Source: an uncultured Opitutales bacterium (GTDB lineage Bacteria; Verrucomicrobiota; Verrucomicrobiia; Opitutales; Seribacteraceae). Taken from it: a stretch of DNA of 62,790 bases. This document shows, one piece after another, positions 1 to 62,790 of this stretch. Each line of letters begins with the position of its first letter. Positions within the stretch are counted from its first letter, which is position 1. The position numbers and the translations under genes were made by a program. The stretch covers positions 1 to 62,790 of the forward strand of contig CALKMX010000013.1 of the NCBI GenBank assembly GCA_938091675.1, in the 5' to 3' direction. Under the pieces are notes generated by a model, which did no database searches, was not told the DNA's origin, and was given only the letters and a program-made list of their open reading frames with translations.

Positions 1-498
1 CATTTTGATTTTGTCCACATGGTCCATTCCTTCGATCACTTGTCCCCAAACCGTGTATTGGCGGTCAAGAAATGGGGACGGTTCAAAACAGATAAAAAAC
101 TGACTGTTGGCACTATTGGGACTGGATGAACGGGCCATGGAACAGGTGCCGCGCACATGTTTCTTGTCATTAAACTCTTCTTTCAGATCGGGAAGGTCGG
201 AACCGCCCGTACCAACCCGGGGTTCACTGAAATCTTTTACATTGCCGAATTCCACATCTCCGGTTTGGGCCATAAAACCTTCGATTACTCGGTGAAAGGC
301 GACTCCGTCATACTTACCAGACTTGGCAAGCTTTTCAATGCGCTCGACATGCTTGGGGGCAACATCTGGAAAGGTTTCGATAACAACCGGGCCATCTTTT
401 AATTCGATGACAATGACATTTTCAGGGGAGGATGAGGATGGTTTGGCTTCTGACACAACGAGAGGAAGCATGAGCACAAGGTAGGCAAGATACTTCAT
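1..498 (-). CDS. Cyclophilin-type peptidyl-prolyl cis-trans isomerase, C-terminus truncated by window edge
   Basis: Reverse-strand reading gives [15 protein letters not shown]...[16 protein letters not shown]...[43 protein letters not shown], a classic cyclophilin signature. Open to the edge, so absent from the ORF track. Confidence 0.93.
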   Translation of the reverse strand, partial: [166 protein letters not shown]

Positions 499-608
499 TT
501 TTAAGTGGTTAATAATTTGGTTAAAGATACAACCCATGCCCATGAGCGAGGCAAAGGTCGAGCTAAAATCCCTGAAGATGGGATAGGTTTCTTGAAGTCG
601 TGGGACTC

Positions 609-1904
609 CTAAAACAATTGGGTTAAGGGACTACCTTTATCCGCCAAGGTAAAGGGTCTGCGTGAGGGAGAGAAAACAATTTCATCCAGAGGAAGCCCAA
701 GGGCGTAGGCAATGGTGGCATTGAAATCAGGTATCTGGGTCACACCATCGACAACCTCACGCCCTTCCTCATCGGTCGCCCCCCAGACCTGCCCGCCGCG
801 GATCCCTCCGCCTGCAAGCATGCAGGAAAAGGCTTTGGGATAGTGGTCCCTTCCCTCGTTTACATTGTAATCAGGGGTCCGGCCAAATTCGGTGGCCAGC
901 ACAACTAAAGTCTCGTCGAGCATTCCGCGCTTATGCAGATCATCCAACAATGCGGATAGTGCCTGATCGAGGATATCACACCTTTCAATTACACGCTCAT
1001 AGTTATTGTTATGGGTGTCCCATCCACCAAGCTGGACTTCTACAAACCGCACCTGTTTTTCCACCAACCTTCTGGCCAGCAGGACGCCTTGACCAAAATT
1101 ATCACTGCCATAGGCATGACGGACCGCCTGGGTCTCTTGGCTCAGATCAAATGCGTCCAAATCTTTACTACGCATCAAGCGGACCGCATCTTCATACATA
1201 TCGGCATAGGATCGTACTTTTGCCAGGTTGTATTTTTCCACAAATGCCCGGTCCAACTGCTTGGACAGATTCAAGTTCCGGTTAAAGGTATCCTCATCAA
1301 ATCCTTTGTGTTCACAATTGGCCAGTCCTTTACCGGGAGCCCCGACTTGTAAGGGTTGGTGCTGGGTGGACAGGAAACCGGAGAGTGGATGCTGGTTGCC
1401 CGTTCCAACCACAACCGCACCGGGAAGAGTTGGATTAAACCGCCCATCTAATCTGGTTACCCAGGATCCCATGCTGGGGTGCACAATCGTCCCTCTTTTG
1501 TCATAGCTTGTATGCATGAAATAATTTCCCTGCTCATGAGCGCCTTTGGTAGAGGTCAATCCACGGACAACCGCTATCTTTTCGGAATGATTGGCCAATA
1601 ATGGGAGAGTCTCTGCTAATGCTATGCCATCGGTTTTGGTTTTCAGCTGTTCCATCGGGCCACGCACCTCAGAGGTTTTAGGGTCAAAAGTATCCAGGTG
1701 GCTCATCCCACCGGCCATGTAGAGGTAGATTACATTTTTGGCTTTGGGGGCATAGTTTACCGGACGGTTCAGTCCCAAGCCGGCACCAAGCACTTGGGAG
1801 TTGGTGGACCATGGCAAAATACTGACACCCAGAAAACCCTTGGCGGCATAGCTTAAATAGGCTCTCCGGTTAAGTTCCGATTCAAAAAAACTTTTCGTAT
1901 TCAT
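609..1904 (-). CDS. DUF1501 domain-containing protein (exported sulfatase-like fold; RR motif near N-terminus)
   Basis: LNRRAYLSYAAKGFLG N-terminus; YLYMAGGMSHLDTFDPK and VLATEFGRTP motifs typical of DUF1501. Confidence 0.9.
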   Translation of the reverse strand: MNTKSFFESELNRRAYLSYAAKGFLGVSILPWSTNSQVLGAGLGLNRPVNYAPKAKNVIYLYMAGGMSHLDTFDPKTSEVRGPMEQLKTKTDGIALAETLPLLANHSEKIAVVRGLTSTKGAHEQGNYFMHTSYDKRGTIVHPSMGSWVTRLDGRFNPTLPGAVVVGTGNQHPLSGFLSTQHQPLQVGAPGKGLANCEHKGFDEDTFNRNLNLSKQLDRAFVEKYNLAKVRSYADMYEDAVRLMRSKDLDAFDLSQETQAVRHAYGSDNFGQGVLLARRLVEKQVRFVEVQLGGWDTHNNNYERVIERCDILDQALSALLDDLHKRGMLDETLVVLATEFGRTPDYNVNEGRDHYPKAFSCMLAGGGIRGGQVWGATDEEGREVVDGVTQIPDFNATIAYALGLPLDEIVFSPSRRPFTLADKGSPLTQLF

Positions 1905-1910
1905 GGTTAA

Positions 1911-4103
1911 TTATTGGATAAAAGAAAATTCCCGGGAGTTCAGTAATGCCCAGGCAAGATGCCGGAGCTCATTATGTACCCGGTTTAAGTAATACTCTTT
2001 GTTTTTCTCTGCTTTCTTAGTAATCTGGTCTTTTTGTTTTTGGGTGTGTGAATCTTTGAAAACAGGAGAGGTGGGCAAATCCGGAAACGGAAGGGCATTT
2101 AGGCAAAGCTCGGTTTCCTCCTTCGTGGGCATTCTTTGAAGCATGGCCGAATAGATTGCCTGGATTTTTTCTTCCAGGTTGTCCTTTTTCATCACCGCTT
2201 GAGCAAGGGGAGAATGTTTATCAATTAATCTCCAGCGAAGGCTCCCGTTCAGCAGATTGAGCACTTGGGGGATCGACGCCTCCTTTCGGCTATTATCAAT
2301 TAAGTCACGGTCAGACTGTCCAAACTCCCGCAGGAAATGATCAGAACCGGCCGGTGAATTTTGTTCCGATGCTCTTCGTAAATAAATGGGATACCGTTTC
2401 TCTTCTTCCGATAATTGGCGCTTTTTTTTGGGAGGGTTGTTTTTGTACATGGAGCGAACATTAAAGTCTTCTCCCATGATCTGTGAGGCCAGGGCGGAGC
2501 TTTGTTTGTCACGCATTTCATTTTGCAACTTTTTAAGCCGATTGAGGGCTTCGCGGTTATCCTGCTGAACCGCCTCTTTAATCTGTGAATTAATGGAGTT
2601 CATCTCATCCTGAATTTCCATAATTTCCCGCCGTCCTTCCTTAACGATATTGAACAACTCCTCCGTGGGCATACCTTCGACTTTTTGCCGGTATTTTTCG
2701 AGGTTTGCTTTTTTGGTTTGGAGAAAATCAGCCTCATCCTTGAACTGCCGGTGGTCTATTTCTGGAACAACCAGGGTGAGCAAAGAATCCCATAACTGTT
2801 CGGCGGACATTCTTTGCAGGGTGGGTGCCTGAAAATAGTATGGGGCAAGAGGCTCCAATTCCTGATCGAGAGCTTGGTTTTCAAAAATATCCAGATGGAG
2901 AAGAATCCTTTGAAATTCCCGGAGATCATAATCTAAACGAACCAACAATCCGCACAGATGATCCAGGAGTTCAGGAATGGAAGCCTCGCTGTCTTCCCTC
3001 CAGTTGCTCAGGGGCTCCACCAATCCCCGCCCGAAAACCTTCTTCCACATTCTGTTTACAATGACTTTGGTAAACCTAGGATTCTCCGGCGAAGTCATCC
3101 ATTGGGCATATTGCATGACCAGATCATTGGATTGGCTGGACTTTAAATCAGGGTTGTCTGTAAAAATTACCCCGGGTTGGATTACCTGGTGCGGTTTGCC
3201 GTCCTCATACTTATAATCGTGGGGCAACTTGAGTTTACGATCTTTCTGCATGGCACCGAATTGAAGAGGTAGAAGCATATCCTGAACGGCTTGGCGAAAA
3301 GCACGGGCCTGTTTTTCAACGACATCCGGCTTGGCGGACATCGACATCATTTGCATCCCTGCACCGCTTTGCTTGAAGTCTTTTGCCAATTTCTTGATCC
3401 CCTCAACCGTTTTGCCCTGCATGCGGGTTACCATTCCGTAGGTATGGGCAGCCATTTGGTAGTATTCCATCTGGGTCCACTTATCAAAGGGATGATTGTG
3501 GCACTGGGCACAAACGAGCTGGGTGCCCAGGAAAAGCTCGGCGGTGTTGGACATATTTTCCAAGGGCATGCCATCGTCCCGCAGGTAATATCCAACCGCA
3601 CCATTTTCCCAGGGGTATCCCTCCGAGGCGACCACCAGGCGAGCCATTTCATCGTAAGGAACATTCTCGGACACTTGGGACTTCAGCCAATCAACATAGA
3701 GAAAGCCCGCCCCTATTTGGTTTGCCTGTCCCATGATGTAAGACTTTGCACGGAGATGATCCGCCCACCAATTAAACATCTGACTGGTATATGCTTTCGA
3801 TTGAATCAAATGGTCAACCAATTCATGCTTTTTAAATTTCTTACCCAGATCGTACCATTGATCATATTCCTCGGAATTTGGAATTCGGCCAGCTGCGGCA
3901 AGAAAAATTCTCCGCAACAGTAAACCTTCATCTAACTTTTGGGGGATCCTTAGATTTCTTTCCTTGTGCTCCTTGCTTAGAATGAGATTTACCTCGGAGA
4001 CTTCCTTTGCCAGTTGAGCAGATGTCAGCTTAAGGTCATCGGCGTGAGCGGTACAAAAACACAGAAGAGTCGTCAAAATCAGGGCGTTTAATAAGTGGGC
4101 CAT
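1911..4103 (-). CDS. DUF1549/DUF1553 (PSCyt2/PSD1) domain protein
   Basis: Signal peptide; LFLGTQLVCAQCHNHPFDKW (CxxCH); VNRMWKKVFGRGLVEP; adjacent to DUF1501 as usual in PVC bacteria. Confidence 0.9.
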   Translation of the reverse strand: MAHLLNALILTTLLCFCTAHADDLKLTSAQLAKEVSEVNLILSKEHKERNLRIPQKLDEGLLLRRIFLAAAGRIPNSEEYDQWYDLGKKFKKHELVDHLIQSKAYTSQMFNWWADHLRAKSYIMGQANQIGAGFLYVDWLKSQVSENVPYDEMARLVVASEGYPWENGAVGYYLRDDGMPLENMSNTAELFLGTQLVCAQCHNHPFDKWTQMEYYQMAAHTYGMVTRMQGKTVEGIKKLAKDFKQSGAGMQMMSMSAKPDVVEKQARAFRQAVQDMLLPLQFGAMQKDRKLKLPHDYKYEDGKPHQVIQPGVIFTDNPDLKSSQSNDLVMQYAQWMTSPENPRFTKVIVNRMWKKVFGRGLVEPLSNWREDSEASIPELLDHLCGLLVRLDYDLREFQRILLHLDIFENQALDQELEPLAPYYFQAPTLQRMSAEQLWDSLLTLVVPEIDHRQFKDEADFLQTKKANLEKYRQKVEGMPTEELFNIVKEGRREIMEIQDEMNSINSQIKEAVQQDNREALNRLKKLQNEMRDKQSSALASQIMGEDFNVRSMYKNNPPKKKRQLSEEEKRYPIYLRRASEQNSPAGSDHFLREFGQSDRDLIDNSRKEASIPQVLNLLNGSLRWRLIDKHSPLAQAVMKKDNLEEKIQAIYSAMLQRMPTKEETELCLNALPFPDLPTSPVFKDSHTQKQKDQITKKAEKNKEYYLNRVHNELRHLAWALLNSREFSFIQ

Positions 4104-4207
4104 GTCGAAAAGATTAGAGTTACTTATCAGTTAGTTCCGCAGAATAGTATTTGCACGCGAAAAAAAGAATAAATAATAAATTTTTTTTAAGAGGAGGCAG
4201 TAAATAT

Positions 4208-5392
4208 TTAGCCGACCAGTCTCTCAATCATCCAGTAAAGTCCAAGCACGGCAATGCCTAGTGATACGGGAATTACCACGCCCCTGCGGTAATTTTGTTC
4301 ATCCTTCAAACGGCACACCCCAATCCAAGCGAGCAAAATGACTGCAAGTTGCCCCCCCTCCACGCCAAGATTAAATCCGATCAAGGAGGTAATCAAAACG
4401 GATGGGTCGAGGTTCAGCTCCGACAAGGCACTGGCAAAGCCAAGCCCATGAATCAGACCAAAGATAAAAACGAGGACTAACCTACGCGGATTGTATGTGG
4501 GAAAAAAAATATTTTCCAGGGCAACAAATGCAATGCTTCCAGCAATAATTGGCTCCACGATAGATGAAGGTGCCTCAACCCATCCTACCGTTGCCATTCC
4601 CAGGGTTATGGTATGGGCAATCGTAAAAGTTGATACCTGATAGATTAATGGCTTCCATTTTCTTGAAAGGAGAAAAATCCCCAGCACAAAGAGGATATGG
4701 TCCACGCCAAGGGGGAGAACATGGACGAAACCTTGCCTGGCAAAGGAGAGCAGGGTGCTAAGCCCATGACTGGATTCAGACTCCTCATTGCCTGCTTGGA
4801 GAAAATCAGAGGTGCCAGTTTCTGATGAGCTGAATGAATCTGTTAAGGTCGGTAGGGTAAGGGCAAAGCTTTCCTCACCCGGGAAAAGTACATTTACTCT
4901 TCGGTGGGGCACTCCATTAATTTGATTGGTGAAAATTAAATCAAGGGGGGCCGTTTCCCTGGCCCGAATCTGGTAAGTGGCATTTTTCTCTCGGAAAATT
5001 TTGGAAGAAGCCCGGATCAAAACGATGGTATCGTTGTTTTCATCTTTATTGATTGTTTCAACAAATTCGTAATGAAAGGCAGGAAGATACCATTTCTGAT
5101 CATTCATCCGGATATCCAAAGAGCTTTCGAGGATTTGATTCGCCTCATCCAGCAAATTCTGCCGGGAGGTTGCATTGAGCTCACCCAGTGCAGGGATGGT
5201 CAGAAAAGGTTCCGCTTCAGGGTCATCCGCAAAGGCTCTTGGATCAATTTCCACTTCGACTTGGCTGGTGCCATTTTTGTCAAAAATCCCCCAAATGGGG
5301 AGGTCAGGAATCGGGTGGGCAGCGAGGGAGGGATCAAAGAGGCAAGTAATTCCACAGAGGATAAAAATGAGCCAAGCGCAAAGGGCTTTCAT
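4208..5392 (-). CDS. HupE/UreJ_2 family membrane protein
   Basis: C-terminal membrane domain with GVDHILFVLGIFLLS, FTIAHTITL and FGLIHGLGFASAL motifs. Confidence 0.8.
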   Translation of the reverse strand: MKALCAWLIFILCGITCLFDPSLAAHPIPDLPIWGIFDKNGTSQVEVEIDPRAFADDPEAEPFLTIPALGELNATSRQNLLDEANQILESSLDIRMNDQKWYLPAFHYEFVETINKDENNDTIVLIRASSKIFREKNATYQIRARETAPLDLIFTNQINGVPHRRVNVLFPGEESFALTLPTLTDSFSSSETGTSDFLQAGNEESESSHGLSTLLSFARQGFVHVLPLGVDHILFVLGIFLLSRKWKPLIYQVSTFTIAHTITLGMATVGWVEAPSSIVEPIIAGSIAFVALENIFFPTYNPRRLVLVFIFGLIHGLGFASALSELNLDPSVLITSLIGFNLGVEGGQLAVILLAWIGVCRLKDEQNYRRGVVIPVSLGIAVLGLYWMIERLVG

Positions 5393-5495
5393 AAAATTAG
5401 TCTTAGCATAGGAATACTTCTTTCTTGTGTATTTAGAAATAGTGGATTGGTAGTATCACTTAGTATGTTTCTCAACCCTTAACCACCCATCATTT

Positions 5496-5780
5496 ATGAA
5501 ATTATTTACGACCCTATTATGCAGTCTGTTTTTTGCGGCCACTGTCTTTGCCGGCTGTCCATCCAAAACCATCAAAGGAAAAGTGGTCAGCTTTGACGCG
5601 GATTCTAAAACTTTGACAGTGAAGCAGGGAAAAAAGGAAAAGCAGGTACAGGTTTCAAGCAAAACTGAATTGGACGGATTTGAATGTCCAACGAAACTCG
5701 CCGCAGGTGACAGTATTTCCATAGATGGATGTAATTGTTCCAGCAAAAAAGCCAGCAAGATTGCCCTGGCCAAAAAATAA
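5496..5780 (+). CDS. Small secreted Cys-containing protein, function unknown
   Basis: Clear signal peptide MKLFTTLLCSLFFAATVFAG; basic 75-aa mature part with CP, ECP and CNC motifs; followed by a hairpin terminator. Confidence 0.7.
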   Translation: MKLFTTLLCSLFFAATVFAGCPSKTIKGKVVSFDADSKTLTVKQGKKEKQVQVSSKTELDGFECPTKLAAGDSISIDGCNCSSKKASKIALAKK

Positions 5781-5802
5781 CCGTCTTACCTTTTCGTTTG
5801 AG

Positions 5803-5829
5803 CAAAAGCCCTCTTCGTGAGGGCTTTTG
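5803..5829. terminator. Bidirectional Rho-independent terminator between convergent genes
   Basis: CAAAAGCCCTC-TTCGT-GAGGGCTTTTG, perfect 11-bp stem with flanking T/A tracts. Confidence 0.85.
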
Positions 5830-5834
5830 TGTTT

Positions 5835-6788
5835 TTAGGAAAGAACATTTTTGGATGAATTCTCCTTTGACATAATTCGTAAATGTAAAAGCAGTCCGCC
5901 TTTGGAGCCAAAGAGGCAGCAGGGAATAAATAGAACCACTCCCACCACGGCAATGGAGGCAGAAATGGGAAAATTCATCAAATGAGCCAGATGAATTCCG
6001 CCGATTGCATAAAGGAAAGAGAAGGGCAGGCAACTGAGAAGCATCACTGGCAAACGGGTAAAAAGAAAGGACGAGCTAAGCGGGGGCAGAATCATCATCG
6101 CCAGTACTAAAATCACCCCAACTGATTCAAACGATGCGGTAAGCACCAGGCAAAGTATCAACATCAACCCGTATTGCACCAGTTGGATGGGAATGCCCAA
6201 GGACTTTGCCAGGCTAAGATCAAAGCTTGTAACCAGTAAAAGCCTGTAAAAAGCAAAGCAGAGGGCAATGGTGGTGAAGCACACTGCTCCCATGGCCCAT
6301 AAAGCCTGGTTTCCCAGGGATTGACCTCCAAGAATGAACTCACCTTGCAAGGGGAGTAAGCCAATCTCTCCATAAAGAATGCAGGCAGGATCCAGATGCA
6401 CATGGTCCACTTGAATACTTAAGAGGACAATCCCCACAGCAAAAAATGAGGTGAAGGTGAGGCCCATGGCTGCATCTTCCCGGAGTGGGGTTTTTGTACG
6501 GAACCATTCAATTAAAAAGCCACAACCCAGCCCAGCCAAGCACGCCCCCAACCAAATGGGGCCCAATGCAAGGCTGTCTGTTATTAGGTAGGCAATAACA
6601 ATGCCCGGCAAAATCCCATGGCTTATGGCATCGCCGAGTAAAGCCATTCTGCGTACTACAATAAAAGTGCCCACTAAACCGCAGGTTAAGCAGATAAGTG
6701 TCCCCATCAGGGCAATTTGTATATTCCAGGAAATCTGCTCCGGCGTGGACCAAGGAGCAGTCAGTGCTTCGTGTAAGGCATGGACCAT
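5835..6788 (-). CDS. Metal (Mn/Zn/Fe) ABC transporter permease, ABC-3 family (YtgD/MntC-like)
   Basis: GTFIVVRRMALLGDAISHGILPGIVIAY motif; polytopic; operon context. Confidence 0.9.
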   Translation of the reverse strand: MVHALHEALTAPWSTPEQISWNIQIALMGTLICLTCGLVGTFIVVRRMALLGDAISHGILPGIVIAYLITDSLALGPIWLGACLAGLGCGFLIEWFRTKTPLREDAAMGLTFTSFFAVGIVLLSIQVDHVHLDPACILYGEIGLLPLQGEFILGGQSLGNQALWAMGAVCFTTIALCFAFYRLLLVTSFDLSLAKSLGIPIQLVQYGLMLILCLVLTASFESVGVILVLAMMILPPLSSSFLFTRLPVMLLSCLPFSFLYAIGGIHLAHLMNFPISASIAVVGVVLFIPCCLFGSKGGLLLHLRIMSKENSSKNVLS

Positions 6789-6794
6789 TTCGAT

Positions 6795-8273
6795 TTACTG
6801 AGGTGCGGAGGAAATCCACCCACGATCAATATCATGCTGACTGGGTATGGGTTTGCCATGTGGGTCTAATGTAGGATTTGACAGAATACGCTCGAGCCGG
6901 CGAACGGTGGTTTCGCCAATAATATGCTCAATTTTTTCCGCATCGTCATGCACATGATCCGAAGCATAGGAGGCTTCTCTGGTTAAGTAGAGTTCCCATA
7001 ACCGGTGATTACGGATCATTCGACAGGCGACTTCCCAGCCACTCGGTGTAAGCGAGATAACCGAATCAGAAGGCAATTCTTTTGATTGAATAGAGGACGG
7101 GGTATTGCGGGTGGCATAACCGCGGCGGATCAGGCTATCTACTTCCTTTTCAATTTCACCATTACTTTTCCTCCTTCGCCGTGCGAGCAGTGACTGCGGG
7201 AACGATTGTTCCTCGAAATTAGATTCCTCCAAAACCTGAAAGCATGCCTTGAGGGTATTTTCCGAACGAATTTTTTGAGAGTGCTTTCTGGATCTTATCC
7301 AGGAAGGAATCATCCCCCGTCGTGGACTGAGTAACAGCACGCTCAAAAAGATGAAAGTGGAGCAAAGAATAATGGTTGGTCCAGTAGGTAGACGATTATT
7401 CAAAAAGGAAAGGAAGCAACCAAGGACACCGCTAATCCCACCTGTTATTGCAGATAAAATAAGCAGACGGGTCATTCGATGAGTCAGTAACCAGGAGGTA
7501 CTCGCCGGAATAATCAAAAGGGCTGATACCAGAACCACCCCAATGGTTTGCAGCGAAGATACGATACAAAAGGCGAGCATGACCGAAAGAAAGAAGTGGA
7601 TCCAATCGAGGGGTAATCCGATAGAACGGGCAAAAGCAGGATCAAACCCTCCAACCAATAATTGCTTATGTAAGCCCACAAAAGTTAGAACAATGCAAAT
7701 CAGGCAGGCAAGGATAGGCAGGAGATCACTCTGGGAAAGCCCCACCAAGGACCCAAATAAGTAGTTATCCAGGTTTGCCACACCGCTTCCAGCGGATTGC
7801 TGTAAACGAGCGAGCAGGCAGATACCGACGGCGTAAAAAGCAGATAAAATCAGAGCCATGGCACTATCCGCTTTCATTTTGGTGTATCTTTTGAACAAGG
7901 AAATGAGGGCTACTCCCAGGAAACCCGAAAGAATAGCCCCAAGCATCAGTGCCCAATCATTGCGTGATTGGCTTAGCGAAAACCCCACTGCGACTCCGGG
8001 CAAAACGGCATGGGAAAGGGTATCCCCAAACATCGAAAGCCTGCGGGTTACGATATATCCCCCCATAAGTCCGCAATTAATTCCTATCAGGAGAACCCCG
8101 AAAACAATCACCCGCATCGATGAATCTTCAAAGGCCCAAAACCGCATGGCTCGGTCGATCCAGTTGTTTCCATGAACATGATCAATTTGTGCCGCGTGCA
8201 ACAGACCTGCCGAGCCGAAGATCAGTAAAATATGTAAGCAAACGGTTCTTGGAAATGGATACTTCAAAATCAC
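6795..8273 (-). CDS. Metal ABC transporter permease fused to C-terminal DtxR-like domain (YtgCR-like)
   Basis: ABC-3 permease motif GGYIVTRRLSMFGDTLSHAVLPGVAVGF up to ~residue 320, then HNHRLWELYL..HVHDDAEKIEHII..NPTLDPHGKPIP typical of DtxR/MntR proteins. Confidence 0.9.
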   Translation of the reverse strand: MILKYPFPRTVCLHILLIFGSAGLLHAAQIDHVHGNNWIDRAMRFWAFEDSSMRVIVFGVLLIGINCGLMGGYIVTRRLSMFGDTLSHAVLPGVAVGFSLSQSRNDWALMLGAILSGFLGVALISLFKRYTKMKADSAMALILSAFYAVGICLLARLQQSAGSGVANLDNYLFGSLVGLSQSDLLPILACLICIVLTFVGLHKQLLVGGFDPAFARSIGLPLDWIHFFLSVMLAFCIVSSLQTIGVVLVSALLIIPASTSWLLTHRMTRLLILSAITGGISGVLGCFLSFLNNRLPTGPTIILCSTFIFLSVLLLSPRRGMIPSWIRSRKHSQKIRSENTLKACFQVLEESNFEEQSFPQSLLARRRRKSNGEIEKEVDSLIRRGYATRNTPSSIQSKELPSDSVISLTPSGWEVACRMIRNHRLWELYLTREASYASDHVHDDAEKIEHIIGETTVRRLERILSNPTLDPHGKPIPSQHDIDRGWISSAPQ

Positions 8274-8282
8274 AAAAAACTC

Positions 8283-9062
8283 CTAACCAGAGGATGGAAT
8301 CTCTGCCACTTTGCGGCTGCCAATTTCCGAGAGTACGGTGAGTTTCCCCCCGTAAGTTCTTTGCAGCAGTTCGTTGGTGAAAACATCCGCAGTTTTTCCA
8401 TAAGCCACCATCCTCAGGTTGAGAAGCAGTAGCTGATCGAAGTATTCCTGTGCAGTGGAAAGATCGTGATGAACAATCATAAGAGTTTTCTTTTGATCCC
8501 GTAAATTTTTTAACAATCCAATGATTGCTTTTTCCGTCACCGCATCCACGCCATCAAATGGTTCATCCATCAAATACAGATCACTTTGTTGGGCGAGGGC
8601 ACGGGCAAGGAAGACCCGTTGTTGCTGCCCGCCCGAGAGGTTGCCAATTTGCCGGTCAGCATAGGTCAGCATATCCATTTGCTCGAGGCATTCAGCGGCA
8701 AAAAGACGGTCTCTCTTGCTTACTCTCTTGTACCACCTCGTATGCCCAAACCTGCCCATCAACACCACATCCATGGCGGTAACCGGGAAATCCCAATCCA
8801 CGCTTTCCCTTTGTGGAACATACCCAACCCGGGTGATTGCTTTTTTTCCGGGTTCTCCAAAAATCTTAATGTATCCATCCTCGGGCTTCATCATGCCCAT
8901 TACGGTTTTGATCAGAGTGGACTTTCCGGCTCCATTTGGGCCAATGATTCCCACAAGAGAACCCTCCTTGACTTCCACATCAATCCCATAAAGCACGGGC
9001 TTTTGATTGTAAGCAACCGTGAGATCGTGAATCTCAAGAGGGTGGGGCAGATGGGTGCTCAT
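8283..9062 (-). CDS. Metal ABC transporter ATP-binding protein (YtgB/MntB/ZnuC-like)
   Basis: Walker A GPNGAGKST, signature LSGGQQQR, Walker B LYLMDEPFDGVD. Confidence 0.95.
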   Translation of the reverse strand: MSTHLPHPLEIHDLTVAYNQKPVLYGIDVEVKEGSLVGIIGPNGAGKSTLIKTVMGMMKPEDGYIKIFGEPGKKAITRVGYVPQRESVDWDFPVTAMDVVLMGRFGHTRWYKRVSKRDRLFAAECLEQMDMLTYADRQIGNLSGGQQQRVFLARALAQQSDLYLMDEPFDGVDAVTEKAIIGLLKNLRDQKKTLMIVHHDLSTAQEYFDQLLLLNLRMVAYGKTADVFTNELLQRTYGGKLTVLSEIGSRKVAEIPSSG

Positions 9063-10015
9063 GGAACTTGGTGCAACGCTTTTTGAATGGTGCGTAAATT
9101 ATGAGCCATCATTCCCTGCCAGGTGGCAGTGGAAAGTACCTCCTCATTTGGACCTAGGGCAGATTGATCTTCGGAGCCGAGAGCGTCAGAGAAGAGGGTG
9201 CCGCCAATTATGGAGCCGGTCTCACGGGCGATTTCCTTGAGAGCCTTTGGATTGACGCTGCTTTCGATAAAGAGGGCGGGTGAATTGTGCAGATCAATGA
9301 ACTCAACCAGGTTTGTCCGGTCGGCCAGTCCAGCTTCGGTCAGGGTATTGATTCCCTGAAGGGCTATCACCCGGATGCCAAAGTGATCACCAAAATATCG
9401 AAAGGCGTCGTGGCTGGTTATTAAAATCCGGGAAGCGGGGGGTATGGATTGGATGACCGATTTTCCCCAGCGGTCCATTTTCTCAACCGATTTTCTAAAC
9501 TTGAGAAAATTTGCATTAAACTCCGTGCTCTTTTCAGGAAGTAAACCGGACAATTCAGTGGTAAGCGATTGTCCGCACTGAATCCATAAATCTGGCGAAA
9601 ACCAAATATGGGGATCGGTTACTTGATCCTTATCCTCACCACTCAATAACTGATCATTGGCTAAGTTTGCACAGGGTGAAAAAGGAGGTCTTCGACTTAG
9701 CGTAGTATCCTTAAACACTCGGGCCATCTTCCCTTCGAGGGACAGTCCATGATAAACGATCAAGTCTGCGGTTTGCAAATGGGTTATGTCCTGTGCGGTT
9801 GCCCGGTAAGAGTGAGGGTCCACTCCCGCCTTCATCATTTGAATCACGGTGAGATGCTCCCCTCCGATTTGCCTGATAAGATCCGCTAAATGAGTGGTGG
9901 TTGCGACCACCACGGGCTTTTGCGGATCCTTTCTTATGGTGAAGTCGGATTTGCCACAACCGGCAATAAACCAACTGACCAGTAGCACGGGCATAACCAT
10001 GATGAATCTGTGCAT
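9059..10015 (-). CDS. Metal ABC transporter substrate-binding protein (ZnuA/TroA family)
   Basis: Lipoprotein signal SWFIAGCGKSD; PVVVATTTHLADLIRQIGGEH; GVDPHSYRAT; DPHIWFSPDLW; ITSHDAFRYFGDHFG. The ORF call to 10057 uses TTG; an ATG (MHRFIMVMPVLL) at 10015 is more plausible. Confidence 0.94.
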   Translation of the reverse strand: MHRFIMVMPVLLVSWFIAGCGKSDFTIRKDPQKPVVVATTTHLADLIRQIGGEHLTVIQMMKAGVDPHSYRATAQDITHLQTADLIVYHGLSLEGKMARVFKDTTLSRRPPFSPCANLANDQLLSGEDKDQVTDPHIWFSPDLWIQCGQSLTTELSGLLPEKSTEFNANFLKFRKSVEKMDRWGKSVIQSIPPASRILITSHDAFRYFGDHFGIRVIALQGINTLTEAGLADRTNLVEFIDLHNSPALFIESSVNPKALKEIARETGSIIGGTLFSDALGSEDQSALGPNEEVLSTATWQGMMAHNLRTIQKALHQVP

Positions 10016-10042
10016 CTTAATTTTCGGCAAGTAAAATTTATA

Positions 10043-10060
10043 ACTTTGATTAATCAAAGT
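10043..10060. promoter_or_regulatory. Perfect 18-bp palindrome ACTTTGATTAATCAAAGT; candidate DtxR/MntR operator
   Basis: Exact inverted repeat lying in the divergent intergenic region between the metal-binding protein gene and the DtxR-family regulator gene. Confidence 0.7.
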
Positions 10061-10107
10061 ATAACTTTATATGCTTGAAAAAGAAGGGGGTCAAGAACAG
10101 CTTAGGA

Positions 10108-10782
10108 ATGTTTTTAAATATCATGCCAAGTTCAACCGTAGAGAATTACTTGAAGCAAATCCTGGTCGAGTCGGTTCAGGCAGGATCACCGGAAGTGGCG
10201 ATGGGGAAGGTTGCGGAGTGCTTACAAGTCACTGCGGGAACGGCCACCACCATGGTGAAAAATCTCCAGAAAAAAGGATGGGTGAATTACCGGCCCCGAA
10301 AAGGGGTTAAGTTAACTGCTGCCGGTCGCAAGCTGGGTATGAGTATGTTACGGAGACATCGTTTGTTGGAGACATTTTTGGTGGAAACCCTGGGGCTTGA
10401 CTGGGGAGAGATACACGATGAGGCAGAGGAACTGGAGCATGCCATTTCGGAAAAAGTGCTTGAGAAATTGGATGAATTCCTTGGTCGTCCAAGTCATGAT
10501 CCGCATGGAGATCCGATCCCCACAAAACGCGGTGCGATGCCCAGTGCATCTAACCGTACTTTACTCGATTGCGAGACGGGAGACTTTGTGCGGATTGAAT
10601 CTATCCAGGATCAGGGAAAAGAGTTTTTACAGTTTGCCCGAAACAAAAAATTGATTCCCGGTAAAAAGATCGAAGTCATGCAAAACGATCGAATTGCTGA
10701 TTCAATGGAACTAAAAGTTGAGGGTAAGACTCTTCTTACTTTAGGTTCCAAAACCGCCGAGAAAATAAGTATTCGTTCCTAG
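10108..10782 (+). CDS. DtxR/MntR-family metal-dependent transcriptional regulator
   Basis: SSTVENYLKQILVE...VAMGKVAECLQVTAGTATTMVKNLQKKGWV HTH; HRLLETFLVETLGLDWGEIHDEAEELEHAIS; DPHGDPIP; C-terminal FeoA/SH3-like part. Start uncertain (10075 TTG, 10108 or 10123 ATG). Confidence 0.93.
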   Translation: MFLNIMPSSTVENYLKQILVESVQAGSPEVAMGKVAECLQVTAGTATTMVKNLQKKGWVNYRPRKGVKLTAAGRKLGMSMLRRHRLLETFLVETLGLDWGEIHDEAEELEHAISEKVLEKLDEFLGRPSHDPHGDPIPTKRGAMPSASNRTLLDCETGDFVRIESIQDQGKEFLQFARNKKLIPGKKIEVMQNDRIADSMELKVEGKTLLTLGSKTAEKISIRS

Positions 10783-10881
10783 CCCCATCGTTGAATCCGT
10801 AAAAAAAGAGGTTGCCCCCAAAGTGAGTATTTTGTGAAACAAACCATCCCTAGTAATTGATAACCCCTATAATTAAACACT

Positions 10882-11925
10882 ATGCCAAGATCTGTCACTC
10901 TATTCACCGGTCAGTGGGCCGACCTTTCGCTCCCTGACCTCGCTGCCAAAGCATCCCAAATGGGCTATGATGGTCTTGAACTAGCCTGTTGGGGGGATCA
11001 TTTCGATGTGGATAAAGCTGCGGTCTCCAAAAAATATTGTCAGGAAAGGTGGGAAATTCTTAGCGATCATGGACTGACCGCTTTTGCCGTATCAAGCCAC
11101 TTGGTTGGCCAAGCGGTGTGCGACCTCATTGACGAGCGTCACAAAGCCATCTTGCCTGCGGATGTTTGGGGTGAGGGCGACCCTGAAAAAGTGAGAAAGC
11201 GTGCGGCCAAGAAATTGGCCAAGACTGCCAAGGCATGCCGGAATTTTATCAATGCCAAGCCAGGAAGAGGAAAGAAGGATGATTTTCCTGCAGTCGTTAA
11301 TGGGTTCACCGGTTCGAGTATCTGGCATTCGATCTATGCCTTTCCTCCCACCGATCAGGCATATTGGGACAAGGGATTTGAGGATTTCGCCAGGCGTTTT
11401 GGGCCGATCCTTAACGAGTTTGAAAAACAAAAAGTAAATTTTGCCCTGGAGGTGCACCCGACTGAGATTGCTTTTGATATTGCCAGTGCCCAGCGGGCAA
11501 TCGAGGCGGTCAAAGGGCACAAGCGTTTTGGTTTCAACTATGATCCATCCCACCTCGGGTACCAGGGCGTGGATTATGTTAAATTCATCCGTACTTTCTC
11601 AGACCGGATTTATCATGCCCACATGAAGGATGCCTGGTGGGGACACGGGGATGGGTCTGTGGGAGTTTTTGGTGGGCATACGACCTTTGCTGATCCCCGC
11701 CGTTTTTGGGATTTCCGTTCCATTGGCAGGGGCGATGTGAATTTTGAGGAAATCATCATCGCATTAAATGATATCGGTTATGCCGGTCCGCTCTCGGTGG
11801 AGTGGGAAGATAGCCGGATGGACCGTTTCCATGGGGCGGAGGAGTCCTGTGCATTTGTTAAAAAACTCGACTTTAAGCCCAACGAGATGGCCTTTGATTC
11901 GGCATTCGACAAGGAAAACCAGTAA
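10882..11925 (+). CDS. Sugar phosphate isomerase/epimerase (xylose isomerase-like TIM barrel)
   Basis: [58 protein letters not shown]. Confidence 0.9.
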
Positions 11926-11938
11926 ATAGGAAGAGCAG

Positions 11939-13108
11939 ATGAAAAATAGAAAACTTCGAATGGGCATGGTCGGTGGAGGCCGTGGAGCTTTTATTGGAGG
12001 TGTGCACCGCCGGGCCGCTGCCCTGGATGGGCAGATCGAATTGGTCGCAGGAGCCTTCTCCTCGGACCCCAAGAAATCCACGCTTTCCGGAAAGGATTTC
12101 TTTATTGATCCATCGAGGGTCTATGCCTCCTACCAAGAGATGGCAAAAAAGGAGAGTGCATTACCCCTTGGAGAAAGAGTTGATTTTGTTTCGATTGTGG
12201 TTCGTAATCACTTGCACTTTGAGGTGGCGAAAACTTTTCTTGAGGCTGGAATCAATGTAATTTGCGATAAGCCTGCCACCTTCACTCTGTCCGAGGCGAG
12301 AGAGCTCAAAAAGATTATCACCAAGAGCAAAAAAGTTTTTGCCCTTACCCATAATTATACTGGCTATCCCATGGTCAAGCTTGCCCGGCAGATGGTAAGA
12401 AAGGGAGAGCTTGGTAAAATCATCAAGGTGGTCTGTGAATACCCCCAGGGCTATGCCATCACCGCTTTGACCGGGGAGGACAAATCCATTGCCAATTGGC
12501 GGGCGGATCCCAAGGTGGCCGGCATTTCAAACTGTATGGGCGATATTGGCACGCATGCCGAGAATCTGGTGCACTACATCAGTGGCTTGGAAATTGATTC
12601 TCTTTGTGCCGATCTTTCCGTCAATATACCCGGCAGAAAACTGGACGATGATGGAAATGTCCTGGTGCGGTTCAAAGGGGGTGCCCGGGGGATCATCTAT
12701 GCATCCCAGGTATCCAATGGGGATGAAAACAATTTAAATATCCGGGTATATGGGACCAAGAAGTCGCTCGAGTGGCATCAGGAAGAACCCAACGATCTGA
12801 TCGTTAAGGATGCCCGTGAACCCCGACAGGTTTATCGCCGCGGTAATGGATATGTCACGGGCGCAGCTGCGGATCATACCCGTATTCCTTTTGGACATCC
12901 GGAAGGATTTATCGAAGCCTTTGCCAATGTCTACAATTCTGCAGCGGTTGCAATCCGTGATGAAATCGATGGCAAATTTCCCCGAAAATCGGGCTACGAC
13001 TATCCGGATATCCGCGATGGAATCATTGGTATGGCTTTTATTGAGACCGTGGTGAAGAGTTCAACATCCAAACAAAAATGGGTAAAATTTCCCGCCATCC
13101 CCAAATAA
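11939..13108 (+). CDS. Gfo/Idh/MocA family oxidoreductase
   Basis: GMVGGGRGAFIGGVHRRAA nucleotide-binding motif; INVICDKPATFTLSEA (EKP-like) motif. Confidence 0.92.
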   Translation: MKNRKLRMGMVGGGRGAFIGGVHRRAAALDGQIELVAGAFSSDPKKSTLSGKDFFIDPSRVYASYQEMAKKESALPLGERVDFVSIVVRNHLHFEVAKTFLEAGINVICDKPATFTLSEARELKKIITKSKKVFALTHNYTGYPMVKLARQMVRKGELGKIIKVVCEYPQGYAITALTGEDKSIANWRADPKVAGISNCMGDIGTHAENLVHYISGLEIDSLCADLSVNIPGRKLDDDGNVLVRFKGGARGIIYASQVSNGDENNLNIRVYGTKKSLEWHQEEPNDLIVKDAREPRQVYRRGNGYVTGAAADHTRIPFGHPEGFIEAFANVYNSAAVAIRDEIDGKFPRKSGYDYPDIRDGIIGMAFIETVVKSSTSKQKWVKFPAIPK

Positions 13109-13130
13109 CCAATAGCTAAATTTTATTTCA

Positions 13131-14216
13131 ATGAGTCAAAAAATAGGAATTATCGGGGCAGGAGGAATGCTGCAGTATCATGCTCCCGGATTTAAAGCGG
13201 GTGGGGCAGAGATTGTGGCGATCTGTGATATGAACGAGGAGGCTGCGGGAAAAGCGGCCAAAGCCTACGGGGCAGAGCATGTCTTCTCCGATTCCCAAAA
13301 GATGTTGGATCAATTGACCGATTTGGATGCCATTAGTATCATAACCCCGAACCGTACCCACAAGCCACTTGCGATTCAGGCCTTGCAAGCGGGCAAGCAT
13401 GTCTTCTGTGAAAAACCACCTGCTTTGAACGCGGCGGAAGTAGCGGAAATGAAAGTTGCTGCGGAAAAATCGGGCAAAACCCTGATGTTCAATTTCAATA
13501 ACCGGGCCCGTCCGGAATCTTATGCCATGCGAAAGTATTTAGAGGCTGGAGAGATTGGCACAATCAACTCGGCTCAGGCAAAGTGGATAAGGCGAACCGG
13601 AATTCCCGGTTTTGGTGGCTGGTTTACCAATCAGGCCCAATCAGGGGGTGGTCCCTTAATTGATCTTTTGCACATGATTGATTTGGCCTTGTTTTACATG
13701 GACTACCCAGAGCCCAGCCATGTACTTGCTCAGACCTTTGATAATTTTATTCAGGATAAAGGATTTAAAGGACCGTGGGGAATTCCAGATGTGGCTGATG
13801 GAGTGACTGATGTCGAAAGTGCTACCCATGGCTTTGTGCGGTTTAAAAGCGGTCAGGTCTTGAGTTTTCAGGTTTCGTGGGCGGAGATGAATAAGCGGGA
13901 AGAAGTCTCGGTGACTTATCAGGGTACCAAGGCAGGAGGCATGGTACGCCGCTTATTTGGTAGAGACGGCATAGATGCCACCGCGATTGATGATTGCGAA
14001 CTCTACTTCCAGGAGCATGGCCGTTCAGTGAACCGGTCCATCGTGGTGGAGGAATGTGAAGATATGGGCAGAATTCGATCTGCCCAAAATTTCGCCCTCA
14101 CGCTTGAGGGAAAAGAGGCCCCCCTGAACACCCCGGACCAAGCCCTAGCGTTAATGAAAATTATCGATGCAACTTATGAGTCTGCCCGAACCGGTAAGCC
14201 AGTTGAGATTTGCTAA
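13131..14216 (+). CDS. Gfo/Idh/MocA family oxidoreductase
   Basis: IGIIGAGGMLQYHAPGF; ISIITPNRTHKPLAIQALQAGKHVFCEKPPALNAAE. Confidence 0.94.
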   Translation: MSQKIGIIGAGGMLQYHAPGFKAGGAEIVAICDMNEEAAGKAAKAYGAEHVFSDSQKMLDQLTDLDAISIITPNRTHKPLAIQALQAGKHVFCEKPPALNAAEVAEMKVAAEKSGKTLMFNFNNRARPESYAMRKYLEAGEIGTINSAQAKWIRRTGIPGFGGWFTNQAQSGGGPLIDLLHMIDLALFYMDYPEPSHVLAQTFDNFIQDKGFKGPWGIPDVADGVTDVESATHGFVRFKSGQVLSFQVSWAEMNKREEVSVTYQGTKAGGMVRRLFGRDGIDATAIDDCELYFQEHGRSVNRSIVVEECEDMGRIRSAQNFALTLEGKEAPLNTPDQALALMKIIDATYESARTGKPVEIC

Positions 14217-14277
14217 GTACCTATCCTCTACTGAGCTTGCCAATTGATTGTAGTTACTTCATGATTCATTTTTTTCT

Positions 14278-14571
14278 ATGAGCAAACAGTACAATAAATT
14301 AATCAAGCGCCGTCGTCGTGCTGCTTACCTAGCCCGTCGTAAAAAGGCACTTGCTGAGTCCGCCCCCAAAAAAGCTGCCCCCAAGGCACGGCCAGCCAAA
14401 AGAGTCTCCAAGTCCGTTCCCAAAAAACCTGCCGTTCAGGAAGAGCCAAGCAGTGCAGCCGCTGAAGTGAAATCTTCCGATAAGGCAACCGCTGCGGATG
14501 TCCTTGGGCCAGATTCTGGTTCACCAGAAGCAGTTGAAACCCAAGAGGCACCTGCTGCTTCTGAAGAGTAA
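14278..14571 (+). CDS. Small basic Lys/Arg/Ala-rich protein, unknown function
   Basis: MSKQYNKLIKRRRRAAYLARRKKALAE...KKAAPKARPAKR, then acidic tail; start codon downstream of a plausible intergenic region. Confidence 0.6.
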   Translation: MSKQYNKLIKRRRRAAYLARRKKALAESAPKKAAPKARPAKRVSKSVPKKPAVQEEPSSAAAEVKSSDKATAADVLGPDSGSPEAVETQEAPAASEE

Positions 14572-14584
14572 TCCAATTGCTCAA

Positions 14585-15064
14585 ATGGTTTCGTGGGGGA
14601 CTATTTCCCCGCTCTTACTTCTTGTCTTTTGCTTCTTATCTTTTGCCCATCCATTATGGGCTAAAATAGAGTTGGAAGTACGCAACAAGTCCTACTTTTC
14701 CACTCGGGACTTTAAACGCATACCAGAGTTTTTTAGCGGTCAGGAATATGAAGGCTGGAAAGTCTATTGTCGTTCTGACCGAAACCATCGTGATGGATTT
14801 TACTTTGTGGTTAAGGTAAATGGTTCAGACCAAGGTTTATCTGAAAATGCATACTGGGTTTTAGATTGGATTACCTCATTGGATCCAGTTGCCCAAACGG
14901 TTAAGATACCTATTGAAAATCCGAAAATTTTTGGGAAGGAAGTTTTTATCGGCCTGACTGGGGATGATTGGCCAGACAAATCGGTCCAGCCACTTGCCTG
15001 GCGACTTAGGTTAATGGATGGAAAAGATGCTTTGATTGCCAAGAGCCAGAGTTTTCTGTGGTAA
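14585..15064 (+). CDS. Secreted protein of unknown function
   Basis: Signal peptide at in-frame ATG 14585 (MVSWGTISPLLLLVFCFLSFAHPLWA); ORF call starts further upstream inside the preceding gene. Confidence 0.65.
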   Translation: MVSWGTISPLLLLVFCFLSFAHPLWAKIELEVRNKSYFSTRDFKRIPEFFSGQEYEGWKVYCRSDRNHRDGFYFVVKVNGSDQGLSENAYWVLDWITSLDPVAQTVKIPIENPKIFGKEVFIGLTGDDWPDKSVQPLAWRLRLMDGKDALIAKSQSFLW

Positions 15065-15082
15065 AGTTTTTACCTAATACCA

Positions 15083-15970
15083 ATGACAGGGAAATGGATT
15101 CCACTTGGTCCGAAGAACGCAATTTGTCTCACCGGTATCAATGAGTCGTTAGTCGGCGGGCAAAGCTTTTCCTGGACATCACAAAGCGAAAATCAATGGA
15201 TTGGAGTGGTTAATGGTTCCCTCGTTCAGTTGAGGTGGGTATCGGGACAGTTAGAATGGCGGACTTCCGCCAACTCGCGGATAAGCGAAAAGGAAATGTT
15301 GCATTACTTATGGCTGGATGAGACTTATCTGGAAGCGGTCGATTCCTTGCCTTGGAGAAGCGATGGTATCTTGAGCCGTGCAATCAAAGAGTTTCCAGGA
15401 TTAAGAATACTCCGCCAGCCCCTTGATGAAACCTTGCTGGTTTTTCTTCTAAGCTCTGCCAAGAGCATCCCTCAAATTAAACAACTTAAGGAAAAGATTT
15501 ATCATTTACTCGGGGAAGAAGTGGGTGAGGGTATTCATGCATTTCCCGGCTGGAACCGGCTGAAAAAATTAACCCAATTGGAAGCGAGAAAACTGGGAAC
15601 GGGATACCGGGCAAAATTCCTTGTTGGAACAGCTGAGTTTCTCGGAGAAAACCCGAATTTTTTGGATGAACTCAGGTACATTCCATACCAGGAAGCCAAA
15701 CTTAGGCTGATGAACCTTCCGGGGGTCGGACCTAAAGTGGCGGATTGTGTGCTCTTATTTGGCGGGGAGAAACCGGAAGCTTTTCCGATCGATACATGGA
15801 TCCTCCAATCGTTGGAAAAACAGTATGGAATGAAAGCATGGAAAATTTCACAAATGGAAGAATTTGCCAGGATACATTTTGGTAAATATGCGGGACTGGC
15901 TCAGCAGTTTCTTTTCTCCTACCAAAGGCACTTTTCCAAAACGGAGGATGCCGAATGGACAAAAAAGTAA
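15083..15970 (+). CDS. 8-oxoguanine DNA glycosylase, OGG1-type (OGG_N + HhH-GPD)
   Basis: LMNLPGVGPKVADCVLLFGGEKPEAFPIDTWIL matches the HhH-GPD motif with catalytic K and D; QSFSWTSQSENQWIGVV N-terminal domain. Confidence 0.9.
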   Translation: MTGKWIPLGPKNAICLTGINESLVGGQSFSWTSQSENQWIGVVNGSLVQLRWVSGQLEWRTSANSRISEKEMLHYLWLDETYLEAVDSLPWRSDGILSRAIKEFPGLRILRQPLDETLLVFLLSSAKSIPQIKQLKEKIYHLLGEEVGEGIHAFPGWNRLKKLTQLEARKLGTGYRAKFLVGTAEFLGENPNFLDELRYIPYQEAKLRLMNLPGVGPKVADCVLLFGGEKPEAFPIDTWILQSLEKQYGMKAWKISQMEEFARIHFGKYAGLAQQFLFSYQRHFSKTEDAEWTKK

Positions 15971-16031
15971 CAATGTGCTTTTCAATCTAACCGAGTGGCA
16001 CAAGACTTGCCCTGAATTTTTTAAAAAGTAG

Positions 16032-17486
16032 ATGAGCTTACCCAACCAATTCCAAGGTTACACCGTTGAACATTTTTTTGATGAAATGTTTTTGGATAGA
16101 GAATGCTTGCAGACCCGGGCTCATTACGAAAAAATTTTTCACCGGTTTGATCGTTTAACAGAAGAGGAAATTTCAGAAAGGCGCCAACAGGCAGATGCCT
16201 CATTCCTTGAGCATGGAATCACTTTTACTGTTTATGGTGATGAAGGGGGAACAGAGAGGATTTTTCCTTTTGATCTGATACCCAGGGTAATTCCAGAAAG
16301 TGAATGGACGGTCATTGAGAATGGGTTGCGGCAGCGCATTCTCGCCCTAAACTTATTTCTCAACGACATTTATCACGGCAGGAAAATAATCAAGGACGGG
16401 GTTATACCTGAGGAAATGGTTAATTCCTCGAAAAACTTCCGACCGGAAATGGTCGGCTTTGATCCACCCCAGCAAATTTACGCCCATATTTGCGGAACAG
16501 ACTTAATCCGAGATGACCAGGGAAATTATCTGGTCTTGGAGGACAATGCACGCTGCCCATCTGGAGCCTCCTATCTTTTGGAAAACCGCCAGATTATGAA
16601 GAGGGCATTTCCCCAGACATTTGGCGGAATGTCAGTGCGCCCAGTCGAGGCATATCCGGATTTATTGTTGCGCACATTAGAGCATTTATCTCCCCGTAAA
16701 TCTCAAAAGCCTGTATGTGTGTTGTTAACGCCAGGGGTTTACAACAGTGCCTATTTTGAACACACCTTTTTGGCCCGGCAAATGGGCATTGAAATTGTAG
16801 AAGGCAAAGACCTGATCTCAATTGACTCCTGTATTTACATGCGGACAACCAGAGGACTGGTACAAGTTGATGTGATTTATCGGAGGCTGGATGATGACTT
16901 TCTTGATCCCATGGTATTTAGATCAGAGTCTATGCTGGGGGTTGCCGGCTTGATGGAGGCCTACCTTAAAGGGAATGTGGCTTTGGCAAATGCGGTGGGT
17001 ACGGGAGTTGCGGATGACAAAGTTACCTATGCTTATGTTCCAGAGATGATCAAATATTACCTGGACCAAGAACCGATTTTGCCCAATGTGCCCACTTATT
17101 TGTGCTGGAAGGATTGCGACCGTGCTTATGTTTTGGATAACTTGGAAAACTTAGTGGTAAAAGCAGCCAATGAGTCTGGGGGATACGGTATGCTAATAGG
17201 TAATCAGTCAACAGCCAAGGAGAGAGAAGAGTTCACCAGGCTGATCAAGGCATATCCCCGCGAATACATTGCCCAGCCAATTGTTTCCCTTTCTCGGCAT
17301 CCAACCTTTTGCGAAGAGGGAATTGCCGGAAGGCATGTGGACTTGCGCCCGTTTATTTTATATGGCGAAGATGTTGAAATTGTGCCCGGTGGATTGACCC
17401 GTGTAGCACTAAAAAAGGGTTCTCTGGTCGTTAATTCCTCTCAAGGAGGAGGAAGCAAGGATACCTGGGTTTTAAGGGAATTTTAG
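16032..17486 (+). CDS. Circularly permuted ATP-grasp protein (DUF404/DUF407 type)
   Basis: [73 protein letters not shown]. Confidence 0.93.
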
Positions 17487-17489
17487 GCA

Positions 17490-18476
17490 ATGCTTTCCCG
17501 GGTGGCAGATAATTTATACTGGATGAGCCGTTACATCGAAAGGGCGGATGGAATGGCCCGCATGATTCAAGTTCATCAAAATCAGGCATTAGAATATGTT
17601 CAAAACGATCAACAATTGAAAGAGTTCTGGCAACCGGTTCTTCAATCCATCTGTGCGGAACAGGTTCATCCAGAAAGTGATGCATTTCAAAAAATTGGTA
17701 AGGTATTAATCTTTTCTGAATCCTATCCAAATTCGATTATTTCCTGCCTATTTCTTGCCCGAGAAAATGCCCGTATGGTCAGGGATCAATTATCTGAGGA
17801 ACTTTGGTTGGAGCTTAACAACATATACCTGTTTTTTCGTAATGGTGATGCCTTGGATCTCTTCAATCAAGGGTCTGATCTTTTACTGGATAGAATAACC
17901 CGCTTTTCCTTGGTTTTTCAGGGACTGGCAGATGCAACTGTGCCACACAGTGAGGGCTGGAGATTTCTTTCGCTGGGAAAATATCTCGAACGGGCAGATC
18001 AAACCAGCCGGATGATCGATACCTTAAACCTAAGAATCAAGGAACCCACCCGGGCGGATTTGATGTCGGTTTTACGTTGTTGCATTGCCCTGTCTGCATT
18101 CCGGCAACAATTTCGTGGAAATCTTTCGCTTCAGAATGTAGCAAGTTTTCTGCTCTTTTCTGAAGATTTTCCCAGATCGATCCGGTTTTGTATCCGGACG
18201 ATTGATCATAGTCTGCACACCCTATCTGGTGTGCCCACAGGAACATTTTCCAACGAGGCCGAAAGGCTCACCGGTTCTACCCTGGCAATGGTTAATTTTA
18301 CGGATTGGAACCAGGTGCAATCGAAGGGCTTGCACGAAACCTTGGACGAATTGCAGACTACCCTGATTGAAATAGGACAGCGGATTTTTGAGACTTATGT
18401 GCTGCTCCCCTCAGAGATTAAAAGCCTAGGCGAACGAAGTTCTGCCAACTTTACCCAAGCGCAACAACAGCAGTGA
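17490..18476 (+). CDS. Alpha-E domain-containing protein (DUF403)
   Basis: MLSRVADNLYWMSRYIERADGMARMIQVHQ; ENARMVRDQLSEELW; LGKYLERADQTSRMID. Confidence 0.94.
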   Translation: MLSRVADNLYWMSRYIERADGMARMIQVHQNQALEYVQNDQQLKEFWQPVLQSICAEQVHPESDAFQKIGKVLIFSESYPNSIISCLFLARENARMVRDQLSEELWLELNNIYLFFRNGDALDLFNQGSDLLLDRITRFSLVFQGLADATVPHSEGWRFLSLGKYLERADQTSRMIDTLNLRIKEPTRADLMSVLRCCIALSAFRQQFRGNLSLQNVASFLLFSEDFPRSIRFCIRTIDHSLHTLSGVPTGTFSNEAERLTGSTLAMVNFTDWNQVQSKGLHETLDELQTTLIEIGQRIFETYVLLPSEIKSLGERSSANFTQAQQQQ

Positions 18477-18529
18477 TTTCTTTGGGAAATCTCTATGTTT
18501 TGGGCTAGGAATACCCGTTGATTCGAATT

Positions 18530-19384
18530 ATGCGACTCTATGTTTTTCACCGTACAAGTTACCATTACCCATCCCCGGTCACGCAAAGCTATAATGAATT
18601 AAGGCTTCACCCCATAACCAACGATTGGCAGAAATGTATTTCCTCCACGCTTTCAATTTTACCGATTTGCCGCGCCCAAAGCTACTTGGATTTAAATGGA
18701 AATATTGTTCATTATTTTGAGTTGCCTGAGGAGCACCAAAAATTGGTGATTGAAGCACGCTCCTTGGTTGAAACCAGCACTCGAGTAGATTTTGAAAACT
18801 TTCCCTATGGGGTAAAGCTGACCAATTTATCTAAGATGGAAGGCGTTCCCGAGTACCGGGACTATTTGCAAACTTCAACCTATGTGGAAATAAACCCTAA
18901 GGTCTGGCGTATGGCGGTTGATCTACAGGAAGGTTCCAAAGATGTTTTCCAGACCGCTTACCAGGTGATGGAATTTATTTACAATAACTTTGAATACAGT
19001 AAGTCAACGACCACCGTGGATACCCATGCAAATGAAGTCTTGGAAATTCGCAAGGGGGTCTGCCAGGACTTTGCTCATGCGGCCTTGGCCCTTTGCCGGT
19101 GTCTCGGAATTCCCGCCCGTTATGTAAGTGGATATTTTTTTGATTCAACCTGTGATCGAAGAATGCGGGGCTCGCAAGCATCTCATGCCTGGATCGAGGT
19201 GATGGTCCATGGGCACGGTTGGTTCGGGTTGGATCCAACCAATAACCGGGTGGTGGATGATACTTACCTGATTTTGGGTACGGGAAGGGATTATCGCGAT
19301 GTTGCTCCAATAACGGGATCTTACTACGGGCCGACTCCCAATCAACTTGATGTCACGGTCCAGGTGAAACGGACGGATGAGTAA
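18530..19384 (+). CDS. Transglutaminase-like cysteine protease family protein
   Basis: MRLYVFHRTSYHYPSPVTQSYNELRLHP N-domain; GVCQDFAHAALALCRCLGIPARYVSGYFF; ASHAWIEVMVHGHGWFGLDPTNN. Confidence 0.94.
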   Translation: MRLYVFHRTSYHYPSPVTQSYNELRLHPITNDWQKCISSTLSILPICRAQSYLDLNGNIVHYFELPEEHQKLVIEARSLVETSTRVDFENFPYGVKLTNLSKMEGVPEYRDYLQTSTYVEINPKVWRMAVDLQEGSKDVFQTAYQVMEFIYNNFEYSKSTTTVDTHANEVLEIRKGVCQDFAHAALALCRCLGIPARYVSGYFFDSTCDRRMRGSQASHAWIEVMVHGHGWFGLDPTNNRVVDDTYLILGTGRDYRDVAPITGSYYGPTPNQLDVTVQVKRTDE

Positions 19385-21062
19385 AAGAAAAGTTCTTGGA
19401 ACGGTTGGCCGCAGGAATGGAATTAATCAGTTGCTGAGTGTACTTAGTTTGGGGGTCGTTATAAATATTTTCCGCAGAGCCGCTTTCGACAATCTGTCCC
19501 TTTTGCATAACCGAGATTTGGTCAGACATAAATTTGACTACCCCCAAATCGTGCGAGATAAAGAGGTAAGTTAATCCGCGGGAAGCTTGCAGGGATTTTA
19601 ATAAATTAAGAACTTGTGCCTGAACGGATACATCCATGGCACTGACACATTCGTCGCAGACAATAAATTCTGGCTCAGTGGTAAGCGCCCTGGCCACACA
19701 GATTCTTTGCCTTTGACCCCCTGAGAATTCATGGGGATAGCGGGCAAGGTGTTCTTCCCCCAGTCCGACCTCTTCAAGCAGGTCGATCACCCGTTTGATT
19801 CGCTCCCGTTTGGAGCTCCCTAGGTTGTGGACAATCATTGGCTCAACCAATGCCTGTTCAATGGTCAGGCGGGGATTTAGCGAGGCATAGGGATCTTGAA
19901 AGATGATCTGCATGGACTTACGGAATTGCTTTTCATGCGGGTGTCCCTTGTGTCCAACCGGAATTCCATTGAATAAAATTTCTCCTGATTGTCGACGGAT
20001 CAAATTGAGGAGACTTCTTCCAAGAGAAGTTTTCCCTGAACCGGATTCTCCCACCAGTCCATGGGTTGAGCCCTGGGGGATTTTTATACTTACATCATTC
20101 ACCGCCCGCACCGATCCTTCATCGGTGGTAAATTCAACCACCAGGCGTTTAGCCTCAACCAGAGTTTTGGCGGATTTCGAAGAGGTTTTAGGCGGCGATG
20201 TGTCGGCTGGTGATTTTTCGGTCTCCTTCCCGGGATTGATGAAATCCTCCACCGTGGGAAGTCGGTCATCTGAAGTTTCCAAAGTGGGCCGGCATGCAAT
20301 CAGTGCTTTTACATAGGGGTGTTTGGGATGAGTAAAAATGGATGCGGTATCATTTTGTTCGACCACTTTGCCACGGTACATTACCACGACACGGTCTGCC
20401 AATTCCGCTACCAAGCCTAAGTCGTGGCTGACAAAAAGAACACTGACACCCAGTTCAGAACAAAGTTCCCGAAGAATACTCAATACTTTTGCCTGAACCG
20501 TAACATCAAGGGCAGTCGTAGGTTCATCTGCCAGGAGCAGGGCTGGCTGGGTGATCAAGGCCATAGCAATCATTGCCCGCTGGCGCATTCCACCCGAAAA
20601 TTCGTGCGGATAAGAGTTTGGATATTCTTTCACCCGGTGAACCCCTACTTTGGCGAGCATCTCCAGTGCTTTTCTTTTCGCTTCTGCCGGCTTGCAGATT
20701 TTATGAATGATTAACGGCTCTGCAACCTGATCCAAAACCGTCATAAAAGGATTAAGGCAGCTCATCGGATCCTGAAAAATCATGGAAATTTCCTTACCGC
20801 GAATCCTGCGCATCTTGTCCTCATCTAGTTGTAGAAGATCTTTGCTGGACCATTCAATCTTACCCTCTCCAAATTGAGCGGGGGGGCAGGGAAGGAGCTG
20901 GAGGACAGAGTTGCAGGTGACCGATTTGCCCGATCCCGACTCACCGACAAGCCCGACAATTTCTCCCGGACCAATGGCAAGATCTATCCCGTCAACCGCA
21001 CGAATGATTCCTTCGCGAGTATGAAAGCTGACCTCTAAGTTGCGGATAGTAAGCTGACCCAT
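19353..21062 (-). CDS. Oligopeptide ABC transporter, fused double ATP-binding protein (YejF/GsiA-like)
   Basis: Two complete ATPase modules, each with Walker A ([16 protein letters not shown]), LSGG-like and Walker B motifs; [13 protein letters not shown] start at 21062. Confidence 0.94.
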
Positions 21063-21069
21063 GGTAAAA

Positions 21070-21930
21070 TTAGTCCTTTGAGGATTTGGGGTCCAATGCA
21101 TCCCTTAATCCATCCCCTAAAAAATTCAGGGCAAAAAGAGTGAGGCAAAAAAACATACCGGGGAAAAAGAGCAACCAGGGGGCGGCATCCATCTTTTCCG
21201 CTCCTTCCTTGATCAAACTTCCCCAAGAACTCATCGGTGCCTGTACGCCCAGTCCGAGAAAGCTTAAGACAGATTCCAGCAGCATGACCGCGGGCACCGT
21301 AAGCGTAGCATAAATTATAATGGGCCCGATCAGGTTTGGTAGTAAGTGATGGAAAAGGATACGGAGATGAGAATAGCCTAAAGCTCTGGCTGCTTCGATA
21401 AACTCAGCATTTTTTAAATTTATCGTTTGGGCACGGGTGATGCGGGCCATCGTTAACCATTCCACCGCCCCTATGGCCAAAAAGAGGAGGAGAAAGTTAC
21501 GCCCGAATAGCACCATTAATAAAATTACAAAAATGATAAATGGAAGAGAGTACAGAACATCTACCAGCCGCATCATCCATGCATCCAGCCGCCCACCGCA
21601 ATAGCCTGAAAGCATGCCATATGTCACCCCAATAACCAAGGAAACCAGGGTGGCGAGCAAACCGACTGCCAGGGAGATCCTTCCGCCATAAGTGGTGCGG
21701 GCAAAAAGGTCTCTCCCCAGGTTGTCTGTGCCAAACAGATGAGTTGTATCTGGGCTTTGAAAGACACGGTCGAGGTTTTGCTGGTCGTATGAATAAGAAC
21801 AAAGCAGCGGTCCCAACAGAGAAATCAAAGCAACGGCAGCAAGAAGGAAGAGGCTGGCCATTGCCATCTTGTTTGCCCGTAAGCGAAGCCAGGCGTCTCT
21901 GCCCAAGGATGAGGAGTGGGTTGAGCTCAT
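21070..21930 (-). CDS. Oligopeptide ABC transporter permease (OppC/DppC-like)
   Basis: HLFGTDNLGRDLFARTTYGGRISLAVG; EFIEAARALGYSHLRILFHHLLPN; LSFLGLGVQAP. Confidence 0.95.
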   Translation of the reverse strand: MSSTHSSSLGRDAWLRLRANKMAMASLFLLAAVALISLLGPLLCSYSYDQQNLDRVFQSPDTTHLFGTDNLGRDLFARTTYGGRISLAVGLLATLVSLVIGVTYGMLSGYCGGRLDAWMMRLVDVLYSLPFIIFVILLMVLFGRNFLLLFLAIGAVEWLTMARITRAQTINLKNAEFIEAARALGYSHLRILFHHLLPNLIGPIIIYATLTVPAVMLLESVLSFLGLGVQAPMSSWGSLIKEGAEKMDAAPWLLFFPGMFFCLTLFALNFLGDGLRDALDPKSSKD

Positions 21931-22847
21931 TTTTCCTGCCTTGCTTTAGGGTCTAGCCAAGCCTGTAAAAGATCCACCAAAAGATTAAGCAGAATGATGA
22001 GGGAGGCATAAAAAAGCACAGTGCCCAAGACCATGGTGTAATCCCGGTTGAAAGCAGCGGTTACAAAAAACTTGCCCAGCCCGGGTATGAAAAAAATACT
22101 CTCAATCACAAATGAACCCGTAATTAAACCGGCAAATGCGGGCCCCAGAAAAGTAACCACAGGTAAGAGACCACCACGGGCGGCATGTTTTGTGAGGATT
22201 CTCCAGGATTTTGCCCCCTTGGCCCGGGCAGTACGCACATAATCCTGCTGTAAGGTTTCGAGCATACCCGCTCGGGTGAGCCGGGCAATATAGGCAGCAT
22301 AAAACAGGCCCAGGGTAAGGGAAGGAAGCACCCAGTCTGCAGGACCGTACCAACCCAGGGGTGGAAACATTCCCAGCTGGGTGGAAAGTGCGTAGATTAA
22401 AAGTGGTCCAAGGACAAATGTTGGCAAACAGATACCAGCCATGGACAAGCTCATTGGCAGGTAATCAACCCAGCTGTTTTTTCTTAGAGCGGCGATCATT
22501 CCCGCGGGTATGCCAACCATCAGTGCGATCAGTAAAGACAACAGGCCCAGGGTTAAGGAGACTGGAAATGCCGTCGCTATCAATTCGGACACCTCCCATT
22601 CAGGATATTTAAAGGAAGGGCCTAAGTCTCCTTGCAATAGGTTTTTTAAATACAGCAAGTACTGGTCGAACAAAGGCCGATCCAAGCCAAAATGACTCTG
22701 AAGTTTGATTTTGATTTCCTCAGGGATTGCCCGTTCAGAATCGAAAGGGCCCCCTGGTGCATAGCGGGTCATAAAAAAGGTCAGAGTGGCAATAACCCAT
22801 AGGGTGGGAACAGCCTGCAACACGCGGGAAATGATGAGCTTCCTCAC
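21927..22847 (-). CDS. Oligopeptide ABC transporter permease (OppB/DppB-like)
   Basis: MRKLIISRVLQAVPTLWVIATLTFFMTRYAPGGPF; DYVRTARAKGAKSWRILTKHAARGGLLP; ATGA overlaps with neighbours. Confidence 0.95.
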   Translation of the reverse strand: MRKLIISRVLQAVPTLWVIATLTFFMTRYAPGGPFDSERAIPEEIKIKLQSHFGLDRPLFDQYLLYLKNLLQGDLGPSFKYPEWEVSELIATAFPVSLTLGLLSLLIALMVGIPAGMIAALRKNSWVDYLPMSLSMAGICLPTFVLGPLLIYALSTQLGMFPPLGWYGPADWVLPSLTLGLFYAAYIARLTRAGMLETLQQDYVRTARAKGAKSWRILTKHAARGGLLPVVTFLGPAFAGLITGSFVIESIFFIPGLGKFFVTAAFNRDYTMVLGTVLFYASLIILLNLLVDLLQAWLDPKARQEK

Positions 22848-24490
22848 GGAGAATCCTCCTTCTCCAGATACACATATTTGTAGGGGTGATGATCCAGTAG
22901 GGTGGGGTGCCAGCCTTTTACGGTCGGGTGGCGCAGGGTAAGATGCACATAAAAGTATAAGGGCAGGATGGGCACCTCCTCAGCCAGGAGCTCTTCGCAG
23001 GTCTGGAAATTTGCCCATCTCTCCTCTTCCGAACCAGCCATCTCAGCACGCTGCAATGCATCATCATACAGGTTGTTGGTCCAGCCTGTCATATTTAAGC
23101 CCTCCCCGGAGCGCCACATATGAAGGAAAGTGTGAGGATCAACATAGTCCCCAATCCAGCCAGCCCTTGCCAGGGTGAATTCACCTTTGGCGACCGAGGA
23201 GAGGAAGACCTTCCATTCCATATTTAACAACCGGATTTCCACCCCAAGGGTATCTTTCCACATCCCGTGAAGAGCTTCGGCCACTTTCTTGTGCCCTTCG
23301 GAGGTGTTATAGGTCAGCTCAATGGGTGGCAACCTGTCCAATCCTTTTTCTTGGAGATAAGACTGAAGAAGTTTTTTGGCGCTATCAGGATCATAGCGGA
23401 ATCTGGGGGTGGGGGAAAAGCCACCGGTCCCCGGGGGAGTAAAGCTGGTCGCGGGCAATTGCCCGCCCTTTAGGACTTTATCCACCAATCTTTCCCGGTC
23501 AACTGCCAGGCAGAACGCCTGACGAACGCGCTGATCATCAAAGGGGGGAGCCTTCAAGTTGAAGCGGTAAAAATAGGTGCCAAGGTAGGGCTCAAAATGT
23601 AAATCATTTGGATATTTTTCCTTGAGGAAATCAATCCGGTCTGCCGATACACTCTGGGTCAAATGAAGAAATCCTGAACGATAGGCCCTTTCTTCAGTAA
23701 AGGTCGCCTCAATGGGGTAGAAACGAATCCCCTTTAGCTGGACGGCATCCGCATCCCAATAGGCATCATTCTTTTTTACCTCTATAACCGAATTGATTTG
23801 ATGTCCGCTAAGAAGAAAAGGTCCGTTCCCGACAAAATTTTGGGGCTTCGTCCAGGCTGTGCCAATTTTTTCGTAAGCCCCATGCTTCTCAATGGTTGGC
23901 CGGTGAACGGGAAACCAGGAGTAATGATTGAGCAACTGCAAAAAATAAGGAACTGGGTTTTCCAGAGTCAGTTGCAAAGTGAAATCGTCAAGCACGGCAA
24001 CTCCAACCTCTGCCTCTTCCCAGGCTTTGTGCCCCTGGTGGTAGGAGGAAGCATTTTTCAATGGATAAAGCATGGATGCATACTGAGAACCCAAGTTCGG
24101 GTTGAGGATTCGACGAAAGGAATAAGCGAAGTCGTGAGCGGTTACTGGGTCTCCATTGGACCACCGGCCGTTTTGCCGGAGTGTAAAAGTGTAAGTCTTA
24201 GCGTCTTCCGATATCTCCCACGATTTGGCCATTCCTGGAAGGGGCTTTAAAGATTTAGGGTCTTCGGAGACCAGGCCCTCTAAGAGAGCGGAAAGAATGT
24301 TGTGTGCGGCCACACTGGTGGAAAGATGAGGGTCGAGATGCTGGGGTTCTGCGCCAAGACCAAAGTGTAGGATCTTTTCTTCCAGAGCCTTCTCCACATT
24401 CGAGGGTTGAGAACACCCAAGGGCCACCAACAGGAAAGCCCCGATGGCCAAAAATCGAAAATGCTGAATCAATGGATAAAATATCTGCAT
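22844..24490 (-). CDS. Oligopeptide ABC transporter substrate-binding lipoprotein (OppA-like)
   Basis: Lipobox LVALGCSQ; GLGAEPQHLDPHLSTSVAAHNILSALLEGLVSEDP; SBP_bac_5 motifs. Confidence 0.94.
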   Translation of the reverse strand: MQIFYPLIQHFRFLAIGAFLLVALGCSQPSNVEKALEEKILHFGLGAEPQHLDPHLSTSVAAHNILSALLEGLVSEDPKSLKPLPGMAKSWEISEDAKTYTFTLRQNGRWSNGDPVTAHDFAYSFRRILNPNLGSQYASMLYPLKNASSYHQGHKAWEEAEVGVAVLDDFTLQLTLENPVPYFLQLLNHYSWFPVHRPTIEKHGAYEKIGTAWTKPQNFVGNGPFLLSGHQINSVIEVKKNDAYWDADAVQLKGIRFYPIEATFTEERAYRSGFLHLTQSVSADRIDFLKEKYPNDLHFEPYLGTYFYRFNLKAPPFDDQRVRQAFCLAVDRERLVDKVLKGGQLPATSFTPPGTGGFSPTPRFRYDPDSAKKLLQSYLQEKGLDRLPPIELTYNTSEGHKKVAEALHGMWKDTLGVEIRLLNMEWKVFLSSVAKGEFTLARAGWIGDYVDPHTFLHMWRSGEGLNMTGWTNNLYDDALQRAEMAGSEEERWANFQTCEELLAEEVPILPLYFYVHLTLRHPTVKGWHPTLLDHHPYKYVYLEKEDSP

Positions 24491-24724
24491 GGATTGACTT
24501 GCACAAAATAGGAAAGAGGCAAGCATCTATGGCAAGCAAAAGGATATCCAATTGGATGGTTTGCATGATCTGCTATCCAACGAAGCATCCAAAAAAGTAA
24601 AAAAGTAAGGCATTCCGGCCTCATCTGGGTTTCGGCACATTTGCTAAGTAAAAGAAAAGGCTTGCGAGAATTTACTGTGCTGTCTTTTATCCGAAAAGAT
24701 ACCCTTATTTCCCTGATAATTACT

Positions 24725-26446
24725 ATGCTCAAGCCTTTGGCCTACTGTTTTTTCTTCTTCTCTTTATTAGCTGTATTCTCCTTTGGGCAAAATCCCGCCG
24801 ATATGCCCATGCGACAGGTAATGAGTGAGGCACAAGAACTTATAGGTGCTGGGGATTATGCTACGGCTGCCCCTTACCTTGATCAGTTGGAAATTCGTTT
24901 TGCCGGAGAAGGAAACCCAGAGGTCGAAAAAATCCTGGAACAATTTGGATATGTAAGAGGTGTCGGCTATCTCCAGAATTTTGGAAAAACAGGAGATATG
25001 GCGAACATGCAAAAAGCGGCGGATGCCTTTGCCAAATTTGTGGAGAAATATCCCGAAAATGAAAATGCGGTATCAGCGATGCAGCAGCGCACAACTTGTT
25101 TGCGTGCACTTCAGAAGTGGGACGAGGCAGCAGAGGTAATTGAGGAACTGTTAGACGAGAATAAACCCTTTAAGAAAAAAATCCTCAAAAGAAGCGAGTT
25201 AATGAATCTCTACTATGGTAGAGCTCAGTGCTACCACATTAAGCAAAACTGGAGAATGGGAGAAAATGCCTTTAATGAACTGTTAAAATTTTCAGAACTT
25301 GCCAAAGATGAAGATCGTGCCGCCTACGCGGTTTCGTGCATGGTTGAAATGTTTGTGCAGGAAAAACGGGTGGACGAAATTTTCCCCTTGCTTCCAAGGT
25401 TGTCAGGAGACACCCCCGCCCGTTTCGACCTCCGTTTGAATGTTAATTTAATGCAGGGTGCAGAGCTACTCAAAGAGCAGGACAGGCATGTGGAGGCATC
25501 CTTGCTATTTGCCCTCACCATGACCACCGAAGAGATCGTAACCTTTTATACAGCGAGGGAAAAACAGATCACCTACGAGATGGAGCAGATTCAGGCATTT
25601 ATTGACTCACAAAGCAGGGGATTGCCAGCCCAGCGAATCACTTCTTTAAAAAACAGGATTAATGATTTAGCCATGAAGGCAACCAGTGCCCGCAGTCATT
25701 TAAAACTTGCCAAGGATACACCTTCCTTCACCACGGTGCTGCGATGGCGCAAGGCAGATAACTTTCAGGCTTGCCAGAGAGAATGGGAATCATTTTGGGC
25801 TTTTTACTGGCTTTACAAAGATTTCCCGAACCATGAAATGGTCGAAAATTTTGTCTACGCTGCATTTGCATCCGCAAATAAGGTAAAGTTTAGGGAAAAA
25901 TCAATCGAACTGGGTGAAGAATATTTAGCCAACAAAGAACTTACCAAGTTTAGACCGGATGTTACCTTCATCATGGCAAATGCATACCGCCAGGAAGCAG
26001 TCAATCAAATGAGCGTTGTGGAAGAATTGCAGTCCTCTCTGGCCACGGTCGATAAGGAAAGGGCGGCGGAGGCAAAAGCTAAGGCAGATGAATACCAGGC
26101 TAGGTTTTTTCAATTATGTGATGACTTCATTGAGCTCATGCCTGATCACAAATATTCCCGTGAATTCATTGGCATGATGGGAGCGGAATTTTTCAAGAGG
26201 CAGGAGTTTGATAAGTTACTGAAAAAATTTGCCGGATTTGAAAACGGAACATTTGACCCCGCAATGGGCTATGCAAATATTAAGGAACTCCAGGGGACGG
26301 TTGCTATGGGCAGGGTCAATTACATGAGCGGGCTGGCTTTTCTCGCCAGCGGAAATTACGATGCGGCAAAGCCCTTTTTGGGAGCGGTGGTCGGGGTTAG
26401 TATCGAGGGGCTTCCGCTTGATGAGGCCGCCATTTCAGAGGAATAG
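24725..26446 (+). CDS. Secreted TPR-rich protein, first gene of TPR/ExbBD operon
   Basis: Signal peptide MLKPLAYCFFFFSLLAVFSFGQ; helical repeat pattern (ADAFAKFVEKYPENENAVSAMQQ...). Confidence 0.75.
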   Translation: MLKPLAYCFFFFSLLAVFSFGQNPADMPMRQVMSEAQELIGAGDYATAAPYLDQLEIRFAGEGNPEVEKILEQFGYVRGVGYLQNFGKTGDMANMQKAADAFAKFVEKYPENENAVSAMQQRTTCLRALQKWDEAAEVIEELLDENKPFKKKILKRSELMNLYYGRAQCYHIKQNWRMGENAFNELLKFSELAKDEDRAAYAVSCMVEMFVQEKRVDEIFPLLPRLSGDTPARFDLRLNVNLMQGAELLKEQDRHVEASLLFALTMTTEEIVTFYTAREKQITYEMEQIQAFIDSQSRGLPAQRITSLKNRINDLAMKATSARSHLKLAKDTPSFTTVLRWRKADNFQACQREWESFWAFYWLYKDFPNHEMVENFVYAAFASANKVKFREKSIELGEEYLANKELTKFRPDVTFIMANAYRQEAVNQMSVVEELQSSLATVDKERAAEAKAKADEYQARFFQLCDDFIELMPDHKYSREFIGMMGAEFFKRQEFDKLLKKFAGFENGTFDPAMGYANIKELQGTVAMGRVNYMSGLAFLASGNYDAAKPFLGAVVGVSIEGLPLDEAAISEE

Positions 26447-26448
26447 AT

Positions 26449-28719
26449 ATGAACCTTTCTCCATTTCCTATTTTAAAACCTTCTAATCAAGCGACTTTTT
26501 TAATGTTTTCCAAACATATCCTTTTCTCAGTTTGTCTTTTGCTTATATGGGGCTGTGGAGGAGACGAGCCAGCACCGGCAGAAGAGGGTGCCGTCTCCGG
26601 TGCCGACGATGCAGCTCAAGCAGAGCCAGCCCTTCAGGAACCAAGCGATCCTCTCGATCCCGAACCGTTCGTGGAGGAAGAAGAGAATTTGGACCCCGCG
26701 GAAATTCCAGACCCAAACGGAGTCTTTTTGCCCATTTACGAGGATAATGGCGGGAAAATGGAGATGGTTAAGATGAACAATCATCCAGTTTACACCAATG
26801 GCGAGGGTTACTACTTGTGGACCAATGGTTCGCTGTGGAAAATAACCACCAAAGCAGGATCGGGAAGAACGATTGCTTCTGGTGGTGAGCAATTGGTTGA
26901 TTCGTGGCCAAAAGGTGCCAGTGCAAGGTTCTCTCCGGATGAAGAATATGCCAAGCAAGCGATGTTTCGGTTGGCGGTTGCTTTTCAGGGTTCACAAGAC
27001 AACGAGAATGCGATTCGACTTTTTAAGCAGTTTGTCACCCTTTTTCCTGATGATAAGCTTGTAGCGGAAGTCTACCTCAGTATGGGCGACTTGGCCACCA
27101 GTGGTCTGGGTCCAGATACTCAGCCTGACATAAAACAAATCCGCCAAGCCCGTTCCAGCTATTCTAAGGTACGAGAAAACACGCAGGAAATGGGGTTGAT
27201 ATCTGACTCAACCGCAAATGAGGGTGGCTTACTTGAACGGGTTGGAGAGAACCCGGAAGGAGTGGTTAATCATCTGCTAAGTTTTGATAAAGATGCGGAC
27301 AAATGCATCGGCAAGTCTGAGCTTGAAACTTACGCAAAAGACATGGGTGAATCGTTTATTTTCACCCTTGGGGACCACGATTTTAACGGCGATGGGAAAC
27401 TGCAATTTGAAGAACTTTATGATGCTGCAACCACCGCGTGTTACCAGGAACTTGAGGCTTTATATGCCGGTTATATGGAGAAGTTTGGAACGCAAAGTGG
27501 TGCCCAGGTTGCCAAAGCGACGGAGAAGATCGGGTTTGCCAAGGAAAAACTGGGGCAACCATCTGCCATGCTCCAATTATATTTCGAAGATATTCGTAAA
27601 TTTGGCAATGACCCCAATAATCTGGGCGTTGATGATATTCTTAGAAAGTACTGCGAAAAGTACCAGCATTATGAGGATAAGTTTGGTCAAACCTTGGATA
27701 TCCTTGAAAAGCTTCAAAATCCCTCGGAGGTGGTATCCTTTTCATTCACTGATCGAAAAGGTATCGAGCAGCAGGTTTCAGGAACCATAGAAGAAATCAT
27801 TTTGGACAGGGGGAAGAGTCTCACCTTTCTTTCTTCCCAGTACAAAAATATGGACCCCAAAATCTACGAGGAGATTGTGAAATACCGGGGAGGTGTTTTT
27901 AACAACCCTGCCCACATTGAAAAATTTAAAGGATACCATAAAAAGTATCAGGGTCTTCAATCCGGGTTCCCCAAGGATTTGTCTCCGTCCAAGGCATTCG
28001 CTTCCATGCTTCAGGAAGCCGAGGCAAACAATCAAAAAACCTTGGAACTTCGCATGCGTGCAAATTTAGACCGGATCGGCTCAAGGGTTGGTGCTGGGTA
28101 TAATCCGCAAACCAATGAGTTTCCCGCTGCCAGCCCAAGCGTGCTTGTATGGATGGCGAATAAAATGCTTACCCAAAACTCTCTAAACGATGCATTGTCT
28201 GCGATGGAGAGACTTGTCCAGGTCTATCCCAATGCGGAAGGCGAGCTTCTTTTTTCTGCCAATTATATTATCGGTCAGGTTCATGATAAAAACCGGGATT
28301 TTATAGATGCAGCAAGTAGCTATGATGCTGCGATCACTAATGCACCATGGCATCCAAATTCCAATGATGCCAGGTTGCGCAAGGGGTATGCCCTTTACGA
28401 AATTGCCAAGACGAATAAAGACGAGGAGAAATTTTTACTCGCCCAGTCCTCTTTTGGGGAAGCTCGGGACAGTGATGAGAGCACCATGGAAATAAAGGGA
28501 GAGTGTTCTTTTATGATGGGTGAGTGTCTCAAAGAGATTCGTGATTATGAAGGAGCATCCCGCCATTTTGATGATACCACATCACGCTATGCATCTTCTG
28601 GGAAATGGGCGGAAAAAGCATTTGATCAAGCGATCTATTGTTATGAAAAAGTGGGCAAAACCGATCAAATAGACCGGTTGGAAAAGCAGCGGGATGATTG
28701 GCTGAGGAGGTATCAATGA
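26449..28719 (+). CDS. TPR lipoprotein with two EF-hand loops
   Basis: Lipobox CLLLIWGCGG; DKDADKCIGKSE and DFNGDGKLQFEE EF-hand loops; TPR-like AFQGSQDNENAIRLFKQFVTLFPDD. Confidence 0.78.
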   Translation: MNLSPFPILKPSNQATFLMFSKHILFSVCLLLIWGCGGDEPAPAEEGAVSGADDAAQAEPALQEPSDPLDPEPFVEEEENLDPAEIPDPNGVFLPIYEDNGGKMEMVKMNNHPVYTNGEGYYLWTNGSLWKITTKAGSGRTIASGGEQLVDSWPKGASARFSPDEEYAKQAMFRLAVAFQGSQDNENAIRLFKQFVTLFPDDKLVAEVYLSMGDLATSGLGPDTQPDIKQIRQARSSYSKVRENTQEMGLISDSTANEGGLLERVGENPEGVVNHLLSFDKDADKCIGKSELETYAKDMGESFIFTLGDHDFNGDGKLQFEELYDAATTACYQELEALYAGYMEKFGTQSGAQVAKATEKIGFAKEKLGQPSAMLQLYFEDIRKFGNDPNNLGVDDILRKYCEKYQHYEDKFGQTLDILEKLQNPSEVVSFSFTDRKGIEQQVSGTIEEIILDRGKSLTFLSSQYKNMDPKIYEEIVKYRGGVFNNPAHIEKFKGYHKKYQGLQSGFPKDLSPSKAFASMLQEAEANNQKTLELRMRANLDRIGSRVGAGYNPQTNEFPAASPSVLVWMANKMLTQNSLNDALSAMERLVQVYPNAEGELLFSANYIIGQVHDKNRDFIDAASSYDAAITNAPWHPNSNDARLRKGYALYEIAKTNKDEEKFLLAQSSFGEARDSDESTMEIKGECSFMMGECLKEIRDYEGASRHFDDTTSRYASSGKWAEKAFDQAIYCYEKVGKTDQIDRLEKQRDDWLRRYQ

Positions 28720-29960
28720 TCAATATTATGAAAAATAGTTTATTGCGGGTAATGCTGTTATCCTTCACCTGCCTGCCCGGTTTTCTGTTTGCGGAAGATT
28801 ATTTTAAGAAGTTTGCTGGCAAAATTCCCGTCAAGGTTCATTACCTTAAATCTGCGTCAACCAAACCAATGAATCTCCTGGGAATCGATGCTGCCCGGGG
28901 AATCGTTTATGCAGAAATGGAAGGTTCGGGCCGTTTGGAATTGGAATTGCGACAGTTACAAAGGCAAAACATTGAGAAGTTCGAGTTTAGCTGGTCAAGA
29001 AATGCAAAGACCTACCTAAACTATCTTGCCAATGAACAGTATGACCCGCGCATTCTTACCGCCTTGCGGCCCGAGGTTTACAAAGTGATGCTTTTTTTGG
29101 ATATGCCTTTTCAGTACCTTGCCATCCATGATGATTGCTTAACCTATGTGAAAGGTTTACTTGGGATGGAACAATTTAATGAGGCTTTTTACCTCCTTTC
29201 CCGATTAAACCTCTCCAAGTTGGACGAGTATGGCTACCGTGACTTCTCCGAAGCCGCATTGGAACTTTGCGGAAAAATGATTGCAGCCAATCCAGACTCA
29301 GCCAAAGCTTCGCAGGCCCTTTTGAAGCGCATTTCCATTCGAGACAACAGTGGGGACCATGCGTCTTACCTTAGACTTGCAGACTCGCTAAGAGCACAGG
29401 GTTTGTATGCGGAGGCCATTGCAGAGTACACCAGGCTTAGCCCGATTGTCGCCAAAGACCCATATAGCCCGTACAATAAAATTTTATCCATTTGGCCGGT
29501 TTATTGTTATGTGAAGCTTTATGAAATTTATGCACCCGCCGCAGCCAAAGATAAAAGATATGCTGAGGCAGCAAGTAAAATGTTTAATTCCGCGGTGCAG
29601 GGCTTAAAAAAATTGGATGAAGAACCTCCCGAGCGTAACACCAACGAATACTCTCTTTACAAGCTGTTACGGTCGTTGATCCGAGTACAATATGCCAGAC
29701 AGTATGAAGCAAGAGGGGACGAATTTAAATCATCTGAGTATTACCGTCAGTCTGTATTGGAGGTAACGGAAGGTATTGTGAACGCCCGTATCGGGTTGGA
29801 TTGGTTGCCCGAATCCTTAATGATGGCAGGGGATGCTTACGAGAAATTGGACTTACCGGAAGCCGCAACAAATGTTTACAACCAGGTAAAGGTTTTCTTC
29901 CCCAAAACGAAGTGGGAAAAATTAAGCATCGAGAGGTTGGGGAAACTTCCGCAATCATGA
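28716..29960 (+). CDS. Secreted TPR protein
   Basis: Signal peptide MINIMKNSLLRVMLLSFTCLPGFLFA; ATGA overlap with upstream gene; TPR-like repeats. Confidence 0.75.
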   Translation: MINIMKNSLLRVMLLSFTCLPGFLFAEDYFKKFAGKIPVKVHYLKSASTKPMNLLGIDAARGIVYAEMEGSGRLELELRQLQRQNIEKFEFSWSRNAKTYLNYLANEQYDPRILTALRPEVYKVMLFLDMPFQYLAIHDDCLTYVKGLLGMEQFNEAFYLLSRLNLSKLDEYGYRDFSEAALELCGKMIAANPDSAKASQALLKRISIRDNSGDHASYLRLADSLRAQGLYAEAIAEYTRLSPIVAKDPYSPYNKILSIWPVYCYVKLYEIYAPAAAKDKRYAEAASKMFNSAVQGLKKLDEEPPERNTNEYSLYKLLRSLIRVQYARQYEARGDEFKSSEYYRQSVLEVTEGIVNARIGLDWLPESLMMAGDAYEKLDLPEAATNVYNQVKVFFPKTKWEKLSIERLGKLPQS

Positions 29961-30031
29961 GATTGTAAATCCTCATTGACCTGAAACGATATTCTTACTT
30001 TTCTAATTCTTAAATCGCAACGCACAGCTCT

Positions 30032-30841
30032 ATGAAAATTCGTTCCTTACGTTTATCTGCCTACTTTTTATTAATCTACACGGTGCTTTCACCAAGCATG
30101 CTGGTAAGCCGGGCAATGGCTCAGGACAGCAATCTATTTGTCGCCGCATGGACCAACTTGGGCCCCACCTTCTTCGTGGTGTTCTTGTTGCTTATTATTG
30201 CTGGAATTACCCTGATCATTTTCAACTCAATCGCAGTCAGGAGAAAAGCATTTATTAAGGATGATGTGATCAATCCTATCATGGATGCGGTCAAAGGGTT
30301 GGACATTGAGGGAGCCAAATCTCTATGTGATCAGTACAAGTTACCCGTCACTTCTATTATGAAAGGAGGGCTCGAAAGAATTCAGGATGATGAACTTGAT
30401 ATCGAGGCGATCGAAAAAGGCTTGGATGAAAATGCCGCCTTACACATGTCGAGACCTTTTACCTGGATTAACATGCTCAATACGGTTGGTTCGATCGCTC
30501 CCATGATTGGTCTGCTTGGTACTGTTGTGGGTATGATTGGTGCCTTTGCGGTTCTTACCAGTGCTGGTATGGGAGGTGAGGCAAGCAAACAGATGGCCGG
30601 TAATATTGGTAGTGCACTCTGGACAACCGCAGCCGGTCTGGTGGTGGCGATTCCTTGCCTGGTTTCCTACTTCTTATTCAAAACAAAATTTGGAAATATT
30701 GCAGCTGAGGTAAATCAGGTAACAGGCGAAATGGTCTTTACCTTGGTTCGGGCTGCCCGTGGTGGGTTTGATGAAGAGGGCGGTGCAGAAGAATCCTATG
30801 ATGAAGCCGCTTATGATGAAGAGGCTGTAGAACCTGCCTGA
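30032..30841 (+). CDS. MotA/TolQ/ExbB proton channel family protein
   Basis: TVGSIAPMIGLLGTVVGMIGAFAVL and IGSALWTTAAGLVVAIPCLVSYFLF motifs; N-terminal signal-like region; acidic C-terminus. Confidence 0.94.
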   Translation: MKIRSLRLSAYFLLIYTVLSPSMLVSRAMAQDSNLFVAAWTNLGPTFFVVFLLLIIAGITLIIFNSIAVRRKAFIKDDVINPIMDAVKGLDIEGAKSLCDQYKLPVTSIMKGGLERIQDDELDIEAIEKGLDENAALHMSRPFTWINMLNTVGSIAPMIGLLGTVVGMIGAFAVLTSAGMGGEASKQMAGNIGSALWTTAAGLVVAIPCLVSYFLFKTKFGNIAAEVNQVTGEMVFTLVRAARGGFDEEGGAEESYDEAAYDEEAVEPA

Positions 30842-30890
30842 TCTAAAAACCTTTTCATTTAAAGTCTTTCTTTTCCATACCCGTTAAGAC

Positions 30891-31310
30891 ATGGCAAAAT
30901 TTGAAGTGCCAGACACCAATGATTCACCGGACCTCACTCCGATGATCGATGTGGTCTTCCTTCTGATTGTTTTCTTTATGGTCGTTGCTCAACAGGTATC
31001 CGAGCAATATGTCGAATTATCGGATCCTAAATTAGGGGTAGCCTCCAACGCTAAGGTGCCTGAATCCCCTCCATCGCGCACAATTATATCTGTGGATGAT
31101 GATCCTTCAATGGGGCAGATGATTTATTGGGGTGAGCAGCCTATTGATATGTCCCAAATTTCTGTGGCAGTTGCAAGAAACCCAAGCTGGAAAGTGTTTT
31201 TGAGATACCATGTGGATATTCCAGCCTCTGTTTTAAACGATGTTCACGAACAGGTATTAATGGGCGGACAATCCAATGTGGTGTTTGCTGCATTCAAGTC
31301 AGCGGAATAG
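30891..31310 (+). CDS. ExbD/TolR family biopolymer transport protein
   Basis: DLTPMIDVVFLLIVFFMVVAQ. Confidence 0.93.
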   Translation: MAKFEVPDTNDSPDLTPMIDVVFLLIVFFMVVAQQVSEQYVELSDPKLGVASNAKVPESPPSRTIISVDDDPSMGQMIYWGEQPIDMSQISVAVARNPSWKVFLRYHVDIPASVLNDVHEQVLMGGQSNVVFAAFKSAE

Positions 31311-31322
31311 CAGCCAGAAACG

Positions 31323-31757
31323 ATGGATACCTTCAAAAAGATTTTGGATGATGTAGATGAGGTAGACCTTACCCCAATGATTGATGTTACTTTCCTTCTG
31401 CTTATTTACTTTATGGTAACCACCATGATCAAGCAGCCGGAGGCAGAACTTTCTGCAATCCTTCCAGGAAAATCAGCACCCAGTAGCTACAACAAACCAA
31501 AACCAGAATCCCACATAGAGATTGAACCTGACGGTTCAGTCCGGGTGGATGGGAATTATATGGGTAATGCATTTGAAAACCTCGACCTCCCGGATGTTAA
31601 GCAATACTTACTGGGTGAAAAAAGTAAGCATGGGGAAGACTTTGTCGTTCATATTTGGACTGATCCTCTGGCAAACTGGCAGGCACCTCTTGCGGCTTTG
31701 AATGCATGTGGTGCGGCAAAGATTAAAAGTGTCTCTCCAAATATGAGGCGTAAATAG
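31323..31757 (+). CDS. ExbD/TolR family biopolymer transport protein (second copy)
   Basis: EVDLTPMIDVTFLLLIYFMVTTM. Confidence 0.93.
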   Translation: MDTFKKILDDVDEVDLTPMIDVTFLLLIYFMVTTMIKQPEAELSAILPGKSAPSSYNKPKPESHIEIEPDGSVRVDGNYMGNAFENLDLPDVKQYLLGEKSKHGEDFVVHIWTDPLANWQAPLAALNACGAAKIKSVSPNMRRK

Positions 31758-31770
31758 AGCCTGTACCTTA

Positions 31771-32154
31771 ATGGTTGTCTGTAAGTTTTTGCATACCCGG
31801 ATGCGGGTAAACGACCTGGACCGGACCCTTGAATTTTATCAGCGGGTGTTTGGCTTAGAGGTTACCCGCAGGCATGAATCCCCCCGGGGTTCAAAACTTG
31901 CTTTTTTATCCGTTCCCAACAGTGAAGAGGAGATTGAAATCACTTATTTTCCCGGATCTGGTCCCGTGCAAGTGCAGGAAGATTTGATGCATTTAGCATT
32001 TGAGGTTGAGAGTATGGATGCCTTCCAAAAACATTTGCAAACAATTGGGGAGAAACTCAGCGATGGACCAACCCGTAGTTCATCAGGTTCAGTCTTTGCA
32101 TTTGTAGATGCTCCGGAAGGGTACGAGATTGAGGTTATCGAGCGTCCGAAGTAA
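31771..32154 (+). CDS. VOC family protein / lactoylglutathione lyase-like
   Basis: LHTRMRVNDLDRTLEFYQRVFGLEVTRR; LAFEVESMDAF; FVDAPEGYEIEVIE. Confidence 0.9.
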   Translation: MVVCKFLHTRMRVNDLDRTLEFYQRVFGLEVTRRHESPRGSKLAFLSVPNSEEEIEITYFPGSGPVQVQEDLMHLAFEVESMDAFQKHLQTIGEKLSDGPTRSSSGSVFAFVDAPEGYEIEVIERPK

Positions 32155-32190
32155 TCTTTCCTTTACAACTACTCCGCATGAGGTAATTAG

Positions 32191-32838
32191 ATGCCCTCGT
32201 ATCCTATCTGCATTTTTACCCTTTTTACAGCATGGCTGGGATGTTATCTCCCAACCAAAGGGTGGGGAAATGCTAAGCCAGATCAAATCCTTTTTGATGG
32301 TAAGAGCTTAAACAATTGGACAGTTACGGACTATGCCGGACGTGGGGAGGTTTGGTTGGATGGCAATGGAAGTGCCTGCATGGAGTTTGGGATAGCGCTA
32401 ACTGGTATGCACTGGAGTGGAGATGAACTTCCCAATAAAAACTACGAGATTCATTGGGAAGCAAAGAAGGAAATGGGAACAGATTTTTTTGGATCCTTAA
32501 CCTTTCCTTATTTGGAGAGTCATGCCACCTTAATCCTTGGCGGATGGGGTGGGGCACTGGTGGGAATTTCCTGCTTGGATGGATTTGACGCCTCTGAAAA
32601 TGAATCCTCAACGGCACACCACTTTCGGATGAATCAATGGTACCACTGCCGCCTTCGGGTCACCGAAACTCATTTTAAATTTTGGGTAGACCATGAAAAA
32701 CTAATCGATTGTGAGGTGAAGGGTCGGGAAGTTGATATGCGAACTGGAGAGATCGAATTATCTAAGCCTTTGGGTTTCTCCACTTACGATTCCACAGGAT
32801 TCATTCGGAATGTGCTTCTTTTCAGGCTCAGGCAATAG
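32191..32838 (+). CDS. DUF1080 (3-keto-disaccharide hydrolase domain) secreted protein
   Basis: ILFDGKSLNNWTVTDYAGRGEVW; NYEIHWEAKKE; concanavalin-like pattern. Confidence 0.82.
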   Translation: MPSYPICIFTLFTAWLGCYLPTKGWGNAKPDQILFDGKSLNNWTVTDYAGRGEVWLDGNGSACMEFGIALTGMHWSGDELPNKNYEIHWEAKKEMGTDFFGSLTFPYLESHATLILGGWGGALVGISCLDGFDASENESSTAHHFRMNQWYHCRLRVTETHFKFWVDHEKLIDCEVKGREVDMRTGEIELSKPLGFSTYDSTGFIRNVLLFRLRQ

Positions 32839-32872
32839 TTAATAAGGGAACCTCATCTTCCGTTCATTCTGC

Positions 32873-33940
32873 TTACATGAGGGTAGCTGCTTGGGGGGAA
32901 TCGTTCATTTCCCTAAGCCTTAATTGTCCGCAAGCTGCATCTATATCGTGTCCTTTTTCCATCCGTAAGGTAACGCGGGGCGGGGAGCCGCTCTCGACCT
33001 TTTTCAAAAATGCATGGATTTGATGGATCGAAGGGCGATTCCAATGGAGGCCTTCGACACGGTTGTAGGGAATCAGGTTTATTTTGGCATTTAAGCGCCT
33101 GGCATGGGATGCCAGCAATTCCGCCTGTTTTAAATCATCGTTCACACCTTCGATCAGAATGTATTCCAGAGTAATCATCTTTTTTCGTGCCTGAATAAAT
33201 GCTTCACAAGCATTAAGGAGTTCCTCCACCGGAAATCTCTTATTGATGGGCATAATTTTCTGGCGCGTTTCATCATCTCCCCCATGCAGGGAAATTGCCA
33301 AGCGAATTTGGGCTGGATAGGATGCAAGTTCGACAATTTTGGGAGCTAATCCGCTGGTCGAAAGAGTAAGATGCCTGGCTCCAATGCCCAGACCCTTGGG
33401 GGAAAGAATTTGATCCAAAGCCGGGAGAAGTGCTGGCAGATTGGCGAGGGGTTCACCCATACCCATGAATACCAGGTTATCAATTCTCCGCTTCGCCTGG
33501 ATTCGGGCCAAAAGAACCTGCCCGACAATTTCACCGGTGCTTAAGTTTCTTTTGAGGCCGTCCAGACCACTGGCACAGAACTTACATCCGATGGCACAGC
33601 CAACCTGTGTGGATACACAGAGTGTCATGCGGGAGGCACGGACTCCCTGGGTTCCTTCCGTTGCGGGGATGAGCACACTTTCAATCAATTGTCCGTCCCT
33701 TAACTTCCAAAGAAACTTCTGTGTGGTATCTGAGGAACCCTGAGAACGAATTAACTCCATGGGAAGGATGTCCCAATTACGGGCTAAATCATCCCGTAAG
33801 GATTTGGGCAAGTTGGTCATCTCGTCCCAGTGCAGGCAACCTTGATCAAAGATCCAGTGGCGTAGTTGTTCCAGTCGATATTTGGGAACACTCCCAAGGT
33901 TCCATTTTTCAAACGAATGATCTAAAAGGAGGGAAGTCAC
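32873..33940 (-). CDS. rlmN: 23S rRNA (adenine2503-C2)-methyltransferase
   Basis: TLCVSTQVGCAIGCKFCASGLDGLKRNLSTGEIVGQV; FMGMGEPLAN; YRLEQLRHWIFDQG. Confidence 0.96.
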   Translation of the reverse strand: MTSLLLDHSFEKWNLGSVPKYRLEQLRHWIFDQGCLHWDEMTNLPKSLRDDLARNWDILPMELIRSQGSSDTTQKFLWKLRDGQLIESVLIPATEGTQGVRASRMTLCVSTQVGCAIGCKFCASGLDGLKRNLSTGEIVGQVLLARIQAKRRIDNLVFMGMGEPLANLPALLPALDQILSPKGLGIGARHLTLSTSGLAPKIVELASYPAQIRLAISLHGGDDETRQKIMPINKRFPVEELLNACEAFIQARKKMITLEYILIEGVNDDLKQAELLASHARRLNAKINLIPYNRVEGLHWNRPSIHQIHAFLKKVESGSPPRVTLRMEKGHDIDAACGQLRLREMNDSPQAATLM

Positions 33941-33969
33941 AAAATTATCAATAGATAAAGGTCACAGGG

Positions 33970-34467
33970 ATGGCAAACGATGAAGTGCATTCCTTCTTGC
34001 CTGAACCTAAAAATATTAGGAGCATGAAAGGTGTAAGTATGACCATTTCATTAGTCGATCATTGCTTGAAAAATTTGAGTGACGCGGGTTTGCGTGTGAC
34101 CAAGCAAAGAAGGGCAATGCTAGAGGTCTTAGCCAATGCAGAAAATCCTTTGTCGGCAGAAGAGACCCACACGGGAATGCCCCTCGCTTCCTGTGATTTG
34201 GTGACGGTCTACCGTTCCCTTGATCAATTTGAGCGAATCGGAGTTGTTCAACTGGGAGTTAGGGAAAACGGAACGAAAGTGTATTGCCTTTCCCATGGTC
34301 ATGACCATCACCACCATTTGACTTGCCGGTCTTGCGGTCGTACCGAGCGGATTGATCTTTGTATGGGCGAGGAACTCGATCAAGTGGGGCAGTCATTTGG
34401 ATTTACCGAATTATCCCATGTGATGGAAGTCTTTGGAACCTGCCCGGACTGTAAGGAATTGGGGTAA
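33970..34467 (+). CDS. Fur family transcriptional regulator (Fur/Zur)
   Basis: LRVTKQRRAMLEVLANAENPLSAEE; VTVYRSLDQFERIGVV; HGHDHHHHLTCRSCGRTERID; CPDCKE. Alternative start 34024. Confidence 0.93.
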   Translation: MANDEVHSFLPEPKNIRSMKGVSMTISLVDHCLKNLSDAGLRVTKQRRAMLEVLANAENPLSAEETHTGMPLASCDLVTVYRSLDQFERIGVVQLGVRENGTKVYCLSHGHDHHHHLTCRSCGRTERIDLCMGEELDQVGQSFGFTELSHVMEVFGTCPDCKELG

Positions 34468-34567
34468 TTTAATTATTACGGCCTAAGAGAAAAAAATTAT
34501 TTTTTTGGGTCTTCTCACTTGCGTGAGCAGTTTTTTTTATGAAATAGTATGTTTTTTTAAGAATTAT

Positions 34568-35431
34568 ATGATCATTAGGCTATTTGCATCCCTTTTACCT
34601 TTTTTACTATTCTCTCTGGCTTTAGCAGACCCAGATGATGAACTGCAAAAAATCGAAACTGCGTTGAGTGAATTTGGAGTAGTGAATGCCCCCAAAGTGC
34701 CCAAGATCCTCGTTTATTCAAAATCAAGTGGGTTTGCCCATAAATCTATTCCCACTGGGGTTAAGGCTTTGCGTGCAATGGCCGAAAAAACCAAGGCTTT
34801 TGAGACAGAGTTCTCTTCCAGTGTTGAAGACTTTACCTCTGCAAAACTCAGGAAGTTCGATGGTATCATTTTCAATAATACCACAAGGGTGGAAAAGGCT
34901 TTTATCACCAACGAGCAAAGGAAAGAATTGTTAAATTTCATCAGGCAGGGGAAAGGATTTGCCGGTTTTCATGGAGCTTCGGATGCGGGAATGCCTAAAT
35001 GGCCAGAGTACACCAAAATGATTGGAGGCTGCTTTGACGGACATCCATGGAATGCTGGGGGCACATGGCCCTTTACCGTTGAGGATCCTGCTCATCCCTT
35101 GTGCCAGAGTTTCTCCTCCAGTACCTTCAGCTTTTCGGATGAAATTTATCAGTATAAGGGATACAATCGTTCAGATCTCCGTGTTCTGATTAGCTTGGAT
35201 TCCAATCGAAGCGGGATAGCTGGAAAATCACAGACAAGAGATTATCCAGTTTCTTGGGTCAAGACCTTCGGCAAGGGCCGGGTTTTTTACTCCAATTTTG
35301 GCCATAACAAAGCAAGTTGGTGGACACCTTTTTTGCTTGAGCATTTTCTGGCTGGTATTCGATGGTCAGTCGGCGAGTTGGACGGTCCAATGGAAAGCCT
35401 GCCCCTGCCAGCTCAGGTTAAAACAAAGTAA
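34568..35431 (+). CDS. ThuA domain-containing secreted protein
   Basis: Signal peptide MIIRLFASLLPFLLFSLALA; GFAGFHGASDAG; YPVSWVKTFGKGRVFYSNFGHN. Confidence 0.92.
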   Translation: MIIRLFASLLPFLLFSLALADPDDELQKIETALSEFGVVNAPKVPKILVYSKSSGFAHKSIPTGVKALRAMAEKTKAFETEFSSSVEDFTSAKLRKFDGIIFNNTTRVEKAFITNEQRKELLNFIRQGKGFAGFHGASDAGMPKWPEYTKMIGGCFDGHPWNAGGTWPFTVEDPAHPLCQSFSSSTFSFSDEIYQYKGYNRSDLRVLISLDSNRSGIAGKSQTRDYPVSWVKTFGKGRVFYSNFGHNKASWWTPFLLEHFLAGIRWSVGELDGPMESLPLPAQVKTK

Positions 35432-35467
35432 ATTTCCAAGTTAATTATTATAATCCAAAAATAGAGA

Positions 35468-36796
35468 ATGAATAACCAAGACAAAGTAAGCCGTAGAAAA
35501 TTCATGGGATCTGCCGCACTGGCCAGTGCCGCAATCTCTTTCCCCAATGTTCTGACAGCCCAGAGCAAGGGCAAGGAAGTCATCCGATTTGCCTTAATCG
35601 GATGCGGTGGCCGGGGAAAAGGAGCTGCCGCACAGGTGATGAACTCGCCGCATAAGACTGAATGTGTTGCTTTGGCGGATGCATTCATGGACACGGCCAA
35701 GGGGGCACAAAATTACCTCAAGCATGTTGGGCATGAGGACAAATTAAAACTTTCAGACGATACGATTTTTGCCGGCTTGGATGCTTACAAAAAGGTGATG
35801 GAAATGGATAATGTAGATTTGGTCCTGCTTACCACTTCACCCGGTTTTCGTCCGTTACATTTCGAACATGCAATCAATAAGGGCAAGCATGTCTTTATGG
35901 AAAAACCAGTTGCCACGGACGGGGCTGGAGTTAGGCGGGTTTTGGCAGCCAATGAAGAGGCAAAAAAGAAAAACCTGATGGTTGCGGTGGGCTTACAGCG
36001 ACACCATGAACCAAATTATATCGAGACTGTAAAACGGATTCAGGATGGTGCCATTGGCGAACTAAATTATGCCCGTGTATTTTGGAACAGTGGGGGAGTC
36101 TGGACAAAGAAGAGAACATCCAGCCAGAATGAAATGGAGTACCAAGTGCGCAACTGGTTCTATTTTAATTGGTTGTGTGGAGACCACATTGTCGAGCAGC
36201 ACATTCACAACACTGATATTATTAATTGGATCAAGGGCGCCTATCCTATCAAAGCAAATGGTCATGGTGGCCGGCAGGTCAGGGGTAATCCTGCAAACGA
36301 TCCCGATTGGAAGGACCACGGCGAAATCTATGATCACCACTTTGTTGAGTTCGAGTATGCCGATGGTTTCCGTATGTATAGCCAGTGCAGGCATATTAGT
36401 AATTGCTGGCAAAATGTTTCTGAGCATATTTATGGATCGGAAGGATACAGTGCAATTAGCCCTCACCAAATTTTCCCAAAATCAGGTGACCCCTGGCGTT
36501 ATCCGAACAAGAAAGTAGGCGGGCATCAACAGGAGCAGCTCAACATGATTGATGCATTGGCGAAGGGTGAAGTTTACAACGAAGGGGACTATGGTGCGAA
36601 GAGCACGATGACCAATATCCTTGGGCGCTGTGCTACTTACTCCGGGAAAGAAGTCAGCTGGGATCAGGCCCTGAACTCTAAGGTTGAATTATGTCCTGGC
36701 ATTGAGAATTTGAGCTGGGATAGCGAAGCACCTGTGCAGCCAAATTCTGCCGGTGGATACGATGCTCCGGTTCCAGGGAAAACTCGTGTAATTTAA
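35468..36796 (+). CDS. Tat-exported Gfo/Idh/MocA family oxidoreductase
   Basis: Twin-arginine SRRKFMGSAALASAAISFP; ALIGCGGRGKGAAAQ; GKHVFMEKPVATDGAG. Confidence 0.94.
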   Translation: MNNQDKVSRRKFMGSAALASAAISFPNVLTAQSKGKEVIRFALIGCGGRGKGAAAQVMNSPHKTECVALADAFMDTAKGAQNYLKHVGHEDKLKLSDDTIFAGLDAYKKVMEMDNVDLVLLTTSPGFRPLHFEHAINKGKHVFMEKPVATDGAGVRRVLAANEEAKKKNLMVAVGLQRHHEPNYIETVKRIQDGAIGELNYARVFWNSGGVWTKKRTSSQNEMEYQVRNWFYFNWLCGDHIVEQHIHNTDIINWIKGAYPIKANGHGGRQVRGNPANDPDWKDHGEIYDHHFVEFEYADGFRMYSQCRHISNCWQNVSEHIYGSEGYSAISPHQIFPKSGDPWRYPNKKVGGHQQEQLNMIDALAKGEVYNEGDYGAKSTMTNILGRCATYSGKEVSWDQALNSKVELCPGIENLSWDSEAPVQPNSAGGYDAPVPGKTRVI

Positions 36797-36825
36797 AGAT
36801 TTAGAACTTATTATTGTTTGATTTT

Positions 36826-36851
36826 GCGACCCTGGCAAATGCCAGGGTCGC
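36826..36851 (+). terminator. Rho-independent terminator
   Basis: GCGACCCTGGCA-AA-TGCCAGGGTCGC followed by TTTGTTTTG. Confidence 0.9.
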
Positions 36852-36893
36852 TTTGTTTTGACCCCAATTAATTATCCATTAATCAACATACTT

Positions 36894-37430
36894 ATGATAC
36901 TTTCAGACGGAGCCATACTAGAAGCCATTGAACGAAGGGATATTGTCATTGAGCCCTACGATCGTTCCTGCCTGGGTACCAACAGTTATGATGTGCATCT
37001 TTCTCCACATCTTGCCTGCTATGTGGATGAAATCATTGATGCCCGTAAGCACAACCATGTTGAACACTTCAATATCACCAGTGAAGGATTCGTCCTGAGA
37101 CCGGGTCAAACTTATCTAGGCTCAACTCTGGAATATACTGAAACTCGCAGATTCGTGCCTTTCCTAGAAGGGAAATCAAGCGTGGGGCGATTAGGAATTG
37201 ATATCCATGCAACTGCCGGGAAAGGAGATGTGGGATTTTGTAATCATTGGACTTTGGAAATATCTGTTTCCCAGCCTGTAAGGGTTTATGCGGGTATGCC
37301 AATCGGGCAACTGATCTATTTTCTGGTGGAAGGTGAGGTCGAGGTGGATTACTCCAGCAAGCAGTCCGCAAAATATAACCAGAGATCCTCATTGCCTGTT
37401 GAATCGATGATGTGGAAAAATTCCTTTTGA
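36894..37430 (+). CDS. dcd: dCTP deaminase
   Basis: MILSDGAILEAIERRDIVIEPYDRSCLGTNSYDVHLSPH; FVPFLEGKSSVGRLGIDIHATAGKGDVGFCNHWTLEI. Confidence 0.95.
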   Translation: MILSDGAILEAIERRDIVIEPYDRSCLGTNSYDVHLSPHLACYVDEIIDARKHNHVEHFNITSEGFVLRPGQTYLGSTLEYTETRRFVPFLEGKSSVGRLGIDIHATAGKGDVGFCNHWTLEISVSQPVRVYAGMPIGQLIYFLVEGEVEVDYSSKQSAKYNQRSSLPVESMMWKNSF

Positions 37431-37436
37431 GTGAAA

Positions 37437-37850
37437 ATGGACCAAACTCTTCTGCGGGAAATTTTAGAGGAGCATGCCAGCCAATCCTCCGCAGAAGGGG
37501 TACTGCAAAACCCCTCTTATGCCGCAGAATGGAAGAGTGCTAAGACGGGGAATCTCTGCCGCGTTCAAATAGAGATCGACCATCAACAGCTTCTTCGGAT
37601 TGTGGCTCAAGTGGATGGGTCTGCCCTGGCGAAAGCCTGTGCTTCCATTATGTGCAGCGAATTGCAGGGAGTTACCATAGACCAGGCTCATGCCATTCAT
37701 GGGGAGATTCTGAAATGGGTGGAGTGCCGAGTTGCACCGACAAAATGGAAGGGGGAGTTAGTGGTTTACGAATCCTTAGTTCAATTCCCTGAAAGGATGG
37801 ATTGTGCTATGCTTTGTTGGAGAGCTTTAAAGTTGGCCTTACAGGATTAA
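37437..37850 (+). CDS. Degenerate SufU/NifU-N-like (Fe-S scaffold fold) protein
   Basis: GNLCRVQIEID...SALAKACASIMCSELQGVTIDQA...LVQFPERMDCAMLCWRALKLAL resembles the SufU pattern but lacks some Cys context; starts right after dcd. Confidence 0.6.
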   Translation: MDQTLLREILEEHASQSSAEGVLQNPSYAAEWKSAKTGNLCRVQIEIDHQQLLRIVAQVDGSALAKACASIMCSELQGVTIDQAHAIHGEILKWVECRVAPTKWKGELVVYESLVQFPERMDCAMLCWRALKLALQD

Positions 37851-37866
37851 GGTCTGGGTGAAGTCT

Positions 37867-39966
37867 CTAATATTTACGATATCCCCCACCAAAATTTCCC
37901 CACTTAGAATTTCCATAGGATTTTTCGCGACCGTATCGGTATTGGCCATGGGCATTGTGCAATTCGTAGCGTGACTCTGGGAGTTCTTTGAGAAATCTAC
38001 TCTGCATGAGACGAACAGGTGTGCCTTTTTGGTTGGCCAGGCTGGGATAAGTTAAATGCAGGGACCGTTCGGCACGGGTTGAGGCAACATAAAAAAGCCT
38101 ACGCTCTTCTTCCAGGTCTCCTTCTCCGTCTATGGCCCGCTTATTAGGAAATAAGCCGTCTGCCAGGCCAATAATAAATACATGGGGATACTCAAGACCT
38201 TTGGACTGATGAATGGTGGATAGACGAATACAGCTTTCGCCCTGCCTCATCACCCGGTCACCCGATTCAGAACTCAAAAGAACCAGTTGGGAGAGCATTT
38301 CAGCCAAGGATTCGTGCTTGGATGCAAAATCAACCAAGCTTTCAAGATCTTCTTCCCTCCTGGGCCAATTCTCATAAGTCGAACGAAGGTAGAGTTGGTA
38401 CCAACCACCAATTGCTTCTTCAACCACCATGGAGGGGGATGATGTGGAGGCCACTTCATGAATTTGCGATAAAGTTTCAGACATCGACTCCCAATCTTCC
38501 TTGGCATCCTTGGGTACTTTGTTGAGCACTTTTTCATCTCCCAGAACTTCACAGATCGAGGAAGATTTGTCCTGGGCAATTTTATGGGCAATCTTAAGTA
38601 GCTTGATGGCCGTTTTTTCACCGACCTTGGGTAGCAGGCAGGCAAAGCGTAGAAATGCGGTGCTGTCTTTGGGATTGGCGACAAACCGAATTTGAGCCAC
38701 CAGATCCTTGACATGGGCCTGCTCGAAAAAGCGAAGTCCGCTAGTGATCAGGAAGGGCAAGCCTCTGCGGGATAGTTCCACCTGCAATTCCATGGCGTGA
38801 TAATGAGCCCGGTAGAGAATGGCAATTTGATCATACTCGGCACCCGAGTTGTAAAGGTCCTGAATTTTTGAGATTACAAAGTCAGCCTGTTGGTATGCAT
38901 CCAGAGTAGGAACCACACGGGGAAGTTCCTGGTGCGGGCGTGAGGCTTTTAGCTCTTTGCTGAAACTTTTTTCTGCAGTGCGGTTAGCCAGAATGCCATT
39001 GGCCAATTGTAATATCTCCGGCGAACTTCGATAGTTCGTTTCGATCTTAAATATTTTCGTGCCCGGATGGCGTTCGGGAAAGGAAAGAATCTGATCCAGG
39101 TCCGCACCCCTCCAAGTGTAGATACACTGAGCATCATCCCCAACCGCCATTACCTGATGGTTGGATATCACAAGGTCTACAATGTTTGCCTGAAGGCAAT
39201 TAACATCCTGATACTCATCTACCAGCACATGAGAAAATCTGTTTTGGAAATACTGCCTGGGTTCCTCATGCTTTTCCATCAAAGTAAGCCAGAAAACCAG
39301 TAAGTCATCATAATCCGTTAGTCCTCGGGCAAGCTTGGTACGGGAGTAAGCTTCAAAAAACTGGTTTATTTTGGTAAGTAAATCACGATTTGCCGGATAA
39401 CGGGCACGGGCCACTTCCTCCACATCCTTGCCTACATTTCTGGCAAAGCTAATAAGCCCTTTGATTGGTTTGGCTTTGGGGTTGTCTTTTGCCTTGAAAA
39501 ACTCGGGATCAATTTCCCTGATTACTTCGTTGAGCAAGGAATCTGAATCGCTGTCATCTAAAATAGTAAAGCTTCTTGGCAGACCGATAAGATCCCCAAA
39601 CAGTCGTAAGGCTTGCCCGCCTACATGGTGAAAGGTACCGCCTAAAAACCGATGAGTTCCCACGCCGGTTAGCTCTTCGACGCGCTCAAGCATTTGCCTG
39701 GACGCTTTGTTGGTAAAGGTAAGCAGTAGGATCGATTCCGGAGGAACACCCTGTTCAAGAAGATAAGCAACACGATAAGTAAGCGTTCTTGTCTTGCCGG
39801 AGCCAGCACCAGCAAGAACCAGGGCTGGTCCGTCCTCTGCGGTAACCGCTAAAAACTGATCATCATTTAGTTCCTGCCTGAAATTAATCCCTTGCTTAAG
39901 GGGAGTCGGGGCAATCTTGGGCGGGGGACCGAATAAATCGTCCTCGTCATCTTCGTAGTCGTACAT
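37867..39966 (-). CDS. UvrD/Rep/PcrA family ATP-dependent DNA helicase
   Basis: LNDDQFLAVTAEDGPALVLAGAGSGKTRTLTYRVAYL; VLVDEYQDVN; TIHQSKGLEYPHVFIIGLADGLFP. Confidence 0.95.
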   Translation of the reverse strand: MYDYEDDEDDLFGPPPKIAPTPLKQGINFRQELNDDQFLAVTAEDGPALVLAGAGSGKTRTLTYRVAYLLEQGVPPESILLLTFTNKASRQMLERVEELTGVGTHRFLGGTFHHVGGQALRLFGDLIGLPRSFTILDDSDSDSLLNEVIREIDPEFFKAKDNPKAKPIKGLISFARNVGKDVEEVARARYPANRDLLTKINQFFEAYSRTKLARGLTDYDDLLVFWLTLMEKHEEPRQYFQNRFSHVLVDEYQDVNCLQANIVDLVISNHQVMAVGDDAQCIYTWRGADLDQILSFPERHPGTKIFKIETNYRSSPEILQLANGILANRTAEKSFSKELKASRPHQELPRVVPTLDAYQQADFVISKIQDLYNSGAEYDQIAILYRAHYHAMELQVELSRRGLPFLITSGLRFFEQAHVKDLVAQIRFVANPKDSTAFLRFACLLPKVGEKTAIKLLKIAHKIAQDKSSSICEVLGDEKVLNKVPKDAKEDWESMSETLSQIHEVASTSSPSMVVEEAIGGWYQLYLRSTYENWPRREEDLESLVDFASKHESLAEMLSQLVLLSSESGDRVMRQGESCIRLSTIHQSKGLEYPHVFIIGLADGLFPNKRAIDGEGDLEEERRLFYVASTRAERSLHLTYPSLANQKGTPVRLMQSRFLKELPESRYELHNAHGQYRYGREKSYGNSKWGNFGGGYRKY

Positions 39967-39969
39967 GCT

Positions 39970-41082
39970 TTATTCAGTGACCGAACTGGCCTTGGTTACG
40001 AGGGGGGCAAGGAAGTCACGGTGGACTACCTCTGGTCGATTGCTCCAGCCGTGGATTTCCAAAATTTTTTCATTATCTAATCCAAGAATGGATGTCAGTT
40101 CATTACTTGCAAAGCGACATATGCCCCGTGCAATAATTTTACCCTTTTGATCAAGGATGGAAACAACATCGGACCGGCCAAATTGTCCGCTTATTCGTAC
40201 CACACCACTGGCTAAAAGGCTGGCTCCATTATCTAAAATTGCCTTGCAGGCTCCCTCGTCAATTTCAATAGAGCCTTTGGGCGTGGGGAAAAAAGCCAGC
40301 CATTTTTTTCTCTGGTTTAAAGCCAGGCCTGCAGGGGCGAAAAAAGTTCCCTCGGCTTGTCCCTCAATAATTTGAGGCAAACGGCCCGGAGTTTCTCCAC
40401 TCCCTATAAAAACTGCACAACCGGACTTTGTCGCGACTTTTGCGGCTTCAATTTTCGTTGCCATGCCACCAACTGCAGTTGGACTGGTTGTGCCTTCCGC
40501 CATTTTTTCAATCTTAGGACAGATTTCAGAGACAAAGGGAACAAGAATGCCTGAACTCGGCGAAGTCATTAAGCCCTTTGCGGTGGTTAAAATAATTAAC
40601 AATTCGGCGTGGCATAGGGATGCAAGAAGGGCGGACAACACATCATTATCTCCGAATTTTAACTCGTCATCGCTGATCGAGTCATTCTCATTTACTACGG
40701 GAATTACCCCTTTCTCAAGCAGGGTATTGATTGTCTCCCGTACTTTATTGGAACGGGCATGCTCATTGAAATCTTCCCGGGTAAGCAAAATTTGTGCAGC
40801 TAAAACACCATGATTTCCCAAGGAGGATTTCCAGGCATGCATAAGTTCACTTTGCCCAATGGAAGCACAGGCTCGAAGCAGGGATAATTGTTGGGGTCTG
40901 CTTTGCAGAGCTAGTTTGCCCATGCCTAGACCGACTGCACCTGAACTTACTAAAATGACTTCTATTCCGAGTCGCCTAAGTGCATCTACGCCGGAGCAAA
41001 TTTGTGATATCCGCTCGCTGCGTATTTCACCATTTCCAGCAGATAACAGACCGGTCCCCAATTTTATAACCACTCGATTCAT
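39970..41082 (-). CDS. proB: Glutamate 5-kinase (with C-terminal PUA domain)
   Basis: VVIKLGTGLLS; VILVSSGAVGLGMGKL; PVVNENDSIS; GGMATKIEAAKVATKSG; PUA region RKKWLAFFPTPKGSIEIDEGA. Confidence 0.95.
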   Translation of the reverse strand: MNRVVIKLGTGLLSAGNGEIRSERISQICSGVDALRRLGIEVILVSSGAVGLGMGKLALQSRPQQLSLLRACASIGQSELMHAWKSSLGNHGVLAAQILLTREDFNEHARSNKVRETINTLLEKGVIPVVNENDSISDDELKFGDNDVLSALLASLCHAELLIILTTAKGLMTSPSSGILVPFVSEICPKIEKMAEGTTSPTAVGGMATKIEAAKVATKSGCAVFIGSGETPGRLPQIIEGQAEGTFFAPAGLALNQRKKWLAFFPTPKGSIEIDEGACKAILDNGASLLASGVVRISGQFGRSDVVSILDQKGKIIARGICRFASNELTSILGLDNEKILEIHGWSNRPEVVHRDFLAPLVTKASSVTE

Positions 41083-41183
41083 GTCCTACATCTACAATCC
41101 TGCATGATGGGGCAAAAGAAATTCAGGGCAACCTCAACCATTCTGGTCGCCCCATAGAATCGAAAATTTTAAAATGGTGTTGA

Positions 41184-41741
41184 TCAGACTTGTCTTAAAT
41201 CTGACTCTTTGGATGCCAGTGCATGGTTTATTTGGTTGACCATGTCATCCGTCAGTTTTTGCACATCTTTTTCAGCCCTTTTAAAATCGTCTTCCGGTAG
41301 GCCGTCTTTTTGCAATGATTTCAGTTTATCCAAACCATCCTTGCGGGAGGCACGGACACCAATACGACCATTTTCGGCAAACCCTTGGGCCATTTTGCAT
41401 AACTCTTCGCGTCTTTCGCCACTAAGTTCTGGGATGGGCAGACGGATCAGTTCACTGGTAACGACAGGATTGATTCCCAGTTTGGCATCGATCAGGGCTT
41501 TTTCAATGGGTCCGACTGTGCTCCTGTCCCATGCCTGAATTTGGATGGTTCTGGAATCGGGCGTTGTAATTGCTGCAACATCACGCAATTTCATACTTGA
41601 GCCATAAACATCAACCGTCACACCCTCGACCATCGATGGGCTTGCTTTACCGGTGTGTAATGAGGCAAATTCACTCAAGACATGGTCCACAGATTTCTTC
41701 ATGTCTTCTTTAAGCTTTTTAAAAATTGGGTCGGTTTCCAT
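41184..41741 (-). CDS. frr: Ribosome recycling factor
   Basis: LHTGKASPSMVEGVTVDVYGS; LRDVAAITTPDSRTIQIQAWD; RLPIPELSGERREELCKMA; VRASRKDG. Confidence 0.97.
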   Translation of the reverse strand: METDPIFKKLKEDMKKSVDHVLSEFASLHTGKASPSMVEGVTVDVYGSSMKLRDVAAITTPDSRTIQIQAWDRSTVGPIEKALIDAKLGINPVVTSELIRLPIPELSGERREELCKMAQGFAENGRIGVRASRKDGLDKLKSLQKDGLPEDDFKRAEKDVQKLTDDMVNQINHALASKESDLRQV

Positions 41742-41780
41742 AATTTTGAGGTTCAGTTTGAAGATTAAAAAAGGGGCTAA

Positions 41781-42497
41781 TTAGCGAACAATGGTACCAA
41801 TTGATTCCCCACACACGGCTTTGCGTATCGATTGATCTTGCTGGAGATCAAAGACAAGAATGGGCATGCGGTTGTCCATACAAAGAGAAAATGCGGTGGA
41901 ATCCATAACCGAGAGGCGCTTTTCTAGGCATTCCATGTAAGTAAGCTCGGAAAATTTCTTGGCATCCTCATATTTATGCGGATCCTTGTCGTAGATACCA
42001 TCCACTTTGGTTGCTTTGAGGATAATATCTGCCGAGATTTCACTCGCCCGGAGGGCAGCGGTGGTATCAGTGGAAAAATAAGGATTACCGGTGCCAGATA
42101 CGAAAATTACAATCCTTTCACGTTCCAGATGTCGGATGGCACGGCGTTGAATGTAAGGCTCAGCTAATTTATCCATGGGGATGGCACTCTGCACTCTTAC
42201 CACTGCACCCATTTTTTCCAGCCGGTCCATTAAGGCCAGCCCATTAATTACTGTGGCAAGCATACCCATGGAATCTCCAGTGGTTCGGTCAATTCCCTTA
42301 TCTGCACCTTGGAGTCCGCGGAAAATATTACCGCCTCCGACCACGAGGCCAACCTCTACCCCCATATCAGAAACAGCTTTGATTTCTTCGCAAATCCTTT
42401 CAAGGGATTTTGCAAAAATAGGTTCGCCTGCACTGCGGTTGCCAAGAATTTCTCCACTTATCTTTAAAATGATGCGTTTGTATTTTGCGTTAGCCAT
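41781..42497 (-). CDS. pyrH: UMP kinase
   Basis: [65 protein letters not shown]. Confidence 0.97.
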
Positions 42498-42562
42498 GAG
42501 TGTCAGATGTGGTGATGTAGTTCCTTGACTTTAATTTACTTAAGGTCAGAATATTTTGATTC

Positions 42563-42637
42563 TAGCCTGGTGGTGTAATGGTAGCACAGAGGTTTTTGGT
42601 ACCTTTAGTTGGGGTTCGAATCCCTACCGGGCTGCCA
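42563..42637 (+). tRNA. tRNA-Gln (anticodon TTG), CCA encoded
   Basis: Acceptor AGCCTGG/CCGGGCT, D-arm GTGTAATGGTAGCAC, anticodon arm GAGGT-TTTTGGT-ACCTT, T-arm TGGGG-TTCGAAT-CCCTA, discriminator G, CCA. Confidence 0.93.
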
Positions 42638-42685
42638 CTTTGTTCATTTTAAATTAGTTCCAAAACAAATGGTATGACGATGGGA

Positions 42686-44374
42686 TTAATTTTCAAAGGG
42701 ATCAAAAGTGGGTGGAATTTCTGGCAATTCAGGAGTGTTGGTTTCTACAGAAGCAGGTACTTCGGGGTCACCAAAAACATCTCCAAGAGGGACCTCTTCT
42801 TGCGGAATGCTTGTCTCAGGAACAGTAGAACCAGACTCAAAGGGATCAAAGGTTGGTGGAGGAGGTGCCTCAAATGGATTGGCGGGATTGGGTTGAGATA
42901 TATCTTCAAAAGGATCAACAGCCGGGCTATTGTTAAATGGATTCCCAACAGGTTGATTCACCGGCTCGGAATCCGTAAATGGACTTTTCGGTTCCTCTGC
43001 AATACCAGCCTCTCCATTGGAAGATTCAAAGGGGCCGGGTGGGGGAGGGAATGGGGCTGTGTTAACCCCGGGGGTATCTGATTCAATCTCTGGCAAATCT
43101 CCAAACGGATCAAAAGAAGGTTCAGGCTGAAGGGGTGGGGGAGGCGGAGGCAAATTTTCGTCGGAAGGAAGGGCTGGATCTTCAACAACCTCTGGAGCAT
43201 CCATCGGGGGTTTGACTTTTATGACTGGAGCGGTTTCAGGAGGAGCGGGAGGGCTTGGTAAGGGCTCTTCCTCAATGACCGGCTTCTCTTCAACCGGGGG
43301 CTTTTGTGGTTTTTCCTTTTTTCTTTTTTGAGTCTGTTCTTTCGCGTCTGCTTTGAGGGCAGGCTGATCAGGTACCTCGCTTTCAGGGACCGGGGGTAAA
43401 TCAACTTTATCCAACCCTGATTTTTCCGGGCTAAGCTCAGAAGCATCAGGTTGGGAGGGCTCACCTTCCTCTTTGTCAGAGGTTGGGCTGACAATTCTTT
43501 GCCCAGTCAAGAGGTCTTGAGCAGGGACTCCGTGGTCAAACCGGATTTCTGAAACTTTTTCACCCTTTTCATTCCATTCGGTACAAACACCATGCTCCAG
43601 ATTATTTTTGAAGTTATAATCAAATTGTTGCTGTCCTGAAGGAAACCATCCTTTGGAATTTCCCTCCATCATATCATCAACGAATTGAGCCGATAAGCGC
43701 TTTTTGCCGTTTTCATACCAAATGGTTCTTAAGCCATGCTGTTTGTCTTTCTGGTAAAAAAGCCCGAGCTTTTGCTGACCATTCGGGTACCATTCTGAGG
43801 AAGGGCCTTCTCTCAACCCGTGACGGTAGATCGTGGAAGACTTCTCCGTGCCATCCGGGTACCACTCTTTTGCTTCCCCATGGGCTATTCCCTCACGCAT
43901 CTCAACTTGAAACCCCTTTACACCGTTCGGGTGCCATTCTGACTTTGGCCCAGTGAGTTGATCTTGCTCGTAAGTTTCCTCACGCCACAACTCCCCGGTT
44001 ATGCGAAATTCTTGAGAAGGGCCATGGCGTTGACCATCTTTATAAACGATAGAGGTTCGTTTTCTACCGTTGTAAAAATATTCGATGGTGGTTCCGTGTC
44101 TTTTCCCGTCTTTCCACGATGAAATAGACTTGGTGGGGCTTTGCTCAAAAGTCTCAATCGCTTTCCCGCTAAAAGGTCCTTGTTGCTTGGTTTGATTGCC
44201 ATCGGTTTCGGATTCTCGGACGACTCCTTCATCATCCACTTCCAACCAATGAAGCATGACGGTCTGATCGGTGGAGAACGAAAGATGGTCGGAACTTGTA
44301 ACGCTAGTTTGAAGGCAGGAAACAAGGGGTAAAAGAGAGAGCGGGAACAACCATGGAACCAAGGACTTCATCAT
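42686..44374 (-). CDS. Lipoprotein with YwqK/MORN_2-type repeats and proline-rich C-terminus containing DPF/NPF motifs
   Basis: Lipobox LLPLVSCLQ; repeats of HGxxxEWYPNGQKK type; C-term FDPFGDLP...GNPFNN..VDPFEDI..ANPFEA..TFDPFES..TFDPFEN. Confidence 0.85.
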   Translation of the reverse strand: MMKSLVPWLFPLSLLPLVSCLQTSVTSSDHLSFSTDQTVMLHWLEVDDEGVVRESETDGNQTKQQGPFSGKAIETFEQSPTKSISSWKDGKRHGTTIEYFYNGRKRTSIVYKDGQRHGPSQEFRITGELWREETYEQDQLTGPKSEWHPNGVKGFQVEMREGIAHGEAKEWYPDGTEKSSTIYRHGLREGPSSEWYPNGQQKLGLFYQKDKQHGLRTIWYENGKKRLSAQFVDDMMEGNSKGWFPSGQQQFDYNFKNNLEHGVCTEWNEKGEKVSEIRFDHGVPAQDLLTGQRIVSPTSDKEEGEPSQPDASELSPEKSGLDKVDLPPVPESEVPDQPALKADAKEQTQKRKKEKPQKPPVEEKPVIEEEPLPSPPAPPETAPVIKVKPPMDAPEVVEDPALPSDENLPPPPPPLQPEPSFDPFGDLPEIESDTPGVNTAPFPPPPGPFESSNGEAGIAEEPKSPFTDSEPVNQPVGNPFNNSPAVDPFEDISQPNPANPFEAPPPPTFDPFESGSTVPETSIPQEEVPLGDVFGDPEVPASVETNTPELPEIPPTFDPFEN

Positions 44375-44603
44375 ACTTAAAGGTAATGTCTGGGTGATGA
44401 GGTTCTGGCAAGAGGTTTTTCTGCATAGAAAAGTGTTCGGGCATAGCATTTAGAGAAAGCTCAATTAACCGAACGAACTTTGATGGGACTTTGGATTTGA
44501 TCGACCAGATTTAAGAACTCCAAAGAAAAGAACTCATCATTTCTTCCGAACGAAGGAATCCTGCAAAGGTCGGCAAATCAATTGGTGCTCAAATCAAGCA
44601 AAC

Positions 44604-45017
44604 TTATTCATCCGGTGAATCAGGATAAAGAAAGTCATCCAAGTCACGCCTTTGCTTCTTAGTTGGTCTCCCGCTACCTTTTTTGAAGTAGATGCGCGGG
44701 GCGAGATTCAGCCTATCCTGCTTGGCTTTTTCATAGGCTTGAGGCGTGGTCAAATCGGTGGTCAATTTTGCAGCGACTGCAGCGGAAACCCGTTTATCTA
44801 TAAGTCCATCCACTCGAACAACTTTTTGCAAAGGCCCCAACTTCACGCAAACAATATCCCCAACTTTAATTTCTTTGGAAGGTTTGACCGGCTGCTCATC
44901 CACTTTTACATGATTTTTTTTGCATGCCTCCGTGGCGAGGCTACGTGTCTTAAATAGGCGAACCGCCCACAACCATCGATCTACTCTTTCCTTGGGGGAT
45001 TGATCATCCGATGCCAT
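44604..45017 (-). CDS. S4 domain RNA-binding protein (Hsp15/HslR-like)
   Basis: RVDRWLWAVRLFKTRSLATEACKKNHVKVDEQPVKPSKEIKVGD. Confidence 0.92.
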   Translation of the reverse strand: MASDDQSPKERVDRWLWAVRLFKTRSLATEACKKNHVKVDEQPVKPSKEIKVGDIVCVKLGPLQKVVRVDGLIDKRVSAAVAAKLTTDLTTPQAYEKAKQDRLNLAPRIYFKKGSGRPTKKQRRDLDDFLYPDSPDE

Positions 45018-45060
45018 TATGAACCGTAGATCAAATTTTCAGATCAAAAAGCCCGCCCTT

Positions 45061-46389
45061 TCACTGTCTGATCTGGGCACGATAAACTTTAGTACCTTCA
45101 GAAATGGTAAAGTTTCCGTCTTTAACCATATCAATCGGGGATAGCTCAAGGATAAACGTTTCGTTCTTTAGCTTGGGCAAAGTCTTTGTAGTTTTCAGGT
45201 CGCCCGGTGTTGTTGCACTTGCTTCTGAGTCCGAAGATAGGTTGAGCAGGAACGACTCTGCTTTATCCCAGTTTTGATATAGCCAGGCACCGGCTCCACC
45301 AAGCACAAGAAGGGAAACCAGCAAGAACGCGGAACCTCCAATCCCGGAGGATTTGTCTTCGGACTGGGCGGAGTCGAGCTTTTGCCTCTCGATAAGTGTG
45401 CCTACAAGAACGGAAACCTCGAACAGAAAATACAAAGGAATGGTAAGGATACACAAACTTACCGGATCCCCCCCGGGGGTAATTAGGGCTGCAGAAACCA
45501 TTAACAAAACCAGAACAAACCTTCTGCTTTTTCGTAACTTTTCAACGCTTAGCACGCCGACCCGGATCAATAAAATGAGCACTAATGGAAACTGGAATGC
45601 AAGACCTACAGCAAAGGTCATCCAGATCACTGTGCTGTAGTAATTGCCCGCTTCAGGCCTGTAAATATCCAGCCCCAAAACATTGAAGGAAAATTCGATG
45701 GTGAAGGCCAGGGATAAGGGCAGAATGAAGAAATAAGTCATTCCCGATCCTGCCAGGAAAAGAAAGGTTGCGGCTAAGCAGCCGGGAAAAAAAATCCTTT
45801 TCTCACTTTTGGTTAGACCCGGAGTGACAAATCCACCAACAAAATACAGGACAAAAGGAAGCGAAAGGCCCAATCCCCCGAGAAAGCATATTTTCATGGC
45901 AATGAAAATGGGAGAGTAGGAGCGTATGACCTGCAATAAATTTCGGTCCTTCCCTCCGGCAAAGTGAATGAGCAGACGCAGTCGGTGCTGGGGGTCGGAA
46001 ACCCCCCAGTTTTTTAGATCTTCATCTTTGGCATGAATGAGATCGATTAATTCTACGCCCTGGCCTTCCAGCGTATCTTGGTATTCGCTAAGACCGGTTG
46101 CCTGAAGGTCTATGGCCATATTACCAAAATCCTGGACTGCCGATATCAGCGGGCGCTGAAGAAGCCTTACCGAATTATCCAGAAAGGCCGCCACCACTAA
46201 ACACCCGAGAATAAACGCAACTGCGGACTTAAAGATGACCCATCTCATTTCTTCCAGGTGCTCAAGGAAGTGCATTTTATTGGGGTCGCTAGTGCTTTTT
46301 TTGGTGCTGCCCAGCGCCCCGATGAGGCCGCGGTCGCGAAAGCGCTGGCCAAAGGTTTGAGGTTCCTCAGGTAGTGGAGGAGGAGTCAT
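45061..46389 (-). CDS. tatC: Sec-independent protein translocase TatC with SAM-like insertion and C-terminal extension
   Basis: FLEHLEEMRWVIFKSAVAFILG; FVTPGLTKSEKRIFFPG; TYFFILPLS; ALITPGGDPVSLCILTIPLYFLFEVSV. 442 aa, much longer than a typical ~250 aa TatC. Confidence 0.94.
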   Translation of the reverse strand: MTPPPLPEEPQTFGQRFRDRGLIGALGSTKKSTSDPNKMHFLEHLEEMRWVIFKSAVAFILGCLVVAAFLDNSVRLLQRPLISAVQDFGNMAIDLQATGLSEYQDTLEGQGVELIDLIHAKDEDLKNWGVSDPQHRLRLLIHFAGGKDRNLLQVIRSYSPIFIAMKICFLGGLGLSLPFVLYFVGGFVTPGLTKSEKRIFFPGCLAATFLFLAGSGMTYFFILPLSLAFTIEFSFNVLGLDIYRPEAGNYYSTVIWMTFAVGLAFQFPLVLILLIRVGVLSVEKLRKSRRFVLVLLMVSAALITPGGDPVSLCILTIPLYFLFEVSVLVGTLIERQKLDSAQSEDKSSGIGGSAFLLVSLLVLGGAGAWLYQNWDKAESFLLNLSSDSEASATTPGDLKTTKTLPKLKNETFILELSPIDMVKDGNFTISEGTKVYRAQIRQ

Positions 46390-46711
46390 GAGTGATGAGA
46401 GAGTAAAATTAAACCGGAATTACAATGGTGTATGAACTTTGAGGAAAAAGCGTCTTTTCGTCTAGCTTGTAATGGAGAGAGTGGTTTTGTTCATTCAATC
46501 TTCTGCCCCCCATTGTACTTATTTTGATTCCGGCAGATAATGAGGTTGAATTAAATTTAATTAATCGGGGATGCTTAGGCATGGGAAGTGATCCATTGAC
46601 AAAAAGCTCAATTTTTTAGATATTCGGCGGTTTGTTATTGAATTCGCAGACTTGAAATTTATTCACCCAAGAAAAGTTTTCAATCTTCCAACTTAAACCC
46701 ACCACTCAAAA

Positions 46712-49489
46712 ATGGCACAGAAAAAGAAGACCAAATCAGCCAAAGCAAAGCCGGCAAGAAAAGCGCCCGCCTCCAAGTCAACAAAATCCAAGGAAATCAA
46801 GTATGTCTATGATTTCGGCAAGAAAACTGATGGAGATGCCAAGCAACGCGAATTGCTTGGGGGGAAAGGGGCAAACTTAGCAGAAATGGCAAGAATCGGA
46901 TTACCTGTGCCAGCAGGGTTTACGATCACCACCGAAGTTTGCACCTATTACTACGCAAACAAGAAAACTTATCCCAAGACACTTGACGGCCAGATCCGCG
47001 AGTCTGTGGCATTGATGGAAAAGCAGTTGGGGAAAAAGTTGGGCGATTTAAAGAAGCCCCTCCTGCTCTCGGTTCGTTCCGGAGCCCGTGATTCCATGCC
47101 TGGAATGATGGATACTATTCTTAACCTCGGCTTGAATGACGATACGGTTGAGGCACTCGCGACTTTTTCTGGCAACGAAAGATTTGCCTGGGATTGTTAC
47201 CGCAGATTTATCCAGATGTATGGTGATGTAGTGATGGGAGTGCAAAAACTCCCCTCCGAGGATCATGATCCATTTGAGGAAGTAATTGAAGCATTTAAGT
47301 CGGAAATATTCCCCAAAGAGAAAGGCGAAGTGGATGACTCTAAAATATCGGCTTCGCAAATGAGGGAGTTGGTAAACCGCTTCAAAGCACTGGTCAAAAA
47401 GCGTACCGGAAAAGATTTTCCCACCTGTCCATGGGAACAGCTTGAAGGATCCGTTGGTGCAGTTTTTGGATCATGGATGAACGACCGGGCGATAGTTTAC
47501 CGCAGAAAGTACGGAATTCCTGCAGAATGGGGAACTGCGGTTAATGTACAGGCCATGGTTTTTGGAAATACGGGTAAAAAGTCTGGGTCAGGGGTTGCCT
47601 TTACCAGAGATCCAGCTTCCGGAGAGAAAGTATTGTACGGGGAGTTCCTTGTGGACGCGCAGGGAGAGGATGTGGTCGCGGGTGTACGTACTCCCCGTCC
47701 TGTTGCCCAGCTTCAAAAAGTGCTCCCCAAGCCATTTAAGGAATTATCTGCGGTTCAAAAGAAGTTAGAAAAACATTTCAAGGATATGCAGGACTTCGAG
47801 TTTACCATTGAAGATGAAAAACTCTACATGCTCCAAACCCGTAACGGTAAGCGTACAGGCCTTGCTGCGGTAAGGATTGCGGTTGAGATGGTAAAGGAGA
47901 AGTTGATTGACTGGAAAACTGCGATCAAAAGAGTGCCAGCCGATCAATTGGATCAAGTGCTATCCCCCGTATTCGATGCCGCCGCTCAAAAAGCCGCCGC
48001 CACGCTTTGTAAAGGACTTCCTGCAGGTCCGGGTGCAGCATCTGGGCGCGTTTGCTTAAATGCCGAACGTGCGGTTGAGGCAGCCAAACAAAGCAAGGTT
48101 TTGCTTGTCCGCCAAGAAACCTCTCCGGAGGATTTAAGAGGCATGATTGCCGCGGAAGGTATTCTGACTGCCAGAGGAGGAGTGTCCTCCCATGCTGCAT
48201 TGGTTGCCCGCCAAATGGGCAAAGTGTGTGTTTGTGGTGCTGCTGAACTGGAAATTGATTACCATGCAAGAACCGTGAAGGTGGGAAAGAAAACTTTCAA
48301 GGAAGGTGATTTCATGTCTATCAATGGTACAACCGGAGAAGTATTTGGTGGTGAGCTTAAAACCGCTCCTTCTGAAATCATTCAAGTATTGGTTGATAAA
48401 AAGCTCGACCCCAAGAAAAGCCGGGACTTTCAAAATTTCTCGAAGCTCATGAGCTGGTGTGAACAAGCAACCAAAATGAATGTTCGCACCAATGCGGATT
48501 CTCCCACCCAGGTTGCCAATGCGATTGCTTTTGGTGCCAGCGGAATCGGTCTTTGCCGCACGGAGCATATGTTCTTTGAGGGCGACAGGATCGATGCGAT
48601 GAGGCAGATGATACTTGCTGATGACGAAAAAAACAGGAGGGCAGCCCTTAAGAAACTGCTCCCATTCCAGCGTAAGGATTTCACCGGTATTTTCAAAGCT
48701 CTGCAAGGCCGTCCAGCTACCATTCGCTTGCTTGATCCTCCTTTGCATGAGTTTCTTCCCCACGATCAAACATCTCAGCGTGACTTGGCTAAAAAGCTCG
48801 GCGTAAGCCTCGCTTCCGTAAAGCGCAGGGTTGAAGATTTGCACGAGTTTAATCCGATGCTAGGCCATCGCGGATGCCGACTGGGAATCTCCTATTCTGA
48901 GATTACAGAGATGCAAACCCAGGCTATCATCGAGGCGGCCCTGGCTGTCCAGGAAAGCGGTATTGAAGTCAATCCAGAGATCATGGTTCCCTTGGTAGGC
49001 TTTGCAAAAGAGCTTGAATTGCAAGTGGAGATAATTCACGCAACTGCCAAGAAAGTATTCGAAGCCAAAGGCAAAAAAGTGAAATACTTGGTAGGTACAA
49101 TGATTGAAATTCCAAGGGCTGCCTTGGTTGCGGACGAGATTGCCAAGACTGCACAGTTCTTCAGTTTTGGTACAAACGACCTTACTCAAACGACCTTAGG
49201 CATGAGCCGTGATGACTCCGGAAGCTTTCTTCCAAACTACGCCGAATTGGAAGTAGTTTCGGCCAACCCATTCGCCAGTGTTGATCAAACTGGTGTCGGC
49301 CAGCTTATGGAAATTGCAGTGAAGAAAGGAAAATCTGCTCGTCGTGGCATTAAACTGGGCATTTGCGGTGAGCACGGTGGAGACCCATCCAGTGTTAAGT
49401 TCTGCCACCAAATTGGTTTGAACTATGTAAGCTGTTCTCCGTACCGCGTACCAACAGCACGACTTGCAGCAGCACAAGCTGCAGTCTAA
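46712..49489 (+). CDS. ppdK: Pyruvate, phosphate dikinase with Lys/Ala-rich N-terminal extension
   Basis: [107 protein letters not shown]. Confidence 0.97.
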
Positions 49490-49521
49490 GAGTTTCTTGC
49501 ATTATAAGATTCTTTCTCCAA

Positions 49522-49560
49522 CAAGGTCCGGTTGCATTTGCAACCGGGCCTTGTTTGTTT
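49522..49560 (+). terminator. Rho-independent terminator downstream of ppdK
   Basis: CAAGGTCCGGTTGC-ATTT-GCAACCGGGCCTTG (one G-T wobble) followed by TTTGTTT. Confidence 0.88.
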
Positions 49561-49578
49561 TGAGCCAGCCCTTAAAAA

Positions 49579-50859
49579 GTGTTTGAGGTAAAAGAAAAGC
49601 CGAGATTGGTCGAGCGTGCCTATTTAATTTCTTGTATACATTCAGAAAGGGATCGAGCCGAAGCCGAATCTCTTTTGGATGAACTGGATGAATTGACCAG
49701 AAACTTAGGCATTTGCGTGGTCGGAAGAGAGGTAATCCGCATCAGGAAAATCTCTCCACGCTTTATTCTAGGTAAGGGGAAAGTGGATGCAGTCCTGGAG
49801 GAAATCAACAAATGCAATGCGGATGTTTTGATTTTCGACAATGAGATTTCTCCTGCCCAGCAAAGAAATTGGGAAACGGAAAGCAAAATTCTGGTCATAG
49901 ACCGGCACGAGATAATATTGGATGTTTTTGCTGAACGGGCTCAAACCAAAGAAGCTAAATTGCAGGTAAGGCTTGCCCGGCTCGAGTATTCTTTACCCCG
50001 GTTGCGTCGTGCCTGGACACATCTGAGCAGGCAAAGAGGAGGGGGCGTAACCCAAAGGGGAGAAGGTGAGGCTCAGATTGAGCTCGATCAGCGCATGTTG
50101 CGGGATCAAATTGCAGCAACCCGAAGGGAAATTTCCCAGGTTTCAAAACAACGCCAGACAGGTAGATCCCTGCGGCAAAGACTGCCTCTGCCATCCGTGG
50201 CAATTGTAGGGTATACCAATGCAGGGAAATCCACCTTGCTTAATAAACTTACCGGTGCAGATTCAGTTGCGGCCGATAAATTATTTGCCACACTTGATCC
50301 AACCAGTCGAAGACTGAAACTTCCAAGCGGTCGTCTACTCGTACTTACCGATACGGTTGGTTTTATACGAAAATTACCCCATCGATTGGTGGATTCTTTT
50401 AAGGCCACACTGGAAGAGGCTCTGGTTGCCGACTTAATTTTGCATCTGGTTGATCTTTCCAGTCCCGAATATGAAGCCCAGATGCAAACCACCCAGCAGG
50501 TATTGGCGGATTTAGGAGCGGCAGAAAATCCATTGCTTGTGGTTTACAACAAGGTCGATCAATTAAGTGAAGAGGTGGAAAAATTGAGGGCCAAAAAGAT
50601 TTCCAATCACTCCGTTTTTATCAGTGCAAAAACAGGAGAGGGAGTTGCCATATTGCTCGAAAAATTAGAGGATCACTTCTCTGGGTTAACAAAAGAGATG
50701 AGGTTTTTAATTCCCTTAAGCCGATACGATCTCGTAGCCCGATTAAAATCTCAGGGAGAATTAACCGAGGAAGAAACCACCGAAAATGGGTTTTTGGTAG
50801 TAGGTGCCCCAAGGGGCGATCTGTGCCAGATACTTGGTGAGTACCGGCAAGCAAGCTAG
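49579..50859 (+). CDS. hflX: GTPase HflX (GTG start)
   Basis: LGKGKVDAVLEEI; DNEISPAQQRNWE; RGGGVTQRGEGEAQIELDQR; VGYTNAGKSTLLNKLTG; TDTVGFIRKLPHRLVDSFKATLEE. Confidence 0.96.
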   Translation: MFEVKEKPRLVERAYLISCIHSERDRAEAESLLDELDELTRNLGICVVGREVIRIRKISPRFILGKGKVDAVLEEINKCNADVLIFDNEISPAQQRNWETESKILVIDRHEIILDVFAERAQTKEAKLQVRLARLEYSLPRLRRAWTHLSRQRGGGVTQRGEGEAQIELDQRMLRDQIAATRREISQVSKQRQTGRSLRQRLPLPSVAIVGYTNAGKSTLLNKLTGADSVAADKLFATLDPTSRRLKLPSGRLLVLTDTVGFIRKLPHRLVDSFKATLEEALVADLILHLVDLSSPEYEAQMQTTQQVLADLGAAENPLLVVYNKVDQLSEEVEKLRAKKISNHSVFISAKTGEGVAILLEKLEDHFSGLTKEMRFLIPLSRYDLVARLKSQGELTEEETTENGFLVVGAPRGDLCQILGEYRQAS

Positions 50860-51113
50860 ATTTCGTCCTTGGTAGGTTTATTTCTGAGATAGTCGACCAA
50901 GGTAACCCTGAACATTCCAGTAGCTAGCCAGAAAACTCCAGACATACAGAAGGCGGTCATGCTCGATACAATCGTAACTGCTAACGGGTCCTGCGAAGGG
51001 ACATGAGGAACAAGGACTTCGCGCATGAAAAGGAAAAAGAGGACAGTCAGAAAAAGATCTATGACAATGCCTTTCTTGGAAACGAGGGGAGGGGATGACG
51101 GTTCTTCAGTCAT
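50856..51113 (-). CDS. Small membrane protein, unknown function
   Basis: 85 aa with two predicted hydrophobic segments; convergent with hflX. Confidence 0.55.
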   Translation of the reverse strand: MTEEPSSPPLVSKKGIVIDLFLTVLFFLFMREVLVPHVPSQDPLAVTIVSSMTAFCMSGVFWLATGMFRVTLVDYLRNKPTKDEI

Positions 51114-51154
51114 GCGATATAGAATGTTGGCAAAATAAATTAGGTCAAATCAAA

Positions 51155-54100
51155 CTAGCAGGTTATGTCATGCAGGCGGAGAATCCTTTTTTTAATTTCA
51201 TCAATTTCTAAGTCCAAAAGAACTCTGGGTTGTATCCGGTTAATAGGAAGGGCAGGTAAATGATCCAGTTTTTCTGCCAGGCAAAGATTGCGGTTGGCCG
51301 CCACTTCATCCACCCGGTCAATCGGGGTAAAGTGGGGAGCATGTGCGACTACTTCCGGATGGTTTTCAATGATATCCTTTATTGCAATGACGGCATGGGC
51401 AAATCGGTCCAATTCCTTTTTTGTGTAACTTTCAGTAGGTTCGATCATTAATCCATAGACCTCAGGAAAAGCAACTGTGGGTGCATGAAATCCAAAATCC
51501 AGAAAGAGTTTTCCAACTTGAGGAATTGCCTGGCTTTTAGAAGTGCCAGCCTGTGCGAGTCTTTCAAAATCCTGCTCGCTGAGAGTGAGGATAAACTCGT
51601 GCATGCGGGGAATCTTGCCCGCATGGCTCGGAAGAGTTGGGTAGCGGGACCGCAGTACTTCCAGAAGATACCGGGCGGAAAGAACGGCTACCGATGACAT
51701 TCTGGGAACCCCTGCATTGCCGAGCCGGAGCAGATAGGAAAATGCCCGCACTTTATGGCCAAAGTTTCCCCAGTTGCGATGAAAGGTCCCAATGCTTTGA
51801 GAGGGGGTGAATGAATGGAAGGTCCCATCATCATCTTTCCTGATTTGTTTGCCGGGCAAAAAATTGGTCAAGCATTCAGAAACCGCAACAATCGCATCTC
51901 CGGGACCTCCGCCACCATGTGGAATGGTCCATGTCTTGTGCAGGTTATTATGAACCGCATCCACTCCAAGTTTTCCTAAATCAACAATGCCAGCAATCGC
52001 ATTCATGTTAGCTCCGTCCATATACACCAATCCGCCCGCACGATGCACTTCTTCGGCAATGATGGAAAAGTCCTCTTCGAAAATTCCTGCAGTGTTTGGA
52101 TTGGTGATCATGATCCCGCAAAGGTTTTCACCATGCGTTTCGATTTTGGCCCGAAAATCCATCAGGTCGATCATGCCATTTTCATTTGCCTGTAAATAAA
52201 CAATGCCTGAGCCGTATCCTGCGGTGGCGGCGGTGGCAAAATTTGTCCCATGTGCGGATTTTGGAATGAGCACAATATTGCGGTTATCTTCTCCCCGCGA
52301 ACGATGATATGCCTGAAAGAGTTTAAGACCCACTAATTCTCCTTGTGCTCCGGCAACAGGTTGAGTGGTGACCCCGGCAAGACCGGTGATCCCTTTAAAC
52401 CATTCCTGAATTTCAAAAAGAATTTCCAAAGGTCCCTGGGCATCCATCTCCGGAGCTTGCGGATGTACCTGGGCGAATCCATCCAAACCGGCCGCCCAGT
52501 CATTGAGCAATGGGTTGTATTTCATGGTGCAGGAACCTAGGGGATAGCAGCCATCATCAGGGCTGATATTTAAATTGGCCAACTGTTCATAATAATTGAG
52601 CAGTTCATCGTGGGAAAAGCTTGGCAGATTCGCAGATTGGGCTCGGAGTAATTCAGGCGGGGGGCCAGCTTCCTGCTGAATTCCTGATCTTGCGGGAAAT
52701 CGATTAAAAATAAAATCCTTGAGCGCAGCTAATGCAACATCATCCTGAATGTCAGAAAAGCTGATTTTGTAGAGTTTTTTGGCTCCCGGATGGAGACGGT
52801 TGGAAACTTCCACGCCCAGATGAATCCCCTGCTTCCGGGCATCACTTAGAAAGGAGTCCGCATTTTCACTTACTGATACCAATAAATCGTTGAAGGCGGG
52901 AGACTCAGGAAAAGCCAATTCGATTCCTTCTCTTTGCCGTATCCATTCGGATGCCTGATTGCGCGCTTTAAGTGCCCGGGAAAGGGAATGTTTAAGCCCG
53001 TGCTCACCTTTGGCGAGCAGATTAGCACCGGCAATTGTGGCGAGGAACGCCTGGTTTGAACAAACATTGGAGGTTGCTTTCTCTTTTCGGATATGTTGCT
53101 CGCGGGTTGAAAGAACCATGACAAAGCAATCACGACCCTGGGAATCTTTTGCTCTTCCGATGTATCTTCCTGGAGTGCTGCGAAGATCTTGCTTTGACTT
53201 TTCGTTATGACGGCAACCGAAAAGTCCGAGCCCGGGTCCGCCAAAGGAGGGGGGGATTGCCAGATGCTGGGCCTCGCCAGCGATGAAATCGACCCCATTC
53301 ACCCCAAATTCAGTAGGTGGTTTTAAGCCGCCTGTAACTAGCAACATCGGGTCAATCACTGCAATGGAGGGGATATTCCAAGCAGCAGCGAGGTCGGACA
53401 ATTTATCTACATCTTCCAGTAGGCCAAGTGCATTGACCTGAGGAAATACCAGGGCTGAAATTTCAGAGTGTTTCTCCTGCAGGAGGATTTCTAATTTGTC
53501 GTAGTCCAACCGGCCTGTTGATGGATCAATGGGTGAAAAGCGGAAACGAAGGTCGGTTCCTTGTGCGTGGGTATTAAGGAAGGATATGTCTTCCTCAAAG
53601 AGCGATTGGGCAACCATTACATCGCCAGGGCGTTTTCTTGACCTTCGGGCACAACTGACCGCTTCAAAAATAGCTGCGGAACGGTCGTACAATGAAGTAT
53701 TAATCGCCTCGAAACCCGTAATGGCAGAAAGTACACACTGGTAAATCCAGTGAGTCACTAATGTTCCTTGGCTTCTTTCCGGCTGGTAGGGGGTGTAAGA
53801 TGTGCTAAGGGGGCGCATCCGGGAAACTTCATTAACAATTGGGTGGATTTGCCAAACGGGAAGCAGGTCACCAATGAAGGAAGTCATTAAATTGGTGTTA
53901 CCGGAAATTTCCATCAGCCGGTGAGTCGCATCTTTGTAGGAAAGTTCATCCGGAAGCGGTAAGGTTCCGGAAAATCTTTTCTCCTTGGGCAGGTGGGAGA
54001 AGAGATCATTCAGGCCATCGACCCCTACTTTTGCGAGCATCGAATGAATATCTTCATCGGTGGCGGAAATGTAATGCCGGACGGTTTCTCGAGGATACTC

Positions 54101-54172
54101 CTGAGGATTGTAGGGTAGCTCGGGTATTTCCATAGAACTTGATACTGGTGGAGATGAATGGACAGGAATCAT
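51155..54172 (-). CDS. gcvP: Glycine dehydrogenase (decarboxylating), P1 (GcvPA) and P2 (GcvPB) modules fused
   Basis: N-half: RHYISATDEDIHSMLAKVGVDGLNDLFSHLP, STSYTPYQPERSQGTL, NTSLYDRSAAIFEA. C-half: DDGCYPLGSCTMKYNP, VYMDGANMNAIAGI, NLHKTWTIPHGGGGPG. Confidence 0.96.
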   Translation of the reverse strand: MIPVHSSPPVSSSMEIPELPYNPQEYPRETVRHYISATDEDIHSMLAKVGVDGLNDLFSHLPKEKRFSGTLPLPDELSYKDATHRLMEISGNTNLMTSFIGDLLPVWQIHPIVNEVSRMRPLSTSYTPYQPERSQGTLVTHWIYQCVLSAITGFEAINTSLYDRSAAIFEAVSCARRSRKRPGDVMVAQSLFEEDISFLNTHAQGTDLRFRFSPIDPSTGRLDYDKLEILLQEKHSEISALVFPQVNALGLLEDVDKLSDLAAAWNIPSIAVIDPMLLVTGGLKPPTEFGVNGVDFIAGEAQHLAIPPSFGGPGLGLFGCRHNEKSKQDLRSTPGRYIGRAKDSQGRDCFVMVLSTREQHIRKEKATSNVCSNQAFLATIAGANLLAKGEHGLKHSLSRALKARNQASEWIRQREGIELAFPESPAFNDLLVSVSENADSFLSDARKQGIHLGVEVSNRLHPGAKKLYKISFSDIQDDVALAALKDFIFNRFPARSGIQQEAGPPPELLRAQSANLPSFSHDELLNYYEQLANLNISPDDGCYPLGSCTMKYNPLLNDWAAGLDGFAQVHPQAPEMDAQGPLEILFEIQEWFKGITGLAGVTTQPVAGAQGELVGLKLFQAYHRSRGEDNRNIVLIPKSAHGTNFATAATAGYGSGIVYLQANENGMIDLMDFRAKIETHGENLCGIMITNPNTAGIFEEDFSIIAEEVHRAGGLVYMDGANMNAIAGIVDLGKLGVDAVHNNLHKTWTIPHGGGGPGDAIVAVSECLTNFLPGKQIRKDDDGTFHSFTPSQSIGTFHRNWGNFGHKVRAFSYLLRLGNAGVPRMSSVAVLSARYLLEVLRSRYPTLPSHAGKIPRMHEFILTLSEQDFERLAQAGTSKSQAIPQVGKLFLDFGFHAPTVAFPEVYGLMIEPTESYTKKELDRFAHAVIAIKDIIENHPEVVAHAPHFTPIDRVDEVAANRNLCLAEKLDHLPALPINRIQPRVLLDLEIDEIKKRILRLHDITC

Positions 54173-54241
54173 AGGTTAATTAATCTACCCATGTGCAGGG
54201 AATGGATGAACGCAAAATCATTCACGTGCACAAAAAGATTC

Positions 54242-54257
54242 TTCGGCATAAGCCGAA
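54242..54257 (-). terminator. Hairpin downstream of MORN lipoprotein gene, possible terminator
   Basis: TTCGGC-TTAT-GCCGAA (minus strand), followed within 10 nt by CTTTTTG. Confidence 0.5.
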
Positions 54258-54267
54258 ATTTCTGATT

Positions 54268-55347
54268 TTATTGGCCGACCTGACGGCCGTTCTCCCAAAA
54301 GTTTTTCTCAACGATGTCACCCGACTCACCGTAAAAAATTTCTTCTCCATGCATCCGTCCATTGAGCAAATTGACTTCACCTTGTGCCTGTCCGCTTTGA
54401 TTCATAATGCGCATTTTCCCCGAGAAAGGGGTGCCATTGGAACGCAACCGAACTGTATCCAGACCATCGATCAGTTCAGTGATAAAAAAAGATTCTGCCT
54501 CAGAAACCGTTCCGGTCCAGTCAGGATTGCCGGACTCCTCGATTTCATTATCTCCATTAGGACTGGACGGCTCGGCAGATCTGGGGGCCTCGTCCAAGGA
54601 GGGGTCGATGCTCTCGGAGGTGGCTTGTTGCAATCCAGCGGAGTTATCTACCGGTGTAGCAGTAGGGGCAGGCAGGGCAGGTTCTGAGCTGGAGGAATAT
54701 TCGGTGAGGACAACTTGGCCGAGATTAGCCTCAAGAGATAGGGGAATCCTTTCAGGGTTTGGCGAAGGGCGTACCGAAGTATCCTCAATTACGCTCTCTT
54801 CTAAGTTAACTGTTGGTAGCTCGGGCTTTTGCGAAGCAGCAGGCAAAATGGAGGGTTTTGAAATTAGTGACCCTTTCCTCCATATACCCTTCATGGTCCG
54901 CCCGTCCGTGTAAACCAAGGTACCTTGGCCATGCTGCACATCATCAAACCATTCGCCCTCATAGATGGTGCCATCTGCCGATTGATAACGCCCCCAGCCA
55001 TGCCTCTTCCCTGATAGAAATTCCCCTTCATAAAGGGAACCATCCGGCCAGAGATAAATTCCTTTCCCGGTGCGTTCATCTTTGAGGTAATCCCCTTCAT
55101 AGCTTTCACCATTTGCCCAAAGAAATCTTCCTTTTCCGTGGCGTAGGTCATCTGAATAATCTCCCTCGTAAATGGATCCATCTATCCACCGGTAAATTCC
55201 TGTTCCGTGCTTTTGGCCATCACGATTGAGGTTTCCTTCGTAAGATCCGTCGGAAAACTCCAACTTCGCATTAGGTGTGGTTTTGCAACCGGGCAAAGAA
55301 AAGAGGACAATCAGGCAGGATGATATCTGGAAAAATTTAAGGGACAT
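54268..55347 (-). CDS. MORN-repeat lipoprotein with C-terminal MORN_2-like module
   Basis: Lipobox LFSLPGCK; repeats DGSYEGNLNRDGQKHGTG / DGSIYEGDYSDDLRHGKG / NGESYEGDYLKDERTGKG / DGSLYEGEFLSGKRHGWG / DGTIYEGEWFDDVQHGQG. Confidence 0.9.
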   Translation of the reverse strand: MSLKFFQISSCLIVLFSLPGCKTTPNAKLEFSDGSYEGNLNRDGQKHGTGIYRWIDGSIYEGDYSDDLRHGKGRFLWANGESYEGDYLKDERTGKGIYLWPDGSLYEGEFLSGKRHGWGRYQSADGTIYEGEWFDDVQHGQGTLVYTDGRTMKGIWRKGSLISKPSILPAASQKPELPTVNLEESVIEDTSVRPSPNPERIPLSLEANLGQVVLTEYSSSSEPALPAPTATPVDNSAGLQQATSESIDPSLDEAPRSAEPSSPNGDNEIEESGNPDWTGTVSEAESFFITELIDGLDTVRLRSNGTPFSGKMRIMNQSGQAQGEVNLLNGRMHGEEIFYGESGDIVEKNFWENGRQVGQ

Positions 55348-55476
55348 TTCAAACATCATCCAAAAACATCAGTTCGATTCGGGCAAGCGTGTAAATCAAT
55401 CATTTTAAATATGGCAATCACACATGTATTGAATTGCCACCTTAGGTCTGTTAAGAAATAAAGGATTCTTTGAGTG

Positions 55477-55564
<88 letters not shown>

Positions 55565-55578
55565 TATAAATTGTTTTT

Positions 55579-56973
55579 TTATTGCGAATAGAAAGCGTTG
55601 ATTTTTTCCGCAACATCACGGAAGGAAATGTCAGAGGAGTACACCAATTTAAATTCTTCTATTGCTTGTTCGGTCTTGCCCATTGATTCGTAACAACAGC
55701 CCAGTTGATACACTGCATCCTTTTTTCTTTCATCCATAATCTGAATTTCGGATTTCAGTGATTTGAATTGCTCAATAGCCAAGTCAAAAAACTTTTTGTT
55801 AAGATACGCACGCCCCAGATAGAGAATCGCATCGAGACGAACCTTGGCGTTTCTTTGTGCCAACTGAAAATGGGGTAGGCAGGCATCAAATTCTCCTTCC
55901 TCAAATAATAAGCAACCGAGTTCGAAACGGTATCCATATTCGTTGGGGTATCGCTGAACCAGAGACTCTAGCTGCTGCCTCTGGAAATTCTTTTTTGCGA
56001 GGACTGCATCGGAATAGCCTTTTTTCGATGCGGGGTTTTCGGGGTCTGCAGCCAATGCCTTTTCCCACTGTTCGATAATCCCGTCATAAAATTCAATCGT
56101 CAGTTGTCTTTCTTTCTCTTCCAAGGACACATCCCCTTTGCCCGCTTCGAGTTTTCGGGCTTGTTGTATCCATGCAATTGCATTTTGTAAATCGCCATAG
56201 CGTTGGTACAAGTCGCTCAAATGGCGGTAATGATTTAAATTTTGGGGCTCGGCTTGAACTTTCTCATAAACTTGACGAATCAAAGCCTCGAGACCCTTGG
56301 CATCGTTAACCGTTTTGGCAGATTGTTCCAGAGCCTCTGCTTCCTCTTTATTTTTTAATTGTTCCCGGAAATTTGTTGACCCCTCCCATTTTCCTTTGTT
56401 CATCGCCACCGCCACAGATGCCCGTTTCATCATATCCTCTGCCTCGCCATCCGAAGGGTTGATCTGCAGAATTGCATTGCCGGTTTGGATGGCTAAGTCC
56501 GATTCTCCGGCATCCAGATAAGCGTTTGCTAATTTTTTAAGGTTCCCGAGATCTTTTGGTTGAAAGGAGCGGATGGTCTCATAGGCAAACACTACGCTAC
56601 CGGCCATTTCAAGTTCTGCAAAAGCGTCTGCCAGCATTTGATGTGCGGCAGCATTAAACGGATTTTTTGCAATCAATTCTTCTGCGGAAGAAATCGTTAA
56701 TTCAGGGTCTTTGTTTGTTTTTGTCTTAAATAAAAAAGGGGCATTGGTCAGTTTGCCCATGAGTGAGCTAAGACCTTTGCTTGTCCCCTTGGCGAGTTTT
56801 AGCTGTTGGTGTCGTAATCGTTTGCGCAACTCAAGGCATCCGGGAGACTGCTTGAGAATCGCAGAGTAAATTTCCAGGGAATAATTGATGTCTTTGGACA
56901 AAGCCTTATCCGCGGCATCCAATTGTTTGATTTGTCTTGGGTCTAGGTCAGAAATGGTAATTTCTTCAATCAT
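55579..56973 (-). CDS. TPR domain protein
   Basis: Repeated TPR-like helices (AAHQMLADAFAELEMAGSVVFAYETIRSFQPKDLGNLKKLANAYLDAGESDLAIQTGNAILQINPSDGEA). Confidence 0.85.
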   Translation of the reverse strand: MIEEITISDLDPRQIKQLDAADKALSKDINYSLEIYSAILKQSPGCLELRKRLRHQQLKLAKGTSKGLSSLMGKLTNAPFLFKTKTNKDPELTISSAEELIAKNPFNAAAHQMLADAFAELEMAGSVVFAYETIRSFQPKDLGNLKKLANAYLDAGESDLAIQTGNAILQINPSDGEAEDMMKRASVAVAMNKGKWEGSTNFREQLKNKEEAEALEQSAKTVNDAKGLEALIRQVYEKVQAEPQNLNHYRHLSDLYQRYGDLQNAIAWIQQARKLEAGKGDVSLEEKERQLTIEFYDGIIEQWEKALAADPENPASKKGYSDAVLAKKNFQRQQLESLVQRYPNEYGYRFELGCLLFEEGEFDACLPHFQLAQRNAKVRLDAILYLGRAYLNKKFFDLAIEQFKSLKSEIQIMDERKKDAVYQLGCCYESMGKTEQAIEEFKLVYSSDISFRDVAEKINAFYSQ

Positions 56974-57025
56974 CAAGATAGTGTGGGCATACAAAGATTG
57001 AGGTTAGATAGTAAAGTATGGTTGT

Positions 57026-58348
57026 TTACAATGATTTTTCAATGGCCACCTGGAGTCTTTGGTAACTGGGGGTAATTTTTTCTATGGATTTACCCTCCAC
57101 CAGGAGTCTTATTTTTGGCTCTGTGCCGGAATAACGAAGGAGTATTCTACCTTCCTCTTTGAGCAAACTTGTTTCCGTGGAAATCCTTTCAGTAAGTTCC
57201 GGAATGCGATCAATGGGAATTTTCTCCGATACCGGAAACGAGCCACTCAGAGAGGGCCAAAGCTTAATGTCATGTGCTAGAGTTGAGAGCGGTTTGGACT
57301 GGTCTTGCATGACTTTAAGAACGGAAAGTGCGGCAAACAGACCATCTCCAGTTGGCAGGTAATCGGTACAGATGATGTGCCCCGAAGACTCTCCTCCCCA
57401 ATTGCTCTTTTCTTCCAACATCTTTAGGTAAACATTCCGGTCGCCCACATCAGAGGCTTTACCATGAATTGCATGGTTATTCAGAAATGCAAACAATCCA
57501 CTGTTGCTATGTACAGTGGCAACAAATGTTGACGATTCTAGTTGTTGATTGCGATGGGCATGCATGGCCAGAAGTCCCAGGATTTGATCGCCATCAATGA
57601 CTTTTCCATCCGCATCGACAAATCGTACCCGATCCCCGTCCCCGTCATGGGCTATGCCGACATCTGCATTTTTCTGATGAACCAACTTTTTCAAAGAATC
57701 CAAATGTTCGGACCCACACCCCTCATTGATCATCCCATTTCCTTGATGGATCCCAAATACAGTGGCCCCCAAATTTTCCAGCATGGACTGGGTGGTTTTA
57801 CATGTGGCTCCATTGGCAGTATCCAAGGCTATTTTAATTCCCGTCAGATCGAGTTGACAAAAGTACTCTTGCAGATTGTTCAGGTACTCTTGGTGAATTG
57901 AATCATGAGTGGGTGCCTCCTGCCTGTGGGATACTGGATGGCTTTGATCGATCCAGTGCTCAATCTCTAATTCCTGTTCTATGCGAAGCTTCGTGCCCTT
58001 GTCGGTGAAGCACTTAATCCCGTTATCACCAAACGGATTGTGGGAAGCAGTGATCATTACGCCAAAACTTGCATTATGTTTAAGCACTCCAAATGAAAGG
58101 GCAGGGGTCGGGGCCATCCCAAAGTCGATCATCTTAACGCCCATACCGCAAAGTCCCTCGATCAAGGCTTGTTTGAGGGAAGGGCCCGAGGGTCGTGTGT
58201 CCGATGCGATCGCAACGGTTGGATCGTCTGGGCAATGTGTTTTTAGGAAAGCACCAATTGCCTGCCCGACCTTTTGGGCAAAAGACTCATTCATGAGCGC
58301 GGATCCGTAAGCTCCCCGGATACCATCTGTTCCAAAGTATTTACTCAT
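57026..58348 (-). CDS. glmM: Phosphoglucosamine mutase
   Basis: MSKYFGTDGIRGAYG; GVMITASHNPFGDNGIKCF; IAHDGDGDRVRFVD; GGESSGHIICTDYLPTGDGLFAAL; LLRYSGTEPKIRLLVEG. ATG 58348 overlaps the trpD stop (ATGA). Confidence 0.96.
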   Translation of the reverse strand: MSKYFGTDGIRGAYGSALMNESFAQKVGQAIGAFLKTHCPDDPTVAIASDTRPSGPSLKQALIEGLCGMGVKMIDFGMAPTPALSFGVLKHNASFGVMITASHNPFGDNGIKCFTDKGTKLRIEQELEIEHWIDQSHPVSHRQEAPTHDSIHQEYLNNLQEYFCQLDLTGIKIALDTANGATCKTTQSMLENLGATVFGIHQGNGMINEGCGSEHLDSLKKLVHQKNADVGIAHDGDGDRVRFVDADGKVIDGDQILGLLAMHAHRNQQLESSTFVATVHSNSGLFAFLNNHAIHGKASDVGDRNVYLKMLEEKSNWGGESSGHIICTDYLPTGDGLFAALSVLKVMQDQSKPLSTLAHDIKLWPSLSGSFPVSEKIPIDRIPELTERISTETSLLKEEGRILLRYSGTEPKIRLLVEGKSIEKITPSYQRLQVAIEKSL

Positions 58349-59400
58349 TTGGAAAAGAAATCTTGGGCTTTGCTCAACCAGCGAGTAACACAATCGCCCG
58401 CGAGCAATTCTTTCCCCCTTTCAACGCCGTGCTCAATTGATTCAACATGCCCTGCAATCCATAAGGCGGAAGATACATTGATCAATACAGTTGCATGCAG
58501 TCCTGACGGGCAATCCCCGCTAAGCAAGCTTTTCAGGATAGATAGGTTTTGCTTCAGGTCCCCACCGGAGAGATCGCTGCAGGGGGATGTGCCCAACCCC
58601 CAATGTTCAGGGGGTAAAGTCATCACGGTATCCTTGCCGGTCCCGTAAGGACGGACAAGGTTGGGCCCGCATGCGGATAATTCATCCATCCTCGACAAGG
58701 CATTCCCGTTGACAATCCCGTGGACAATCCATCCCGATTTACTCCCATTTTTGACTAAACAATGGGCAAGCTGATCAAGGTACGCGGGATCATAAACTCC
58801 AAGGATTTGATGAGCGGGAGCTGCCGGATTAAGGCAGGGACCGAGGCGGTTGAACATGGTAATAACACCTTCTTCCGCCAATCTTTTGCGCACCGGGGCT
58901 AAACTTTTAAAGGCGGGGTGAAAGTGCGGGGCAAATAAGAAACAAAAATTCAATTCAGCCAGGCTGGATTTTAGTTTTGCCGAATCAGTCTCCAGGGGAA
59001 TGCCTAATGCTTCGAGCAAATCGGCACTTCCGCATTTGGAGCTTATGGACCTATTCCCATGTTTAATCACCGGAACTCCGGCAGCGGCCACAACAATACT
59101 TACAAATGTTGAAATATTAAAACTCCCGGATTTATCCCCCCCGGTGCCGCACAGGTCAATCGCTCTGCCCGAAAATTCCTCGAGTTTCGGATCTTTGGCA
59201 AGTTCCCGAAAAGCAGAAACAAAACCGGTAAATTCTTCATCGGTCTCACCTTTGTTAGACAATTTTTGCAGAAAAGTGAACTTAGAGTTTTCCTCCAGCC
59301 GGTCATCAACCAAATGTTCTGCAATCCTGGGAATTTGATCCGGATTCAAGTTCATGCCGGATTCTAGTAATTCACTGTATTCTTGTAATGGATTTGTCAT
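58345..59400 (-). CDS. trpD: Anthranilate phosphoribosyltransferase
   Basis: IDLCGTGGDKSGSFNISTFVSIVVAAAGVPVIKHGNRSISSKCGSADLLEALGI; FLFAPHFHPAFKSLAPVRKRL. Confidence 0.96.
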   Translation of the reverse strand: MTNPLQEYSELLESGMNLNPDQIPRIAEHLVDDRLEENSKFTFLQKLSNKGETDEEFTGFVSAFRELAKDPKLEEFSGRAIDLCGTGGDKSGSFNISTFVSIVVAAAGVPVIKHGNRSISSKCGSADLLEALGIPLETDSAKLKSSLAELNFCFLFAPHFHPAFKSLAPVRKRLAEEGVITMFNRLGPCLNPAAPAHQILGVYDPAYLDQLAHCLVKNGSKSGWIVHGIVNGNALSRMDELSACGPNLVRPYGTGKDTVMTLPPEHWGLGTSPCSDLSGGDLKQNLSILKSLLSGDCPSGLHATVLINVSSALWIAGHVESIEHGVERGKELLAGDCVTRWLSKAQDFFSK

Positions 59401-59479
59401 AATTTAAAATTTATCCCATGGGCAATTTGAGCATATGACCTTGCCCGTTCGAGTAAACTCATCAAGTAAGTGATCCTGT

Positions 59480-60427
59480 ATGATGCTACAATCAAAATTG
59501 GTTTGTATACTTTTACTATGTTTTTCGACCTTGCCCACAGAGAGCTTTGGGCAGGTCGATGAAAAGCTTGAAAAAACAGAGTCAGTAGTTGGTTACGATG
59601 AAGCCCTTGTTTTTGGCTTGGTTGAAGGACTCACTGAATTTTTGCCTATTTCCTCAACTGGTCATTTAATCCTTACAAATGAGTGGATGCTGGCCTCGTC
59701 TGATCTTCAGGGAATGGAGAAGGATGCGGTTCATGCCTACCTGATTGTCATTCAAGCTGGGGCTATCATTGCTGTTGCATTGCTATACAGTCGAAGAATT
59801 ATCGCCATAATATTAGGTTTTTTCGGGTTGGATCCATCCGGAAAAAAATTGGGAATTAATATCCTGATCGCCTTTATGCCGGCAGTTGCACTCGGGCCCT
59901 TGCTTGATGAGTGGATTGAATCGATTTTATTTGGTCCCGTTCCCGTTGCCACTGCTCTTATTTTAGGGGCTTTGTTTATGCATTTGGCTGAAAAAAGAAA
60001 AAGAAGGCAGGATGGAATGGATGGCGATTCAGGAAAGAAACTGGAGGATTTAAGCCTAAAAAATTCCTTGCTTATCGGGGCTTTACAGTGTGTGGCGATG
60101 TGCCCGGGCACAAGCCGTTCGATGATGACAATTGTAGGTGGGTATTTGGCGGGATTGTCCCGCAGGCATTCCGCAGAATTTAGCTTTCTTTTAGGCCTGG
60201 TCACCCTGACGGCTGCTGCTGGGTACAAGGCGATTACCAAAGGCAGGGCATTGATTGAAGCCCTCGACTACGGCCCGATGTTGTTTGGCTGCCTGATGGC
60301 GGGAATTTCCGCGGCACTTTCTGTGCGTTGGTTGGTCGGTTATTTGAGTAGGCACGGATTAGGGCTTTTTGTGTGGTATCGCATAGCACTGGGAGCCTTG
60401 ATTCTCAGTTATTACCTCTCTCGCTGA
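59480..60427 (+). CDS. uppP: Undecaprenyl-diphosphatase
   Basis: EALVFGLVEGLTEFLPISSTGHLIL; IGALQCVAMCPGTSRSMMTIVGGYLAGLSRRHSAEFSFLLGL. Confidence 0.96.
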   Translation: MMLQSKLVCILLLCFSTLPTESFGQVDEKLEKTESVVGYDEALVFGLVEGLTEFLPISSTGHLILTNEWMLASSDLQGMEKDAVHAYLIVIQAGAIIAVALLYSRRIIAIILGFFGLDPSGKKLGINILIAFMPAVALGPLLDEWIESILFGPVPVATALILGALFMHLAEKRKRRQDGMDGDSGKKLEDLSLKNSLLIGALQCVAMCPGTSRSMMTIVGGYLAGLSRRHSAEFSFLLGLVTLTAAAGYKAITKGRALIEALDYGPMLFGCLMAGISAALSVRWLVGYLSRHGLGLFVWYRIALGALILSYYLSR

Positions 60428-60502
60428 TTCTATTTACTCGGTACAATCAACTGGTACACTATTCTTGACGATCGGTTGGGGGAATGATTTACTGAACAAA
60501 CT

Positions 60503-60679
60503 ATGGGACAGCCTAAAAGAAAACAATCCAAGCAACGCAGCCGTAAGCGTCGTGGTGCCAACCGCTTCAAAGCACCACTTCTCGTAAAAGAGCCGGACGG
60601 ATCATTTTCTCGTCCCCACCGCGTAAATCCTGAAACTGGGGAGTATCGCGGACGCCAGGTTTTAGATCTAGAGGTATAA
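60503..60679 (+). CDS. rpmF: 50S ribosomal protein L32 (58 aa, below the ORF-track threshold)
   Basis: Manual translation MGQPKRKQSKQRSRKRRGANRFKAPLLVKEPDGSFSRPHRVNPETGEYRGRQVLDLEV*, directly upstream of plsX. Confidence 0.93.
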   Translation: MGQPKRKQSKQRSRKRRGANRFKAPLLVKEPDGSFSRPHRVNPETGEYRGRQVLDLEV

Positions 60680-60699
60680 CCTCTGCCAAGAGCTTCTGT

Positions 60700-61767
60700 A
60701 TGGCTAGTCCAGAGGCTCGCATTACCCTTGCAGTTGATGTCATGGGAGGAGACAAGGGCCCTTCCGAAGTTCTTGCCGGTGTTGTAAAATCAACCTCCTT
60801 CGTACCCCGCAATCTCAGATTTTTGCTGTTCGGGCCCGAAAGTGATCTTGACCCCTTGATTTCGGAAAATTCTGAATGGAAATCAATTAGCCATGAAATC
60901 CGTCATGCCCCAGAAGTCGTGGGCATGGATGAAAAGCCCATTGCTGGCATAAAAAACAAGAAAAATTCATCCATGGCACTAGCTCTCCAATCCCTCAAGG
61001 ATGAGGAGGCGGATGCAATGCTCTGCTGCGGGAACACCGGATGCCTGATGGCAGGTGGAACCATTCGGTTAAGGACTTTGGAAGGTGTGGAAAGGCCCGC
61101 ACTTTGTACCATCTGGCCCGGTCGTGAGAGATATTTCACTCTCTTGGACGCGGGGGCCAACCCACACCCCAAGCCCTATCATATATTACAAAACGCTATC
61201 CTTGGATCCAATTACGCCAGGGTAGCCCTAGGTCTGGTTCGACCCAAAGTGGGTCTGCTAACCATTGGAACCGAGGAAGGAAAAGGCAATGAGCTCATTC
61301 ATGAAGCCCATTCCATGCTCAAAGATATCGATGGTACGATTATCAACTACGCCGGATTGATAGAAGGTTTTCAAATCTTTGAAAATGTTGTCGATGTGGT
61401 GGTTTGTGACGGGTTTGTCGGCAATATTGTGCTGAAAGCCTGTGAGTCGCTAAGTAAACTGATTGGGAGTTTCTTGGATGAAGAGCTCAAACGAAATGCG
61501 ATCAGAAAAACCGGGGCATTGCTTTCCATGGGAGCATTCCGGAGCCTTAAGCAGCGTATTAATCCCGAGCAATTTGGAGGGGCTCCCTTGCTCGGATTGA
61601 GCAGGAATGTGATTAAGGCACACGGTTCTTCCAACCGCAATCATGTATGCGGTGCAGTAAAAATTGCCCTAGATCTCGTACGACATGATATGCTTGGACA
61701 AATGCAGGAAGATATTCGGGGAGCCAATGATCTTCTCCGCCCATTTCCGATTCATGGGAGTGAATAA
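60700..61767 (+). CDS. plsX: Phosphate acyltransferase PlsX
   Basis: ITLAVDVMGGDKGPSEVLAGVV; AMLCCGNTGCLMAGG; DAGANPHPKP; GFVGNIVLKACES. Confidence 0.97.
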   Translation: MASPEARITLAVDVMGGDKGPSEVLAGVVKSTSFVPRNLRFLLFGPESDLDPLISENSEWKSISHEIRHAPEVVGMDEKPIAGIKNKKNSSMALALQSLKDEEADAMLCCGNTGCLMAGGTIRLRTLEGVERPALCTIWPGRERYFTLLDAGANPHPKPYHILQNAILGSNYARVALGLVRPKVGLLTIGTEEGKGNELIHEAHSMLKDIDGTIINYAGLIEGFQIFENVVDVVVCDGFVGNIVLKACESLSKLIGSFLDEELKRNAIRKTGALLSMGAFRSLKQRINPEQFGGAPLLGLSRNVIKAHGSSNRNHVCGAVKIALDLVRHDMLGQMQEDIRGANDLLRPFPIHGSE

Positions 61768-61785
61768 CTTGAGGGCTCACATTTC

Positions 61786-62775
61786 ATGAGTACATCTGGT
61801 CGTACGCGCATTCTGGGAATTGGTTCTTACGGACCTGAACGGGTGGTTAACAACAATCAGCTAAGTAACACGGTCGAAACTTCAGACGAGTGGATTCGTA
61901 CCCGCACGGGTATTCAGGAAAGAAGGTTCGCAAGTGATGAGCAAGCAACCAGTGATTTATCTTTGGAGGCCGCAAAAAAAGCTATGGAGGACGCCAAAGT
62001 ATTGCCGGAAGAGATCGATCTTGTATTGGTTGCCACAATCACTCCAGACATGGCTTTTCCTTCAACCGCTTGTATTTTACAACACAAGTTAGGACTCAAC
62101 AAGGTGGCATGTTTTGACTTGGAGGCAGCTTGTTCCGGGTTTCTCTATGCACTTGATGTGGCAGATGCGATGATCTCTTCGGGGAGATATTCCAAGGCCC
62201 TTGTTGTGGGTGCTGAAAAAATGTCAAGCATCATGGATTGGGAAGACAGAACGACCTGCGTTTTATTTGGGGATGGTGCGGGTGCAGCGGTACTATCGCG
62301 AGATGGGGATGGGCCAGAATTGCTCGGGTTTTATTGCGGGGCGGACGGGTCCAATCCTTCCCTGCTTTGTCAACCTGGCGGTGGCTCGGCACTGCCTGCT
62401 TCTGCGGACACAATTACTGGCAGGAAGCATTTTTTGAAAATGAATGGCCGAGAAATTTTTAAATCTGCCGTTCGGGTAATGGAGTCATCCTGCCGTAAAT
62501 TGCTTGACCAGCATAACATTGCGATCGAAGATATTAATCATATCATTCCGCACCAGGCGAACATGAGAATTGTGGAGAGTTTATCCCAAAGACTGAATGT
62601 TCCATTGGGAAAATTTTACTGTAATTTGGACCGGTTCGGCAACACCTCTGCGGCATCCATTCCTCTTGCCTTGAGCGAGGCGGTTCATTCACAAAGGATC
62701 AAGCCTAATGACCTTTGCCTATTGGTGGCATTTGGGGCGGGCTTGACATGGTCATCAACCCTTGTTCGATTTTAA
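61786..62775 (+). CDS. fabH: Beta-ketoacyl-ACP synthase III
   Basis: [56 protein letters not shown]. Confidence 0.97.
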
Positions 62776-62790
62776 TTATGATCCCCAAAT

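Follow-up and report, generated by a model that had tools for sequence, protein, structure and literature searches.

A SAM domain in the first periplasmic loop of TatC in a family of Opitutales, with a possible role in TatC self-association

We found that the TatC protein encoded in a 62,790-nucleotide stretch of DNA from an uncultured Opitutales bacterium (the window) carries an insert between its first and second transmembrane helices (TM1 and TM2), and it is nearly certain that this insert (residues 92-146) is a true SAM domain. The Tat pump exports folded proteins, and TatC is its highly conserved core subunit; SAM domains are small protein-docking modules best known from animal signalling proteins. 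From the known topology of TatC, the loop bearing the domain would face the periplasm. We hypothesise, with confidence falling just short of even, that the domain is a self-association module which braces TatC-TatC contacts. The parts of the gene are listed in Table 1.

Table 1. Parts of the tatC gene, in coordinates of the window.
Feature	Coordinates	Strand	Remarks
tatC gene	45061..46389	-	442 aa; SAM insert and C-terminal extension
Junction of TM1 with the first periplasmic loop (QRPLISAVQDFGNM, residues 78-91)	46117..46158	-	conserved
SAM domain, TatC residues 92-146	45952..46116	-	SAM_2 over cut-off; all 36 relatives match; AF2 predicts five helices; best 50 Foldseek hits all SAM
Linker from SAM domain to TM2 (KDRNLLQVIRSY, residues 147-158)	45916..45951	-	conservation above that of the SAM domain
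TatC core TM2-TM6, residues 159-338	45376..45915	-	aligned to solved TatC structures 4b4a, 9dzz
C-terminal extension, residues 339-442	45064..45375	-	linker, predicted seventh TM helix, variable tail

The 442-aa product, whose reading frame opens with ATG, is TatC. It matches PF00902 with an E-value of 3e-51 (174.6 bits against a Pfam cut-off of 25.1) and TIGR00945 with 141.2 bits (cut-off 132.7). Two glutamates of E. coli TatC, E15 and E103, contact the signal peptide (PMC13323110). E103 aligns to the invariant E196 of the present family, and E15 aligns to E47, which is acidic in most rows and A in L046; the adjoining E46 is invariant. The TatC structures of Aquifex aeolicus and E. coli (4B4A, 9DZZ) have the same six-helix core and conserved signal-peptide site residues, but their first periplasmic loop lacks a folded insert.

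Several searches identify the insert as a SAM domain. On the full protein the Pfam profile SAM_2 (PF07647) scored 28.4 bits against a cut-off of 20.5 (E 1.9e-6), and on the loop alone its E-value was 1.2e-7; SAM_1 (PF00536) on the loop alone reached 22.9 bits, 0.1 under its cut-off of 23. Both profiles matched all 36 homologous loops at E-values of 0.01 or lower, the best being 1.4e-11. When these 36 family TatC loops were made into an alignment and profile (A2), a search of the PDB retrieved SAM structures, with SHIP2 on top (E 1.1e-8), and the single sequence likewise retrieved the SAM domains of SHIP2/EphA2, Caskin and ANKS. In a fourth, divergent genus of the family Pfam recognises the SAM domain poorly, with 19.5 bits in G041 and no match in G040; the loops of both genomes nonetheless group with the other SAM loops in loop-sequence clustering.

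The predicted fold agrees with the profiles. AF2, run on the loop alignment, placed helices at loop positions 2-19, 22-31, 35-39, 43-48 and 54-64, corresponding to predicted helices at TatC residues 81-98, 101-110, 114-118, 122-127 and 133-143; the core had a pLDDT of about 81-86, and the tail was uncertain. The loop is thus predicted to be an ordered five-helix bundle and not a disordered segment. In a Foldseek comparison of this model with the PDB the best 50 hits were all SAM domains at probability 1.00, the tightest fits having an rmsd of about 0.8-1.0 Å across about 53 residues and the TM-score reaching 0.87 by target length; none had an E-value below 0.001, as is expected for so short a domain. 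Five short helices likewise lie between TM1 and TM2 in the AF2 model of the full-length protein, although at pLDDT 59 and pTM 0.41 that model is too poor for placing the SAM domain on the protein. A chance resemblance to SAM domains was rejected, as 36 of 36 loops match in Pfam and the PDB profile search and Foldseek point the same way. A preliminary description of this DNA had recognised a SAM-like pattern in the interval 45952-46110, which holds the codons for residues 94-146, and SAM profiles and SAM folds match this part of the first periplasmic loop strongly. Two of its details need correction: the net gain is about 58 residues (the interval measures 74 aa in this TatC and about 16 aa in relatives that have no insert) and not the roughly 70 that it gave for an insert which is indeed present, and the landmark SYSPIFIAMKICF, which it placed before TM2, is the start of TM2 itself.

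The insert is a constant feature of the family. TatC was matched in 38 of 42 genomes of the same GTDB family, whose named records are mostly marine Opitutales metagenome-assembled genomes and single cells, and all 38 family genomes with a readable TatC loop carry a SAM-like insert (the fragmentary record L080, which begins past the loop, was left out of the loop reading); it was thus found in each close relative examined. Measured from landmark to landmark, the loop is 87 aa in three genera and 92 aa in the fourth (G040, G041), and as a shorter interval it spans 74-79 aa in 38/38; its length is constant within 36 of the 38 readable loops, and none has lost it. An artefact of assembly or reading frame was rejected, since SAM-bearing TatCs with an open loop occur in 38 independent genomes. 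In other families of the order the loop is mostly about 16 aa long, and profile A2 found no SAM-bearing TatC outside the family among 388 genomes of the phylum and 384 of the class (overlapping samples). One match to A2, in genome G497, was rejected as a SAM-bearing TatC: its SAM domain is N-terminal, and no TatC homology is apparent in the sequence. The locus L125 of that genome (contig C4, ORF 112-1686, minus strand) combines an N-terminal SAM domain, a repetitive linker and one hydrophobic segment, and its C-terminal region resembles by eye a von Willebrand A domain.

On a phylogeny built from the TatC core, with the insert excluded, the SAM-bearing TatCs form one clade (support 98/86). This clade adjoins family f16, in which ten members have an unrelated insert of their own and two have a short loop. 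The simplest reading of the core tree is that the SAM domain was gained once, at the base of the family. One family genome with the SAM type also holds a second TatC with a short loop on a long branch (L102, G040:C54); it may be foreign, because that genome is 7% contaminated.

Conservation was expressed as mean pairwise identity across 28 near-full-length family members. Identity is 83% in TM2-TM6, 74% in TM1 and 60% in the SAM domain, 87% in the 12-residue linker that follows the domain, and 23% in the C-terminal tail; from TM1 to TM6, SAM region included, there are no gaps in the 28 rows. The QRPLISAVQDFGNM segment has 75% identity within the family and no indels. Positions L95, G99, Y103, L107, L114, L117, L125 and W128 are invariant and likely belong to the SAM core, and the polar D94, Q96, H135, R138, H142 and R149, invariant in 36 rows, may be exposed. 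Mean net charge is -3.2 in SAM helices 2-4 (range -7 to +1), +0.5 in helix 5 and +2.2 in the following linker. Acidic and basic faces thus lie apart, and the Foldseek neighbours include the polymer-forming SAM domains of tankyrase and BICC1; both observations would suit SAM domains that join separate Tat core complexes into membrane chains or patches, as SAM polymers do elsewhere. We regard such chains as very unlikely, the charge contrast between the faces being modest.

The genome has one TatA/B gene, encoding a 96-aa TatA that adjoins a sigma-70 gene, and a single TatA/B gene was present in all 11 family genomes checked (this one included) and in most members of the order. The presence of the SAM domain therefore does not track TatB loss, and the idea that it substitutes for TatB is not supported. 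Five candidate Tat signals over the cut-off and four weaker ones were found in the genome. Among the weaker matches is a GFO/IDH/MocA oxidoreductase (35468-36796, plus strand) that starts MNNQDKVSRRKFMGSA and has a twin-arginine motif (SRRKFM); judged by its sequence it is a probable Tat substrate, and the Tat system is presumably active in this bacterium.

In none of 37 family genomes does SAM_2 match anything but the TatC SAM domain, and in this bacterium's own genome no further SAM_1 match was found besides TatC, so a SAM-SAM partner elsewhere in the genome was rejected by both profiles. Since these searches gave no other SAM domain, any SAM-SAM pairing would have to be between TatC copies. 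A SAM domain could instead dock a non-SAM periplasmic protein, for example a chaperone, a protease, a cell-wall enzyme or an emerging substrate, and so tether the translocase to a downstream factor. Binding of non-SAM partners by SAM domains is known biology, and the unrelated inserts found in the same loop (see below), PQQ blades included, would fit docking sites for lineage-specific partners. We nevertheless consider this unlikely: no candidate partner was found, the neighbours of tatC (an S4-like protein, a MORN-repeat protein, PPDK and an HflX-like GTPase) offer none that is obvious, and the precedent in Myxococcus xanthus is one of self-association. The MORN-repeat neighbour (42686-44449, minus strand) is 587 aa long and combines MORN-type repeats with an extended proline-rich tail.

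Self-association of TatC through the SAM domain is the role that we favour, because of this lack of another SAM partner, the role of the periplasmic cap in TatC assembly and the homotrimeric insert of M. xanthus TatC. According to this proposal, the first periplasmic loop of a working TatC would have acquired its SAM domain on a single occasion, in the ancestor shared by the marine Opitutales family, which would have kept it ever since. The domain would lie at the periplasmic cap, the place of contact between TatC copies in the core complex; SAM domains of adjacent subunits would bind one another, and this binding may brace the oligomer that TatC forms in this Tat system with its single TatA/B protein. 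The cap is a site of TatC self-contact in which dominant-negative mutations cluster (PMC5102672, PMC5201420), and cryo-EM in 2026 resolved a trimer of TatBC heterodimers with TatC tightly packed on the periplasmic side; the same study describes the M. xanthus insert as a homotrimer that adds to TatC-TatC contacts (PMC13323110). The charge separation on the SAM surface and the invariant H135, R138, H142 and R149 also argue for self-association. Against it, the SAM domain is less conserved than the TatC core (60% versus 83%), the acidity of its mid-loop face varies across the family from -7 to +1, and relatives with a 16-aa loop evidently cope without it. Closure into a trimeric ring is, moreover, not the usual mode of SAM chains. 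The unrelated insert of Nitratifractor salsuginis TatC, probably in the same loop, is disordered in the complex (PMC13323110), which likewise speaks against self-association.

Two published inserts resemble the present one in part. M. xanthus TatC (PDB 9E03, PMC13323110) likewise has a folded domain in a periplasmic loop, structured in the complex, but its insert comprises residues 127-303 and, judging by this residue range and alignment offsets, lies in the second periplasmic loop. The two inserts showed no sequence relation, the SAM profile search of the PDB giving no match to that of M. xanthus. N. salsuginis TatC (PDB 9E02, PMC13323110) also has a large periplasmic-loop insert, placed before TM2 by alignment offsets, which the same profile search did not find. 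The SAM domains of SHIP2, Caskin, ANKS and tankyrase share the profile and five-helix fold with that of TatC; those proteins are eukaryotic, whereas here the domain lies inside a membrane-protein loop that would face the periplasm. Periplasmic TatC inserts are already known, one of them with a solved homotrimeric structure (PMC13323110), and in the open-access literature we found neither a paper joining TatC and SAM nor a description of inserts in Verrucomicrobiota TatC. What the preliminary description called a new translocase variant is accordingly, as far as that literature goes, new in its SAM type and not as a periplasmic insert, and the claim is further tempered by the other unrelated inserts that the same loop bears across Verrucomicrobiota.

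With those inserts, the TM1-TM2 loop of TatC is a hot spot of insertion in this phylum, bearing at least five mutually unrelated inserts besides SAM, a pattern that seems undescribed. When the loops of 125 Verrucomicrobiota TatCs were clustered, six insert families emerged, none of them detectably similar to any other; 34 loops were short, and four were singletons. The families are the SAM type (n=38), a GTN-rich and probably beta type of 79-132 aa (n=24), the f16 type (n=10), a probably helical type of 112-122 aa (n=9), a type of about 146 aa (n=4) and a PQQ_2/BamB-like type (n=2); these counts are not frequencies, because the sample was partly picked for long open frames. Of four further insert families, one includes L147-L149, L154, L158-L160, L180 and L181, another includes L150, L163, L164 and L175, and the other two include L110-L112 with part of L143-L179, and L036, L041-L043 with part of L090-L096. 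On the core tree the SAM, f16, 112-122-aa and 146-aa types each form one clade. Representatives of these four insert types had no Pfam match over the cut-off, and the Akkermansia-type and GTN-type inserts had no significant relative in the PDB or Pfam.

The hot spot bears on whether the SAM domain does anything at all. It could be a tolerated passenger in a loop that accepts folded domains, its fold maintained solely through the harm that misfolding of the insert would do to TatC. In favour of this, the loop is occupied by no fewer than six unrelated insert types, the N. salsuginis insert is disordered (PMC13323110), and gain or loss has occurred inside one genus of family f18, where L040 and L098 carry about three PQQ_2/BamB-like beta-propeller blades (E about 1e-18) and L099 has a TatC without them. 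The absence of losses among 38 readable family loops, the fixed length within 36 of them and the six invariant polar positions named above make a passenger decidedly unlikely in our view. A broader picture, which we hold only tentatively and think somewhat improbable, is that the loop serves as an evolutionary docking port whose at least six kinds of insert tune association of TatC or the Tat complex, with SAM-SAM contacts setting the size or clustering of the translocase in the present family. The periplasmic cap controls assembly of the transport complex, and the natural fusion of TatC with a well-understood self-association module lends itself to testing the relation between TatC oligomerisation and transport: the SAM domain could be deleted, exchanged or altered at the interfaces known for such domains. 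The presence of at least six unrelated insert types also means that a supposedly constrained loop has been a repeated target of domain capture in one phylum.

The C-terminal extension has a separate distribution: it is missing from genus g4, though g4 retains the SAM insert. It holds a hydrophobic segment near residues 351-372, and if this predicted seventh helix crosses the membrane, the tail would be periplasmic like the SAM domain. The variable tail closes with a conserved F-x-L-x-L-x-P / (Y/F)-x-A-x-(I/V) pattern.
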